A stretch of DNA of 38,410 nucleotides, taken from Chitinophagaceae bacterium (lineage in GTDB: Bacteria > Bacteroidota > Bacteroidia > Chitinophagales > Chitinophagaceae). How positions within the stretch are numbered: position 1 is the first letter of the stretch; the number at the start of each line of letters is the position of its first letter. The notes under the pieces are model-generated. The model made no database searches. It saw nothing but the letters and a program-made list of their open reading frames with translations, and was not told the origin of the DNA. Shown here piece after piece: positions 1 through 38,410 of this stretch. A program made the position numbers and the translations under genes. Where the stretch lies: the NCBI GenBank assembly GCA_025363075.1, contig JANYEP010000274.1, positions 1 through 38,410 of the forward strand, given 5' to 3'.

Positions 1-1
1 C

Positions 2-457
2 AAATTAACAGCTGATGCCATTAAACAAGAATTTTATTATGCCTTTGCAGATAGTAAATATCTTGGTGTTCCAAAACTTGTGTTGAATGATATCAGCGAA
101 GATAAATTTACAGTTGGTGATATTGAATTACAACCTATAAAAGTGTGGCATTTAAAAATGCCTGTACTTGGTTTTAGAATTGGAGATTTTACTTACATCA
201 CAGATGCTAACAGAATTGAAGATGTTGAAAAAAGCAAGATTGCTGGCAGCAAAATTCTTGTGATAAATGCTTTACGCAAAGAACCTCATATTTCTCATTT
301 TACTATGGATGAAGCTATTGAATTAGCTAATGAACTTTCCATTCCTCAAACCTATCTCACACACATAAGCCACCAACTTGGCAAGCACGCTGAAATAAAT
401 AAAGAATTACCTGCACATATTCAATTAGCTTATGATGGTTTAGCTTTAAATTTGTAA
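2..457 (+). CDS. MBL-fold metallohydrolase, PhnP-like (5' end cut off)
   Basis: The frame is open from base 2, so the window begins inside the gene. About 150 C-terminal residues are visible and the first in-frame ATG (position 80) is internal. The visible part matches the C-terminal half of metallo-beta-lactamase-fold hydrolases of the PhnP/COG1235 type: an YITDAN segment carrying the bridging Asp, then VINALRKEPHISHF, then YLTHISHQLG with the late His ligand region. The N-terminal HxHxDH signature must lie upstream of the window. Family members are cytosolic phosphodiesterases or related hydrolases with a di-metal centre; the substrate here cannot be told. A helix-hairpin-helix gene follows 14 bases later on the same strand and may be cotranscribed. 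The fold call is fairly sure and the PhnP-like subgroup is inference. Confidence 0.8.
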   Translation, partial: KLTADAIKQEFYYAFADSKYLGVPKLVLNDISEDKFTVGDIELQPIKVWHLKMPVLGFRIGDFTYITDANRIEDVEKSKIAGSKILVINALRKEPHISHFTMDEAIELANELSIPQTYLTHISHQLGKHAEINKELPAHIQLAYDGLALNL

Positions 458-471
458 TACCAAAACTACAA

Positions 472-1404
472 ATGAGAATGAAAAAAATGCTTACTGAATA
501 TTTTACTTTTTCAAAAAAGGAAACTTACATTGCAGTAGTGATTCTAATTATCACATCAGTATTTATTTTCTTACCATATATTTTTTCTACAAAAAAACAA
601 AAGCAACCCTTAGATGCAGCAGTAGCAAAGATTGCAGGTATTGAGCTGGCTAAAAAAGATAGTGCAAATGGTGATGAGAATGATGGTACTGAGAACAAAT
701 ATCCCAACAATAGATATTATAACAAATCCGCAAATGCTGATACTAAAATTACACCTTTTCAATTTAATCCTAATACCATTGATGAGGCTGGATTTCACAA
801 ATTAGGATTGTCTGATAAACTAATAAAAACAATTCTCAATTTTAGAAGCAAGGGAGGCAGTTTTAGAACTGCTGAAGATATTAGAAAAATATGGGGCTTG
901 AAAAAAGAAGATGCAGATATTTTGGTGCCATATATTTCTATTGCTGCAAAACCCACTGATAATAAATTCAACAATTTTAACAACAAAAATTTTAGTAAAC
1001 CTGCTCCCAAAAACATTGATATAAATACTGCTACTGTTGAAGATTTTAAAGCATTGCCAGCAGTTGGAAACACAGCCTACAAGATTGTAAAATACAGAGA
1101 AAGATTAGGTGGTTTTCTTAGTGTCAATCAGATAAAAGAAACTTATGGGTTAACCGATTCTGTTTACCAATCAATGCTTCCTTATTTAAGTTTTTCATCT
1201 GCTAATATTCAAAAACTAAACATCAATACACTTAGCGATTTTGAACTAGGTAAGCATCCATATATTTCAAAAGACATAGCAAAAGCAATAGCTATTTATA
1301 GAACACAACACGGCAATTATTTAAAGGTTGAAGACATTAAAAAGATAGTGTTTATTAACCAAGCAATGTTTCAAAAAATAGCACCATATCTTACTGTTGA
1401 GTAA
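472..1404 (+). CDS. Membrane-anchored helix-hairpin-helix (ComEA-like) protein
   Basis: This 310-residue protein has a short N-terminal cytoplasmic stretch and one hydrophobic segment at about residues 19-40 (YIAVVILIITSVFIFLPYIF). A low-complexity polar linker rich in N, D and K follows. Three tandem modules of about 60 residues then run to the C-terminus. Each resembles a helix-hairpin-helix pair: FNPNTIDEAGFHKLGLS, INTATVEDFKALPAVGNT and INTLSDFELGKHPYISKD mark the three starts. This is the layout of Bacteroidota HhH proteins annotated as ComEA-like, which bind DNA non-specifically; a role in DNA uptake is only inferred from the family. The last 14 bases overlap the 3' end of the convergent EI24-like gene. 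The start at 472 is the first of several nearby ATGs, so a start at 478 or 487 is equally possible. Confidence 0.8.
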   Translation: MRMKKMLTEYFTFSKKETYIAVVILIITSVFIFLPYIFSTKKQKQPLDAAVAKIAGIELAKKDSANGDENDGTENKYPNNRYYNKSANADTKITPFQFNPNTIDEAGFHKLGLSDKLIKTILNFRSKGGSFRTAEDIRKIWGLKKEDADILVPYISIAAKPTDNKFNNFNNKNFSKPAPKNIDINTATVEDFKALPAVGNTAYKIVKYRERLGGFLSVNQIKETYGLTDSVYQSMLPYLSFSSANIQKLNINTLSDFELGKHPYISKDIAKAIAIYRTQHGNYLKVEDIKKIVFINQAMFQKIAPYLTVE

Positions 1405-2167
1405 GTGCCTCACTTTCCTCACGCTGTGGGTACAAGCTAAGCGTAGCAGCTATTACAGAATATGCAGGTGCAAGCAACCAACCAACAATTGGAACCAAGT
1501 GCATTGCATAAAAAACAATGCCATTACCTATTGCCAAGCCTTTGTGGTGGCTTACAAAAAAGATGCTTTCAGCAGCAGTTTTTTTATGGCGTTCCATACT
1601 ATAATCAAGCATACTAAAGCCATAGTAATAACATTCTACAAGCAACGCAACTAAAGGTGTAATTAGGGCGAATGGTGTAAACGAAATTAATAGAATTGAA
1701 ACCATATATACCGTTTGCCAAACAGCACTTCTTGCAGCAATTTTTATTCCTCTAACAATATCTGAAAATAATTGAATGAAACTAAATGAGTATTCTTTGC
1801 CTTCAATAATGGCTTCTGTTTTTTCGCTTAAATAAGAAAATATTGGTGAGCCTATTATTAGGAAAACATATTTGAATAATGATAAAGAAACTAAGAACTC
1901 TACTATCGAAAGAAACATTGTTGCAAGTATAAAAAATACACTGAGCCAGCCATCATTTAAATTGCTTAACCATTTTGCAAAACCAGTTTTGGCAACCAAT
2001 GAATTCACAAAAGCATTTGTTGCACCAAAGAAAAAATACATACTCACCATAAAAAGAATTGTGTAAACAATGCCTGGCAATAAAATCCATTTCCACAGTT
2101 TATGCTTTTTAATAAACTGGTGTGCTTTGAAATAAGATTGAATTGATATGATAATTTCCTTTAGCAA
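1391..2167 (-). CDS. EI24 / CysZ-like integral membrane protein
   Basis: The 258-residue product has several hydrophobic stretches, the first at about residues 28-48 (WILLPGIVYTILFMVSMYFF), then two in the middle (around 75-110) and two to three more after residue 140. The overall pattern and phrases such as GSPIFSYLSEKTE and the C-terminal MHLVPIVGWLLAPAYSVI match the EI24 domain family, which includes the bacterial sulfate permease CysZ. The typical charged amphipathic N-terminus (SIQSYFKAHQFIKKHKLW) is also present. Sulfate transport is not established for Bacteroidota members, and no sulfate-assimilation gene is nearby, so I call only the family. It is a single minus-strand gene between plus-strand genes. 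Its 3' end overlaps the HhH gene by 14 bases, and it is divergent from the rlpA-like gene. Confidence 0.75.
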   Translation of the reverse strand: MLKEIIISIQSYFKAHQFIKKHKLWKWILLPGIVYTILFMVSMYFFFGATNAFVNSLVAKTGFAKWLSNLNDGWLSVFFILATMFLSIVEFLVSLSLFKYVFLIIGSPIFSYLSEKTEAIIEGKEYSFSFIQLFSDIVRGIKIAARSAVWQTVYMVSILLISFTPFALITPLVALLVECYYYGFSMLDYSMERHKKTAAESIFFVSHHKGLAIGNGIVFYAMHLVPIVGWLLAPAYSVIAATLSLYPQREESEALTQQ

Positions 2168-2215
2168 TTTCTTTGTATTCTTGCGAAGATAAACGATGAA
2201 ACCTAACTTTAAACT

Positions 2216-2599
2216 ATGAATAAATTCATTGGCATTCTTTGCATTGCTGCTCTGTTGCTTTTAGCATCTTGTCATCGCAAATCTCATCCATCTACTACTG
2301 CAAAAAATTGTGAGGAAACTGGTATGGCATCTTACTATGGAGGAAAATTTATTGGAAGGCAAACTGCCAATGGTGAAATTTTTGTTGCCAATAAACTCAC
2401 TGCTGCCCATAAAACACTACCCTTTGGCACAATGGTAAAGGTTACCAATCTAAGCAATGGAAAGTCTGTTGTGGTTCGCATTAACGATAGAGGTCCATTT
2501 GTAAAAGGCAGAATCATTGACCTTAGTGAAGCAGCAGCGAAAAAAATTGATATGCTTCAGCAAGGTGTGGTTAAGGTTGAAATTGTTTGTGTCAATTAA
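2216..2599 (+). CDS. RlpA-like septal ring lytic transglycosylase family lipoprotein
   Basis: This 127-residue protein starts with a lipoprotein signal: a hydrophobic run followed by lipobox L16-A17-S18-C19, so the mature protein should be lipid-anchored. The rest is one double-psi beta-barrel domain of the RlpA type. It contains [19 protein letters not shown], the conserved [18 protein letters not shown] stretch and the strongly conserved INDRGPF motif with its catalytic-type Asp. Known RlpA proteins bind peptidoglycan denuded of stem peptides, and some cleave it. This copy lacks the SPOR domain found at the C-terminus of the Escherichia coli protein, as is common for short RlpA-like proteins. 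The FAD oxidoreductase gene starts 10 bases after the stop, so the two may be cotranscribed, though no functional link is evident. Confidence 0.88.
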
Positions 2600-2609
2600 A
2601 TTTCTAACG

Positions 2610-3725
2610 ATGAACCTGAGTTATTGGGAACTTAAAAATTGGTTTACAAATGTTGATTATACCATTGTAGGCAGTGGTATTGTTGGCTTGCATTGTGCAT
2701 TAAACCTGCGTGAAAAATTTCCACAAAGCAAAATTTTAGTGCTTGAAAAAGGTATGTTACCACAAGGTGGTAGTACCAAGAATGCTGGCTTTGCTTGCTT
2801 TGGAAGCATTTCTGAAATACTGGACGATTTAAAATATCATAGCGAAGAAGAAGTGGTGCAACTGATTGCTAAACGATGGAATGGTTTGCAACTGCTTCGT
2901 AAAAGATTGGGTGATGATGTCATTGACTTTAAAACTTATGGTGGCTACGAAATTTTCTTGCAAAATGATGAGGCAACTTTTAGTGAATGCTTACGGCAAA
3001 TGCCTTTTATTAATGAGCTATTAAAGCCATTGTTTAAAGCTGAAGTATTTAGTAAAACAACAAATAAATTTGGTTTTAAAAATACTCAAGAACATTTATT
3101 TTTCAATCCTTTTGAAGCACAAATTGACACAGGAAATATGATGCAGGCGTTGCTAAAAATGGCAGCTGCAGAAAATATTTTAATCCTCAATCAACAAACA
3201 GTAACAGCACATATTGATAATGCTTCTTATGTTGAAGTAGTGATGAATGATTTTAGTTTTAAAACAAAAAAAATACTTTATGCAACAGATGGTTTTGCAA
3301 GTGAGTTAACACAAGGTGAAGTAAAGCCAGCAAGAGCTCAGGTTTTAATTACAGAATCTATTGAAAACCTTGCTATCAAAGGAACTTATCATTTTGACAA
3401 AGGCTACTATTATTTTAGAAATATAGATAATAGAATACTTTTTGGTGGCGGTAGAAACCTTGATTTTGAAGGGGAAAACACAACAGAATTTGCACAAACA
3501 GAACTCATTCAAAATAAACTGGTGCAGCTATTGCGTGAAGTTATTTTACCAAATAATGATTTTAAAATTGCACATCGTTGGAGTGGAATAATGGGACTTG
3601 GTTCAAGCAAAAAAACAATTGTAAAACAACTTTCTCCAAATGTTTATTGCGGTGTTCGCCTTGCAGGAATGGGCGTAGCAATTGGAAGTTTTATAGGTAA
3701 AGAATTGGCAGATTTAGTAGAATAA
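2610..3725 (+). CDS. FAD-dependent oxidoreductase (DAO family)
   Basis: I place the start at the ATG at 2610, giving 371 residues. The longer frame from 2517 would run through the coding end of the upstream lipoprotein gene and add 31 residues unlike any dehydrogenase N-terminus. The N-terminus holds a Rossmann dinucleotide motif, G21-S-G23-I-V-G26, inside VDYTIVGSGIVGLHCALNL, followed by LVLEKG, whose Glu is expected to bind the adenosine ribose. The C-terminal VYCGVRLAGMGVAIGSFIG is the second FAD-contacting segment typical of the D-amino-acid oxidase/glycine oxidase family (PF01266). GGSTKNAGFACFG resembles the flavin-near loop of amine oxidoreductases. The substrate is unknown, with an amino acid or other amine as the family-level guess. 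A strong palindromic terminator follows directly after the stop. Confidence 0.85.
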   Translation: MNLSYWELKNWFTNVDYTIVGSGIVGLHCALNLREKFPQSKILVLEKGMLPQGGSTKNAGFACFGSISEILDDLKYHSEEEVVQLIAKRWNGLQLLRKRLGDDVIDFKTYGGYEIFLQNDEATFSECLRQMPFINELLKPLFKAEVFSKTTNKFGFKNTQEHLFFNPFEAQIDTGNMMQALLKMAAAENILILNQQTVTAHIDNASYVEVVMNDFSFKTKKILYATDGFASELTQGEVKPARAQVLITESIENLAIKGTYHFDKGYYYFRNIDNRILFGGGRNLDFEGENTTEFAQTELIQNKLVQLLREVILPNNDFKIAHRWSGIMGLGSSKKTIVKQLSPNVYCGVRLAGMGVAIGSFIGKELADLVE

Positions 3726-3726
3726 A

Positions 3727-3776
3727 AAACCCTCATTATTGCAATTGGTTTAAACCAATTGCAATAATGAGGGTTT
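3727..3776. terminator. 50-bp perfect palindrome, bidirectional terminator
   Basis: Two 25-base arms (3727-3751 and 3752-3776) are exact reverse complements with no spacer, centred on TTT|AAA. A-rich and T-rich ends flank a core containing ACCCTCATTATTGC, so either strand can form a hairpin followed by U-rich RNA. The palindrome lies between the convergent FAD oxidoreductase gene (stop ends at 3725) and the giant minus-strand gene. It includes two bases of the latter's TAA, so it should serve both transcripts. Confidence 0.85.
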
Positions 3777-6700
3777 ATCTTAAAACAGTTACACTTCCTG
3801 TAATTGTTTCTCCATTTGCAGATGTGTGAATGATGTAGTAATACACACCAACTGGCACATCTTGTCCATTATATTTTCCATTCCAGGGTTTGTAGTTTGC
3901 CAAATGGTTACTCAGCAATTGTTGCCCATACCTATTGAATACTTGTATAGTGCCACTTATGTATGCCTCAGTGTTACCAATATCCCAATTGTCATTTATT
4001 CCATCTCCATTTGGCGAAAAAACATTAGGAATTTTTAAAGGCAATGCAAGCAATACATTTACTATGCTTGAATCGCTACAACCCATATCTGTAATAACTT
4101 TCAGCTTATATGTTTGATTCGTTAACGGTGTGCAAATTGGGTTTTGTGCAGTAGAATCATCTAAGTATTTAGCAGGCGACCAAATGATAGTTGACGCATT
4201 TGTAAGGTATGGATTAAGCATAACTGAGTTGCCTAAAAACACATACACTTTATCGTTTAAAGTAATGGTGGGATTGGGATTTACAACAATATTATTAATG
4301 TTATAAATGCTATCGCAACCTTGCACAGATTTAACGGTATCGCTGAAACTTGTTGATGTGGTATAATTAATATTCTTATAAACAACGCTGTTGCAACCAG
4401 TGTAATTGGTAGATTTTGTTGAAGCAATGAGAGGTGTTATATTGATTTTTACAATCAAATAAACACTATCACAGCCTTGTGCGGATTTGGTGGTATCTTT
4501 TATTGTAGTTGAAATATTATAATTTACACCATTATAATTTACACCATTGCAACCAACAAGGTTTATCGTCTGCGTTGTAGCATTCATAGGCGTTATAGCA
4601 ATATTTACTGTTTTATAAATGCTGTCACAACCTTGCACAGATTTGGTGGTATCTTTTAAAACAGTTGAGGTAGTATAGTTAATTCCACCATAATTTACAA
4701 CACTACAACTTGATAAATTAATTGTCTGTGTTGTGGCATTAACAGGCGTTACAACAATATTAACAACATTGTAAATGCTATCGCAGCCTTGTGTAGATTT
4801 AGTGGTATCTTTTAAAATAGTTGAAGCATTGTAAGTAATGCCTTTATAAATAATGCTTTTGCAATCTGATAAATTCTTGGTGTTTGTTGTGGCTACTATT
4901 GGTGTATATGGATTTAATGTTAAACTCAATGCAGCAGAAATGCAACCAGTGTTATTATCCATAGCAGTAATTGAATATGCACCTGATGGATAGTTGGCAA
5001 ATGTGGTATCTATAAAAGAAATAGCACCTGCATTAATGTAATAAGAATAGTTATTGCCGTGTGGAGATGATATAATAAATGTGCCTAATGGATTACTACA
5101 ACTTGGCTGCACAGTTACATAACCTGTGGGTGTAGGAACAGCAGATGCAGCAGTATCTACTATCAAACTTAGCGATGCTGAAATGCAACCTGTATTACTA
5201 TCCTTAGCACTCACTAAGTATGTTGCAGGTGCAAGACCAGCAAAGATTGTAGAGCTTTGAAAGTTAGTGCCATCAACACTATAAAGATAATTTGTTCCTA
5301 CAGGATTGGTTACAACTATTGTTCCTGTGGGATTGCTGCAATTAGGTTGCACAGTTACACTAGCTATTGGCTTTGCAGGTGATGCATTTACAGTTATGTT
5401 AGCAATATTGTAAACACTATCGCAACCCTGAACAGTTTTTAAAGTATCTTTTATAGTAGTAGATGAAGTGTAGGTGATGCCTTTATAAATAATATTATCG
5501 CAGCTTTTAAGATTAACAGTATTGCTAGTAGCAGTAGGGCTGATAACAATGTTTACAGTATTATAAACACTATCGCAGCCTTGATAGCTTTTAAGCGTAT
5601 CTTTTAGAATTGTTGATGTTGTGTAGGTGTTGCCTTTATAAATAATGCTGTTGCAATCGCTTAAATTGATTGTATCTTTAGTTGCAGTTCTGCGTACGTT
5701 GGCAATGAAGTTGCCATCGGCAGCTGGGTGAACTCCAACATTGATAGTTGATACCACCTGATTATTAAAACTATTAATAACACTCACAGAATTACTTGAA
5801 AAGTTAGCAACATAGACCATTAAACCATCTTGACTTATACTTATTCCATTAGGAAAAAAACCAACGACAATTGTTGCTACTACTGAATTAGTGTTGGTAT
5901 TTATGACACTTATCGTGTTACTAGCTGCATTACTTACATATAACTTTAGTCCACTTCTGTCTATAGATATACCTAATGGAGAATTAGCAACAGGTATTGT
6001 TGTTATTATTGTATTGTTAATAGTATTTATAACACTTACTGAATTACTACCTTCATTGCATACATATACTTTCAGTCCATCTGGACTTACATTTACCCCT
6101 TGTGGGCTAGCTCCAACAGGAATTGTTGCTATAACAGTAACGTTAGAGGTGTTGACAACACTTATGGTGTTACTTCCATAATTGGTTACATACAACCTTC
6201 CTCCATCTGGGCTTATTGCAATTCCTTCAGGATTTGTACCAACAGGTATTGTTCCAATAACACTATTTGTTGTAGTGCTAATAACATTTATCGTATTACT
6301 TCCCCAGTTAGTAACATATGCTTTTAGTCCATCTGGGCTTATTATTATTCCAACAGGTTTCAGCCCCACAACTATTGTTGAAACAACTGTATTGTTCAAC
6401 GTATTTATTACACTTACATCATTACTTTTATAATTACTAATATAAACTGATTTTCCATTAGGGGTAACACTTACGCCTACAGGTTGCAGTCCCACAGCTA
6501 TTGTTGCTATAACAACATTAGTCAACGTATTGATTACACTTACATCATTACTGACCGTGTTCGTTATATACGCATACGCTGTTCTCATTCCCACAGTAAT
6601 ATGTGCAACATTATAAACACTATCGCAGCCTTGTATAGCTTTTAGGGTATCTCTTATGGTTGTATCATTTACATAAGTATTGCCTTTATATATCACACTA

Positions 6701-8307
6701 TTGCAATCAAATAAATTAATGTTATTAGTAATTGCAGGTGGGTTTACATTCAACACCAATGTTACTGCACTATCGCAACCTGCATTGCTTGTAACGTTTA
6801 GCACTTGCGAGCCAGCAGCATTAAACACTACACCATACCAAGTGTATGGTAAATCTGCAGCACAAATAGTTTGGGTTGCTGTAGTTTTTATGGTATCTGT
6901 AACAGTTAATACAAGTGTTGCAGCACTATCGCAACCTGCACTACTTATTAAACCTTTTTTTGTTTGTGTGCCAGCACTATTAAATGTTAATCCATTCCAC
7001 GTGAATGGCAATTGGCTGGTACAAGTTGCTTGGTTGGTTGTAGATTTTATGGTATCTGTAACAATAAGTTTTGTGGGTAAAGATGTTTTGCTGCAACCTG
7101 CAACTGTGGTTGTAGTAACAGTATAGTTGCCTGCTACATTTGTAGTAAAGTTTTTACTAATAGCTCCTATAATGTTTGTACCATTTAGCTTCCATTGGTT
7201 TCCTGTTGTTGCAGAGCTTGTTAATGTAATGTTGCTACCTGTGCAAATGGTGCTACTATCTTTTGGATTAATAGTTGGCACAGCAGGGTAGGCATTTACA
7301 CCTACAACAATAGTATCTCTACTACTCTCACAACCTGTTGAAGTATCAAATGCACTTACATAGTAATTTGTTGTTCCAATTGTTGAAGAAGAAATAGCAG
7401 GAGTAGGCGAGCCATAACTATTGCCATTTACTGCTTGTGTGTACCAACGTAAAGTATCTTTTACAGAGCTTACGGTTGGCATTATAAAATTGATAGCATC
7501 GCCCTGGCAAATGTTGAAAGGGCTTGTTGCAATTGGTTTTGAAGGTGCTGTGGCACTTTGTGTTTCTGCAATGCTTGCAGCATCATTTACTGCAAAAGGC
7601 AAGGTGCAGGTAATGGTAGTTGATTGTATTTTATTTGTCATATCAACAGAAAAAATATCTGTTGTACTGCCATTGGTACTAAGTGCATAAGCAGCATTGC
7701 TACTGCAAGGCACAGTAACACTTGCAAAACCAAACACGCTTGTACCTGCATTAAAATTCATATATAAAGTGCTTGCACTAACATTTGAAAGATTAACCTG
7801 TACTAAAGCATTGTTGCCCCCACTCACCTTAACTGCTTCATATAAATTTCCCTGATAAAATAATAAATCACCACCAATTGTCCACGATGAATTGATAGAA
7901 CCCAATGTGGCAAAGGCATTGGTGCTTGGATTGTATGATTCAATAACGCTGCCAGTTGCTGCATAAACAATGCCTCCTGGTCCAACTGTCATTCCATATA
8001 TTTTTAATGGCGTTGAAAATTTGCCAAGTTTTGTGCAAGTATTTGAAGTGCCAGTAGCAGTTAAGGTATTGCTATACAAAAATCCTTGATTATCTACAAT
8101 GTAAATGGTTGTTCCATCAAGTGCAATAGACAATGGACTTCCTGTAAAGTTGTTACATAAATTTAATGGAGTATTTGTGCAGCCACTTGCACCAATAGTA
8201 ACTTTTGTAAGTTGCCCACCACTATTAATGGTAATGAAAGTAGCATTTTGAGCTTTTGCAAAAAAGTGAATTGACAATAAAAAAAGAAACGCTACAATTT
8301 TATTCAT
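3775..8307 (-). CDS. Giant secreted repeat protein with YVTN beta-propeller and gliding-motility C-terminal domain
   Basis: The 1510-residue product has a signal peptide (MNKIVAFLFLLSIHFFAKAQ). Residues about 21-245 look like a repetitive beta domain, followed by Ig-like segments to about 420. Two cysteine-bracketed modules with AGCDSA cores come next, then a clear QGCDSVYN module at about 530-572. Residues 579-869 hold seven consecutive 42-residue YVTN repeats (YVTNYGSNTISVVNT type, ending in SPDGLKVY-like phrases), enough for one seven-bladed propeller. Six more QGCDS modules follow: two, then two SprB-like segments (DSNTGCISASLSL), then four at 52-residue spacing. The end is an Ig/PKD-like piece and the gliding-motility-associated C-terminal domain (IPNVFSPNGDGINDNWDI to GSVTVLR), a type IX secretion sorting signal. 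It is probably exported and surface-attached or released. The ligand is unknown. Confidence 0.88.
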   Translation of the reverse strand: MNKIVAFLFLLSIHFFAKAQNATFITINSGGQLTKVTIGASGCTNTPLNLCNNFTGSPLSIALDGTTIYIVDNQGFLYSNTLTATGTSNTCTKLGKFSTPLKIYGMTVGPGGIVYAATGSVIESYNPSTNAFATLGSINSSWTIGGDLLFYQGNLYEAVKVSGGNNALVQVNLSNVSASTLYMNFNAGTSVFGFASVTVPCSSNAAYALSTNGSTTDIFSVDMTNKIQSTTITCTLPFAVNDAASIAETQSATAPSKPIATSPFNICQGDAINFIMPTVSSVKDTLRWYTQAVNGNSYGSPTPAISSSTIGTTNYYVSAFDTSTGCESSRDTIVVGVNAYPAVPTINPKDSSTICTGSNITLTSSATTGNQWKLNGTNIIGAISKNFTTNVAGNYTVTTTTVAGCSKTSLPTKLIVTDTIKSTTNQATCTSQLPFTWNGLTFNSAGTQTKKGLISSAGCDSAATLVLTVTDTIKTTATQTICAADLPYTWYGVVFNAAGSQVLNVTSNAGCDSAVTLVLNVNPPAITNNINLFDCNSVIYKGNTYVNDTTIRDTLKAIQGCDSVYNVAHITVGMRTAYAYITNTVSNDVSVINTLTNVVIATIAVGLQPVGVSVTPNGKSVYISNYKSNDVSVINTLNNTVVSTIVVGLKPVGIIISPDGLKAYVTNWGSNTINVISTTTNSVIGTIPVGTNPEGIAISPDGGRLYVTNYGSNTISVVNTSNVTVIATIPVGASPQGVNVSPDGLKVYVCNEGSNSVSVINTINNTIITTIPVANSPLGISIDRSGLKLYVSNAASNTISVINTNTNSVVATIVVGFFPNGISISQDGLMVYVANFSSNSVSVINSFNNQVVSTINVGVHPAADGNFIANVRRTATKDTINLSDCNSIIYKGNTYTTSTILKDTLKSYQGCDSVYNTVNIVISPTATSNTVNLKSCDNIIYKGITYTSSTTIKDTLKTVQGCDSVYNIANITVNASPAKPIASVTVQPNCSNPTGTIVVTNPVGTNYLYSVDGTNFQSSTIFAGLAPATYLVSAKDSNTGCISASLSLIVDTAASAVPTPTGYVTVQPSCSNPLGTFIISSPHGNNYSYYINAGAISFIDTTFANYPSGAYSITAMDNNTGCISAALSLTLNPYTPIVATTNTKNLSDCKSIIYKGITYNASTILKDTTKSTQGCDSIYNVVNIVVTPVNATTQTINLSSCSVVNYGGINYTTSTVLKDTTKSVQGCDSIYKTVNIAITPMNATTQTINLVGCNGVNYNGVNYNISTTIKDTTKSAQGCDSVYLIVKINITPLIASTKSTNYTGCNSVVYKNINYTTSTSFSDTVKSVQGCDSIYNINNIVVNPNPTITLNDKVYVFLGNSVMLNPYLTNASTIIWSPAKYLDDSTAQNPICTPLTNQTYKLKVITDMGCSDSSIVNVLLALPLKIPNVFSPNGDGINDNWDIGNTEAYISGTIQVFNRYGQQLLSNHLANYKPWNGKYNGQDVPVGVYYYIIHTSANGETITGSVTVLR

Positions 8308-8331
8308 ACCTGAGTTAAGTATTGTGTATTA

Positions 8332-8351
8332 CAAAAGTACTTGCAAAGTTA
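8332..8351 (-). promoter_or_regulatory. Candidate Bacteroidota -7 boxes for the 1510-aa secreted protein
   Basis: On the minus strand two octamers fit the Bacteroidota housekeeping -7 consensus TAnnTTTG: TACTTTTG (8339-8332) and TAACTTTG (8351-8344). The nearer one ends 24 bases before the ATG at 8307. A clean TTTG at -33 is not obvious, so this is a candidate only. Confidence 0.35.
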
Positions 8352-8562
8352 CCTTGTGGCAAGTAATAAATAGAATGTGCTTAATTAATAAAACATTAAT
8401 TGTAAACAATGTGTTATTCAAAATTTATTATACCAAAGCAGCTATTTGTTACATTTTATTGAACTCAGACAGTTTAATAATTTGGAATAATGTTGCTTTT
8501 GTCCATTGCTAAGGTTTAGCAAAGCGTGAACAAAATTTTTTACACCATACACCAATTTCCCT

Positions 8563-8570
8563 TAGGTTTG
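8563..8570 (+). promoter_or_regulatory. Candidate -7 box for dnaN
   Basis: TAGGTTTG matches the Bacteroidota TAnnTTTG -7 consensus and lies 24 bases before the dnaN ATG at 8595. A T-rich run at about 8536-8541 is where a -33 TTTG would be expected, but the match there is weak. Confidence 0.4.
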
Positions 8571-8594
8571 TTGCCATTACAAAATAATTGAATT

Positions 8595-9710
8595 ATGAAG
8601 TTTATTGTATCATCTTCTCTCCTTTCAAAACAACTTGGACAAATTAATGGCGTTATCAATGCCAATACTGTTTTGCCCATTTTGGAAGATTTTCTTTTTG
8701 AGATAAAAGATAAAAAATTAAGCGTTACTGCAACCGATTTAGAAACAGTAATGAAAGTGCAACTTGAGGTAGAAAGTAAGGTTGATGGAAGGGTTTGCAT
8801 TCCTCACAAAGTATTGAGCGATTATTTAAAAAACATTCCAGATCAACCATTGACTTTTAGCATTGATAAAAACTTTGGAATAGATATTACCAGCGATAAC
8901 GGTAAATATAAAATTATGGGCGAAAACCCCGATAATTTTCCTAAAGAACCAGCAAGTGACGATGCAAATAGTTTCACAATGCCAAGCACAGCAATGGTTT
9001 CAGCAATCAACAAAACCTTGTTTGCTGTAAGCAACGATGATTTGCGTCCTGCAATGACAGGTGTGTTTTTTGAGCTTTCTAAAAAGCATATTCAATTTGT
9101 TTCTACAGATGCACACAAGTTGGTAAAATATATTAGAACAGATGCAAAAGCTACAAAGGATGATTCATTTATTGTGCCTCGCAAACCATTGAATTTATTA
9201 AAAAATTCTTTGCCAGACAATGATGATGAATTAACCATTAGCTACAACAGCAATCACCTGTTTGTAACGCATCCAAACATCCAATTGATTTGCAGATTAA
9301 TTGATGCACGTTTTCCAGATTACAAAGTTGTTATTCCTGCTGATAATCCTTATAAATTGATTTTAAATAAATCAGATTTTCAAGGTGCATTGCGTAGGGT
9401 AAATGTATTTGCAAATAAAAGTACCAACCAAGTTGCATTAACCATTAGTGGTAGCGAATTGCAAATGGCTGCACAAGATGTTGACTTTAGTTTTGAAGGA
9501 AATGAAAGAATGAGTTGCCAGTTTGATGGTAGCGATTTACAAATTGCCTTTAACGCAAAATTTTTAATTGAAATGTTGAGTGCCGTTGATACCAGTGAAA
9601 TCTCTATTGAACTCTCAACGCCAACAAGAGCAGGCATTATGAAGCCATCTGAACAAGGAGAAAACGAAGAATTACTAATGTTGGTAATGCCTTTAATGTT
9701 GAATAATTAA
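8595..9710 (+). CDS. dnaN: DNA polymerase III subunit beta (sliding clamp)
   Basis: The 371-residue product is the standard length for a bacterial beta clamp and is recognisable along its whole length. It opens with MKFIVSSSLLSKQLGQINGV and NTVLPILEDFLFEI, contains SVTATDLETVMKV, then the second-domain phrase NDDLRPAMTGVFFEL. It ends with LLMLVMPLMLNN, the characteristic VMPL-type C-terminus. The dimeric ring encircles DNA and tethers the replicative polymerase and other partners. The gene is not next to dnaA or recF here: it stands with a DUF2007 gene between two divergent giant secreted-protein genes. A TAGGTTTG box lies 24 bases upstream and a strong hairpin terminator follows the stop, so it is probably a single-gene transcript. 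Confidence 0.97.
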   Translation: MKFIVSSSLLSKQLGQINGVINANTVLPILEDFLFEIKDKKLSVTATDLETVMKVQLEVESKVDGRVCIPHKVLSDYLKNIPDQPLTFSIDKNFGIDITSDNGKYKIMGENPDNFPKEPASDDANSFTMPSTAMVSAINKTLFAVSNDDLRPAMTGVFFELSKKHIQFVSTDAHKLVKYIRTDAKATKDDSFIVPRKPLNLLKNSLPDNDDELTISYNSNHLFVTHPNIQLICRLIDARFPDYKVVIPADNPYKLILNKSDFQGALRRVNVFANKSTNQVALTISGSELQMAAQDVDFSFEGNERMSCQFDGSDLQIAFNAKFLIEMLSAVDTSEISIELSTPTRAGIMKPSEQGENEELLMLVMPLMLNN

Positions 9711-9725
9711 AATAAAATTTATTGC

Positions 9726-9756
9726 AAAAAGCCCAAACATTTAGTTTGGGCTTTTT
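9726..9756 (+). terminator. Rho-independent terminator after dnaN
   Basis: A perfect 13-bp stem (AAAAAGCCCAAAC, 9726-9738, with its complement at 9744-9756) closes a five-base ATTTA loop. The right arm runs into T-rich sequence. It lies 15 bases after the dnaN stop and just before the DUF2007 gene. Confidence 0.9.
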
Positions 9757-9767
9757 AATTTTTACAA

Positions 9768-10169
9768 ATGGAATTTATACCAATTAGAAGCTACGATAAT
9801 TATATCAAAGCCAATTTAGTTATATCAAAACTATTGGGAGAAAATATAAATTGCTATTTGAAAGATGAAAACATATCAACCATTTTTCCTGTGATTGGTA
9901 ATGCAATTGGAGGAATAAAAATTTGTGTTGCAGAAGACGATGTAGCAAAAGCAAAGGAACTGTTATTGCAGTTTGAAGAAGAGGAAAAAATTACTTGCCC
10001 AAATTGTGGAAGTAGAAATGTTTTTTACGAAGTTGAAAATCGTAATGTTTCAAACTGGATACTTGCGATTGCAAGTTGGTTCTTGGCTTCTTATGCCTTA
10101 AAAGGAAAAGAGGTTTATCATTGCTACACTTGCGATTACAAATTTGATAAACTTTCTGATATTGAATAA
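9768..10169 (+). CDS. DUF2007 domain protein with C-terminal zinc ribbon
   Basis: This 133-residue protein begins with a DUF2007 domain at about residues 1-70 (FIPIRSYDNYIKANLVISKL, then IGGIKICVAEDDVAKAKELL), a small ferredoxin-like fold also annotated as putative signal-transducing protein. A short acidic linker leads to a two-part zinc-ribbon: C77-P-N-C80-G and C119-Y-T-C122. Between the cysteine pairs is a hydrophobic stretch at about 97-111 (NWILAIASWFLASYALKG) that could be a buried helix or dip into the membrane. The function is unknown. The gene begins 12 bases after the dnaN terminator hairpin and has its own terminator, so it is likely transcribed alone. The ATG at 9768 gives the expected DUF2007 N-terminus. 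Confidence 0.82.
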   Translation: MEFIPIRSYDNYIKANLVISKLLGENINCYLKDENISTIFPVIGNAIGGIKICVAEDDVAKAKELLLQFEEEEKITCPNCGSRNVFYEVENRNVSNWILAIASWFLASYALKGKEVYHCYTCDYKFDKLSDIE

Positions 10170-10198
10170 TTCATTGTATTGTTTTATTAAGAATCATA

Positions 10199-10240
10199 AA
10201 AGAGATTGTTTGAATTTATTTTCAGCAGTCTCTTTTTATT
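10199..10240 (+). terminator. Terminator after the DUF2007 gene
   Basis: The arms 10199-10211 (AAAAGAGATTGTT) and 10225-10237 pair over 13 positions with two G-U pairs, closing a 13-base loop. The right arm ends in a T tract. It lies about 30 bases after the DUF2007 stop. Confidence 0.75.
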
Positions 10241-10343
10241 TTATCAACAATATTATTATTTTAACCACAACCAACCTTTTAGAGCAACTGTGAGGTATAA
10301 AGAAGTGTTACCTTGAATTAAAATTTTAATTACTTTTACTGCA

Positions 10344-13300
10344 ATGAAGAAGTTATACCTTATATTTTTTTTATTATGTGCCTTAATTAGCACAAACATT
10401 TTTTCTCAAATAACAGTTACCACAGGGCAAACAGCAAATCAACTTGCACAAAAATTGGTTGGTAGTGGTATTACAATTTCTGGTGCAACATTAATAAGCA
10501 CAGCAACACAGTGTGGAAAGTTTACAGCAACAGCCAATGCATTTCCTTTTACAGATGGCATTGTTTTAACCTCTGGTGTTGCTAAAACTAATGGTTCAAC
10601 AAGAGGTGTTAATGGACCCAATCAACCAAGTGTTGTGGATAATCCACTTGGAACAGCAGGTGATACATGGCTTGATTTATTAATGCCACCACCGCAACCT
10701 GGTAATTCGCCAACTACTACTCAAGATGCTTGTGTACTCGAATTTGATTTAATACCAAATGGAGATAGTATTTTCTTCAATTACATTTTTTCTTCTGAAG
10801 AGTATAATGGATTTGTGTGTAATAAGTACAATGATGTATTTGGTTTCAAACTTTCAGGTTTTGGCATAATTGGTTATAAAAATATCGCTCTTGTCCCTAA
10901 TCAATCAACCAATATACCAGTTTCAGTAAATAGTGTGAACAATGGTATTCCAAGTAGTGGTAATCCTCTTGATTACCAGAATAATTGTCAAGCAACGGGC
11001 GTAGGAGCCCCATTCCCAGCATATTATCACGATAATACTGGTAATGCTTATATGGCACACAAGGGCAGAACAGTAGTATTGACAGCAAAAGCAAAAGTAA
11101 CACGTTGTAAAAAATATCATCTAAAGATTGCAATCGCTGATGCAGGAGATGATCGATATGACAGTGGTGTTTTTTTAGAAGCGGGTAGTTTAAAATCTAC
11201 AGCTCCTGCGTCTTTAAGCATTACTAATGCATATATAGACACTAACAAACAAACTTTGGTTGAAAGATGTCATCCATTGGGATATGTAAAAGTAAATCGA
11301 AACATAAAAGTTGATACTACTACTGCACTTACACTCAACTTTACCTATGCTGGTACTGCAACTTATGGTGTGGACTACACAGCAACTAATACAATTACTT
11401 TTCCTGCATATAAAACAGTAGATTCTTTTGCTATAAATGTTATTGATGATGGTGTTGGTGATGACAATGAAACCATACTTATCAAAATGCAACAAGCTGG
11501 TTGTACCAGTGGTTTTGCAGATAGCATTCCATTAAAAATTATTGAACATTGGACTACAACTATCAATTCAAATGTAGCTTCTTGCTCTGGTGCAGGTGCA
11601 GCTTTAAAATCGCTTTATGGCGACTCTACCAGCACAACTTTTTTATGGAGTAATGGTGATACAAGTGCTATTACTCATCCTAATTCTTCTGGGCAATATA
11701 CTTGTGTGGCTACCAATAAAACTACCTGCTACGAAAAAGACACATTTAACGTAGTTATTGATAATTTCAAAGTTACCAATATTCCAAAAAATTACACGAC
11801 TTGCAGTACAGATTCTGTTGTATTAACCTACACAGCAAATCAGCCAAGCACAAGCCACACCTGGAGTACAGGCAATTCTGTGGATAGTATTATCAAGGTA
11901 AATACTACTGGCAATTATGTAATGACATGTATTTCACAAAGTGGTTGTGTGGCATCAGATACTAGCTTTATAAAATACATTGGCAACCCAGTTTTAACAC
12001 TTCCTCCAACAGCTACTTTTTGTAGCGGTGATAGTGTTTTGCTTACAGCATCAACCGATTTAGGATTAAAATATTTATGGAGTAATGGTGATACTACAAA
12101 TGCAATTTGGGTAAAAAATTCAGGGACTTATTCTGTAATAGCACAAGCAAATGGTTGCACTGCCAATGACACAATAGTTGTAACTGCTAAACCAAATCCT
12201 GTGGTTAATTTACCTGAAAATGTTGCTAAGTGTAAAGGCGATACTGTGTGGCTAAATGCAAGCACTTTAACTGGTAGTGTTTACACCTGGAATAATGGTG
12301 CAAACACAGATTCTATTGCTGTAACAACAAGTGGTCAATACATTGTTGATGTTAACTTAAATGGATGTTATGCTCACGATACATCCAACGTTATTTTGTA
12401 TAACATACCAGTATTAACATTGCCTGCAACAGTCAATTTTTGTGCAGGCGATAGTGCTTTGTTAAATGCTACAACCTTTGCTGGAACAAGCTATTTGTGG
12501 AGTACAAATGATACTGCTTCAAGCATCATTGTTAAAACAAATGGAACTTATTTTGTAAAGGCAACATTAGGTGTGTGTAGTGCCTACAATACAACTGTAG
12601 TAAGTGTTACACAATTTCCCATATTAAATTTACCTATCAATGTTTCAAGTTGTGCAGGTGATAGTGTTTTGCTTGATGCAACAAATCCAACAGGTACAAT
12701 TTATACTTGGAGCAGCGGTGAAAGCACACCAAAAATTTGGATAAAAAAAACTAATATTTATATTGTAACTGCTAGCTTGAATGGATGTGCAACAAATGAT
12801 ACAACTGTTGCTATATTTAATAAAACCCCTATACTAAATCTTCCATCAATAGTTAATATTTGTGCAGGAGATAGTGCATTATTAAATGCCACAACTTATG
12901 CAGGAACAAGCTACTTATGGAATACAAATGATACAACATCAAGCATTGTAGTAAAAGCAAATGGAACTTATTTTGTGAAAGCAACATTGGGTGTGTGTAA
13001 TGCCTACGATACAACAATAGTAAGCGTTACACAATATCAGCCATTAAATTTACCTGCTACTATTTCTGCCTGCAAAGGCGGTAGTTTTTTATTGAATGCT
13101 ACAAGTGCAACAGGCACAATTTATAGCTGGAGCAATGGAGCAAACACGCCAACTATTTTAATAAAAAATACTGGAACATATATTGTAAAAGTTGATTTGA
13201 ATGGATGCTCAACAAGAGATACAACTATTGCTGTTTTCAACAACACTCCTATTTTAAATTTACCTGCTACAAAAAATATTTGTGCGGGCGATAGCACCAT

Positions 13301-14807
13301 ATTAAACGCTACAAGTTTTGCAGGAACAAGTTATTTATGGAATACCAATGAAACAACACCAACAATAACTGTTAAAACAAATGGAACTTATTCTGTAGTA
13401 GCAACACTTGGTGTGTGTAGTGCCTACGATACAACAGTGGTAAGCGTTACACAATATCCAACATTAAATTTACAAACAAGTGTTTCAAGTTGCTTAGGTG
13501 ATAGTGTAATGCTTGATGCAACGAATCCAGTAGGCACAATTTATCACTGGAACAATGGTGCAACAACACCAATATTATGGATAAAAAATAGTGGCAATTA
13601 TATCGTAACTGCAAGTTTAAATGGATGCTCAACTAAAGATACAACTGTTGCCATTTTCAATAAAACCCCAATACTAAATTTACCTAAATCAAAAAATATT
13701 TGTGAGGGTGATAGTGCGTTATTAAATGCAACAAGTTACGTTGGTACAAATTATTTATGGAGTACAGGTGAAACAACTCCATTTATTTATGCAAAAAACA
13801 ATAACATTTATTTAGTAAAAGCTACGCTTGGTGTTTGCACTGCTTACGACTCAACAATATTAAACGTTACACAATACCAAAAACTAAACTTACCCCCTAT
13901 TGTTATAAGCTGTGTAGGTGATAGTGTTCTTTTAGATGCCACCAGTGTAGCAGGAACAGTTTATTCGTGGAGTAATGGTTTAACCACTTCAACTGTTTGG
14001 GTAAATACTCCAGGAAGTTATAGAGTAACAGCAAGTATAAATGGTTGCCCAACAAAAGACACCTCAACTGTTATTTTTAATCTACCACCAATTGTGAGTG
14101 TTCAGCCACCAACAGCATTCTTTTGCGATGGCGATAGCGTTCTATTAACTGCCACGAGTAGCAGTCCATCAAGTCATTTTTTATGGAATACCAATGACCC
14201 TACAAATACACTTTTAGTAAAAGTTTCTGGTGAATATTTAGTGGATGTAAAAGCTGATGGATGCACTACAAGAGGCAAAGCTGTTGTTACTGTTTATCCA
14301 ATACCAACAGTAGATGCAGGTAAGGATTTGTTCATACCACAAACAAATAATCAAACAAGTTTCAAGGCTATTGCAAGCAGTGATGTTGTTAGTTTTTTAT
14401 GGACACCTTCATTCAATTTAAGTGACAGTACTGCATTGCAACCTACTATTTTAAATCCAGCAGATACAGTTTATAAATTAGTAGTATCAAATGGTCATTG
14501 TACAAACTTTGATTCAGTTAAAGTAATTGTATTAGGCAACTTCAAAATACCAAATGTTTTTTCTCCAAATGGTGATGGCATCAATGATACTTGGGAAATA
14601 AAAGGATTGGGAAATTATCCAAATGTTGAAGTACATATTTTCGACAGATATGGACGAGTAGTATTTACTCAAGGCAACTATCATAAAGCATGGGATGGAA
14701 CTTATGAAGGAATGGGAAAACCTGTTGCAGTTGGAACTTATTACTACATCATTGATGCAAAACAAGGACGACCAGTACTAAGCGGAAGTATTACAGTATT
14801 GCGATAA
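10344..14807 (+). CDS. Giant secreted protein: choice-of-anchor L domain, 13 Ig-like repeats, gliding-motility C-terminal domain
   Basis: The 1487-residue product starts with a signal peptide (MKKLYLIFFLLCALISTNIF). Residues about 24-280 match the choice-of-anchor L domain (TANQLAQKLVGSGITISGA, then FIFSSEEYN-like IFSSEEYNGFVCNKYNDVFG). A Calx-beta-like stretch follows at about 300-400 (TATYGVDYTATN and DDGVGDDNETILIKM). Thirteen Ig/PKD-like modules run to about residue 1320. Each has a CxGDSVLLxAT start, a W-SNG/TND core and a late GC-x-x-x-DT. Ten of them are exactly 70 residues long, and eight of those form four A-B pairs. A PKD-like segment then leads to the type IX secretion C-terminal domain (about 1398-1487, IPNVFSPNGDGINDTWEI to GSITVLR). 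It is probably a cell-surface or released adhesin-like protein; its partner is unknown. A terminator hairpin follows. Confidence 0.9.
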   Translation: MKKLYLIFFLLCALISTNIFSQITVTTGQTANQLAQKLVGSGITISGATLISTATQCGKFTATANAFPFTDGIVLTSGVAKTNGSTRGVNGPNQPSVVDNPLGTAGDTWLDLLMPPPQPGNSPTTTQDACVLEFDLIPNGDSIFFNYIFSSEEYNGFVCNKYNDVFGFKLSGFGIIGYKNIALVPNQSTNIPVSVNSVNNGIPSSGNPLDYQNNCQATGVGAPFPAYYHDNTGNAYMAHKGRTVVLTAKAKVTRCKKYHLKIAIADAGDDRYDSGVFLEAGSLKSTAPASLSITNAYIDTNKQTLVERCHPLGYVKVNRNIKVDTTTALTLNFTYAGTATYGVDYTATNTITFPAYKTVDSFAINVIDDGVGDDNETILIKMQQAGCTSGFADSIPLKIIEHWTTTINSNVASCSGAGAALKSLYGDSTSTTFLWSNGDTSAITHPNSSGQYTCVATNKTTCYEKDTFNVVIDNFKVTNIPKNYTTCSTDSVVLTYTANQPSTSHTWSTGNSVDSIIKVNTTGNYVMTCISQSGCVASDTSFIKYIGNPVLTLPPTATFCSGDSVLLTASTDLGLKYLWSNGDTTNAIWVKNSGTYSVIAQANGCTANDTIVVTAKPNPVVNLPENVAKCKGDTVWLNASTLTGSVYTWNNGANTDSIAVTTSGQYIVDVNLNGCYAHDTSNVILYNIPVLTLPATVNFCAGDSALLNATTFAGTSYLWSTNDTASSIIVKTNGTYFVKATLGVCSAYNTTVVSVTQFPILNLPINVSSCAGDSVLLDATNPTGTIYTWSSGESTPKIWIKKTNIYIVTASLNGCATNDTTVAIFNKTPILNLPSIVNICAGDSALLNATTYAGTSYLWNTNDTTSSIVVKANGTYFVKATLGVCNAYDTTIVSVTQYQPLNLPATISACKGGSFLLNATSATGTIYSWSNGANTPTILIKNTGTYIVKVDLNGCSTRDTTIAVFNNTPILNLPATKNICAGDSTILNATSFAGTSYLWNTNETTPTITVKTNGTYSVVATLGVCSAYDTTVVSVTQYPTLNLQTSVSSCLGDSVMLDATNPVGTIYHWNNGATTPILWIKNSGNYIVTASLNGCSTKDTTVAIFNKTPILNLPKSKNICEGDSALLNATSYVGTNYLWSTGETTPFIYAKNNNIYLVKATLGVCTAYDSTILNVTQYQKLNLPPIVISCVGDSVLLDATSVAGTVYSWSNGLTTSTVWVNTPGSYRVTASINGCPTKDTSTVIFNLPPIVSVQPPTAFFCDGDSVLLTATSSSPSSHFLWNTNDPTNTLLVKVSGEYLVDVKADGCTTRGKAVVTVYPIPTVDAGKDLFIPQTNNQTSFKAIASSDVVSFLWTPSFNLSDSTALQPTILNPADTVYKLVVSNGHCTNFDSVKVIVLGNFKIPNVFSPNGDGINDTWEIKGLGNYPNVEVHIFDRYGRVVFTQGNYHKAWDGTYEGMGKPVAVGTYYYIIDAKQGRPVLSGSITVLR
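11994..14093 (+). repeat. Ten in-frame 210-bp repeats, the last eight forming four 420-bp A-B units
   Basis: Module starts fall exactly 210 bases apart from 11994 to 14094 with no indel. From 12414 onward alternate modules resemble each other more than their neighbours. A modules start at 12414, 12834, 13254 and 13674 and share YLWxTNDT, TLGVCSAYDTT and VSVTQYP phrases. B modules start at 12624, 13044, 13464 and 13884 and share GTIYxWSNG, SLNGCxTxDTT and VAIFNKTPI phrases. So the unit that was duplicated was probably the 420-bp pair. Confidence 0.9.
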
Positions 14808-14827
14808 AATTGATATACGATATTTAC

Positions 14828-14861
14828 AAAAAATCCCACAATTTTAATTGTGGGATTTTTT
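14828..14861. terminator. Bidirectional terminator between the giant secreted-protein gene and dnaJ
   Basis: The arms 14828-14843 and 14846-14861 are reverse complements (core TCCCACAATT) with a two-base loop, flanked by A6 on one side and T7 on the other. It lies between the convergent stops at 14807 and 14867 and can end both transcripts. Confidence 0.88.
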
Positions 14862-14866
14862 TATTT

Positions 14867-16024
14867 TTAGCTAAATGCTTCCTTCACTCTTTCAAAGAAA
14901 CTCTTGTCTCTTTTATCAGGTTTGGGTTTAAAATTTTCGCTGTTGTTTAATTTTTCAAGCATTACTTTTTCATCATTACTAAAATGCTGCGGTGTCCACA
15001 CGTTTACATAAATCATTTGATCTCCCCTTGCATAGCCTTGCACTTCTGGGAATCCTTTGCCTTTTAAACGAAGTATTTTTCCACTTTGTGTACCAGCAGG
15101 AATTTTTACTTTTGCTCTGCCTGAAATTGTTGGCACTTCTACCTCGCAACCAAAAACAACATCAGGAAAAGAGAGATACAAATCGTAAGCAACATTCAAT
15201 CCATCGCGTTGCAATTCTGGGTGTTGTTCTTCTTCTATTTGAATAATTAAATCTCCAGGATAACCACCACGTTCGCCAGCATTTCCTTTGCCACTCATAC
15301 TCAATTGCATTCCTTCGGCAACTCCAGCAGGAATTTCAATGTTTATCATTTCTTCGCCAAACATTCTTCCATCGCCTTTGCAAGCACCACATTTTGCAGT
15401 AATTGTAGAGCCTTCGCCATTACAACTTGGGCAAGTTGTAACTGTTTGCATTTGACCCAAAAAAGTATTTTGAACCCTGCGAACTTGACCACTTCCACCA
15501 CAAGTATTACATTTTTGAAAACTGCCTTTATCTTTTGCACCATTGCCACTACAAGTGGTACAACCAACATATTTTTTTACTTTTACTTGCTTGGTAATAC
15601 CAGTTGCAATTTCAGCAAAGTTTAGTTTTATTTTAATGCGTAAATTACTGCCTCTTTGCCCTGTTGATTGTGAAGAAGCACGTCTTCCACCACCTCCACC
15701 AAAGAAGCTACTGCCGAAACCACTGTCTCCAAAAATATCTCCAAATTGACTGAAAATATCTTCCATATTGGAGTTATGAAAGCCACCACCACCACTTGCA
15801 CCTTGAAAAGCTTGATGCCCATACCTATCGTACTTGGCTTTCTTATCAGCATCACTCAATACTTCATAAGCTTCTGCTGCTTCTTTAAATTTTTCTTCAG
15901 ATGCTTTATCACCAGGATTTCTATCTGGGTGATATTGCATTGCAGTTTTGCGATAAGCTTTTTTTATTTCATCGGCAGATGAAGATTTGCTAACGCCCAA
16001 TATTTCGTAATAATCTTTTTTCAT
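14867..16024 (-). CDS. dnaJ: Chaperone protein DnaJ (Hsp40)
   Basis: The 385-residue protein has the full type I DnaJ layout. The J domain covers residues 1-70 with H32-P33-D34 inside [13 protein letters not shown] Gly/Phe-rich linker follows at about 75-120. The zinc-binding domain has four CxxC pairs (C155/C158, C172/C175, C198/C201, C212/C215), for example CNTCGGSG and CPSCNGEG. The two C-terminal substrate-binding barrels follow. DnaJ delivers unfolded clients to DnaK and stimulates its ATPase. grpE lies 80 bases upstream on the same strand, giving a grpE-dnaJ unit without dnaK, the usual Bacteroidota arrangement. I saw no CIRCE operator. The spacer to grpE carries a pair of C-rich palindromic repeats. 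Confidence 0.97.
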
Positions 16025-16025
16025 A

Positions 16026-16101
16026 CCCCTATCCCCTAAAGGGGAAAAATTTAATATTTAATAATTATTTTGTTTCATCGTTCCCCTTTAGGGGTTAGGG
16101 G
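16026..16101. repeat. Inverted pair of C-rich palindromic repeats in the grpE-dnaJ spacer
   Basis: The arms 16026-16046 and 16081-16101 are 21-base reverse complements with one mismatch. Each contains the self-complementary core CCCCTAAAGGGG, and 34 AT-rich bases separate them. The grpE-dnaJ transcript could therefore form one long stem or two small hairpins here. Related CCCCTAAAGGGG elements occur as dispersed intergenic repeats in Bacteroidota genomes (family knowledge). Confidence 0.8.
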
Positions 16102-16104
16102 CTT

Positions 16105-16662
16105 TTAGTTGCCTACCACCACTTTTGCGAATCTAATTAATTTATCGTTTAAGTAATATCCTCTTTGCACCTCATCCAACACCTTACCTTTTTGTTTTGT
16201 TGTTGGTGCAGGAATTTCAGTAATGGCTTCGTGTTTTTCAACATCAAAATCTGTGTTAATACTTTCTAAAACCTTTACACCTTTTGAGTAAAGTGTCGTT
16301 CTTATTTTGTTAAATACAAGTTGAATTCCTTCCTTTTGAACTGTAATATCATCGCTTGTTTGCAATTGTTTTTCTGCACGATCAACATCATCCAAAACAT
16401 CCAACAAAGAAACAATCACATCTTTTCCTGCGGTTTGAATGAGCTCCATTCTTTCTTTAGCAGTACGGCGTTTATAGTTTTCAAATTCTGCCATTAGGCG
16501 TAGAAACTTATCTTTTTGTTCTGTTATTTCTGCTTGTAGTTTGTCTATTTCGCTTTCACTGACAGGTTCGTTCAAATGCGTTGTTCCTGCTGCATTTTCG
16601 TCAGTAGTAAAATTTATGTCAGTAGTTTCTGGTACATTTTCTACAATTTCATTCTCTTGCAT
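16105..16662 (-). CDS. grpE: Nucleotide exchange factor GrpE
   Basis: The 185-residue product matches GrpE in size and layout. The N-terminus is acidic and variable (residues 1-35). A long coiled coil at about 36-90 includes KFLRLMAEFENYKRRTAKER, the family hallmark, and then LLDVLDDVDRAEKQ. The C-terminal beta domain ends in RGYYLNDKLIRFAKVVVGN, the typical GrpE tail. GrpE forms a dimer that releases ADP from DnaK. It is the first gene of a two-gene grpE-dnaJ unit, with 123 bases separating it from the upstream carbamoyl-amino-acid hydrolase gene on the same strand. The leader contains a TGCCAA...TTGGCA inverted repeat at 16702-16731 of uncertain meaning. Confidence 0.96.
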   Translation of the reverse strand: MQENEIVENVPETTDINFTTDENAAGTTHLNEPVSESEIDKLQAEITEQKDKFLRLMAEFENYKRRTAKERMELIQTAGKDVIVSLLDVLDDVDRAEKQLQTSDDITVQKEGIQLVFNKIRTTLYSKGVKVLESINTDFDVEKHEAITEIPAPTTKQKGKVLDEVQRGYYLNDKLIRFAKVVVGN

Positions 16663-16785
16663 AGCTTATTTTAATTGTTTAGCTATGTTTGTCAATTTTT
16701 TTGCCAAGCAAATAAAGTAGATAAATTGGCAGGAAGTATAGGTTTGCTATTACAATATAGTGCATCATTCTGAAGTTAAGTTTAA

Positions 16786-18021
16786 CTACTTCTTCAAAAT
16801 TTCCAACACAGTTCCCAATAAAACATTTGTGCCCAAGGCTAAATCTTCGTAAGATGAGTATTCTAAAGGATTGTGGCTGATGCCATCTTTACTGCGAATG
16901 AAAATCATTCCATAATCTGTGGCATAAGACAATGGCAAAGAATCGTGAAAAGGGCCACTCATTAATTCGGGTGCATCAAGGTTTAAAGCCTTGCATTCGT
17001 TATGAATAATTTCTTTAATCCAATCTGCACAATAACGAGGTTCGCTATTGGTATCTTCAGAAATTTCGTAAGCCAGTTGATGTTTTTTAGCAATCTCATT
17101 TATTTTATTTCGAAGTTGTTGTTCGTATTTATTCCTACGTTCCAAATCAATATCACGTAAATCAATCGTCATTGTAATTTCTTCTGCAATAATATTTCTG
17201 CTTGCAGGAAAAACATTTAAAGTGCCTACAGTTCCTACAGTTGGTGCAAATGGAACTTGTGTTGCTATTTGATTAAGAGCTACAATAATTTCTGCAGCAC
17301 CCAGCATTGCATCTTTACGCAAATGCATTGGCACACTGCCTGCGTGACCTGCCATTCCTTTTAATTTCAAGGTCCACCACAATGGGCCTGAAATGCCTGA
17401 TACCACAGCAATTGGCTTATTGGCAACATCCAAAACAGGACCTTGTTCAATATGCAATTCAAGAAAACAAAAAATGCTGCCTGGTTTGTATTCGTCCTCT
17501 TTGAATTTGGTAATATCACAACCAAAATCTTTTAAAGCTTGTTCACGTGTAATACCATCTTTATCTTTTCTTGCCAAATCTCCTTCTTCCAATTTTCCTA
17601 AAATTCCTTTACTACCAAACAAGCCTTTATTAAAACGCCAACCTTCTTCATCAGCAAAAGAAATTATTTCGATAGAGCGATTTGGGGTGATATTATTTTT
17701 TTTTAAAGTAGTTGCAACTTCAATGGCACTAAGCACTCCAGCCACACCATCAAACCTGCCACCATAAGGTTGAGAGTCTAAATGAGAGCCCATCATTAAC
17801 ACAGGCAATGAAGCATCTTTACCTTCCAAACGACCAATCAAATTTCCAAAATTATCAATCTTGGTTTTCATTCCTGCTTCTTGCATCCACGATGCAGCCA
17901 ATTCAAAAGCTTTCTTTTCATCTGGTGAATGTGCAGGACGATTAGTGCCTGTTTCTCCAATTTTACCAATAAGGCTCATTGCCTCAAAGTGTTGCTGTAA
18001 GCGGGTTGGATTGATTTGCAT
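16786..18021 (-). CDS. M20-family Zn-dependent carbamoyl-amino-acid hydrolase / allantoate amidohydrolase-like
   Basis: The 411-residue protein belongs to the dimetal Zn hydrolases of the hydantoinase/carbamoylase type, which includes N-carbamoyl-L-amino-acid hydrolase, allantoate amidohydrolase and bacterial beta-ureidopropionase. Expected metal-site residues are visible: H80 in MGSHLDS, D91 in GRFDGVAG, the E125-E126 pair in FADEEGWRF, H190 in ELHIEQGP and H383 in GISHNPLEY. The lid/dimer domain motif GMAGHAGSVPM holds H226. Such enzymes split a carbamoyl group off an amino acid, giving ammonia and CO2. The preA-mmsA cluster for uracil breakdown starts about 1.8 kb away on the same strand, so N-carbamoyl-beta-alanine is one candidate substrate, which would duplicate the nitrilase-type enzyme there. 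Allantoate or another ureido compound is equally possible: no other purine-degradation gene is in the window. Family sure, substrate open. Confidence 0.85.
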   Translation of the reverse strand: MQINPTRLQQHFEAMSLIGKIGETGTNRPAHSPDEKKAFELAASWMQEAGMKTKIDNFGNLIGRLEGKDASLPVLMMGSHLDSQPYGGRFDGVAGVLSAIEVATTLKKNNITPNRSIEIISFADEEGWRFNKGLFGSKGILGKLEEGDLARKDKDGITREQALKDFGCDITKFKEDEYKPGSIFCFLELHIEQGPVLDVANKPIAVVSGISGPLWWTLKLKGMAGHAGSVPMHLRKDAMLGAAEIIVALNQIATQVPFAPTVGTVGTLNVFPASRNIIAEEITMTIDLRDIDLERRNKYEQQLRNKINEIAKKHQLAYEISEDTNSEPRYCADWIKEIIHNECKALNLDAPELMSGPFHDSLPLSYATDYGMIFIRSKDGISHNPLEYSSYEDLALGTNVLLGTVLEILKK

Positions 18022-18054
18022 TTTGAATGATAAATTTTGAATGTTGAATTATTC

Positions 18055-18912
18055 TTATGAAATATGAAAAAGCCATTTTCCGACATCCCATAAAAATCTT
18101 CCAAACATTCCTACTGTAACAGAATATAGAACAGTTTTATGTGTTATGGATTTGTCATTTTTATTTTTAAATTCAATCATTGGATAGACCCATCGAAAAT
18201 AATGGAACAAAATTCTAATTGATAACAAACTAAATAGAAAGAGATAAATAAATACTGCATTTATAAGAAATGAGTTGTTAATAAATGTGTTGTTAATAAA
18301 GTTTGAAAATCTAAAGCAAACCCAAAAAGAAAATGGCATACCTAATAACCAAACAACAATATCATATGTACTTACCTTGTGAACAAATTTTAATTTTTTA
18401 TTGAGGAAAAACCTATCTAATTCACTATATACACCATTTACCCAAGTTGAATCATATCCTTCAACTTTAAAGTAAGAGTTGTTCGGTGTTTTATCATTTA
18501 GCTGAATCGAAAAGTCAAAAACTTTTGGTTTAGAAAAGTCAATAAAGAGTTGGAAAAAATTTCTTGGATGGTAATTAAATTGTGAAACGTAAGGAACTTC
18601 ACTATTAACATAAACAGATTTAATTTTTTCAGGAAAGATGTCTGCATTAAACACCTCATCAATCGAGCCAAATAAATCTTCTCCTTTTGTACCCTTAATT
18701 GTCAATTTCAACAAACTACATTTGCTCAATTCCTCTTTGGCTGCATCAATATTTTTTAAATCATCTAAAGTTTCAATAAAAGTGCTTTCGAGTACTTTAG
18801 CTTCTGTTGCTTTTGTTTGTAAAACGTTCATTATTTTTTGAAGCTCAATTTTTTCTAAGTTCAAAGAATTAATTGGTTTTTCAAGTTCAATTCTTAAAAT
18901 ATTATTATTCAC
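18055..18912 (-). CDS. Uncharacterised protein with two C-terminal membrane segments
   Basis: I do not recognise this 285-residue protein. The first 180 residues are polar and predicted soluble. They begin with a heptad-like region (EKPINSLNLEKIELQKIM and on to about residue 80) that could form a coiled coil, then a mixed alpha/beta part with FQLFIDFSKPKVFDFSIQLN. Two hydrophobic segments follow at about 187-206 (VVWLLGMPFSFWVCF) and 216-240 (INAVFIYLFLFSLLSIRILF), then a short soluble tail. There is no signal peptide, so the N-terminal part is probably cytoplasmic. It lies 34 bases downstream of a higBA-type toxin-antitoxin pair on the same strand and may share its transcript. Its codons look as AT-rich as those of the TA genes. 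It could be an accessory gene carried with them, which is inference. Confidence 0.6.
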   Translation of the reverse strand: MNNNILRIELEKPINSLNLEKIELQKIMNVLQTKATEAKVLESTFIETLDDLKNIDAAKEELSKCSLLKLTIKGTKGEDLFGSIDEVFNADIFPEKIKSVYVNSEVPYVSQFNYHPRNFFQLFIDFSKPKVFDFSIQLNDKTPNNSYFKVEGYDSTWVNGVYSELDRFFLNKKLKFVHKVSTYDIVVWLLGMPFSFWVCFRFSNFINNTFINNSFLINAVFIYLFLFSLLSIRILFHYFRWVYPMIEFKNKNDKSITHKTVLYSVTVGMFGRFLWDVGKWLFHIS

Positions 18913-18946
18913 GATAAGGTACTTTTATTGTTTTAAAATGAAGAAA

Positions 18947-19303
18947 CTATGCCAACAAAACATCAGAAGGAATACTAAATTCTTTATGAAACATTTTTGC
19001 TAATTCCAAAGTCAATGGTTTTCGTTTATTAAGCAATGCTGAGATATAACCTTTTGTTCCAACTTTATCAATTAGGTCTTTGCTTTTCATTCCCCTTTCC
19101 TGCATTTTAAGTTTAATGGCTTCTATTGGATCTGGTGTGGGAATTGAGTAGTGTTTGTTTTCATATTCTTTCACTAACAACAAAGCTACTTTAAGCTTTT
19201 CGCCTTGTGGTGTATTGGGTTTTACTTTTTTATCAAACATTCCATCAACCCAATCCAAGTATTGCTGATACTGCTTTTTGCTTGTTATTATTTTTAGTTC
19301 CAT
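18947..19303 (-). CDS. higA: HigA-like helix-turn-helix antitoxin
   Basis: This 118-residue protein resembles HigA antitoxins paired with HigB toxins of the PF09907 class. An N-terminal region at about 1-60 (KQYQQYLDWVDGMF, then GEKLKVALLLVKEYE) is typical of these antitoxins, with the conserved IPTPDPIEAIKLKMQERGMK linker. A Xre-type helix-turn-helix at about 68-110 includes KDLIDKVGTKGYISALLNK and RKPLTLELAKMFH. The expected role is to neutralise the upstream toxin and repress the shared promoter through the HTH. It starts two bases after the toxin stop, so the pair is translationally tight. The toxin-first order is the usual one for higBA. The family call is secure and the symbol is by type, not by orthology to a named gene. 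Confidence 0.85.
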   Translation of the reverse strand: MELKIITSKKQYQQYLDWVDGMFDKKVKPNTPQGEKLKVALLLVKEYENKHYSIPTPDPIEAIKLKMQERGMKSKDLIDKVGTKGYISALLNKRKPLTLELAKMFHKEFSIPSDVLLA

Positions 19304-19305
19304 AA

Positions 19306-19617
19306 TTATTTCTTTTTAAATTGAATTTTAGTTACATCAATTTTATCATATTCTGTATGTGTACCAAACCATTTTATTTGAATGGCTTTAAATTCAAAAA
19401 CTATCCTTACAACTAACCTGTATTTATTACCCATAATATTGAATACAACCCTATCATCTGCTACCAAACTTGCATTACCATACACTTTTTTTAACTCGTT
19501 AAAGTTTTTAAAGTCGCAAGTCAGCAACTCGTGATACCAAGCATATAAAGCTGTTGCAGCTTCAGGGTACTTTTTACAATAATCCAATAAAGTTTTGCGA
19601 GTTATAATATTAAACAC
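19306..19617 (-). CDS. higB: HigB-like mRNA interferase toxin
   Basis: The 103-residue protein matches the HigB_toxin (PF09907, RelE-superfamily fold) type. It opens with MFNIITRKTLLDYCKKYPEA, continues with ALYAWYHELLTCDFKNFNEL, and has a basic core NKYRLVVRIVFEFKAIQIKW followed by FGTHTEYDKID, a near-invariant ending in the family. HigB toxins cleave mRNA on the ribosome. The gene is first in the two-gene unit with the HTH antitoxin two bases downstream. The 180 bases upstream hold the preA 3' repeat/terminator and an AT-rich stretch at about 19618-19690. The latter includes a ttttccaatggaaaac inverted repeat close to the start (19637-19652) that could be an operator for the antitoxin. Confidence 0.85.
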   Translation of the reverse strand: MFNIITRKTLLDYCKKYPEAATALYAWYHELLTCDFKNFNELKKVYGNASLVADDRVVFNIMGNKYRLVVRIVFEFKAIQIKWFGTHTEYDKIDVTKIQFKKK

Positions 19618-19636
19618 AATTCAAAAATATAAAAAG

Positions 19637-19652
19637 TTTTCCAATGGAAAAC
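19637..19652. promoter_or_regulatory. Candidate operator palindrome upstream of the HigBA pair
   Basis: TTTTCCAATGGAAAAC contains the inverted repeat GTTTTCC/GGAAAAC around a two-base centre and sits about 20-35 bases upstream of the toxin start. Xre-type antitoxins commonly bind such palindromes. Binding here is inference. Confidence 0.35.
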
Positions 19653-19693
19653 TTTTTATTGAAAAAATATTGTTAGAAAACGTAAGAAAAGTT

Positions 19694-19789
19694 CAATAGA
19701 ATTACAAAACTTCAATGGTGCTAACGCCACTATAGTTCAATAGTAGCACTAATGCTTGGACAATATAAAAATAAAAATTGCGAAGCAAA
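19694..19789. repeat. 96-nt 3'-end repeat element, copy 1 (after preA)
   Basis: This 96-base stretch aligns without gaps to 28923-29018, with 78 identical positions by my hand count. Both copies start CAATAGAATT, share an ACGCCACT centre and end TTGCGAAGCAA. Read on the minus strand it begins eight bases after the preA stop codon, starting with the terminator-like hairpin. The other copy sits at the same place after mmsA. Confidence 0.85.
19770..19789 (-). terminator. Terminator after preA (inside repeat copy 1)
   Basis: On the minus strand TTGC-TTC-GCAA (19788-19778) forms a short hairpin followed directly by TTTTTATTTTT. It is a small but properly placed Rho-independent terminator nine bases after the preA stop. 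Confidence 0.6.
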
Positions 19790-19797
19790 TAAAAAAA

Positions 19798-21066
19798 TTA
19801 ATGATCATTCAAAGCCCTGCCTTCTGCCTGCCACATTTTCCAATTAATATAATCTGGTGCCACACGATGTTCTTCCATTGTAATACATTCTGCAACTGGG
19901 CAAACTAATTTACACAAATTGCAACCCACACATTCATCTTCTTTTATGGTGTAAGTATTGTAAGGATTTCCTTGTTGAATATTGATGGATTGATGCGAAG
20001 TATCTTCACAAGCAATATAGCATAAACCACAATGAATACAGGCATCTTGATTGATTTTGGCTATATGATGATAGTTGATGTCGAGGTCTTCCCAATGTGT
20101 TATTTTTTCTACAGATTTACCAATAAAATCGTTGATAGTTTTGAAACCTTTTTCATCCATCCAGTTACTCATTCCTTCACACATATCTTCAACAATTCTA
20201 AAACCGTGTTTCATAGCTGCTGTACACACTTGCACACTTGTAGCACCCAACAACATAAATTCAACGGCATCTTTCCAGGTGCTGATACCACCAATGCCAG
20301 AAATTGGCACTTTAGACGTTAACTCATCTTGCGAAATAGTAGTTAAAAATTTAAGGGCAATAGGTTTTACTGCAGGACCACAATAACCACCAAAAACAGA
20401 TTTTCCTGCAACATAAGGATTGGGTACAAGCGTGTCTAAATCAATGCCAGTAACACTTTGAATGGTGTTGATTAAACTTAAAGCATTCGTTCCACCTTCA
20501 ACAGCAGCACGACCTGTTGGCACAACACTATGCACATTGGGTGTAAGTTTAGTGATGACAGGAATGGTTGCTTTTTCCATCACCCACTCCACTACCATTT
20601 TAGCAATATGTGGATCTTGACCAACAGCAGCACCCATTCCACGTTCTGTCATACCGTGTGGACAACCAAAGTTGAGTTCAAAACCCATAGCACCAGCATC
20701 TTCACATTTCTTAATCAGTTCGTGCCACGACTCCCTATTATTGTCTGCCATCAATGAAACAATCATTGCACGGTCAGGAAACAACTTAACAACTTCTGTA
20801 ATTTCCTTGAGGTTGATATCAAGTGGTCTGTCACTAATAAGTTCAATATTATTAAAGCCCATTATACGGCTGCCGTGATAATCCACAGCACTGTAACGCG
20901 ATGAAACGTTCTTGACTTGTGAGCCCAATGTTTTCCATACAACGCCACCCCAGCCTGCTTCATAGGCACGTAGTACATTTATTTTTTTATCGGTTGGCGG
21001 TGCACTTGCTAACCAAAAAGGATTAGGTGATTTAATGCCGAGGAAGTTTGTTTCTAAAGATGCCAT
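19798..21066 (-). CDS. preA: NAD-dependent dihydropyrimidine dehydrogenase, catalytic subunit PreA
   Basis: The 422-residue protein reduces uracil and thymine to the 5,6-dihydro forms together with PreT. The FMN-binding TIM barrel fills residues 1-310: the start NFLGIKSPNPFWLASAPPT is typical. The loop FELNFGCPHGMTERGMG holds C135, matching the catalytic cysteine of dihydropyrimidine dehydrogenases. ISGIGGISTWKDAVEFMLLG is the phosphate-binding end of the barrel. A C-terminal two-cluster ferredoxin domain follows with CIHCGLCYIAC and CVGCNLCKLVC, binding two [4Fe-4S] clusters that pass electrons from PreT. The order of reaction partners fits the gene order, since preT lies 45 bases upstream. 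It is the last gene of the pyrimidine run and is followed by a short terminator within a 96-nt repeat. Confidence 0.95.
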   Translation of the reverse strand: MASLETNFLGIKSPNPFWLASAPPTDKKINVLRAYEAGWGGVVWKTLGSQVKNVSSRYSAVDYHGSRIMGFNNIELISDRPLDINLKEITEVVKLFPDRAMIVSLMADNNRESWHELIKKCEDAGAMGFELNFGCPHGMTERGMGAAVGQDPHIAKMVVEWVMEKATIPVITKLTPNVHSVVPTGRAAVEGGTNALSLINTIQSVTGIDLDTLVPNPYVAGKSVFGGYCGPAVKPIALKFLTTISQDELTSKVPISGIGGISTWKDAVEFMLLGATSVQVCTAAMKHGFRIVEDMCEGMSNWMDEKGFKTINDFIGKSVEKITHWEDLDINYHHIAKINQDACIHCGLCYIACEDTSHQSINIQQGNPYNTYTIKEDECVGCNLCKLVCPVAECITMEEHRVAPDYINWKMWQAEGRALNDH

Positions 21067-21095
21067 TATGAATTATTTTAAATTTTAGTTAATTG

Positions 21096-21129
21096 TTTAT
21101 GTTGAAAGTCATTAATTGTTCAACATAAA
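21096..21129 (-). promoter_or_regulatory. Hairpin spanning the preT stop codon in the preT-preA junction
   Basis: TTTATGTTGAA (21096-21106) and TTCAACATAAA (21119-21129) are perfect 11-base complements around a 12-base loop containing the preT stop (21112-21114). No T tract follows on the minus strand, so mRNA processing, stability or partial attenuation between the two subunit genes is more likely than termination. Confidence 0.5.
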
Positions 21130-22449
21130 TTTTAGTATAGCACTCGCTCCATCTTTACCAGCTTGAACAGCATCCACAACCTCTTTTCCTCCATTCACAC
21201 AATCGCCACCAGCAAACACTTTATCAATATTGGTAACATTATTTACAATGTTTATTTTGCCCCTGTTATTATTAATTCCATAAGAAGAAACCAATTGTTC
21301 AAAAGGGTTTTGACCAGTTGCTTTAATTACCATATCAACATCAAGCGTAACAGTTTCTCCTGTTGCAATAGGTGCAGGTTTTCCCTTGGCATCAGGCTCT
21401 CCCAACTTCATCACATCACAAACCAATGCTTTTACTTTTCCATTTTTACCAACAATTTCTTTTGGTGCAGCCAACCATAAAGTAGCACAGCCATCCAATC
21501 TTGCAATGTCCAATTCGTGTTGTGTACAATTCTTTTCAGCTTCTGTTCTACGATATACCATCGTTACTTCATTTGACCCTAACCGTTTGGCTTGTGTGGC
21601 AGCATCAATTGCTGTCATACCCATTCCAATTACAGCAACTCTATCTCCAACTTTTATAGAAGAATATCCTTTATCTCTAAGATTATAAATAAACTCAATC
21701 GCATCTTCAACACCTTCTAAATTTTCCCCAGGAATATTTAATTTATTTGCCAAACCCACGCCAATAGAGAGATACACGGCATCATAATTTCTTTGCAATT
21801 CTTCCAATGAAATATTCTTACCTAACTCTTGATTGTATTTTACATCAATACCACCAACACCTAAAATATAATTTACTTCATCTTCACAAAACTGTGGCGT
21901 TACTTTATAAGCAGCAATTCCATAAGTCATTAAACCACCGCCTTTGCTTTCCTTTTCATAAATCGTTACATCAACGCCTTCTATAGAAAGAACGTGAGCA
22001 CAACTTAATCCAGCAGGTCCAGCACCAACAATGGCTACTTTTTTGCCAGTTGATTGTTTGCGTTCAAACAACTGCCAGTTATTTTTCATTGCAATTTCCG
22101 TAGAATAGCGTTGCAGCTTGGCAATATGAATTGGCGTTTCATCCATATTGTTATACACACAAGCACCTTCACAAAGTTTCTCTACAGGGCAAACCTTGCT
22201 ACAGCCTGCACCCATTATGTTTGATTGAAAAATAGTATGTGCTGAGCCTTTAATATTATCAGTTGTAATTTGCTTAATAAACTTTGGAATATTGATGCTC
22301 GTTGGACACAACTTGGTGCAAGGTGCATCGTAGCAAAACAAGCAACGATTGGCTTCTGTTAATGCTGCATCCGTAGTTTCAAAAGGTGGATGAATATCTG
22401 CAAAGTTTTGCTGGTATTGAGTTTCAGTTAGTCTGTTGTTTTGTATCAT
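21112..22449 (-). CDS. preT: NAD(P)-dependent dihydropyrimidine dehydrogenase, electron-transfer subunit PreT
   Basis: I place the start at the ATG at 22449 (445 residues). The frame continues 12 codons further upstream, but that stretch is the CGCAAAG-type intergenic repeat. The N-terminal Fe-S domain has C36-x2-C39-x4-C44-x3-C48 in NRCLFCYDAPCTKLCP and C83/C87/C93/C97 in GAGCSKVCPVEKLCEGAC, as in glutamate-synthase-small-subunit-like proteins. The FAD Rossmann motif GAGPAG is at 142-147, and a second nucleotide site GMGMTAIDAA binds NAD(P)H. The C-terminal VFAGGDCVNGGKEVVDAVQAG closes the FAD site. PreT takes hydride from NAD(P)H and passes electrons to PreA, which follows 45 bases downstream. 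The pair mirrors the single-chain mammalian enzyme split into two. Confidence 0.94.
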   Translation of the reverse strand: MIQNNRLTETQYQQNFADIHPPFETTDAALTEANRCLFCYDAPCTKLCPTSINIPKFIKQITTDNIKGSAHTIFQSNIMGAGCSKVCPVEKLCEGACVYNNMDETPIHIAKLQRYSTEIAMKNNWQLFERKQSTGKKVAIVGAGPAGLSCAHVLSIEGVDVTIYEKESKGGGLMTYGIAAYKVTPQFCEDEVNYILGVGGIDVKYNQELGKNISLEELQRNYDAVYLSIGVGLANKLNIPGENLEGVEDAIEFIYNLRDKGYSSIKVGDRVAVIGMGMTAIDAATQAKRLGSNEVTMVYRRTEAEKNCTQHELDIARLDGCATLWLAAPKEIVGKNGKVKALVCDVMKLGEPDAKGKPAPIATGETVTLDVDMVIKATGQNPFEQLVSSYGINNNRGKINIVNNVTNIDKVFAGGDCVNGGKEVVDAVQAGKDGASAILKFMLNN

Positions 22450-22461
22450 ATATTTATTTTT

Positions 22462-22527
22462 TACGCAAAGCAACATAAGAAGCAAAGGAAAATTTTTGTA
22501 GCTTATGCACCTTTGCCACTTTGCGGG
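22462..22527. repeat. CGCAAAG-type intergenic repeat, preT upstream junction
   Basis: The stretch between the preT start and the nitrilase stop begins ACGCAAAG and ends CTTTGCGGG. It also repeats CATAAG/CTTATG and GCAAAGG/CCTTTGC internally, forming an imperfect inverted repeat. Similar CGCAAAG/CTTTGCG strings recur at about 23600-23645, just after the hydA stop. Such elements are common between genes in Bacteroidota. Confidence 0.55.
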
Positions 22528-22531
22528 TGTT

Positions 22532-23398
22532 TTATAATTTAGTTATTTCATTATACGTTTCAGGCCTTCTATCCCTAAAGAATTGCCATTTACTTCTTAT
22601 CTGTTCAATCAGGTCTAAATCAAATTCTGCAACCAGCAATTCATCATTGTCTTCACTCGCTTCTTTTATAATTTGTCCTAATGGATTTACAAAATAGGAT
22701 GTGCCATAAAACTTGCCCAAATTCCAGGGCTTTTCACTTCCCACACGATTGATGCAACCCATAAAATAACCATTGGCTACAGCGTGTGCAGGTTGTTCTA
22801 ACTTCCATAAATATTGAGATTGACCAACAGTTGTTGCACTTGGATTATAGACAATTTCAGCACCATTTAAACCCAAACATCTTGCACCATCAGGAAAATG
22901 TCTGTCATAACAAATATACACACCAACCTTTGCATATTTCGTCTGAAACACAGGATAGCCAAGGTTTCCAGGCTTAAAGAAATATTTTTCCCAAAAGCCA
23001 CCAGTATGTGGAATATGGTTTTTTCTATACTTGCCAAGGTATGTTCCATCAGCATCAATAACTGCAGCAGTGTTGTATAAAACGCCAGCCTGTTCCTTCT
23101 CATACATTGGCACAACAATCACCATCTGATACTTCTTTGCATATTCCTGCATTCGCTCAATCGTAGGCCCAGGAACAGTTTCAGCACTTGCATACCAAGC
23201 AGCATCTTGTCCAGGACAGAAATATGGCGTATTAAAAATTTCCTGAAAACAAAGAATCTGCACCCCTTGCCTGCCAGCTTCTTCAATGTAAGGAATATGC
23301 TTTTGCACCATTGCTTCCTTAATTTCTTCAATGGTCCCTTCGCCCTCTGTTTTAGGAAGTGAAAGTTGTATAAGTCCTGATTTTATTATTCTTGGCAT
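22532..23398 (-). CDS. Nitrilase-superfamily beta-ureidopropionase (N-carbamoyl-beta-alanine amidohydrolase)
   Basis: This 288-residue carbon-nitrogen hydrolase should convert N-carbamoyl-beta-alanine (from uracil) or N-carbamoyl-beta-aminoisobutyrate (from thymine) to the free beta-amino acid plus ammonia and CO2. The nitrilase catalytic triad is visible: E53 in CFQEIFNTPYFCP, K126 in KYRKNHIPH and C163 in YICYDRHFPDGAR. A structural Glu, E137 in FWEKYFFKPGN, is also present. FPDGARCLGLNGAEIVYNPS is close to beta-ureidopropionase and N-carbamoylputrescine amidase sequences. The position between preT and hydA argues strongly for the pyrimidine substrate. The protein is shorter than the human enzyme (384 aa), as it lacks that enzyme's N-terminal extension. 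It is flanked on both sides by palindromic intergenic repeats. Confidence 0.9.
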   Translation of the reverse strand: MPRIIKSGLIQLSLPKTEGEGTIEEIKEAMVQKHIPYIEEAGRQGVQILCFQEIFNTPYFCPGQDAAWYASAETVPGPTIERMQEYAKKYQMVIVVPMYEKEQAGVLYNTAAVIDADGTYLGKYRKNHIPHTGGFWEKYFFKPGNLGYPVFQTKYAKVGVYICYDRHFPDGARCLGLNGAEIVYNPSATTVGQSQYLWKLEQPAHAVANGYFMGCINRVGSEKPWNLGKFYGTSYFVNPLGQIIKEASEDNDELLVAEFDLDLIEQIRSKWQFFRDRRPETYNEITKL

Positions 23399-23412
23399 AG
23401 TTTTTTTATTTT

Positions 23413-23464
23413 GCCACTAAGGCACTAAGACACAAAATTCTTTGTGCCTTCGAGTCTTTGTGGC
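23413..23464. repeat. Imperfect intergenic palindrome between hydA and the nitrilase gene
   Basis: The arms 23413-23436 (starting GCCACTAAGGCAC) and 23441-23464 (ending GTCTTTGTGGC) are imperfect 24-base reverse complements around a four-base spacer. They lie just upstream of the nitrilase start. The rest of the 249-base spacer holds no recognisable gene. At its far end a CTTTGCG-type repeat (about 23609-23643) abuts the hydA stop. Confidence 0.7.
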
Positions 23465-23647
23465 TATTTATTTTTTTGAAACATCATCGTTCATTTATCT
23501 ATTCAACTTCAGTTTCCTGCTTTTCGTTTCAAGTCCTCGCCAATGCTTCGCTTGGCTGTGGGCTTTCCACTTCAATCAGGGTTAGATTCAGCATTAGTAA
23601 TTCTATTCAGCTTTGCGACTTTGCACCTTAGCTTCTTTGCGTGAAAC

Positions 23648-25042
23648 TTATATTACCTGACTTACTTTATTTCTCTTGACAAACTTACCAAACCCTTTAT
23701 CCACCTTGCATTCATTATTATCAATTGCTAATTTACCACGCAACAAAACCTTCTTCACTTTACCTTTTACTTGCCAACCTTCATAACCACTGTAATCAAC
23801 ATTCATATGATGTGTTGATGCAGATAAAGTATGTTCTTCATTGGCATCCCACAACACAATATCAGCATCACTTCCAACAGCAATCGTTCCTTTCTTTGGA
23901 AACATTCCAAATATTTTTGCAGCATTAGTGCTACTTATTTCAACAAATTTATTGAGTGTAATTTTTCCTTTGTTCACACCTTCACTAAACAACAATTCCA
24001 TTCTGTTTTCAATTGCTGGATGACCATTGGGAATTTTACTGAAATCATCTTTACCCATTAATTTTTGTTCCCACATAAAAGGACAATGATCTGTTGCTAC
24101 AACCTGCACCAAACCTTGATTAATACCAGCCCACAAGGTTTCCTGGTCTTTCTTTTCACGCAATGGTGGGCTCATTACCCATTTTGCACCATCTTCTTGT
24201 TCATATTTTGATGCATCAATAATTAAATATTGAATACAGGTTTCCACAAACATTTTTTGGTTTCTTCTTGTTGCATTTCTCACAGCATTTAAAGCACCTT
24301 CACAAGTTAAATGAACAATATAACCTGGGCAACCTGTATAGCTTGCCATATCCACGAAACGCTCACTGGCTTCGGCTTCTGTAATTTCTGGCTGAGACAA
24401 ATAATGATACAATGGCGAAAACTTTCCTTCTGCTATATGCTTGGCAATTAAGTAATCTATCATATCACCATTGGTTGCGTGAACGTTAATTAATCCACCA
24501 CATTTTTTCACTTCTTCCATCAGGCCAATCATCTGCCTGTCATCAATCATCAGTGCACCTTTATATGCCATAAAAGTCTTAAAAGATGTAATGCCTTCTT
24601 CTTCAATAAAATGCTTGATCTCTTTTTTGGTGTCATCATTAAAATCAGTAACAGCCATATGAAAACTGTAATCGCCCACACAATTATTATCGCTTCTGCC
24701 TTTCCATTCCTGCAAAGCAGCTTGCAAACTATTGCCTTGCTTTTGCAAGATAAAATCTATAACAGTTGTTGTGCCACCATACAATGCAGCACGAGTACCA
24801 GTTTCATAATTATCGCTGCTGTATGTACCCATAAAAGGCATATCCAAATGCACGTGAGGATCAACGCCACCCGGCATTACAAGCATTCCTGCAGCATCGA
24901 TAATTTGTAGAGACGAATAATTATAAGTCTCTATGTTTAAATCTCTACCAATGGCTTTTATTATTTCTCCTTCTATTAAAATATCTGCAACATAATTATC
25001 TGTTGCAGTAATGATGTTGCCGTTTTTTATTAATGTAGTCAT
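23648..25042 (-). CDS. hydA: Dihydropyrimidinase (D-hydantoinase family)
   Basis: I use the ATG at 25042 (464 residues). The further 12 upstream codons derive from intergenic repeat sequence, and MTTLIKNGNIITATD is the typical family start. The enzyme opens dihydrouracil or dihydrothymine to the N-carbamoyl-beta-amino acid. All residues of the cyclic amidohydrolase dimetal site are in place: H63 and H65 in DPHVHLDMP, the to-be-carboxylated K155 in SFKTFMAYKG, H188 in INVHATNGD, H244 in YIVHLTCEGA and D318 in VVATDHCPF. The length is standard (about 460). Neighbours are the nitrilase-type carbamoylase downstream and, upstream, an ORF6N gene and then the NCS1 permease. Together with preA and preT this makes the three-step reductive pathway complete. 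Confidence 0.94.
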   Translation of the reverse strand: MTTLIKNGNIITATDNYVADILIEGEIIKAIGRDLNIETYNYSSLQIIDAAGMLVMPGGVDPHVHLDMPFMGTYSSDNYETGTRAALYGGTTTVIDFILQKQGNSLQAALQEWKGRSDNNCVGDYSFHMAVTDFNDDTKKEIKHFIEEEGITSFKTFMAYKGALMIDDRQMIGLMEEVKKCGGLINVHATNGDMIDYLIAKHIAEGKFSPLYHYLSQPEITEAEASERFVDMASYTGCPGYIVHLTCEGALNAVRNATRRNQKMFVETCIQYLIIDASKYEQEDGAKWVMSPPLREKKDQETLWAGINQGLVQVVATDHCPFMWEQKLMGKDDFSKIPNGHPAIENRMELLFSEGVNKGKITLNKFVEISSTNAAKIFGMFPKKGTIAVGSDADIVLWDANEEHTLSASTHHMNVDYSGYEGWQVKGKVKKVLLRGKLAIDNNECKVDKGFGKFVKRNKVSQVI

Positions 25043-25099
25043 ATAATTATTTTTCACGCAACGAAACGAAGAATACAACGAATGCTACGTTTTATTTTA

Positions 25100-25630
25100 T
25101 CATTTCTTAAAGCCAATTCTTTCTCTATTCGTCCACTCAAGTTCTTTCGATTTTTTATCAGTTTGTTCGTCCAACATATTCTCCAATGTTTCATAAATCT
25201 GATTGAACTGTTCGTCGTGACTATCGACTTTATTTCTAAGTTGATTTAATATTTCTATTAATTCTTTGTTTTGGATAGCTTGTTTTCTTAACGCAATAAA
25301 AGCTCTGATAATGGCAATATTCATTTTCCTTGCCTTATCACTTTTTAACACACTTGCCAACATTGCAACACCGTGTTCTGTAAAAGCGTAAGGCAAATAA
25401 CGTTGACCGCCACGCCCAATGTTTGAGGTCACAAATTGTGACCTCAAACTCGCAAACTCTTTCTGGGTAAGGGTAAACATAAAATCCTTCGGAAAATTTT
25501 CGATGTTTCTTTTAACAGCTTGCTTAAAAACTTTTGTCTCAACTTCATATAATTCTGCAAGGTCAAAGTCGAGCATTATTTTCTCACCCCTGATGTCATA
25601 AATTTTATTATGTATTACTTGCAGTTGCAT
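25100..25630 (-). CDS. ORF6N domain-containing DNA-binding protein
   Basis: The 176-residue protein carries an ORF6N domain at about residues 5-90: NKIYDIRGEKIMLDFDLAEL, then VFKQAVKRNIENFPKDFMFT, then GGQRYLPYAFTEHGVAMLAS, the most conserved stretch. The C-terminal third is charged and probably a coiled coil (ELIEILNQLRNKVDSHDEQF and onward). ORF6N domains occur in phage antirepressor-like and KilA-N-associated proteins and in many chromosomal Bacteroidota proteins of unknown role; DNA binding is inferred from the family. It sits between hydA and the permease gene (14 bases to the permease), inside an otherwise purely metabolic run. This could mean insertion of an accessory gene or a local regulator. 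The coding sequence contains a striking 29-base inverted repeat at 25421-25449. Confidence 0.85.
   Translation of the reverse strand: MQLQVIHNKIYDIRGEKIMLDFDLAELYEVETKVFKQAVKRNIENFPKDFMFTLTQKEFASLRSQFVTSNIGRGGQRYLPYAFTEHGVAMLASVLKSDKARKMNIAIIRAFIALRKQAIQNKELIEILNQLRNKVDSHDEQFNQIYETLENMLDEQTDKKSKELEWTNRERIGFKK
25421..25449. repeat. Perfect 14-bp inverted repeat inside the ORF6N gene
   Basis: GTTTGAGGTCACAA (25421-25434) and TTGTGACCTCAAAC (25436-25449) are exact complements around a single A. The repeat encodes the SLRSQFVTS part of the ORF6N protein. It could act as a DNA operator or as an mRNA hairpin. Confidence 0.85.
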
Positions 25631-25644
25631 TTAACTATTTAAAA

Positions 25645-27066
25645 TTATTTTTCTTTCATCATCATTTTATAAATCAATCCACTGACCCCAAAACCAACAA
25701 ACCACGCATAGTTATATAAATCTGAAATCCAAGTTGGAAAAGCATTTGCACTTGCAACTTTTATCATAACCAAAAATCCTGGAATGTTTGGCAATATACC
25801 AATCAACAAAGCAATTACCGCTTTATTATTAAATCCATTATTGAAAAAATATCTTCCATTGTGTTGATACAATTCATCAACAACCAATGTTTGTTTTTTG
25901 ATGAAGAAATAATCGACAATCATAATTCCACCAATGGGTCCAAGCAAACCAGAGTAAGCAATTAGCCACGTAAAAATATAACCATCAGGGTCTGCCATTA
26001 ATTTCCAGGGAAAAATCAGCACACCAATAATTCCTGTGATATATCCACCAGTTTTAAAATTTATTTTTTGAGGATTGAGATTAGAAAAATCATTAGCAGG
26101 GCTAACAATATTGGCTGCTATGTTTGTTGCCAATGTTGAAATAATAATACCAATCATTGCAAATACGACCATCAATTTACTATCGAATTTTGAAGCCAAT
26201 ACAACAGGATCCCACTCACTATGTCCATAAATAATGCTCGTTGCAGAAGTAACTACAACACCAACAAAAGCAAATAAAGTCATCGATGGCGGCAATCCAA
26301 TTGCCTGACCTTTCATTTGTGCTTTCTGGCTTTTAGCATAACGTGTAAAGTCTGGAATGTTTAATGATAATGTCGCCCAAAAACCAACAACAGCAGTTAA
26401 TGCAGGAAAGAAAAAATGTAAGAAAGAATGGGTATCAGTAAATTTTGAAGGTTCATTTAAAATGGGTCCCAAACCTTTAGCTGCAACTACAGCCCAACAG
26501 AATAACGCTATTGCAGCAACAGGCAAAAAGAATGCTTTAAACACTAACAATTTCCTGATGCTTTCAACACCTTTATAAACAATAAACATATTTAGCAACC
26601 AAAACAATATAAAGCAAAGTATGGGTAGTGGTTGAGGGAATAGACCTTCAATTTTAATAGCTTCTAAACTTGGGTTAAATGCACGAATAAGGTTGTATAA
26701 AGAAGCACCACCAATCCAGGTTTGAATACCAAACCAACCACAGGCAACTATTGCACGAAGCATTGCAGGAATATTTGCACCCTTTGTTCCAAAACTTGCA
26801 CGTGCTAACACAGGAAAAGGAATTCCATACTTAGCACCAGCATGTCCATTCAACAACATTGGAACAAGAACAATAGCATTGCCAATAAAAATGGTAAGAA
26901 TAGCCTGCCACCAATTCATTCCTTTATTGATCATACTGCTTGCCATTGTATAAGTAGGAATACAAAGGCTCATACTTATCCAAAGTGCAGCATAGTTCCA
27001 AGTTCCCCAAGTGCGTTTGTCTTGAGAAATTGGGGCAAGGTCATCGTTGTAAAGAGAGTTATTCAA
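25645..27066 (-). CDS. NCS1-family nucleobase:cation symporter
   Basis: This 473-residue integral membrane protein has about 12 hydrophobic segments and the signature regions of the nucleobase-cation-symport-1 family (uracil, cytosine, allantoin, hydantoin carriers). These are LAPISQDKRTWGTWNYAALW near the N-terminus, the TM1 stretch SMSLCIPTYTMASSMINKGM, FPVLARASFGTKGANIP, and GWFGIQTWIGGASLYNLI in TM3. A later NIPDFTRYAKS motif and the GPIGGIMIVDYFFIKKQ motif are also present. The family imports substrate with Na+ or H+. With hydA, preA and preT around it the likely cargo is uracil or thymine, or a hydantoin-like dihydropyrimidine; the sequence alone does not decide. It is preceded by a four-helix-bundle gene and followed after 14 bases by the ORF6N gene. 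Confidence 0.92.
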   Translation of the reverse strand: MNNSLYNDDLAPISQDKRTWGTWNYAALWISMSLCIPTYTMASSMINKGMNWWQAILTIFIGNAIVLVPMLLNGHAGAKYGIPFPVLARASFGTKGANIPAMLRAIVACGWFGIQTWIGGASLYNLIRAFNPSLEAIKIEGLFPQPLPILCFILFWLLNMFIVYKGVESIRKLLVFKAFFLPVAAIALFCWAVVAAKGLGPILNEPSKFTDTHSFLHFFFPALTAVVGFWATLSLNIPDFTRYAKSQKAQMKGQAIGLPPSMTLFAFVGVVVTSATSIIYGHSEWDPVVLASKFDSKLMVVFAMIGIIISTLATNIAANIVSPANDFSNLNPQKINFKTGGYITGIIGVLIFPWKLMADPDGYIFTWLIAYSGLLGPIGGIMIVDYFFIKKQTLVVDELYQHNGRYFFNNGFNNKAVIALLIGILPNIPGFLVMIKVASANAFPTWISDLYNYAWFVGFGVSGLIYKMMMKEK

Positions 27067-27128
27067 AACAATTATGAATTATGAGTTATAAATGATGAAT
27101 GCTTGTGCAAATTATTAATTATGGATTT

Positions 27129-27512
27129 CTATTTGTTAATTTCATTAGGAAAATATCGTTGCTTAGTTGTTAAGATGATACTGTTTAAAATTTTTATTAA
27201 TGAATTACAAGAAGAATTTAAGACATCAAATTCCTTTTTGTTAATAAAATCACTATCTCGCAAAAGACACAGCCAGTATAATGTTTCTCTTGCTTCTTTA
27301 ACTGCAATACCAAGTTTATGTATAAAATCTTTTTTTGATTCAGCAGCTACAGCTTCGTGAACATTTGCACCAATTGAAGTACCACTTCGTAACATTTGTT
27401 TTGAAAGTACATACTCTTTTTGTTCAGCTAAAACTTTATATAACCTAACAATTTCTAAAGCAAAATCGTAAGATTTTTTTACAATGATATTTTCTTTTTC
27501 TTCATTTAAAAT
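27129..27512 (-). CDS. Four-helix-bundle protein (23S rRNA intervening-sequence protein family), start unusual
   Basis: From the first ATG (27395) the protein is 88 residues and begins MLRSGTSIGANVHEAVAAES, which in this family lies about 40 residues into the protein. Reading further upstream in frame gives the missing helix 1 (SYDFALEIVRLYKVLAEQKE, then YVLSKQ), back to a TGA just before 27512. No ATG, GTG or TTG lies in that part. So translation either starts at a rare codon such as ATT at 27512, or the start codon has been lost and the gene is broken. Family members are small diversity-generating-element- or rRNA-intervening-sequence-associated proteins of unknown role. The conserved ARETLYWLCLLRDSDFI stretch supports the family. 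It is an unexpected guest between the aminotransferase (seven bases upstream) and the permease. Confidence 0.65.
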   Translation of the reverse strand: MLNEEKENIIVKKSYDFALEIVRLYKVLAEQKEYVLSKQMLRSGTSIGANVHEAVAAESKKDFIHKLGIAVKEARETLYWLCLLRDSDFINKKEFDVLNSSCNSLIKILNSIILTTKQRYFPNEINK

Positions 27513-27519
27513 TCAAAAT

Positions 27520-28869
27520 TTATAATTCAATATAAGCTTCGTCAGCAATTTTAATAGCTTCACTCATTATTGCCAATCCTTCATTAATTTGTTCTTTGGT
27601 AACAATTAATGGTGGTGCAACAAAAATAAAATTCCATCTTACAAAAGTGTACATACCAAGTTCTTTAATTTTTGCAGCAACCTTATTCATCACAACCATT
27701 TCATCAGGTTTTGCATTAAAAGGTGCCATTGGTTCTTTTGTTTTTCTGTTCTTCACCAATTCAATACAACCCAATAAACCAGTGTTTCTGAAATCACCAA
27801 TTGACGGATGTTTTGCTTTCATTTTTTCAATTTGCTCTTCCATATACTTGCCCATTGCCCTTGCATTTTCAAGCAAATTTTCTTCTTCATAAATCTTTAA
27901 AGTTTCCAATGCAGCAGCACAACAAACAGCGTGTGCAGAGTATGTTAAACCCAATGGCAACACAGCATCATCAAACTTAGCAGCAATTTTATCGCTAATT
28001 TGCAAACAACCAAAAGGCAAATAACCACAAGTTAAACCCTTTGCCATTGCAATCATATCAGGCACTATATCGTGATTTTGAAAACCAAACCATTGCCCCG
28101 TTCTTCCAAAGCCACTCATCACTTCATCCATAATCATTAAAATGCCGTGCTTGTTGGTGATTTCTCTCACTGCTTTTAAATAACCTTTTGGATATTGTAA
28201 ACAACCACTTGTTCCACTTTCGCCTTCCAATAGAATGGCAGCAATATTGTTTGGACCTTCGTAAGCTATAACCCTTTCCAGACTTGCAATTGATTCTTTC
28301 AATAAATTTTCTTCACCATATTCCCAACGATATAAATTGGGCAAATCAAAGTGAACAAAATTGGGTGCTTGTTGTGCATCAACAGGTAATTTACGAGGGT
28401 CGCCACCAGCAGAAATTACACCCATTGTTGCACCGTGGTAAGACTGATAACGTGTTAAAATTTTATGTCTTCCTGTTGATAATCTTGCCAACTTAATTCC
28501 ATTTTCAATAGAGGTTGCACCACATAAAGTAAAGAAAGATTTATTCAAATCACCGGGGCAAATTTCTGCTAATTTCTTGCCTAAATCTGCACGAGCTTTT
28601 GTAACACAACTTGGCGTAACATAAGCCACATCTTGCATTTGCCTTACAACAGCTTCAGTAATTCGTTGATTACCGTGACCAATATTCATATTGATTAATC
28701 CACTCGAAAAATCAATAATTCTGTTATCATCATAGTCATACAAGTACACACCTTCTGCACGTTTTACTGCAATAGGGTTTGTGCCTTTTTGTTTACTCCA
28801 ACTAAAGAGTGTGTAGTCTTGACTATCGTTTATAATTTCTTGTGCAAGTGATAATGTTTGTGTATTCAT
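27520..28869 (-). CDS. Class III PLP-dependent aminotransferase (probable beta-alanine/beta-aminoisobutyrate transaminase)
   Basis: I choose the ATG at 28869 (449 residues, MNTQTLSLAQEI). The 30 extra upstream codons lie in the repeat-containing spacer. This is a fold-type I omega-aminotransferase. GVYLYDYDDNRIIDFSSGL and MNIGHGNQRI are typical N-terminal phrases, SYHGATMGVIS follows, D248 in ILMIMDEVMSGFGRTG contacts the pyridine nitrogen, and K277 in MIAMAKGLTCGYLPFG is the Schiff-base lysine. Class III enzymes here include beta-alanine-pyruvate, taurine-pyruvate and 4-aminobutyrate transaminases. Neighbouring mmsA upstream and the pyrimidine genes downstream suggest transfer of the amino group from beta-alanine or beta-aminoisobutyrate, giving malonate or methylmalonate semialdehyde. 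The family is sure; the substrate is inferred from context. Confidence 0.9.
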   Translation of the reverse strand: MNTQTLSLAQEIINDSQDYTLFSWSKQKGTNPIAVKRAEGVYLYDYDDNRIIDFSSGLINMNIGHGNQRITEAVVRQMQDVAYVTPSCVTKARADLGKKLAEICPGDLNKSFFTLCGATSIENGIKLARLSTGRHKILTRYQSYHGATMGVISAGGDPRKLPVDAQQAPNFVHFDLPNLYRWEYGEENLLKESIASLERVIAYEGPNNIAAILLEGESGTSGCLQYPKGYLKAVREITNKHGILMIMDEVMSGFGRTGQWFGFQNHDIVPDMIAMAKGLTCGYLPFGCLQISDKIAAKFDDAVLPLGLTYSAHAVCCAAALETLKIYEEENLLENARAMGKYMEEQIEKMKAKHPSIGDFRNTGLLGCIELVKNRKTKEPMAPFNAKPDEMVVMNKVAAKIKELGMYTFVRWNFIFVAPPLIVTKEQINEGLAIMSEAIKIADEAYIEL

Positions 28870-28922
28870 TTTTAATATTTTTATTTGCCACAAAGGCACA
28901 AAGTCTCCAAGTTTAATTTGCT

Positions 28923-29018
28923 CAATAGAATTCCAAAATTTGAATGGTGCCAACGCCACTGAAGTTTAATAGTAGCAATAACGCTGGTAACATAAAAATT
29001 AAAAAATTGCGAAGCAAT
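28923..29018. repeat. 96-nt 3'-end repeat element, copy 2 (after mmsA)
   Basis: This is the second copy of the element at 19694-19789 (same length, 78 of 96 positions identical by hand count). It ends at base 29018, the base next to the mmsA stop codon, so in the transcript it starts immediately after mmsA. It contains a degenerate inverted segment around GGTGCCAACGCCAC. A GCCACAAAGGCACAAAG-type repeat lies next to it at about 28890-28910. Confidence 0.85.
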
Positions 29019-29019
29019 T
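28995..29019 (-). terminator. Terminator after mmsA (inside repeat copy 2)
   Basis: On the minus strand AATTGC-TTC-GCAATT (29019-29005) is a perfect six-bp hairpin with a UUC loop, followed by TTTTAATTTTT. It starts inside the mmsA TAA. It may separate mmsA from the aminotransferase transcript, at least in part. Confidence 0.65.
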
Positions 29020-30476
29020 TAACTCATCCAATTTACACCAGATTCTGCATTCCATTTAGTAGTTGATTTTTTTAATTTAGTCCAAAATTCGATTGAACTT
29101 TTACCAGTAATATCACCAACACCAAATTTACTTTCATTCCATCCACCAAAACTAAAAGGCTCACGAGGCACAGGCACACCAACGTTTACACCAATCATTC
29201 CTGCACTTGCCCTGTCAATAATGTAACGAGCCATTCCACCATTTTGCGTAAACACACTTGCCGCATTTCCATAAGGATTTGCATTTTCAATTACCAATGC
29301 TTCATCAACTGTATTGGTTCTCATAATGCTGATAACTGGACCAAAAATTTCTTCTGTAGCAACACTCATTTGTGGTGTTACAAAATCAATTACGGTTGGC
29401 CCAACATAAGTTCCATTTTCTTTACCAGCAACTTTTGCATTACGCCCATCCACCAAAATTTTTGCACCATCTTTTTCTGCTTGTGTAATGTATGCTTCAA
29501 TTCTTTGTTGAGATTCTTTATTGATAACTGCACCTAAATTTTTACCTGGTTCTATCTTCTTTGCTTCATCACAAATTTTAGCAATAATGTGGTCAACATT
29601 TCCCACGCCAATCATAGCACTTGCAGCCATACAACGCTGACCAGCACAGCCACTCATACTTGCAACCACATTTGCAGCAGTCATATCTTCTTTAGCATCT
29701 GGCAATACCATTAAGTGATTTTTTGCACCACCCAAAGCCAAACATCTTTTTAAATTTTGCGTACTTCGTTGATAAACAATTTTGGCAACTTTTGTAGAAC
29801 CAACAAAACTTACAGCTTCAATATTTGGATGATCACAAATAGCATTTACAATTTCGGTATCTCCGTGAACCACATTAAATACGCCATCTGGCAAGCCAGC
29901 TTCTTTTAAAAGTTCTGCCAAACGTCCACAACTTAAAGGAACTTTTTCGCTTGGTTTCATAATCATACAATTACCCAATGCTATTGCGTTTGGCAATGTC
30001 CAATTTGGCACCATTGAAGGAAAATTAAAAGGAACAATGGAAGCCACAACACCCAAAGCAACGTGTTCAGTTCTGCACTCCACACCTTTGCTAACTTCTA
30101 ACACTTCGCCAGTTATTAATTGTGGTAAAGAAGTTGCAAATTCAGTTAGTTCAATACATTTTTCAATTTCTGCAACAGATTCGCCATAAGTTTTACCATT
30201 TTCTTCACTGCATAATTCAGCTAATTCTTTTAAATGTTTTTCCAATAAAGTTTTATACCTGAAAAACACTTGAACCCTTTCCTTTATTGGCGTTTTGCTC
30301 CACGCAGGAAATGCAGCTTTTGCAGCTTTTACAGCATCGTCTAAATCTTTTGAAGAAGACATTGGAACAGTTGAGAGATGATTGCCATCTAAGGGTGAAA
30401 TAACATCAAGTGTTTTAGTAGTTGATGCATTTACAAAACTTCCATTGATGAAGTTTTGAATTGGTGAATATTTCAT
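29019..30476 (-). CDS. mmsA: CoA-acylating methylmalonate-semialdehyde dehydrogenase
   Basis: The 485-residue aldehyde dehydrogenase has the features of the CoA-acylating MmsA/IolA group: IVPFNFPSMVPNWTLP with N151, FVGSTKVAK at the coenzyme site, ALGGAKNHLMVLPDA (Asn where other aldehyde dehydrogenases have the general-base Glu) and the catalytic C282 in CAGQRCMAASA. It converts malonate semialdehyde to acetyl-CoA and methylmalonate semialdehyde to propionyl-CoA, releasing CO2 and using NAD+ and CoA. Those are the end steps for uracil- and thymine-derived beta-amino acids, and also for valine breakdown. An Lrp/AsnC gene is divergent 129 bases upstream and the aminotransferase is next downstream, after a repeat and terminator. 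The start at 30476 (MKYSPIQNFINGSFV) fits the family. Confidence 0.94.
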   Translation of the reverse strand: MKYSPIQNFINGSFVNASTTKTLDVISPLDGNHLSTVPMSSSKDLDDAVKAAKAAFPAWSKTPIKERVQVFFRYKTLLEKHLKELAELCSEENGKTYGESVAEIEKCIELTEFATSLPQLITGEVLEVSKGVECRTEHVALGVVASIVPFNFPSMVPNWTLPNAIALGNCMIMKPSEKVPLSCGRLAELLKEAGLPDGVFNVVHGDTEIVNAICDHPNIEAVSFVGSTKVAKIVYQRSTQNLKRCLALGGAKNHLMVLPDAKEDMTAANVVASMSGCAGQRCMAASAMIGVGNVDHIIAKICDEAKKIEPGKNLGAVINKESQQRIEAYITQAEKDGAKILVDGRNAKVAGKENGTYVGPTVIDFVTPQMSVATEEIFGPVISIMRTNTVDEALVIENANPYGNAASVFTQNGGMARYIIDRASAGMIGVNVGVPVPREPFSFGGWNESKFGVGDITGKSSIEFWTKLKKSTTKWNAESGVNWMS

Positions 30477-30544
30477 AATTTGTTAATTAAAATAATTATT
30501 TTATAAAAATAGGATGGAAAAATATAAAATTTGCAGAAACTGCC

Positions 30545-30568
30545 AAATAAAAAGTACTATTTTTATTT
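30545..30568. promoter_or_regulatory. Candidate operator palindrome between mmsA and the Lrp-type gene
   Basis: AAATAAAAA (30545-30553) and TTTTTATTT (30560-30568) form a perfect nine-bp inverted repeat around GTACTA. It lies in the 129-base divergent spacer, about 38 bases before the regulator ATG. Lrp/AsnC proteins bind AT-rich dyads, so this is the best operator candidate, not a proven one. A smaller GCAG-AAA-CTGC dyad lies just beside it at about 30533-30543. Confidence 0.45.
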
Positions 30569-30605
30569 TAGTGATTTTTGTAAAGTTGTATAAAATAGAA
30601 TTATT

Positions 30606-31058
30606 ATGTTGGATGAATTAGACTTTTTAGTGCTTTCTTGTTTGCAACAAGATGGAAGAATGAGCTTTACTGTGATGGCAGAAAAGTTGAAAGTTTCTGT
30701 TGGCACAATAAGAACTCGTGTAAATAAATTGATAGAAGATGGAACAGTAAATATTGTTGGTAGGGTTGACCCTGACAAGGTTGGTTTTAGAAGCTATGCA
30801 CATATTGCTGTTTACGTGAGACCAGCAACTTTGAAAGAAAAAGTTGCAAAGAAAATTGCCACTTATAAAGAAGTCAGTTTTTTGGCAATGACAAGTGGAG
30901 ACTATGATTTAGAAGTGGATGTGATGTGTAGGGATAATGAACACTTGGTAGAATTTGTAAATAAAATTTCTACGATTGAAGGAGTGAATCAAACTAAAAC
31001 AACCATCTATTTTAAAGTGTATAAATATGCTCAACCAGATTTAGGATTGTTGAAATAA
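30606..31058 (+). CDS. Lrp/AsnC-family transcriptional regulator
   Basis: The 150-residue product has the standard two-domain layout. A winged helix-turn-helix occupies residues 1-60 (LDELDFLVLSCLQQDGRMSF, then VSVGTIRTRVNKLIEDG). A RAM ligand-binding/oligomerisation domain follows at about 65-145 (YAHIAVYVRPATLKEKVAKK, then FLAMTSGDYDLEVDVMCRD). It is divergent from mmsA, so it probably controls the pyrimidine and beta-amino-acid catabolic genes. Lrp-type regulators respond to amino acids or similar small molecules: beta-alanine, beta-aminoisobutyrate or a branched-chain intermediate are plausible effectors, and related PydR/PdrR-like roles are known by analogy only. A strong hairpin terminator follows the stop. 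The start at 30606 fits the family N-terminus. Confidence 0.92.
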   Translation: MLDELDFLVLSCLQQDGRMSFTVMAEKLKVSVGTIRTRVNKLIEDGTVNIVGRVDPDKVGFRSYAHIAVYVRPATLKEKVAKKIATYKEVSFLAMTSGDYDLEVDVMCRDNEHLVEFVNKISTIEGVNQTKTTIYFKVYKYAQPDLGLLK

Positions 31059-31059
31059 A

Positions 31060-31099
31060 AAATAACGCAAAGCATTGTTGATAAGGCTTTGCGTTATTT
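31060..31099. terminator. Bidirectional terminator after the Lrp-type gene
   Basis: AAATAACGCAAAGC (31060-31073) pairs perfectly over 14 bp with GCTTTGCGTTATTT (31086-31099), closing a 12-base loop, with A-rich sequence on one side and T-rich sequence on the other. It lies between the convergent stops at 31058 and 31126. Confidence 0.88.
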
Positions 31100-31125
31100 A
31101 TATGATTTGTTTTTGTCAAAAAGTA

Positions 31126-32619
31126 TTAATTCAAATTAAGCTGCTTATCTTTTGGATATTTAACTGTATAAGTGAATTTAACTTTTTTACTTTCTCCTGG
31201 TGCAAGATTTAATTTCCAATTCAGAATTCCTAAATCTTTGTTCACTTCTGCATTGTCACTTTCAAGCAATTCGACTTCAATTTCTTTATTTGTAGTTAAA
31301 GGAAATTGGTCTTTGAGTAATAAATTAACAGCTTCTTTCTTTGTATTTTTAATAGTTATCTGATAAGTGAATTTTTGCAGTTTATTGCTACCTAAAAATT
31401 TCACACTACTGTAATCAATCAACTTGTCTCTTTTAACAACAACTCTTTTGTCTCTGCCAAGTGTAAGGTTCAAAGTATCGTTTGTACTACTTGGGTCTAT
31501 AAAAGATTTGCCAACATAAGTTCCTTCAAAAATAATATTAGCTTCGCCAGGCATTAAATTAAGTTTTGCCCAATCTGGAATTTCAGCAAGCAAATAAGCG
31601 TCTTTATCTAACTTAGGAACTGCGTAATGTTTGTATCCTGAATTGATTTCCTGAGTTGCAATAGTTGCTGTTTGGGCTTTACCATTTGTAGGAACATCAT
31701 AAGGCAAATCAATATCGTAAGCAAGATTTAATGTGTTGTCTGCAACAGAAACATAATCATCCATTCCCTCTTTTAAAGTAACAAGAATAACACCACTTAC
31801 TCCTCTTGAGCCATATAAAGATGCAGCAGCTGCATCTTTAAGAACTTCTACTTTTTTTATGGCTGATTGAGCAATTTTAGAAATTTCAAAATCTTCCATA
31901 GGTATGCCATTTACTACATATAGAGGCTTATTATTTGCATTCATTGAACCTATTCCTCTGACTTTAATGTTTGTTGAACTTCCTGGCGAAGCTTCTAAAT
32001 CAAACTGGTCAAGAATACCATCTTTATCAGCATTAACTCCTGCAACTTTTCCTGCTAACATTGGTTGAATGTAATTATTTGTTGTTAATTTCTCACCAAG
32101 TTTTTCCAATTTTTTATCCATTCTATATAAAGGATTTATATAAGCCAAATACCAGGCACTTAAAACTGGTGCATCGCCCCACTGGCTTGGCATTGAGGTT
32201 GATAAAGAAAGTTTTACCTGCTTCCAATCTATACCAGTTGTTTGAGAAATTTTTGCTTTGGTAATTAGTTTAATGGGGCTTTTAATATCATCTACTCTCA
32301 CGTCATAATATGGTGTCCAAAAAGCATTGTTGGCAATGTAAGAAATAGTAAAATCATATTTGCCTGCAATGGCTACAGATAGCTGCAACACAAGCCTTCC
32401 AGCAGTTGTGGTATTCTTTTTTGTTTCTTCATTTATCTGATTTTGCAGCTTATTTTTTACATCATCAATCTTTTTTATTTTTTCGGTTAAATTAGATTTT
32501 GTTTCTTGCAACTCAGCTAATTTGGTTTTGTAGTAATCCATCAACTTGGTAAGTTCCAAAACACTCATTCCTGTTTGTGTGCCTTTAATATCACGATTCT
32601 TTTTTAACACCTGATACAA
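31126..32619 (-). CDS. DUF4139 protein, C-terminal fragment of a gene broken by an in-frame stop
   Basis: This 497-codon open frame continues, in the same frame, the 124-residue fragment upstream; only a TAA at 32622-32620 separates them. It has no credible start of its own (its first codon is TTG) and opens inside a coiled-coil linker. DUF4139 (the mucoidy inhibitor MuiA-like family) is recognisable from FTISYIANNAFWTPYYDVRV and TTGIDWKQVKLSLSTSMPS. Fragment residues about 188-284 (nucleotides about 31768-32058) are an insertion resembling a SusC/TonB plug: SPGSSTNIKVRGIGSM, KPLYVVNGIPMED, KKVEVLKDAAAASLYGSRG and SGVILVTLK. The rest resumes DUF4139 to the end. The function of the family is unknown. 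Absent readthrough or a sequencing error, this is a pseudogene half. Confidence 0.75.
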   Translation of the reverse strand: MYQVLKKNRDIKGTQTGMSVLELTKLMDYYKTKLAELQETKSNLTEKIKKIDDVKNKLQNQINEETKKNTTTAGRLVLQLSVAIAGKYDFTISYIANNAFWTPYYDVRVDDIKSPIKLITKAKISQTTGIDWKQVKLSLSTSMPSQWGDAPVLSAWYLAYINPLYRMDKKLEKLGEKLTTNNYIQPMLAGKVAGVNADKDGILDQFDLEASPGSSTNIKVRGIGSMNANNKPLYVVNGIPMEDFEISKIAQSAIKKVEVLKDAAAASLYGSRGVSGVILVTLKEGMDDYVSVADNTLNLAYDIDLPYDVPTNGKAQTATIATQEINSGYKHYAVPKLDKDAYLLAEIPDWAKLNLMPGEANIIFEGTYVGKSFIDPSSTNDTLNLTLGRDKRVVVKRDKLIDYSSVKFLGSNKLQKFTYQITIKNTKKEAVNLLLKDQFPLTTNKEIEVELLESDNAEVNKDLGILNWKLNLAPGESKKVKFTYTVKYPKDKQLNLN

Positions 32620-32994
32620 TTAATCATTGTTTGTAAAAGCATTGCTTAAATCGTTGCGTTTGTTTTGCAAACGTTCAATAGAATCTTCCAATACTTTAAC
32701 ACGTTGAGATTTTTCAACAGGAATTAAATAATTATTGTTAAACTCAATGCCCATAAGGGTTACAGCACTTGCAGTTTTAATTTGAATACTGTTAACATCA
32801 AGCTGATTGGCAATGTTATCAATCACCAATTCATTGTTTCCTTGCTGCAAATTGGCGTGTGCAGTGTGTGTAAGTTCTGCTCCAGATTTATAAACTGTTG
32901 CAGTTTTAAGTTCAGATGCAACAGTGTTTCTCTCATCATTTGCAAAAGAGTTGATGCTAATAATAGCACAAAGAATTACTAATACTTTTTTCAT
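32620..32994 (-). CDS. DUF4140-type N-terminal fragment of the same broken gene
   Basis: This 124-residue fragment has a signal peptide (MKKVLVILCAIISINSFA, cleaved before ND). The DUF4140 domain normally found ahead of DUF4139 follows: ELKTATVYKSGAELTHTA, then LQQGNNELVIDNIANQLDVN and SIQIKTASAVTLMGIEFNN. A coiled-coil start (VEKSQRVKVLEDSIERLQNK) runs straight into the in-frame TAA at 32622-32620. The downstream frame then continues with the rest of the coiled coil (YQVLKKNRDIKGTQTGMSV). One base change (for example GAA or CAA to TAA) would explain the break. The upstream spacer to the divergent CDF gene is 190 bases of AT-rich sequence with no gene. Confidence 0.75.
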   Translation of the reverse strand: MKKVLVILCAIISINSFANDERNTVASELKTATVYKSGAELTHTAHANLQQGNNELVIDNIANQLDVNSIQIKTASAVTLMGIEFNNNYLIPVEKSQRVKVLEDSIERLQNKRNDLSNAFTNND

Positions 32995-33184
32995 AATTTA
33001 TATATTTTATTTTACTGATGTTGCTTTTGTAAATATTACACAAACATTACGAATCTTAATTGTAAAATATTTGTTAAAATAATTTTTCATAAATAAAATA
33101 CACAACCCAAGTACACTTTTCTGTTAACATCAGTATCATCTGTAAGCTAAATTATTTAAAGTTAAAAAGCTCTTTATTTGCACA

Positions 33185-34183
33185 ATGTCTTTAGCAAATA
33201 CAAACTATCAAATTCAAAAGAAAATTACCATTGTAGTTGCGGTAATGTTTGTTATTAAATTGATGGCTTGGTACCTTACAAGTTCTGTTGCTATTTTAAC
33301 AGATGCTTTGGAATATACAATTAATGTAATCAGCAGTATCATTGGCTTATACAGCCTTTCACTATCTGCAAAACCCAAAGATTACAATCATCCTTATGGA
33401 CACGGAAAAGCGGAATTTTTATCTTCATCCATTGAAGGAATTTTGATGATTATTTCCAGCTTTTTAATCATCTATGAAGCCATCAATAATTTGCAACATC
33501 CACACACGATTAGCAAGTTAGATTATGGAATTTACTTGGTTGGATTTACAGCTTTATTAAATTATTTTTTAGGACATTTTTCTATAAGGGAAGGAAAAAA
33601 AACAAACTCATTGCCACTTGTTGCAACAGGCAAACATTTACAGTCCGATACTTATGCAACCCTTGCTATCATTACTGGGTTGGTATTAATTTATTTTACT
33701 CATTACAGTTGGATTGATAGTGTTGTTGCTTTGGTTTTTGCTTTAATAATTATTGTTTCTGGCTATAAAATTTTGCGTAGTTCCATTGCAGGAATTATGG
33801 ATGAAGCAGATGATGAACTGTTGAGAAAATTGGTGGAGGTTTTAGAAAATAACAGAAACGAAAACTGGATTGATTTACATAATTTAAGAATCATAAAATA
33901 TGGTGGAACTTTGCATTTGGATTGCCATTTAACAGTACCCTGGTATTTTAATGTAAATGAGGCTCACAAAGAGATTGACGCATTAAGTTGCATTGTTAAA
34001 AAAGAGTTTGGAGAAAGTGTTGAATTGTTTGTACACACAGATGGCTGTCTTGATTTTTCTTGCAAAATATGCAGCAAAGAAGATTGTAATGTTCGCAATT
34101 TTAATTTTGAAAAAACAATTCATTGGACCGTTGAAAATATTTCAACTGATAGTAAGCATCAAGTAGATTTACAAGGCAATTAA
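33185..34183 (+). CDS. Cation diffusion facilitator (CDF) family metal transporter
   Basis: The 332-residue protein has the six-helix CDF layout followed by a cytoplasmic domain. Helix 2 carries the metal-site Asp in AILTDALEYTINVIS (D40, with Glu at +3 as in many CDF members). Next is the loop motif HPYGHGKAEF (69-78), and helix 5 has GKHLQSDTYA with H151 and D155, the second half of the transport site. The C-terminal domain (about 205-332) has the metal-sensing ferredoxin-like fold, and HLDCHLTVPWYF is typical. An extra Cys-rich tail, C288, C293, C296 and C301 (CLDFSCKICSKEDC), could bind metal. CDF proteins export Zn, Fe, Mn, Co or Ni against protons; the metal is not predictable here. The last four bases overlap the convergent unknown gene. 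Confidence 0.92.
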   Translation: MSLANTNYQIQKKITIVVAVMFVIKLMAWYLTSSVAILTDALEYTINVISSIIGLYSLSLSAKPKDYNHPYGHGKAEFLSSSIEGILMIISSFLIIYEAINNLQHPHTISKLDYGIYLVGFTALLNYFLGHFSIREGKKTNSLPLVATGKHLQSDTYATLAIITGLVLIYFTHYSWIDSVVALVFALIIIVSGYKILRSSIAGIMDEADDELLRKLVEVLENNRNENWIDLHNLRIIKYGGTLHLDCHLTVPWYFNVNEAHKEIDALSCIVKKEFGESVELFVHTDGCLDFSCKICSKEDCNVRNFNFEKTIHWTVENISTDSKHQVDLQGN

Positions 34184-35115
34184 TTTTTCTTTTCTTCTAA
34201 GAAGTCAAACAAGGTAGCAGTAAAAGTAGCATTCTCTCTTTTCTTGAAAACAATATCCCAATTTCCCCTGTAACGTAGTGTTTTAGGCACTTTCAACCCT
34301 TTGAAATCCTGCATCACAACTTCCATACTCACATTAAAGTCATACACACCAGCTTTATAACTTAGGCTATAGTTTCTTGCAAGCACTTCCATTGTTTTCA
34401 TATCAAACCAGGTGGTCATTTCATCAACAACTACATTATCTTTTTTTAACCAGCCTAAATCCTCTTTTGGTTTAATGCTAAATAGGTAACAATTCGTTCC
34501 TTGATATTCTACAATGTCAATTTTATAGTCATAATATTTATGTGCGTTTTCATCGTACAAATCAAGTTTATTACCAATGAAAGGAATGCCAGAAATTTTT
34601 TTTCCTGGATTAAAGAAAAGCATTTTTAACTGTTCTTTATGCTTCTCCATTCCTGATTTATTGCTTGCATCTAAACTTCTGCCAGCTACAATATTATTCT
34701 CGCCACACACCTTTCCTTTTGCAAAAAAAAGTGAGGCATACATTTCGGCAGTTGTATAATTATATTGATGTGTATTGTTATAAAAATCTCCTGTTACAGC
34801 TTCTTCTAAAACCTCTGTAGTCCTGCATCCATCAGCCCTTTGCTGTTTTGTTTTGCTAAATAAAGATGCTTTGGTGTTTCCTTTTTTATCAAGCAATTTA
34901 ATATCGTTGTATGATGTGTAACCCAACACTCGCAAGTTTCTAAAGGCTTTGTAAAATGTGGTATCATCCTTTATTTGTTGCAATAATTTTTTGTAGTCAA
35001 AGTCATTCCTTATAAAAATTTCAGCAAGTGTAACAACACGGTTATTGTCAATAATTGTAGTATCTTGACAGCAAGAAAAAATGGGGAAAAAAAATATTAA
35101 AATAGCTAAACGCAT
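34180..35115 (-). CDS. Uncharacterised exported protein, possibly a lipoprotein, coupled to def
   Basis: I do not recognise this 311-residue family with certainty. The N-terminus is a hydrophobic export signal (MRLAILIFFFPIFSCCQD). The IFSC sequence is a poor lipobox, so either lipidation or ordinary cleavage is possible. The C-terminal half reads like beta-strands of a LolA- or DUF3108-like half-barrel: TTWFDMKTMEVLARNYSLSY, then VYDFNVSMEVVMQDF and VPKTLRYRGNWDIVFKKREN, phrases that describe a substrate-binding periplasmic domain in other families. That comparison is weak. The start codon overlaps the def stop (TAATG), so translation is coupled to def, and it is the last gene of the minus-strand apaG-ubiA-ruvX-def run. 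Its 3' end overlaps the CDF gene by four bases. Confidence 0.65.
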   Translation of the reverse strand: MRLAILIFFFPIFSCCQDTTIIDNNRVVTLAEIFIRNDFDYKKLLQQIKDDTTFYKAFRNLRVLGYTSYNDIKLLDKKGNTKASLFSKTKQQRADGCRTTEVLEEAVTGDFYNNTHQYNYTTAEMYASLFFAKGKVCGENNIVAGRSLDASNKSGMEKHKEQLKMLFFNPGKKISGIPFIGNKLDLYDENAHKYYDYKIDIVEYQGTNCYLFSIKPKEDLGWLKKDNVVVDEMTTWFDMKTMEVLARNYSLSYKAGVYDFNVSMEVVMQDFKGLKVPKTLRYRGNWDIVFKKRENATFTATLFDFLEEKKN

Positions 35116-35693
35116 TACTTAGGAAATACCATTCTATAATCAACTTTTATTTTACCTTTATGAATATCATTCAATTTGCTTTGCAATAATTTTTTCTTAA
35201 AAGGCTTCATATAATCAATAAAAAGTTTTCCTTCAAGATGGTCATATTCGTGCAGGATAACACGAGCAGTTATGCCTTCAAAAGTTTGCTCTTGTGGTTC
35301 AAATTTCTCATTAAGATAAGAAAGTGTAACTTTTTCGTGGCGACTCACATCCTCTCTTATTCTTGGAATACTAAGGCAGCCTTCATTGTAGGTCCATTCT
35401 TTTCCTTCCAAAGACACAATTTTCGCATTGATAAAAACTTGTTTTATACCAGGATTGTCTTTGTATTGTTCTTTTTCCTTTTCATCCATCCCCTCAAAAA
35501 TCTGTGTGCTATCCACAACAAATATTCTGATGCTTTTATTAATTTGAGGAGCAGCCAAACCCACGCCATTGCTATAATACATCGTTTCCCACATATCTTC
35601 TAACAGCAAAGGAATATCAGGATAAAACTGGTTAATATCTATAGCAACTTTTCTTAAAACATTTGCCCCATAGGCAACTATTGGTAAAATCAT
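35115..35693 (-). CDS. def: Peptide deformylase
   Basis: The 192-residue enzyme removes the formyl group from the initiator methionine of new proteins. All three peptide deformylase motifs are present: motif 1 GVGLAAPQ (residues 43-50), motif 2 EGCLSIP with the metal ligand C106, and motif 3 HEYDH with ligands H148 and H152 and catalytic E149. The length is typical, with a short insertion at about 65-82 (IFEGMDEKEKEQYKDNPGIK) as seen in Bacteroidota members. It is preceded by ruvX (73 bases) and followed by the coupled exported-protein gene. The start ATG at 35693 (MILPIVAYGANVLR) matches the family. Confidence 0.96.
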   Translation of the reverse strand: MILPIVAYGANVLRKVAIDINQFYPDIPLLLEDMWETMYYSNGVGLAAPQINKSIRIFVVDSTQIFEGMDEKEKEQYKDNPGIKQVFINAKIVSLEGKEWTYNEGCLSIPRIREDVSRHEKVTLSYLNEKFEPQEQTFEGITARVILHEYDHLEGKLFIDYMKPFKKKLLQSKLNDIHKGKIKVDYRMVFPK

Positions 35694-35766
35694 TTGATTA
35701 TAAATTGTGAATTCTTAATTAATTGAAGATGCGAAAATAACAGAAAGATGCTTTGGGAAAGAACGA

Positions 35767-36177
35767 TTAATTATTTTGCAAATATTCCTGCAACATCATT
35801 GTAGCTGCTATCAAATCTGTATTTTCTTTTTTTTGGCGGTCTTTCTTTTTCATTCTCATTTCTACCATAGCCCTTGATGCAAGTTTTGAACTATATCTTT
35901 CATCAACCTTTTTAACAGGCAAATTAGGAAATTCTTTTTGCAATTGTTTAATGGCAGCCTCAACCAAAGGTGTTCCGTGAGTTGCAGTATCATCCAAATT
36001 CAAAGGGTAACCAATCAACAACAATTCTACTTCCTCACTTACAAAATATTTTTTAAGAAACGAAATGAAATCCTTTGTAGCAATGGTTTCCAACGGAGTT
36101 GCAATTATTTTAAATGGATCAGTAACTGCTATACCAGTTCTTTTTCCTCCATAATCAATACAAATAATTCTTGCCAA
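35767..36177 (-). CDS. ruvX: Putative pre-16S rRNA nuclease / Holliday junction resolvase-like YqgF (RuvX)
   Basis: The 136-residue RNase H-fold protein has the YqgF/RuvX signature. It starts MARIICIDYGGKRTGIAVTD with the metal-binding D8, continues with LLIGYPLNLDDTATHGTPLV (usually GLPxxxDG in the family), has KKVDERYSSKLA with an acidic residue, and ends in DLIAATMMLQEYL, where the Asp is the last acidic site. In Escherichia coli the family takes part in 16S rRNA 5'-end maturation; the resolvase role came from structure. It is followed 73 bases on by def and preceded by the UbiA-like gene with only six bases between, so it is probably in one operon. Confidence 0.93.
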   Translation of the reverse strand: MARIICIDYGGKRTGIAVTDPFKIIATPLETIATKDFISFLKKYFVSEEVELLLIGYPLNLDDTATHGTPLVEAAIKQLQKEFPNLPVKKVDERYSSKLASRAMVEMRMKKKDRQKKENTDLIAATMMLQEYLQNN

Positions 36178-36183
36178 AAGTTG

Positions 36184-37074
36184 TTAATTATTAATGAGTA
36201 AATCTGTAATAACAAATGCAGCAAACACAATGCTTGCAATACCATTTGCCGTCATAAAAGCAATATTTACCTTGCTTAAATCTGTTGGCTTTACAATGCT
36301 GTGTTGGTAGATTAACATTCCTGTAAAAACTGCTGCTCCTATCCAAAACAATAAATGAAAATGATAATGAACACCAGCAAAAAAAACAATAGCAGCACTC
36401 AACAAATGCAATATCTCTGAAACCCTTAATGCCGTTGACTTTCCAAGCAAAGAAGGAATTGAATGTAATTTATTTTCTTTATCAAACACTTCATCTTGCA
36501 AAGCATAAATAATATCAAAACCACTAACCCAAAACAAAACAATAAATGAAAATAAAATGGGCAATAAATTAAAAGTTGCCGTTACTGCTAAATATGCACC
36601 AAGTGGTGCAAGTGATAATCCTAAACCCAAAACCAAATGACACAATGCTGTAAATCTTTTTGTATAACTATAAAATAAAATTACGAACAATGCAATGGGT
36701 GAAAGCATTAAAACTTTTGTATTAATAAAATAACAGCAAGCTACAAAAGCAATGCAGCAAAGGATTGTAAAGGTTAACGCACTTTTTGCAGAGATAATAC
36801 CAGAAGGGATTTCCCTTATTGCAGTGCGAGGATTTTTTGCATCAAAACTTCTGTCTAAATATCTATTGAATGCCATTGCAGCACTGCGTGCTGTTATCAT
36901 ACAAAGGATTACAAGAACCAATAATTGAATAATATTGTTTGATGTTGTAGTTAAAGGATATGAGGATAGAGTTGCTTTTTTATTTCCCAAAACGAAACCA
37001 ATCATTGCAAATGGCATTGCAAAAATGGTATGGGAAAATTTTATAAGACTCAGGTAATTTTTAAAATTTGACAT
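36184..37074 (-). CDS. UbiA-family prenyltransferase (4-hydroxybenzoate polyprenyltransferase / MqnP-like)
   Basis: The 296-residue protein has about eight to nine membrane segments and both Asp-rich motifs of the UbiA superfamily: NRYLDRSFDAKNPRT (binds the prenyl diphosphate with Mg) and LQDEVFDKENKLHSIP in the second half. The N-terminus FKNYLSLIKFSHTIFAMPFA is the usual amphipathic start. The NPRT ending and overall phrasing place it in the group annotated as putative 4-hydroxybenzoate polyprenyltransferase, which in menaquinone-only bacteria corresponds to MqnP of the futalosine pathway. Menaquinone rather than ubiquinone synthesis is expected in Bacteroidota, so an MqnP role is plausible but not proven. 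There are six bases to ruvX and six to apaG. Confidence 0.88.
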   Translation of the reverse strand: MSNFKNYLSLIKFSHTIFAMPFAMIGFVLGNKKATLSSYPLTTTSNNIIQLLVLVILCMITARSAAMAFNRYLDRSFDAKNPRTAIREIPSGIISAKSALTFTILCCIAFVACCYFINTKVLMLSPIALFVILFYSYTKRFTALCHLVLGLGLSLAPLGAYLAVTATFNLLPILFSFIVLFWVSGFDIIYALQDEVFDKENKLHSIPSLLGKSTALRVSEILHLLSAAIVFFAGVHYHFHLLFWIGAAVFTGMLIYQHSIVKPTDLSKVNIAFMTANGIASIVFAAFVITDLLINN

Positions 37075-37080
37075 TCGATA

Positions 37081-37467
37081 TTAATTCATTTTCGATGGAA
37101 CAATTAAATCAAATGCAGGAATATTTACCTTGAAAAGTTGTTTATTATTTTGATTTTCCATTGTGTAATGTCCTTGCATTTTCCCCATTTCAGTTCTTAA
37201 ATTACAACCACTCACATAAGTGTAATGTTCTCCTTGTTTCAACACAGGTTGTTCGCCTACAACACCTTCACCATCTACCTCACGCTGTTCTCCATTGCTG
37301 TCATAAATAACCCAATGGCGTGTTAGTAATTGTATAGCAAATGGGTTATGATTGTCGATCGTAATTCTATAAGCAAACATAAACTCATTAGTAGTTGGAT
37401 TACTATAACCCGACTGATAAAAAGTTTCCACTGTAATTTCTACTCCTTCTGATATTTTTGAAATCAT
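37081..37467 (-). CDS. apaG: ApaG domain protein
   Basis: The 128-residue protein is a single ApaG (DUF525) domain with a fibronectin-III-like fold. It shows the conserved order FMFAYRITIDNHNPFAIQLL, TRHWVIYDSNGEQREVDGEG, VVGEQPVLKQGEHYTYVSGC and MQGHYTM. In Escherichia coli apaG lies beside apaH and is linked to Co/Mg resistance; the biochemical role is still unclear. Here it is the first gene of a compact minus-strand run (apaG, ubiA-like, ruvX, def, exported protein), with six bases to the prenyltransferase gene. It is divergent from the GH3-family gene across a 106-base spacer that presumably holds both promoters. Confidence 0.94.
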   Translation of the reverse strand: MISKISEGVEITVETFYQSGYSNPTTNEFMFAYRITIDNHNPFAIQLLTRHWVIYDSNGEQREVDGEGVVGEQPVLKQGEHYTYVSGCNLRTEMGKMQGHYTMENQNNKQLFKVNIPAFDLIVPSKMN

Positions 37468-37573
37468 AAAGTGGTAAAGATAAGTGTATCTTCATTTTGG
37501 GATAGCCTCTCGAACTCGATTTAACAAAATTGCTTTTCATTCGTTAGCTTCGCAACTACAACATCCGTAACTA

Positions 37574-38410
37574 ATGGCAATTATTGATATTAAAATACCC
37601 AAACCAATTGCAAAAGCACTAAGGCTTCCAAACAATTCCATTCGCAGGCAACAGCTTAGAGTCTTGAAAAAATTGTTGCGAAAAGCAAGGTTTACCGAGT
37701 TTGGGCAGCAATATAAATTCGATGAAATTTTGCTTGCAAAACACGCAGGAAAAAAATTTCAAGAGCTTGTTCCTGTTTACAATTATAGCAGCATTTATAA
37801 AGATTGGTGGCACAAAACACTTGAAGGTGCGAGCGATGTTTGCTGGCCTGGTAAAATAAAATATTATGCACTTTCGTCTGGCACATCAGAGGCTGCGAGT
37901 AAATATATTCCCATAACAAATGATTTATTAAAAGGCAATAAAGTTGTAATGATGAAACAACTTTTAAGTCTTAGAAATTATGAAGACGTTCCTTTAAGTT
38001 CTATAAGTCGTGGATGGCTTACACTTGGTGGTAGCACTGACTTACAAGAAAATGATGGGTATTTTTCAGGAGATTTAAGTGGCATCACAGTTAAAAAATC
38101 TCCCTTTTGGTTTCAGCCATTTTACAAACCGGGAAAAAAGATTGCAAAAGAAAAAGATTGGAACAAAAAACTGCAAGACATTGTAGAAAAAGCTCCTAAA
38201 TGGGATATTGGTTTTATTGCAGGTGTGCCTGCTTGGGTGCAAATGTGTATTGAAATGGTTATTGAAAAATATAAGCTAAATAACATTCACGAGATTTGGC
38301 CAAATTTCGATTTTTACGTTCACGGTGGCGTAAGTTTTGAGCCTTACAAAAAAGGGTTTGAAAAACTACTTGGCAAGCCCATTACATACATTGAAACTTA
38401 TTTAGCAAGC
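37574..38410 (+). CDS. GH3 auxin-responsive promoter family protein (3' end cut off)
   Basis: An open frame from the ATG at 37574 runs to the window edge (279 codons) without a stop. It is the N-terminal half of a GH3-family protein (usual length about 500 residues). The family's ATP/AMP-binding signature is present as KYYALSSGTSEAASKYIPIT, and the N-terminal LLRKARFTEFGQQYKFDEI and late FDFYVHGGVSFEPYKKGFE and ITYIETYLAS stretches match Bacteroidota GH3 proteins. Plant GH3 enzymes adenylate and amidate hormones such as jasmonate and auxin. The bacterial members are acyl-adenylate-forming enzymes of unknown substrate. It is divergent from apaG. The family call is strong and the function is open. 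Confidence 0.88.
   Translation, partial: MAIIDIKIPKPIAKALRLPNNSIRRQQLRVLKKLLRKARFTEFGQQYKFDEILLAKHAGKKFQELVPVYNYSSIYKDWWHKTLEGASDVCWPGKIKYYALSSGTSEAASKYIPITNDLLKGNKVVMMKQLLSLRNYEDVPLSSISRGWLTLGGSTDLQENDGYFSGDLSGITVKKSPFWFQPFYKPGKKIAKEKDWNKKLQDIVEKAPKWDIGFIAGVPAWVQMCIEMVIEKYKLNNIHEIWPNFDFYVHGGVSFEPYKKGFEKLLGKPITYIETYLAS

Follow-up and report, generated by a model that had tools for sequence, protein, structure and literature searches.

A large open reading frame in the window (the whole 38,410-nucleotide stretch of a Chitinophagaceae contig analysed here) encodes seven YVTN repeats amid small cysteine-bearing modules, raising the question of how a propeller came to lie there and what such a protein would do. 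An earlier note proposed that the propeller had been inserted into, or duplicated within, the module array, giving an adhesin-like stalk with a binding head. For the 1510-aa product the likeliest reading is a surface protein of the adhesin type, built of modules and with domains that can be exchanged. We consider it reasonably probable that it is secreted and surface-anchored, that the propeller is a mid-stalk accessory domain and that domains are swapped at module boundaries.

Architecture and proposed surface display

The features of the protein, from N-terminus to C-terminus, are as follows.

3775..8307 (-), ORF of the modular protein, 1510 aa, type IX type B sorting domain at its C-terminus
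8251..8307 (-), signal-peptide-like N-terminus, aa 1-19, Q at position 20 (by eye from the sequence)
7564..8250 (-), N-terminal domain, aa 20-248 (conserved in homologs)
7294..7545 (-), Ig_7 domain PF19081, aa 255-338 (36.9 bits, cut-off 27.3)
6892..7047 (-), module m1, TWNG/GCDSAATL type, aa 421-472, overlooked in the earlier note (module profile)
6739..6891 (-), module m2, TWNG/GCDSAATL type, aa 473-523, likewise overlooked (module profile)
6586..6735 (-), QGCDS module m3, aa 525-574, next to the propeller on its N-terminal side (module profile)
5695..6582 (-), seven-bladed YVTN beta-propeller, aa 576-871 (TIGR02276, blade profile, structure prediction)
5536..5685 (-), QGCDS module m4, aa 875-924 (module profile)
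5383..5532 (-), QGCDS module m5, aa 926-975 (module profile)
4894..5382 (-), spacer, aa 976-1138, two repeats of about 75 aa, VQPxCSxPxGT...GCISA (by eye)
4744..4893 (-), QGCDS module m6, aa 1139-1188 (module profile)
4588..4737 (-), QGCDS module m7, aa 1191-1240 (module profile)
4432..4581 (-), QGCDS module m8, aa 1243-1292 (module profile)
4276..4425 (-), QGCDS module m9, aa 1295-1344 (module profile)
3778..4038 (-), type B type IX sorting domain, CHU_C / TIGR04131, aa 1424-1510 (Pfam and NCBIfam)

The position of a seven-bladed YVTN propeller inside an array of QGCDS modules is confirmed by the TIGR02276 blades and by GCDS strings on both sides, at aa 458, 510 and 560 before the propeller and at aa 910, 961, 1174, 1226, 1278 and 1330 after it. 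The earlier count of one QGCDS string before and six after was correct as far as that string goes, but the modules total nine (three ahead and six behind) and not seven, the two additional ones being the diverged m1 and m2 (6739-7047), all sharing a tandem pattern of about 51 aa (C...YxGxxY...GCDS). Two modules lie next to the propeller and four in tandem at 156-bp spacing, as had been described: m6-m9 have a pitch of 52 aa (window 4276-4893), TRF reports a 156-bp array at 4459-4825, and the 163-aa spacer, on which no Pfam family scores above cut-off, parts them from m4-m5. The NLxxC motif noted at the start of the modules is present in six of the seven QGCDS modules, but the last has NYTGC. 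Each of the nine modules was recovered by a profile of the remaining eight (E between 1.2e-26 and 1.4e-5 with a nominal database size of 1000), and shuffling the protein 1000 times produced no match to the module or blade profile; modules and blades are thus not a product of chance.

Pfam gave 12 family matches at E up to 1 on the whole protein. Three domains had gone unmentioned in the earlier note, the N-terminal domain, the Ig_7 domain and the type B sorting domain. The N-terminal domain is conserved at 55-71% in three same-genus homologs, with no Pfam family above cut-off. The sorting domain exceeds both curated cut-offs (TIGR04131, 67.5 bits against 35; PF13585, 67.6 against 27), and of the 18 CHU_C matches listed for this genome 16 score above cut-off. 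The genome also encodes SprA_N (on contig C66) and six PorP_SprF proteins above cut-off; none of these six is on the window's own contig (C187), so that the gene has no cognate porP/sprF beside it. In the published cases (PMC9143113), type B cargo bind PorP-like proteins.

These features are consistent with Sec export followed by passage across the outer membrane through the type IX system, after which the C-terminal type B domain would anchor the protein at the cell surface, probably via a PorP/SprF-like barrel. Outward from the surface, the presumed order would be the sorting domain, four QGCDS modules, the spacer, two QGCDS modules and the YVTN propeller, and beyond this one QGCDS module, two TWNG modules, Ig-like domains and the conserved N-terminal domain as the tip. 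The GCDS modules would act as short spacers, and the propeller as an accessory display or binding domain in mid-stalk.

The GCDS module and its cysteines

The module appears to be a common, apparently unmodelled repeat of Bacteroidota surface proteins: after removal of six twice-fetched loci, 426 copies were aligned. A search for it in other type IX cargo, proposed in the earlier note, was positive, since ORFs carrying type A sorting domains and ORFs carrying type B ones both contain modules. On the modules of the window protein no Pfam or NCBIfam family scored above cut-off, PDB sequence searches with the modules gave no convincing match, and no relative was found in viral contigs. Pfam matches of long module arrays (LRR_EndoS, PcF, Vac14 and the like) were judged to reflect chance or composition.

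In one AF2 model of the module array a set of five strands recurs in every module, but agreement among the five models is lacking (mean pLDDT 77, 62, 59, 48 and 38) and the pTM of 0.46 indicates moderate confidence; on this modelling the modules are, with moderate confidence, predicted to be five-stranded units, and the models neither establish nor contradict independent folds. The earlier note had further suggested that the two conserved cysteines could form disulfides. Both are kept in 374/409 modules, a single one is lost in 34/409 and both in 1/409 (426 aligned rows with 17 incomplete rows set aside, near-duplicate loci such as L095/L098 and L103/L108 being kept), and co-loss shows no association (Fisher p 0.54). 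As the losses are unpaired, covariation lends the disulfide idea no support.

Among the titles listed by literature searches, none described GCDS modules or type IX cargo bearing a YVTN propeller. Tentatively, and with rather less assurance than for the surface protein itself, the module may be an undescribed mini beta-domain, found mainly in the Chitinophagaceae and the order to which they belong, and may function as a standard joint. Propellers (YVTN, RCC1), lectin-like domains and LamG domains would then be set into or next to runs of modules, and surface proteins would be built by swapping cassettes at the boundaries.

The propeller: head, enzyme or spacer

The seven YVTN repeats (aa 576-869, window 5701-6582) follow each other at a 42-aa pitch and TIGR02276 matches in seven stretches (NCBIfam, 262.6 bits, cut-off 27.85). 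Structure prediction of the propeller, called for in the earlier note, returned a confident fold, predicted to be closed and seven-bladed with 28 strands (pLDDT about 95). With this model, the top Foldseek match in the PDB is the archaeal surface-layer protein 1l0q (E 8.2e-36, 41% identity), which phmmer also finds (E 7.8e-76); seven-bladed designs were matched as well. The 1l0q protein, from Methanosarcina mazei, is likewise a surface protein in which the same seven-bladed YVTN propeller is linked to small domains, but its propeller is paired with PKD (tandem YVTN and PKD), whereas the window protein has GCDS modules, an Ig_7 domain and a type IX sorting domain instead.

An enzymatic or redox-type propeller (YncE-, lactonase- or hydrazine-synthase-beta-like), displayed on the stalk for a purpose other than adhesion, is improbable. 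The Pfam families YNCE, Lactonase, NHL and Arylesterase do exceed their cut-offs on it, and hydrazine synthase beta is its second-best solved relative; however, the NCBIfam enzyme equivalogs fall far under theirs (hydrazine synthase beta 140.6/560 bits, YncE 76.2/400, L-NosZ 76.4/700, 6-phosphogluconolactonase 20.2/370) and, among solved structures, the surface-layer YVTN domain matches best.

A stalk with a binding head is plausible. The propeller as the head itself is doubtful, because it lies in the middle of the chain (aa 576-871 of 1510) and, in the same-genus homolog L040, conservation is higher in the N-terminal domain (71%) than in the C-terminal part (50%); this separate N-terminal domain more probably forms the tip. 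The same observations, together with a surface-layer protein as nearest solved relative, fit propeller and modules that are purely structural, serving like parts of a surface-layer protein as a coat element or extended spacer, with binding left to the N-terminal domain. We regard this as unlikely, though less so than an enzymatic role, since in the 402-aa protein L039 such a propeller is followed by a short tail and has no other large domain beside it, and such a propeller also ends the phage tail-fibre-like protein L115, both of which fit binding better. An accessory domain with a part in adhesion or ligand binding would remain the preferred role.

Probable domain shuffling and related surface proteins

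Blade and module profiles have no matches in each other's regions of the protein, and the duplication of the propeller within the array that the earlier note had allowed for is without support. Insertion into, or shuffling with, the array fares better. The same-genus homolog on G001:C27 (L040:3293-7297:-) is co-linear, with 11 modules and a type B sorting domain, and the blade profile finds no YVTN blades in it; it matches the window protein at 64% over aa 1-429 and 50% over aa 1138-1510, a comparison that polarises neither gain nor loss. The module-propeller-module joint recurs in G389:C275 (L155, identical to L073), and G519:C21 (L136) has it too, there with modules of the TWNG type. L073 resembles the window protein in its YVTN propeller between GCDS modules and its type B sorting domain, and differs in its C-type lectin N-terminal region; L136 carries LamG in its N-terminal region, and no type IX sorting domain was found in it (NCBIfam, E 0.001). 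The N-termini of the three proteins are unrelated.

Among 30 propellers, a count that leaves out L152 and L154 (blades but no run of six), these three alone have modules directly on both sides, and 17 (in 15 ORFs) are in ORFs without any module, several ORFs being cut by contig ends. RCC1 propellers also lie between module runs, in L071 (identical to L029, G001:C96) by Pfam and in L088 by motif; L071 shares the type B sorting domain but has RCC1 where the window has YVTN.

As an alternative, an ancestor may already have had module, propeller and module, which homologs like that on G001:C27 then lost, with no insertion in the lineage of the window. Both junctions are indeed common to the window and L155 (38/60 residues ahead of the propeller and 36/60 behind), the post-propeller junction of the same-genus L029 is similar, and among 425 other modules the best match of the pre-propeller module of L155 is m3 of the window (64%), as expected of an inherited cassette. 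However, the five nearest modules of m3 do not include that of L155, and the unrelated N-termini of the window protein, L155 and L136 require shuffling even under vertical inheritance. We judge inheritance with loss to be unlikely, about as much so as a purely structural propeller.

The arrangement of the propeller is supported as a product of shuffling: surface proteins of Chitinophagaceae would trade such domains at module boundaries, leaving a propeller in the window protein and none in its co-linear homolog. The propeller tree (28 rows, support under 80 on 20 of 25 inner branches) decides nothing between one cassette and several insertions, and blade by blade the window and L073 show a slight excess at the same position (52.7%) over other positions (48.8%). 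Recent exchange between genes is not visible in the examined loci of G000, G001 and G002 (module tracts of at least 80 bp), where the best between-gene tracts are 78, 74 and 78% identical and within-array copies reach 89, 86 and 80%; among the best seven cross-locus rows per genome, G002 and G389 have matches of 83-97%, all of them away from detected modules. The gene was not found beside the neighbour that we take, by eye, to be dnaN-like in G001, G002 and G003, the G001 stretch extending only 1.2 kb on that side. The propeller-plus and propeller-minus pair within one genus offers a system for studying domain gain in type IX cargo. The window protein itself leaves ideas on secretion or adhesion unchanged; it is a tidy, unstartling variant among known surface proteins, apparently one of the outcomes of domain shuffling in Chitinophagaceae.

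Among such proteins, the Aureispira grappling hook protein A (GhpA, PDB 9flp and fragments) is type IX-secreted (PMC11205867), as we propose here; it has 5898 aa and is heptameric (PMC13319060). Its Ig-like repeats match aa 193-417 of the window protein (E 7.3e-27 for the whole chain, with strong compositional bias and a best single stretch of 0.00066). GhpA fragments rank first and second in Foldseek for the module array (E 1e-5, TM 0.24-0.28), but structural comparison with the module model (VIA Z 3.1-3.7, rmsd 6-10.5 A) is no better than for unrelated Ig domains, and the QGCDS modules have no sequence match to GhpA. The GhpA C-terminus aligned with the sorting domain in the whole-protein search; aa 870-1510 or 1345-1510 alone did not reproduce this, and the PDB search with aa 870-1510, which found nothing for the modules, weighs little as a sign of absence since it missed that alignment.

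The gliding adhesins SprB and RemA are, like the window protein, large type IX cargo. SprB has a type B sorting domain (PMC9143113), and no SprB repeat family is among the Pfam matches at E up to 1 on the window protein. RemA carries a lectin domain (PMC11205867), and by analogy the propeller might have a comparable role.

Domain layout and propeller

The protein is encoded by an uninterrupted open reading frame of 1510 aa at 3775-8307 on the minus strand.

Layout of the 1510-aa protein, N to C terminus (3775-8307, minus strand; positions in aa)
N-terminus: signal-peptide-like start (by eye)
20-248: N-terminal domain, without a Pfam family over cut-off
255-338: Ig_7 (Pfam), then a further Ig-like stretch
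421-523: two TWNG-type GCDS modules (module profile)
525-574: one QGCDS module ahead of the propeller (module profile)
576-871: YVTN propeller (TIGR02276)
875-975: two QGCDS modules behind the propeller (module profile)
Between 875-975 and 1139-1344: spacer of 163 aa with two repeats of no assigned family
1139-1344: four QGCDS modules, 52-aa pitch (module profile)
Between 1139-1344 and the C-terminal sorting domain (CTD): PKD-like stretch (by eye, no Pfam match)
1424-1510: CHU_C/TIGR04131 domain (Pfam and NCBIfam)

The arrangement of propeller and modules described in the earlier note is real and its coordinates are correct, although the two TWNG modules (aa 421-523) and the 163-aa spacer had been overlooked. 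A leave-one-out profile recovered nine out of nine modules (weakest m2, the second from the N-terminus, E 1.4e-5, assuming a nominal database size of 1000), and 1000 shuffled versions of the protein gave zero module and zero blade matches.

TIGR02276 matches seven times, in agreement with the seven YVTN repeats noted before, and the blades share 38-64% identity with one another. In an AF2 model of aa 525-978 from a five-row alignment, the propeller has a pLDDT of about 95 and nearly all of the flanking modules fall below 50. The archaeal surface-layer YVTN/PKD structure 1l0q ranked first for the propeller in both Foldseek and phmmer. The propeller scores far below the cut-offs of the NCBIfam enzyme equivalogs; four Pfam families defined at the fold level (YNCE, Lactonase, NHL and Arylesterase) do exceed theirs on it.

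Spread and predicted fold of the GCDS module

The modules of this protein fall outside all Pfam and NCBIfam families that score over cut-off, and a module apparently without an existing family model is one useful part of the finding. The nine-module profile found 443 copies (at least 39 positions; 394 once six loci included twice are removed) in 72 ORFs of the loci examined, with 33 modules, 28 of them in one run, in a single ORF of locus L075. At E 1e-5, a two-module profile matched 9 of 296 genomes drawn across the phylum: five from the same family (own genome included), three from another family of the order and one from elsewhere in the class. A scan of the genome collection with one peptide pattern gave 48 named loci, from Chitinophagaceae MAGs, Taibaiella, Edaphocola and a few Chitinophagales or Bacteroidetes MAGs.

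The model of four modules predicts five strands in each (mean pLDDT 77, pTM 0.46); the other four models of this array have mean pLDDT of 62, 59, 48 and 38. Its first two Foldseek matches are fragments of GhpA, the Aureispira grappling hook protein (E 1e-5), with TM of 0.24-0.28 for the GhpA rows. VIA-align placed GhpA (Z 3.1-3.7, rmsd 6-10.5 A) on a par with unrelated Ig domains, whose best row reached Z 3.8; zero structures reached Z of at least 5. Sequence searches with the modules found no match to GhpA. As the models disagree, the structural matches are weak and the modules lack such a sequence match, the predicted fold is Ig-like at best.

Searches with aa 1-576 or with the whole protein did return GhpA. 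For aa 1-576, the E of 7.3e-27 is built up from many weak stretches with biased composition in the Ig-like region, the best of which alone reaches 0.00066; for the whole protein, E was 2.5e-14 and the CTD was the best stretch. Neither aa 870-1510 (up to E 0.1) nor aa 1345-1510 (up to E 10) matched GhpA alone, and we therefore give the CTD match no weight.

The earlier note suggested that the two conserved cysteines of each module could form a disulfide. Both are present in 374 of the 409 modules scorable at both positions (out of 426), with the first only in 21, the second only in 13 and neither in 1. This high conservation would fit a disulfide, but the losses appear independent (Fisher p 0.54, 409 modules), which would not.

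Probable exchange of domains at module boundaries

The loci examined, which take in the 18 genomes that gave a match among 244 drawn from the family, contain 30 propellers (29 with at least six detected blades, and that of L029, whose front is cut off). Modules lie directly on both sides, with gaps of 2-9 aa, in three: the window's protein, L155 (G389) and L136 (G519). Three more have modules directly behind (L029, L149 and L137, where by eye the profile's 51-aa gap contains the last blade); in seven, the ORF has modules at a greater distance, and 17 are in ORFs without any module. The three proteins with modules on both sides have unrelated N-termini: the N-terminal domain described above (window's protein), a C-type lectin region (L155) and LamG (L136). 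The window's protein and L155 have 38 of 60 residues in common at the junction ahead of the propeller and 36 of 60 at the one behind it; the G519 modules are of the TWNG kind.

A homolog from the same genus (L040:3293-7297, minus strand, G001:C27; 1335 aa) is 64% identical to aa 1-429 and 50% to aa 1138-1510, has 11 modules and a type B CTD, and a search for YVTN blades in it found none. The ORF next to it also carries this N-terminal domain, together with two modules. In G002, of the same genus, the N-terminal domain lies at a contig end (C266), and a 651-aa C-terminal piece on a separate contig (C7) has seven modules and no YVTN blade. The propeller-plus/propeller-minus pair formed by the window's protein and the L040 homolog is the other useful part of the finding.

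Given the blade-free co-linear homolog, and the module-propeller-module joints behind unrelated N-termini, exchange of domains bounded by modules is the simplest account. This agrees with the earlier proposal that the propeller was inserted into the array as far as exchange at module boundaries is concerned, but the propeller tree resolves neither the direction of exchange, including that in the window's protein, nor G519 as a separate event. Recent DNA exchange is not visible, with the best module tracts shared between genes at 78, 74 and 78% (G000, G001 and G002 loci).

Several other arrangements were observed. L149:3601-5385 (G463:C82) is a minimal version, with a signal-peptide-like start, YVTN propeller, single QGCDS module and dockerin-like stretch (by eye). 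RCC1 propellers lie between runs of GCDS modules in L029:2889-8207 (G001:C96; Pfam, as L071) and L088:4440-11756 (motif), and L029 combines RCC1 and YVTN propellers in one type B CTD protein. A single contig (L138, G359:C74) carries two propeller genes with 81% identity over 3.5 kb, which points to a fairly recent duplication.

Proposed surface anchoring and genomic surroundings

In the published cases described in PMC9143113, type B cargo is held by PorP-like barrels. The window's genome encodes SprA; above the cut-offs it also has six matches to PorP_SprF and 16 to CHU_C. With the CTD as anchor, the N-terminal domain would form the distal tip and the propeller would sit mid-stalk. From this architecture, we infer a putative role in adhesion or ligand display. 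The arrangement is a new variation on the known modular type IX surface proteins. We consider it reasonably probable that it is secreted, surface-anchored and modular, with a mid-stalk propeller and domains shuffled at module boundaries; our confidence was lowered slightly because the CTD match to GhpA was not repeated and the NCBIfam type IX sorting domain was not found in L136 at E 0.001.

A phage gene, L115:2346-3707 (IMGVR_UViG_3300035180_000189), encodes a YVTN propeller behind three tail-fibre-like repeats (GDTMTG...ATxALQAVPKQQ). In its best segment this propeller is 45% identical to that of the window's protein. The phage gene lies near capsid- and lysin-like genes (annotated by eye), and its product is possibly a tail fibre tipped by the propeller.

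The neighbouring dnaN-like gene (by eye; 8595-9710, plus strand) is 90-93% identical in three genomes of the same genus. In the stretches examined from these genomes, the 1510-aa gene did not turn up next to the dnaN-like gene, and its position thus seems variable. Across the dnaN-like gene lies a second type B CTD protein of 1487 aa (10344-14807, plus strand), with a choice-of-anchor L domain and, within its gene, a 420-bp tandem repeat at 12435-14059.
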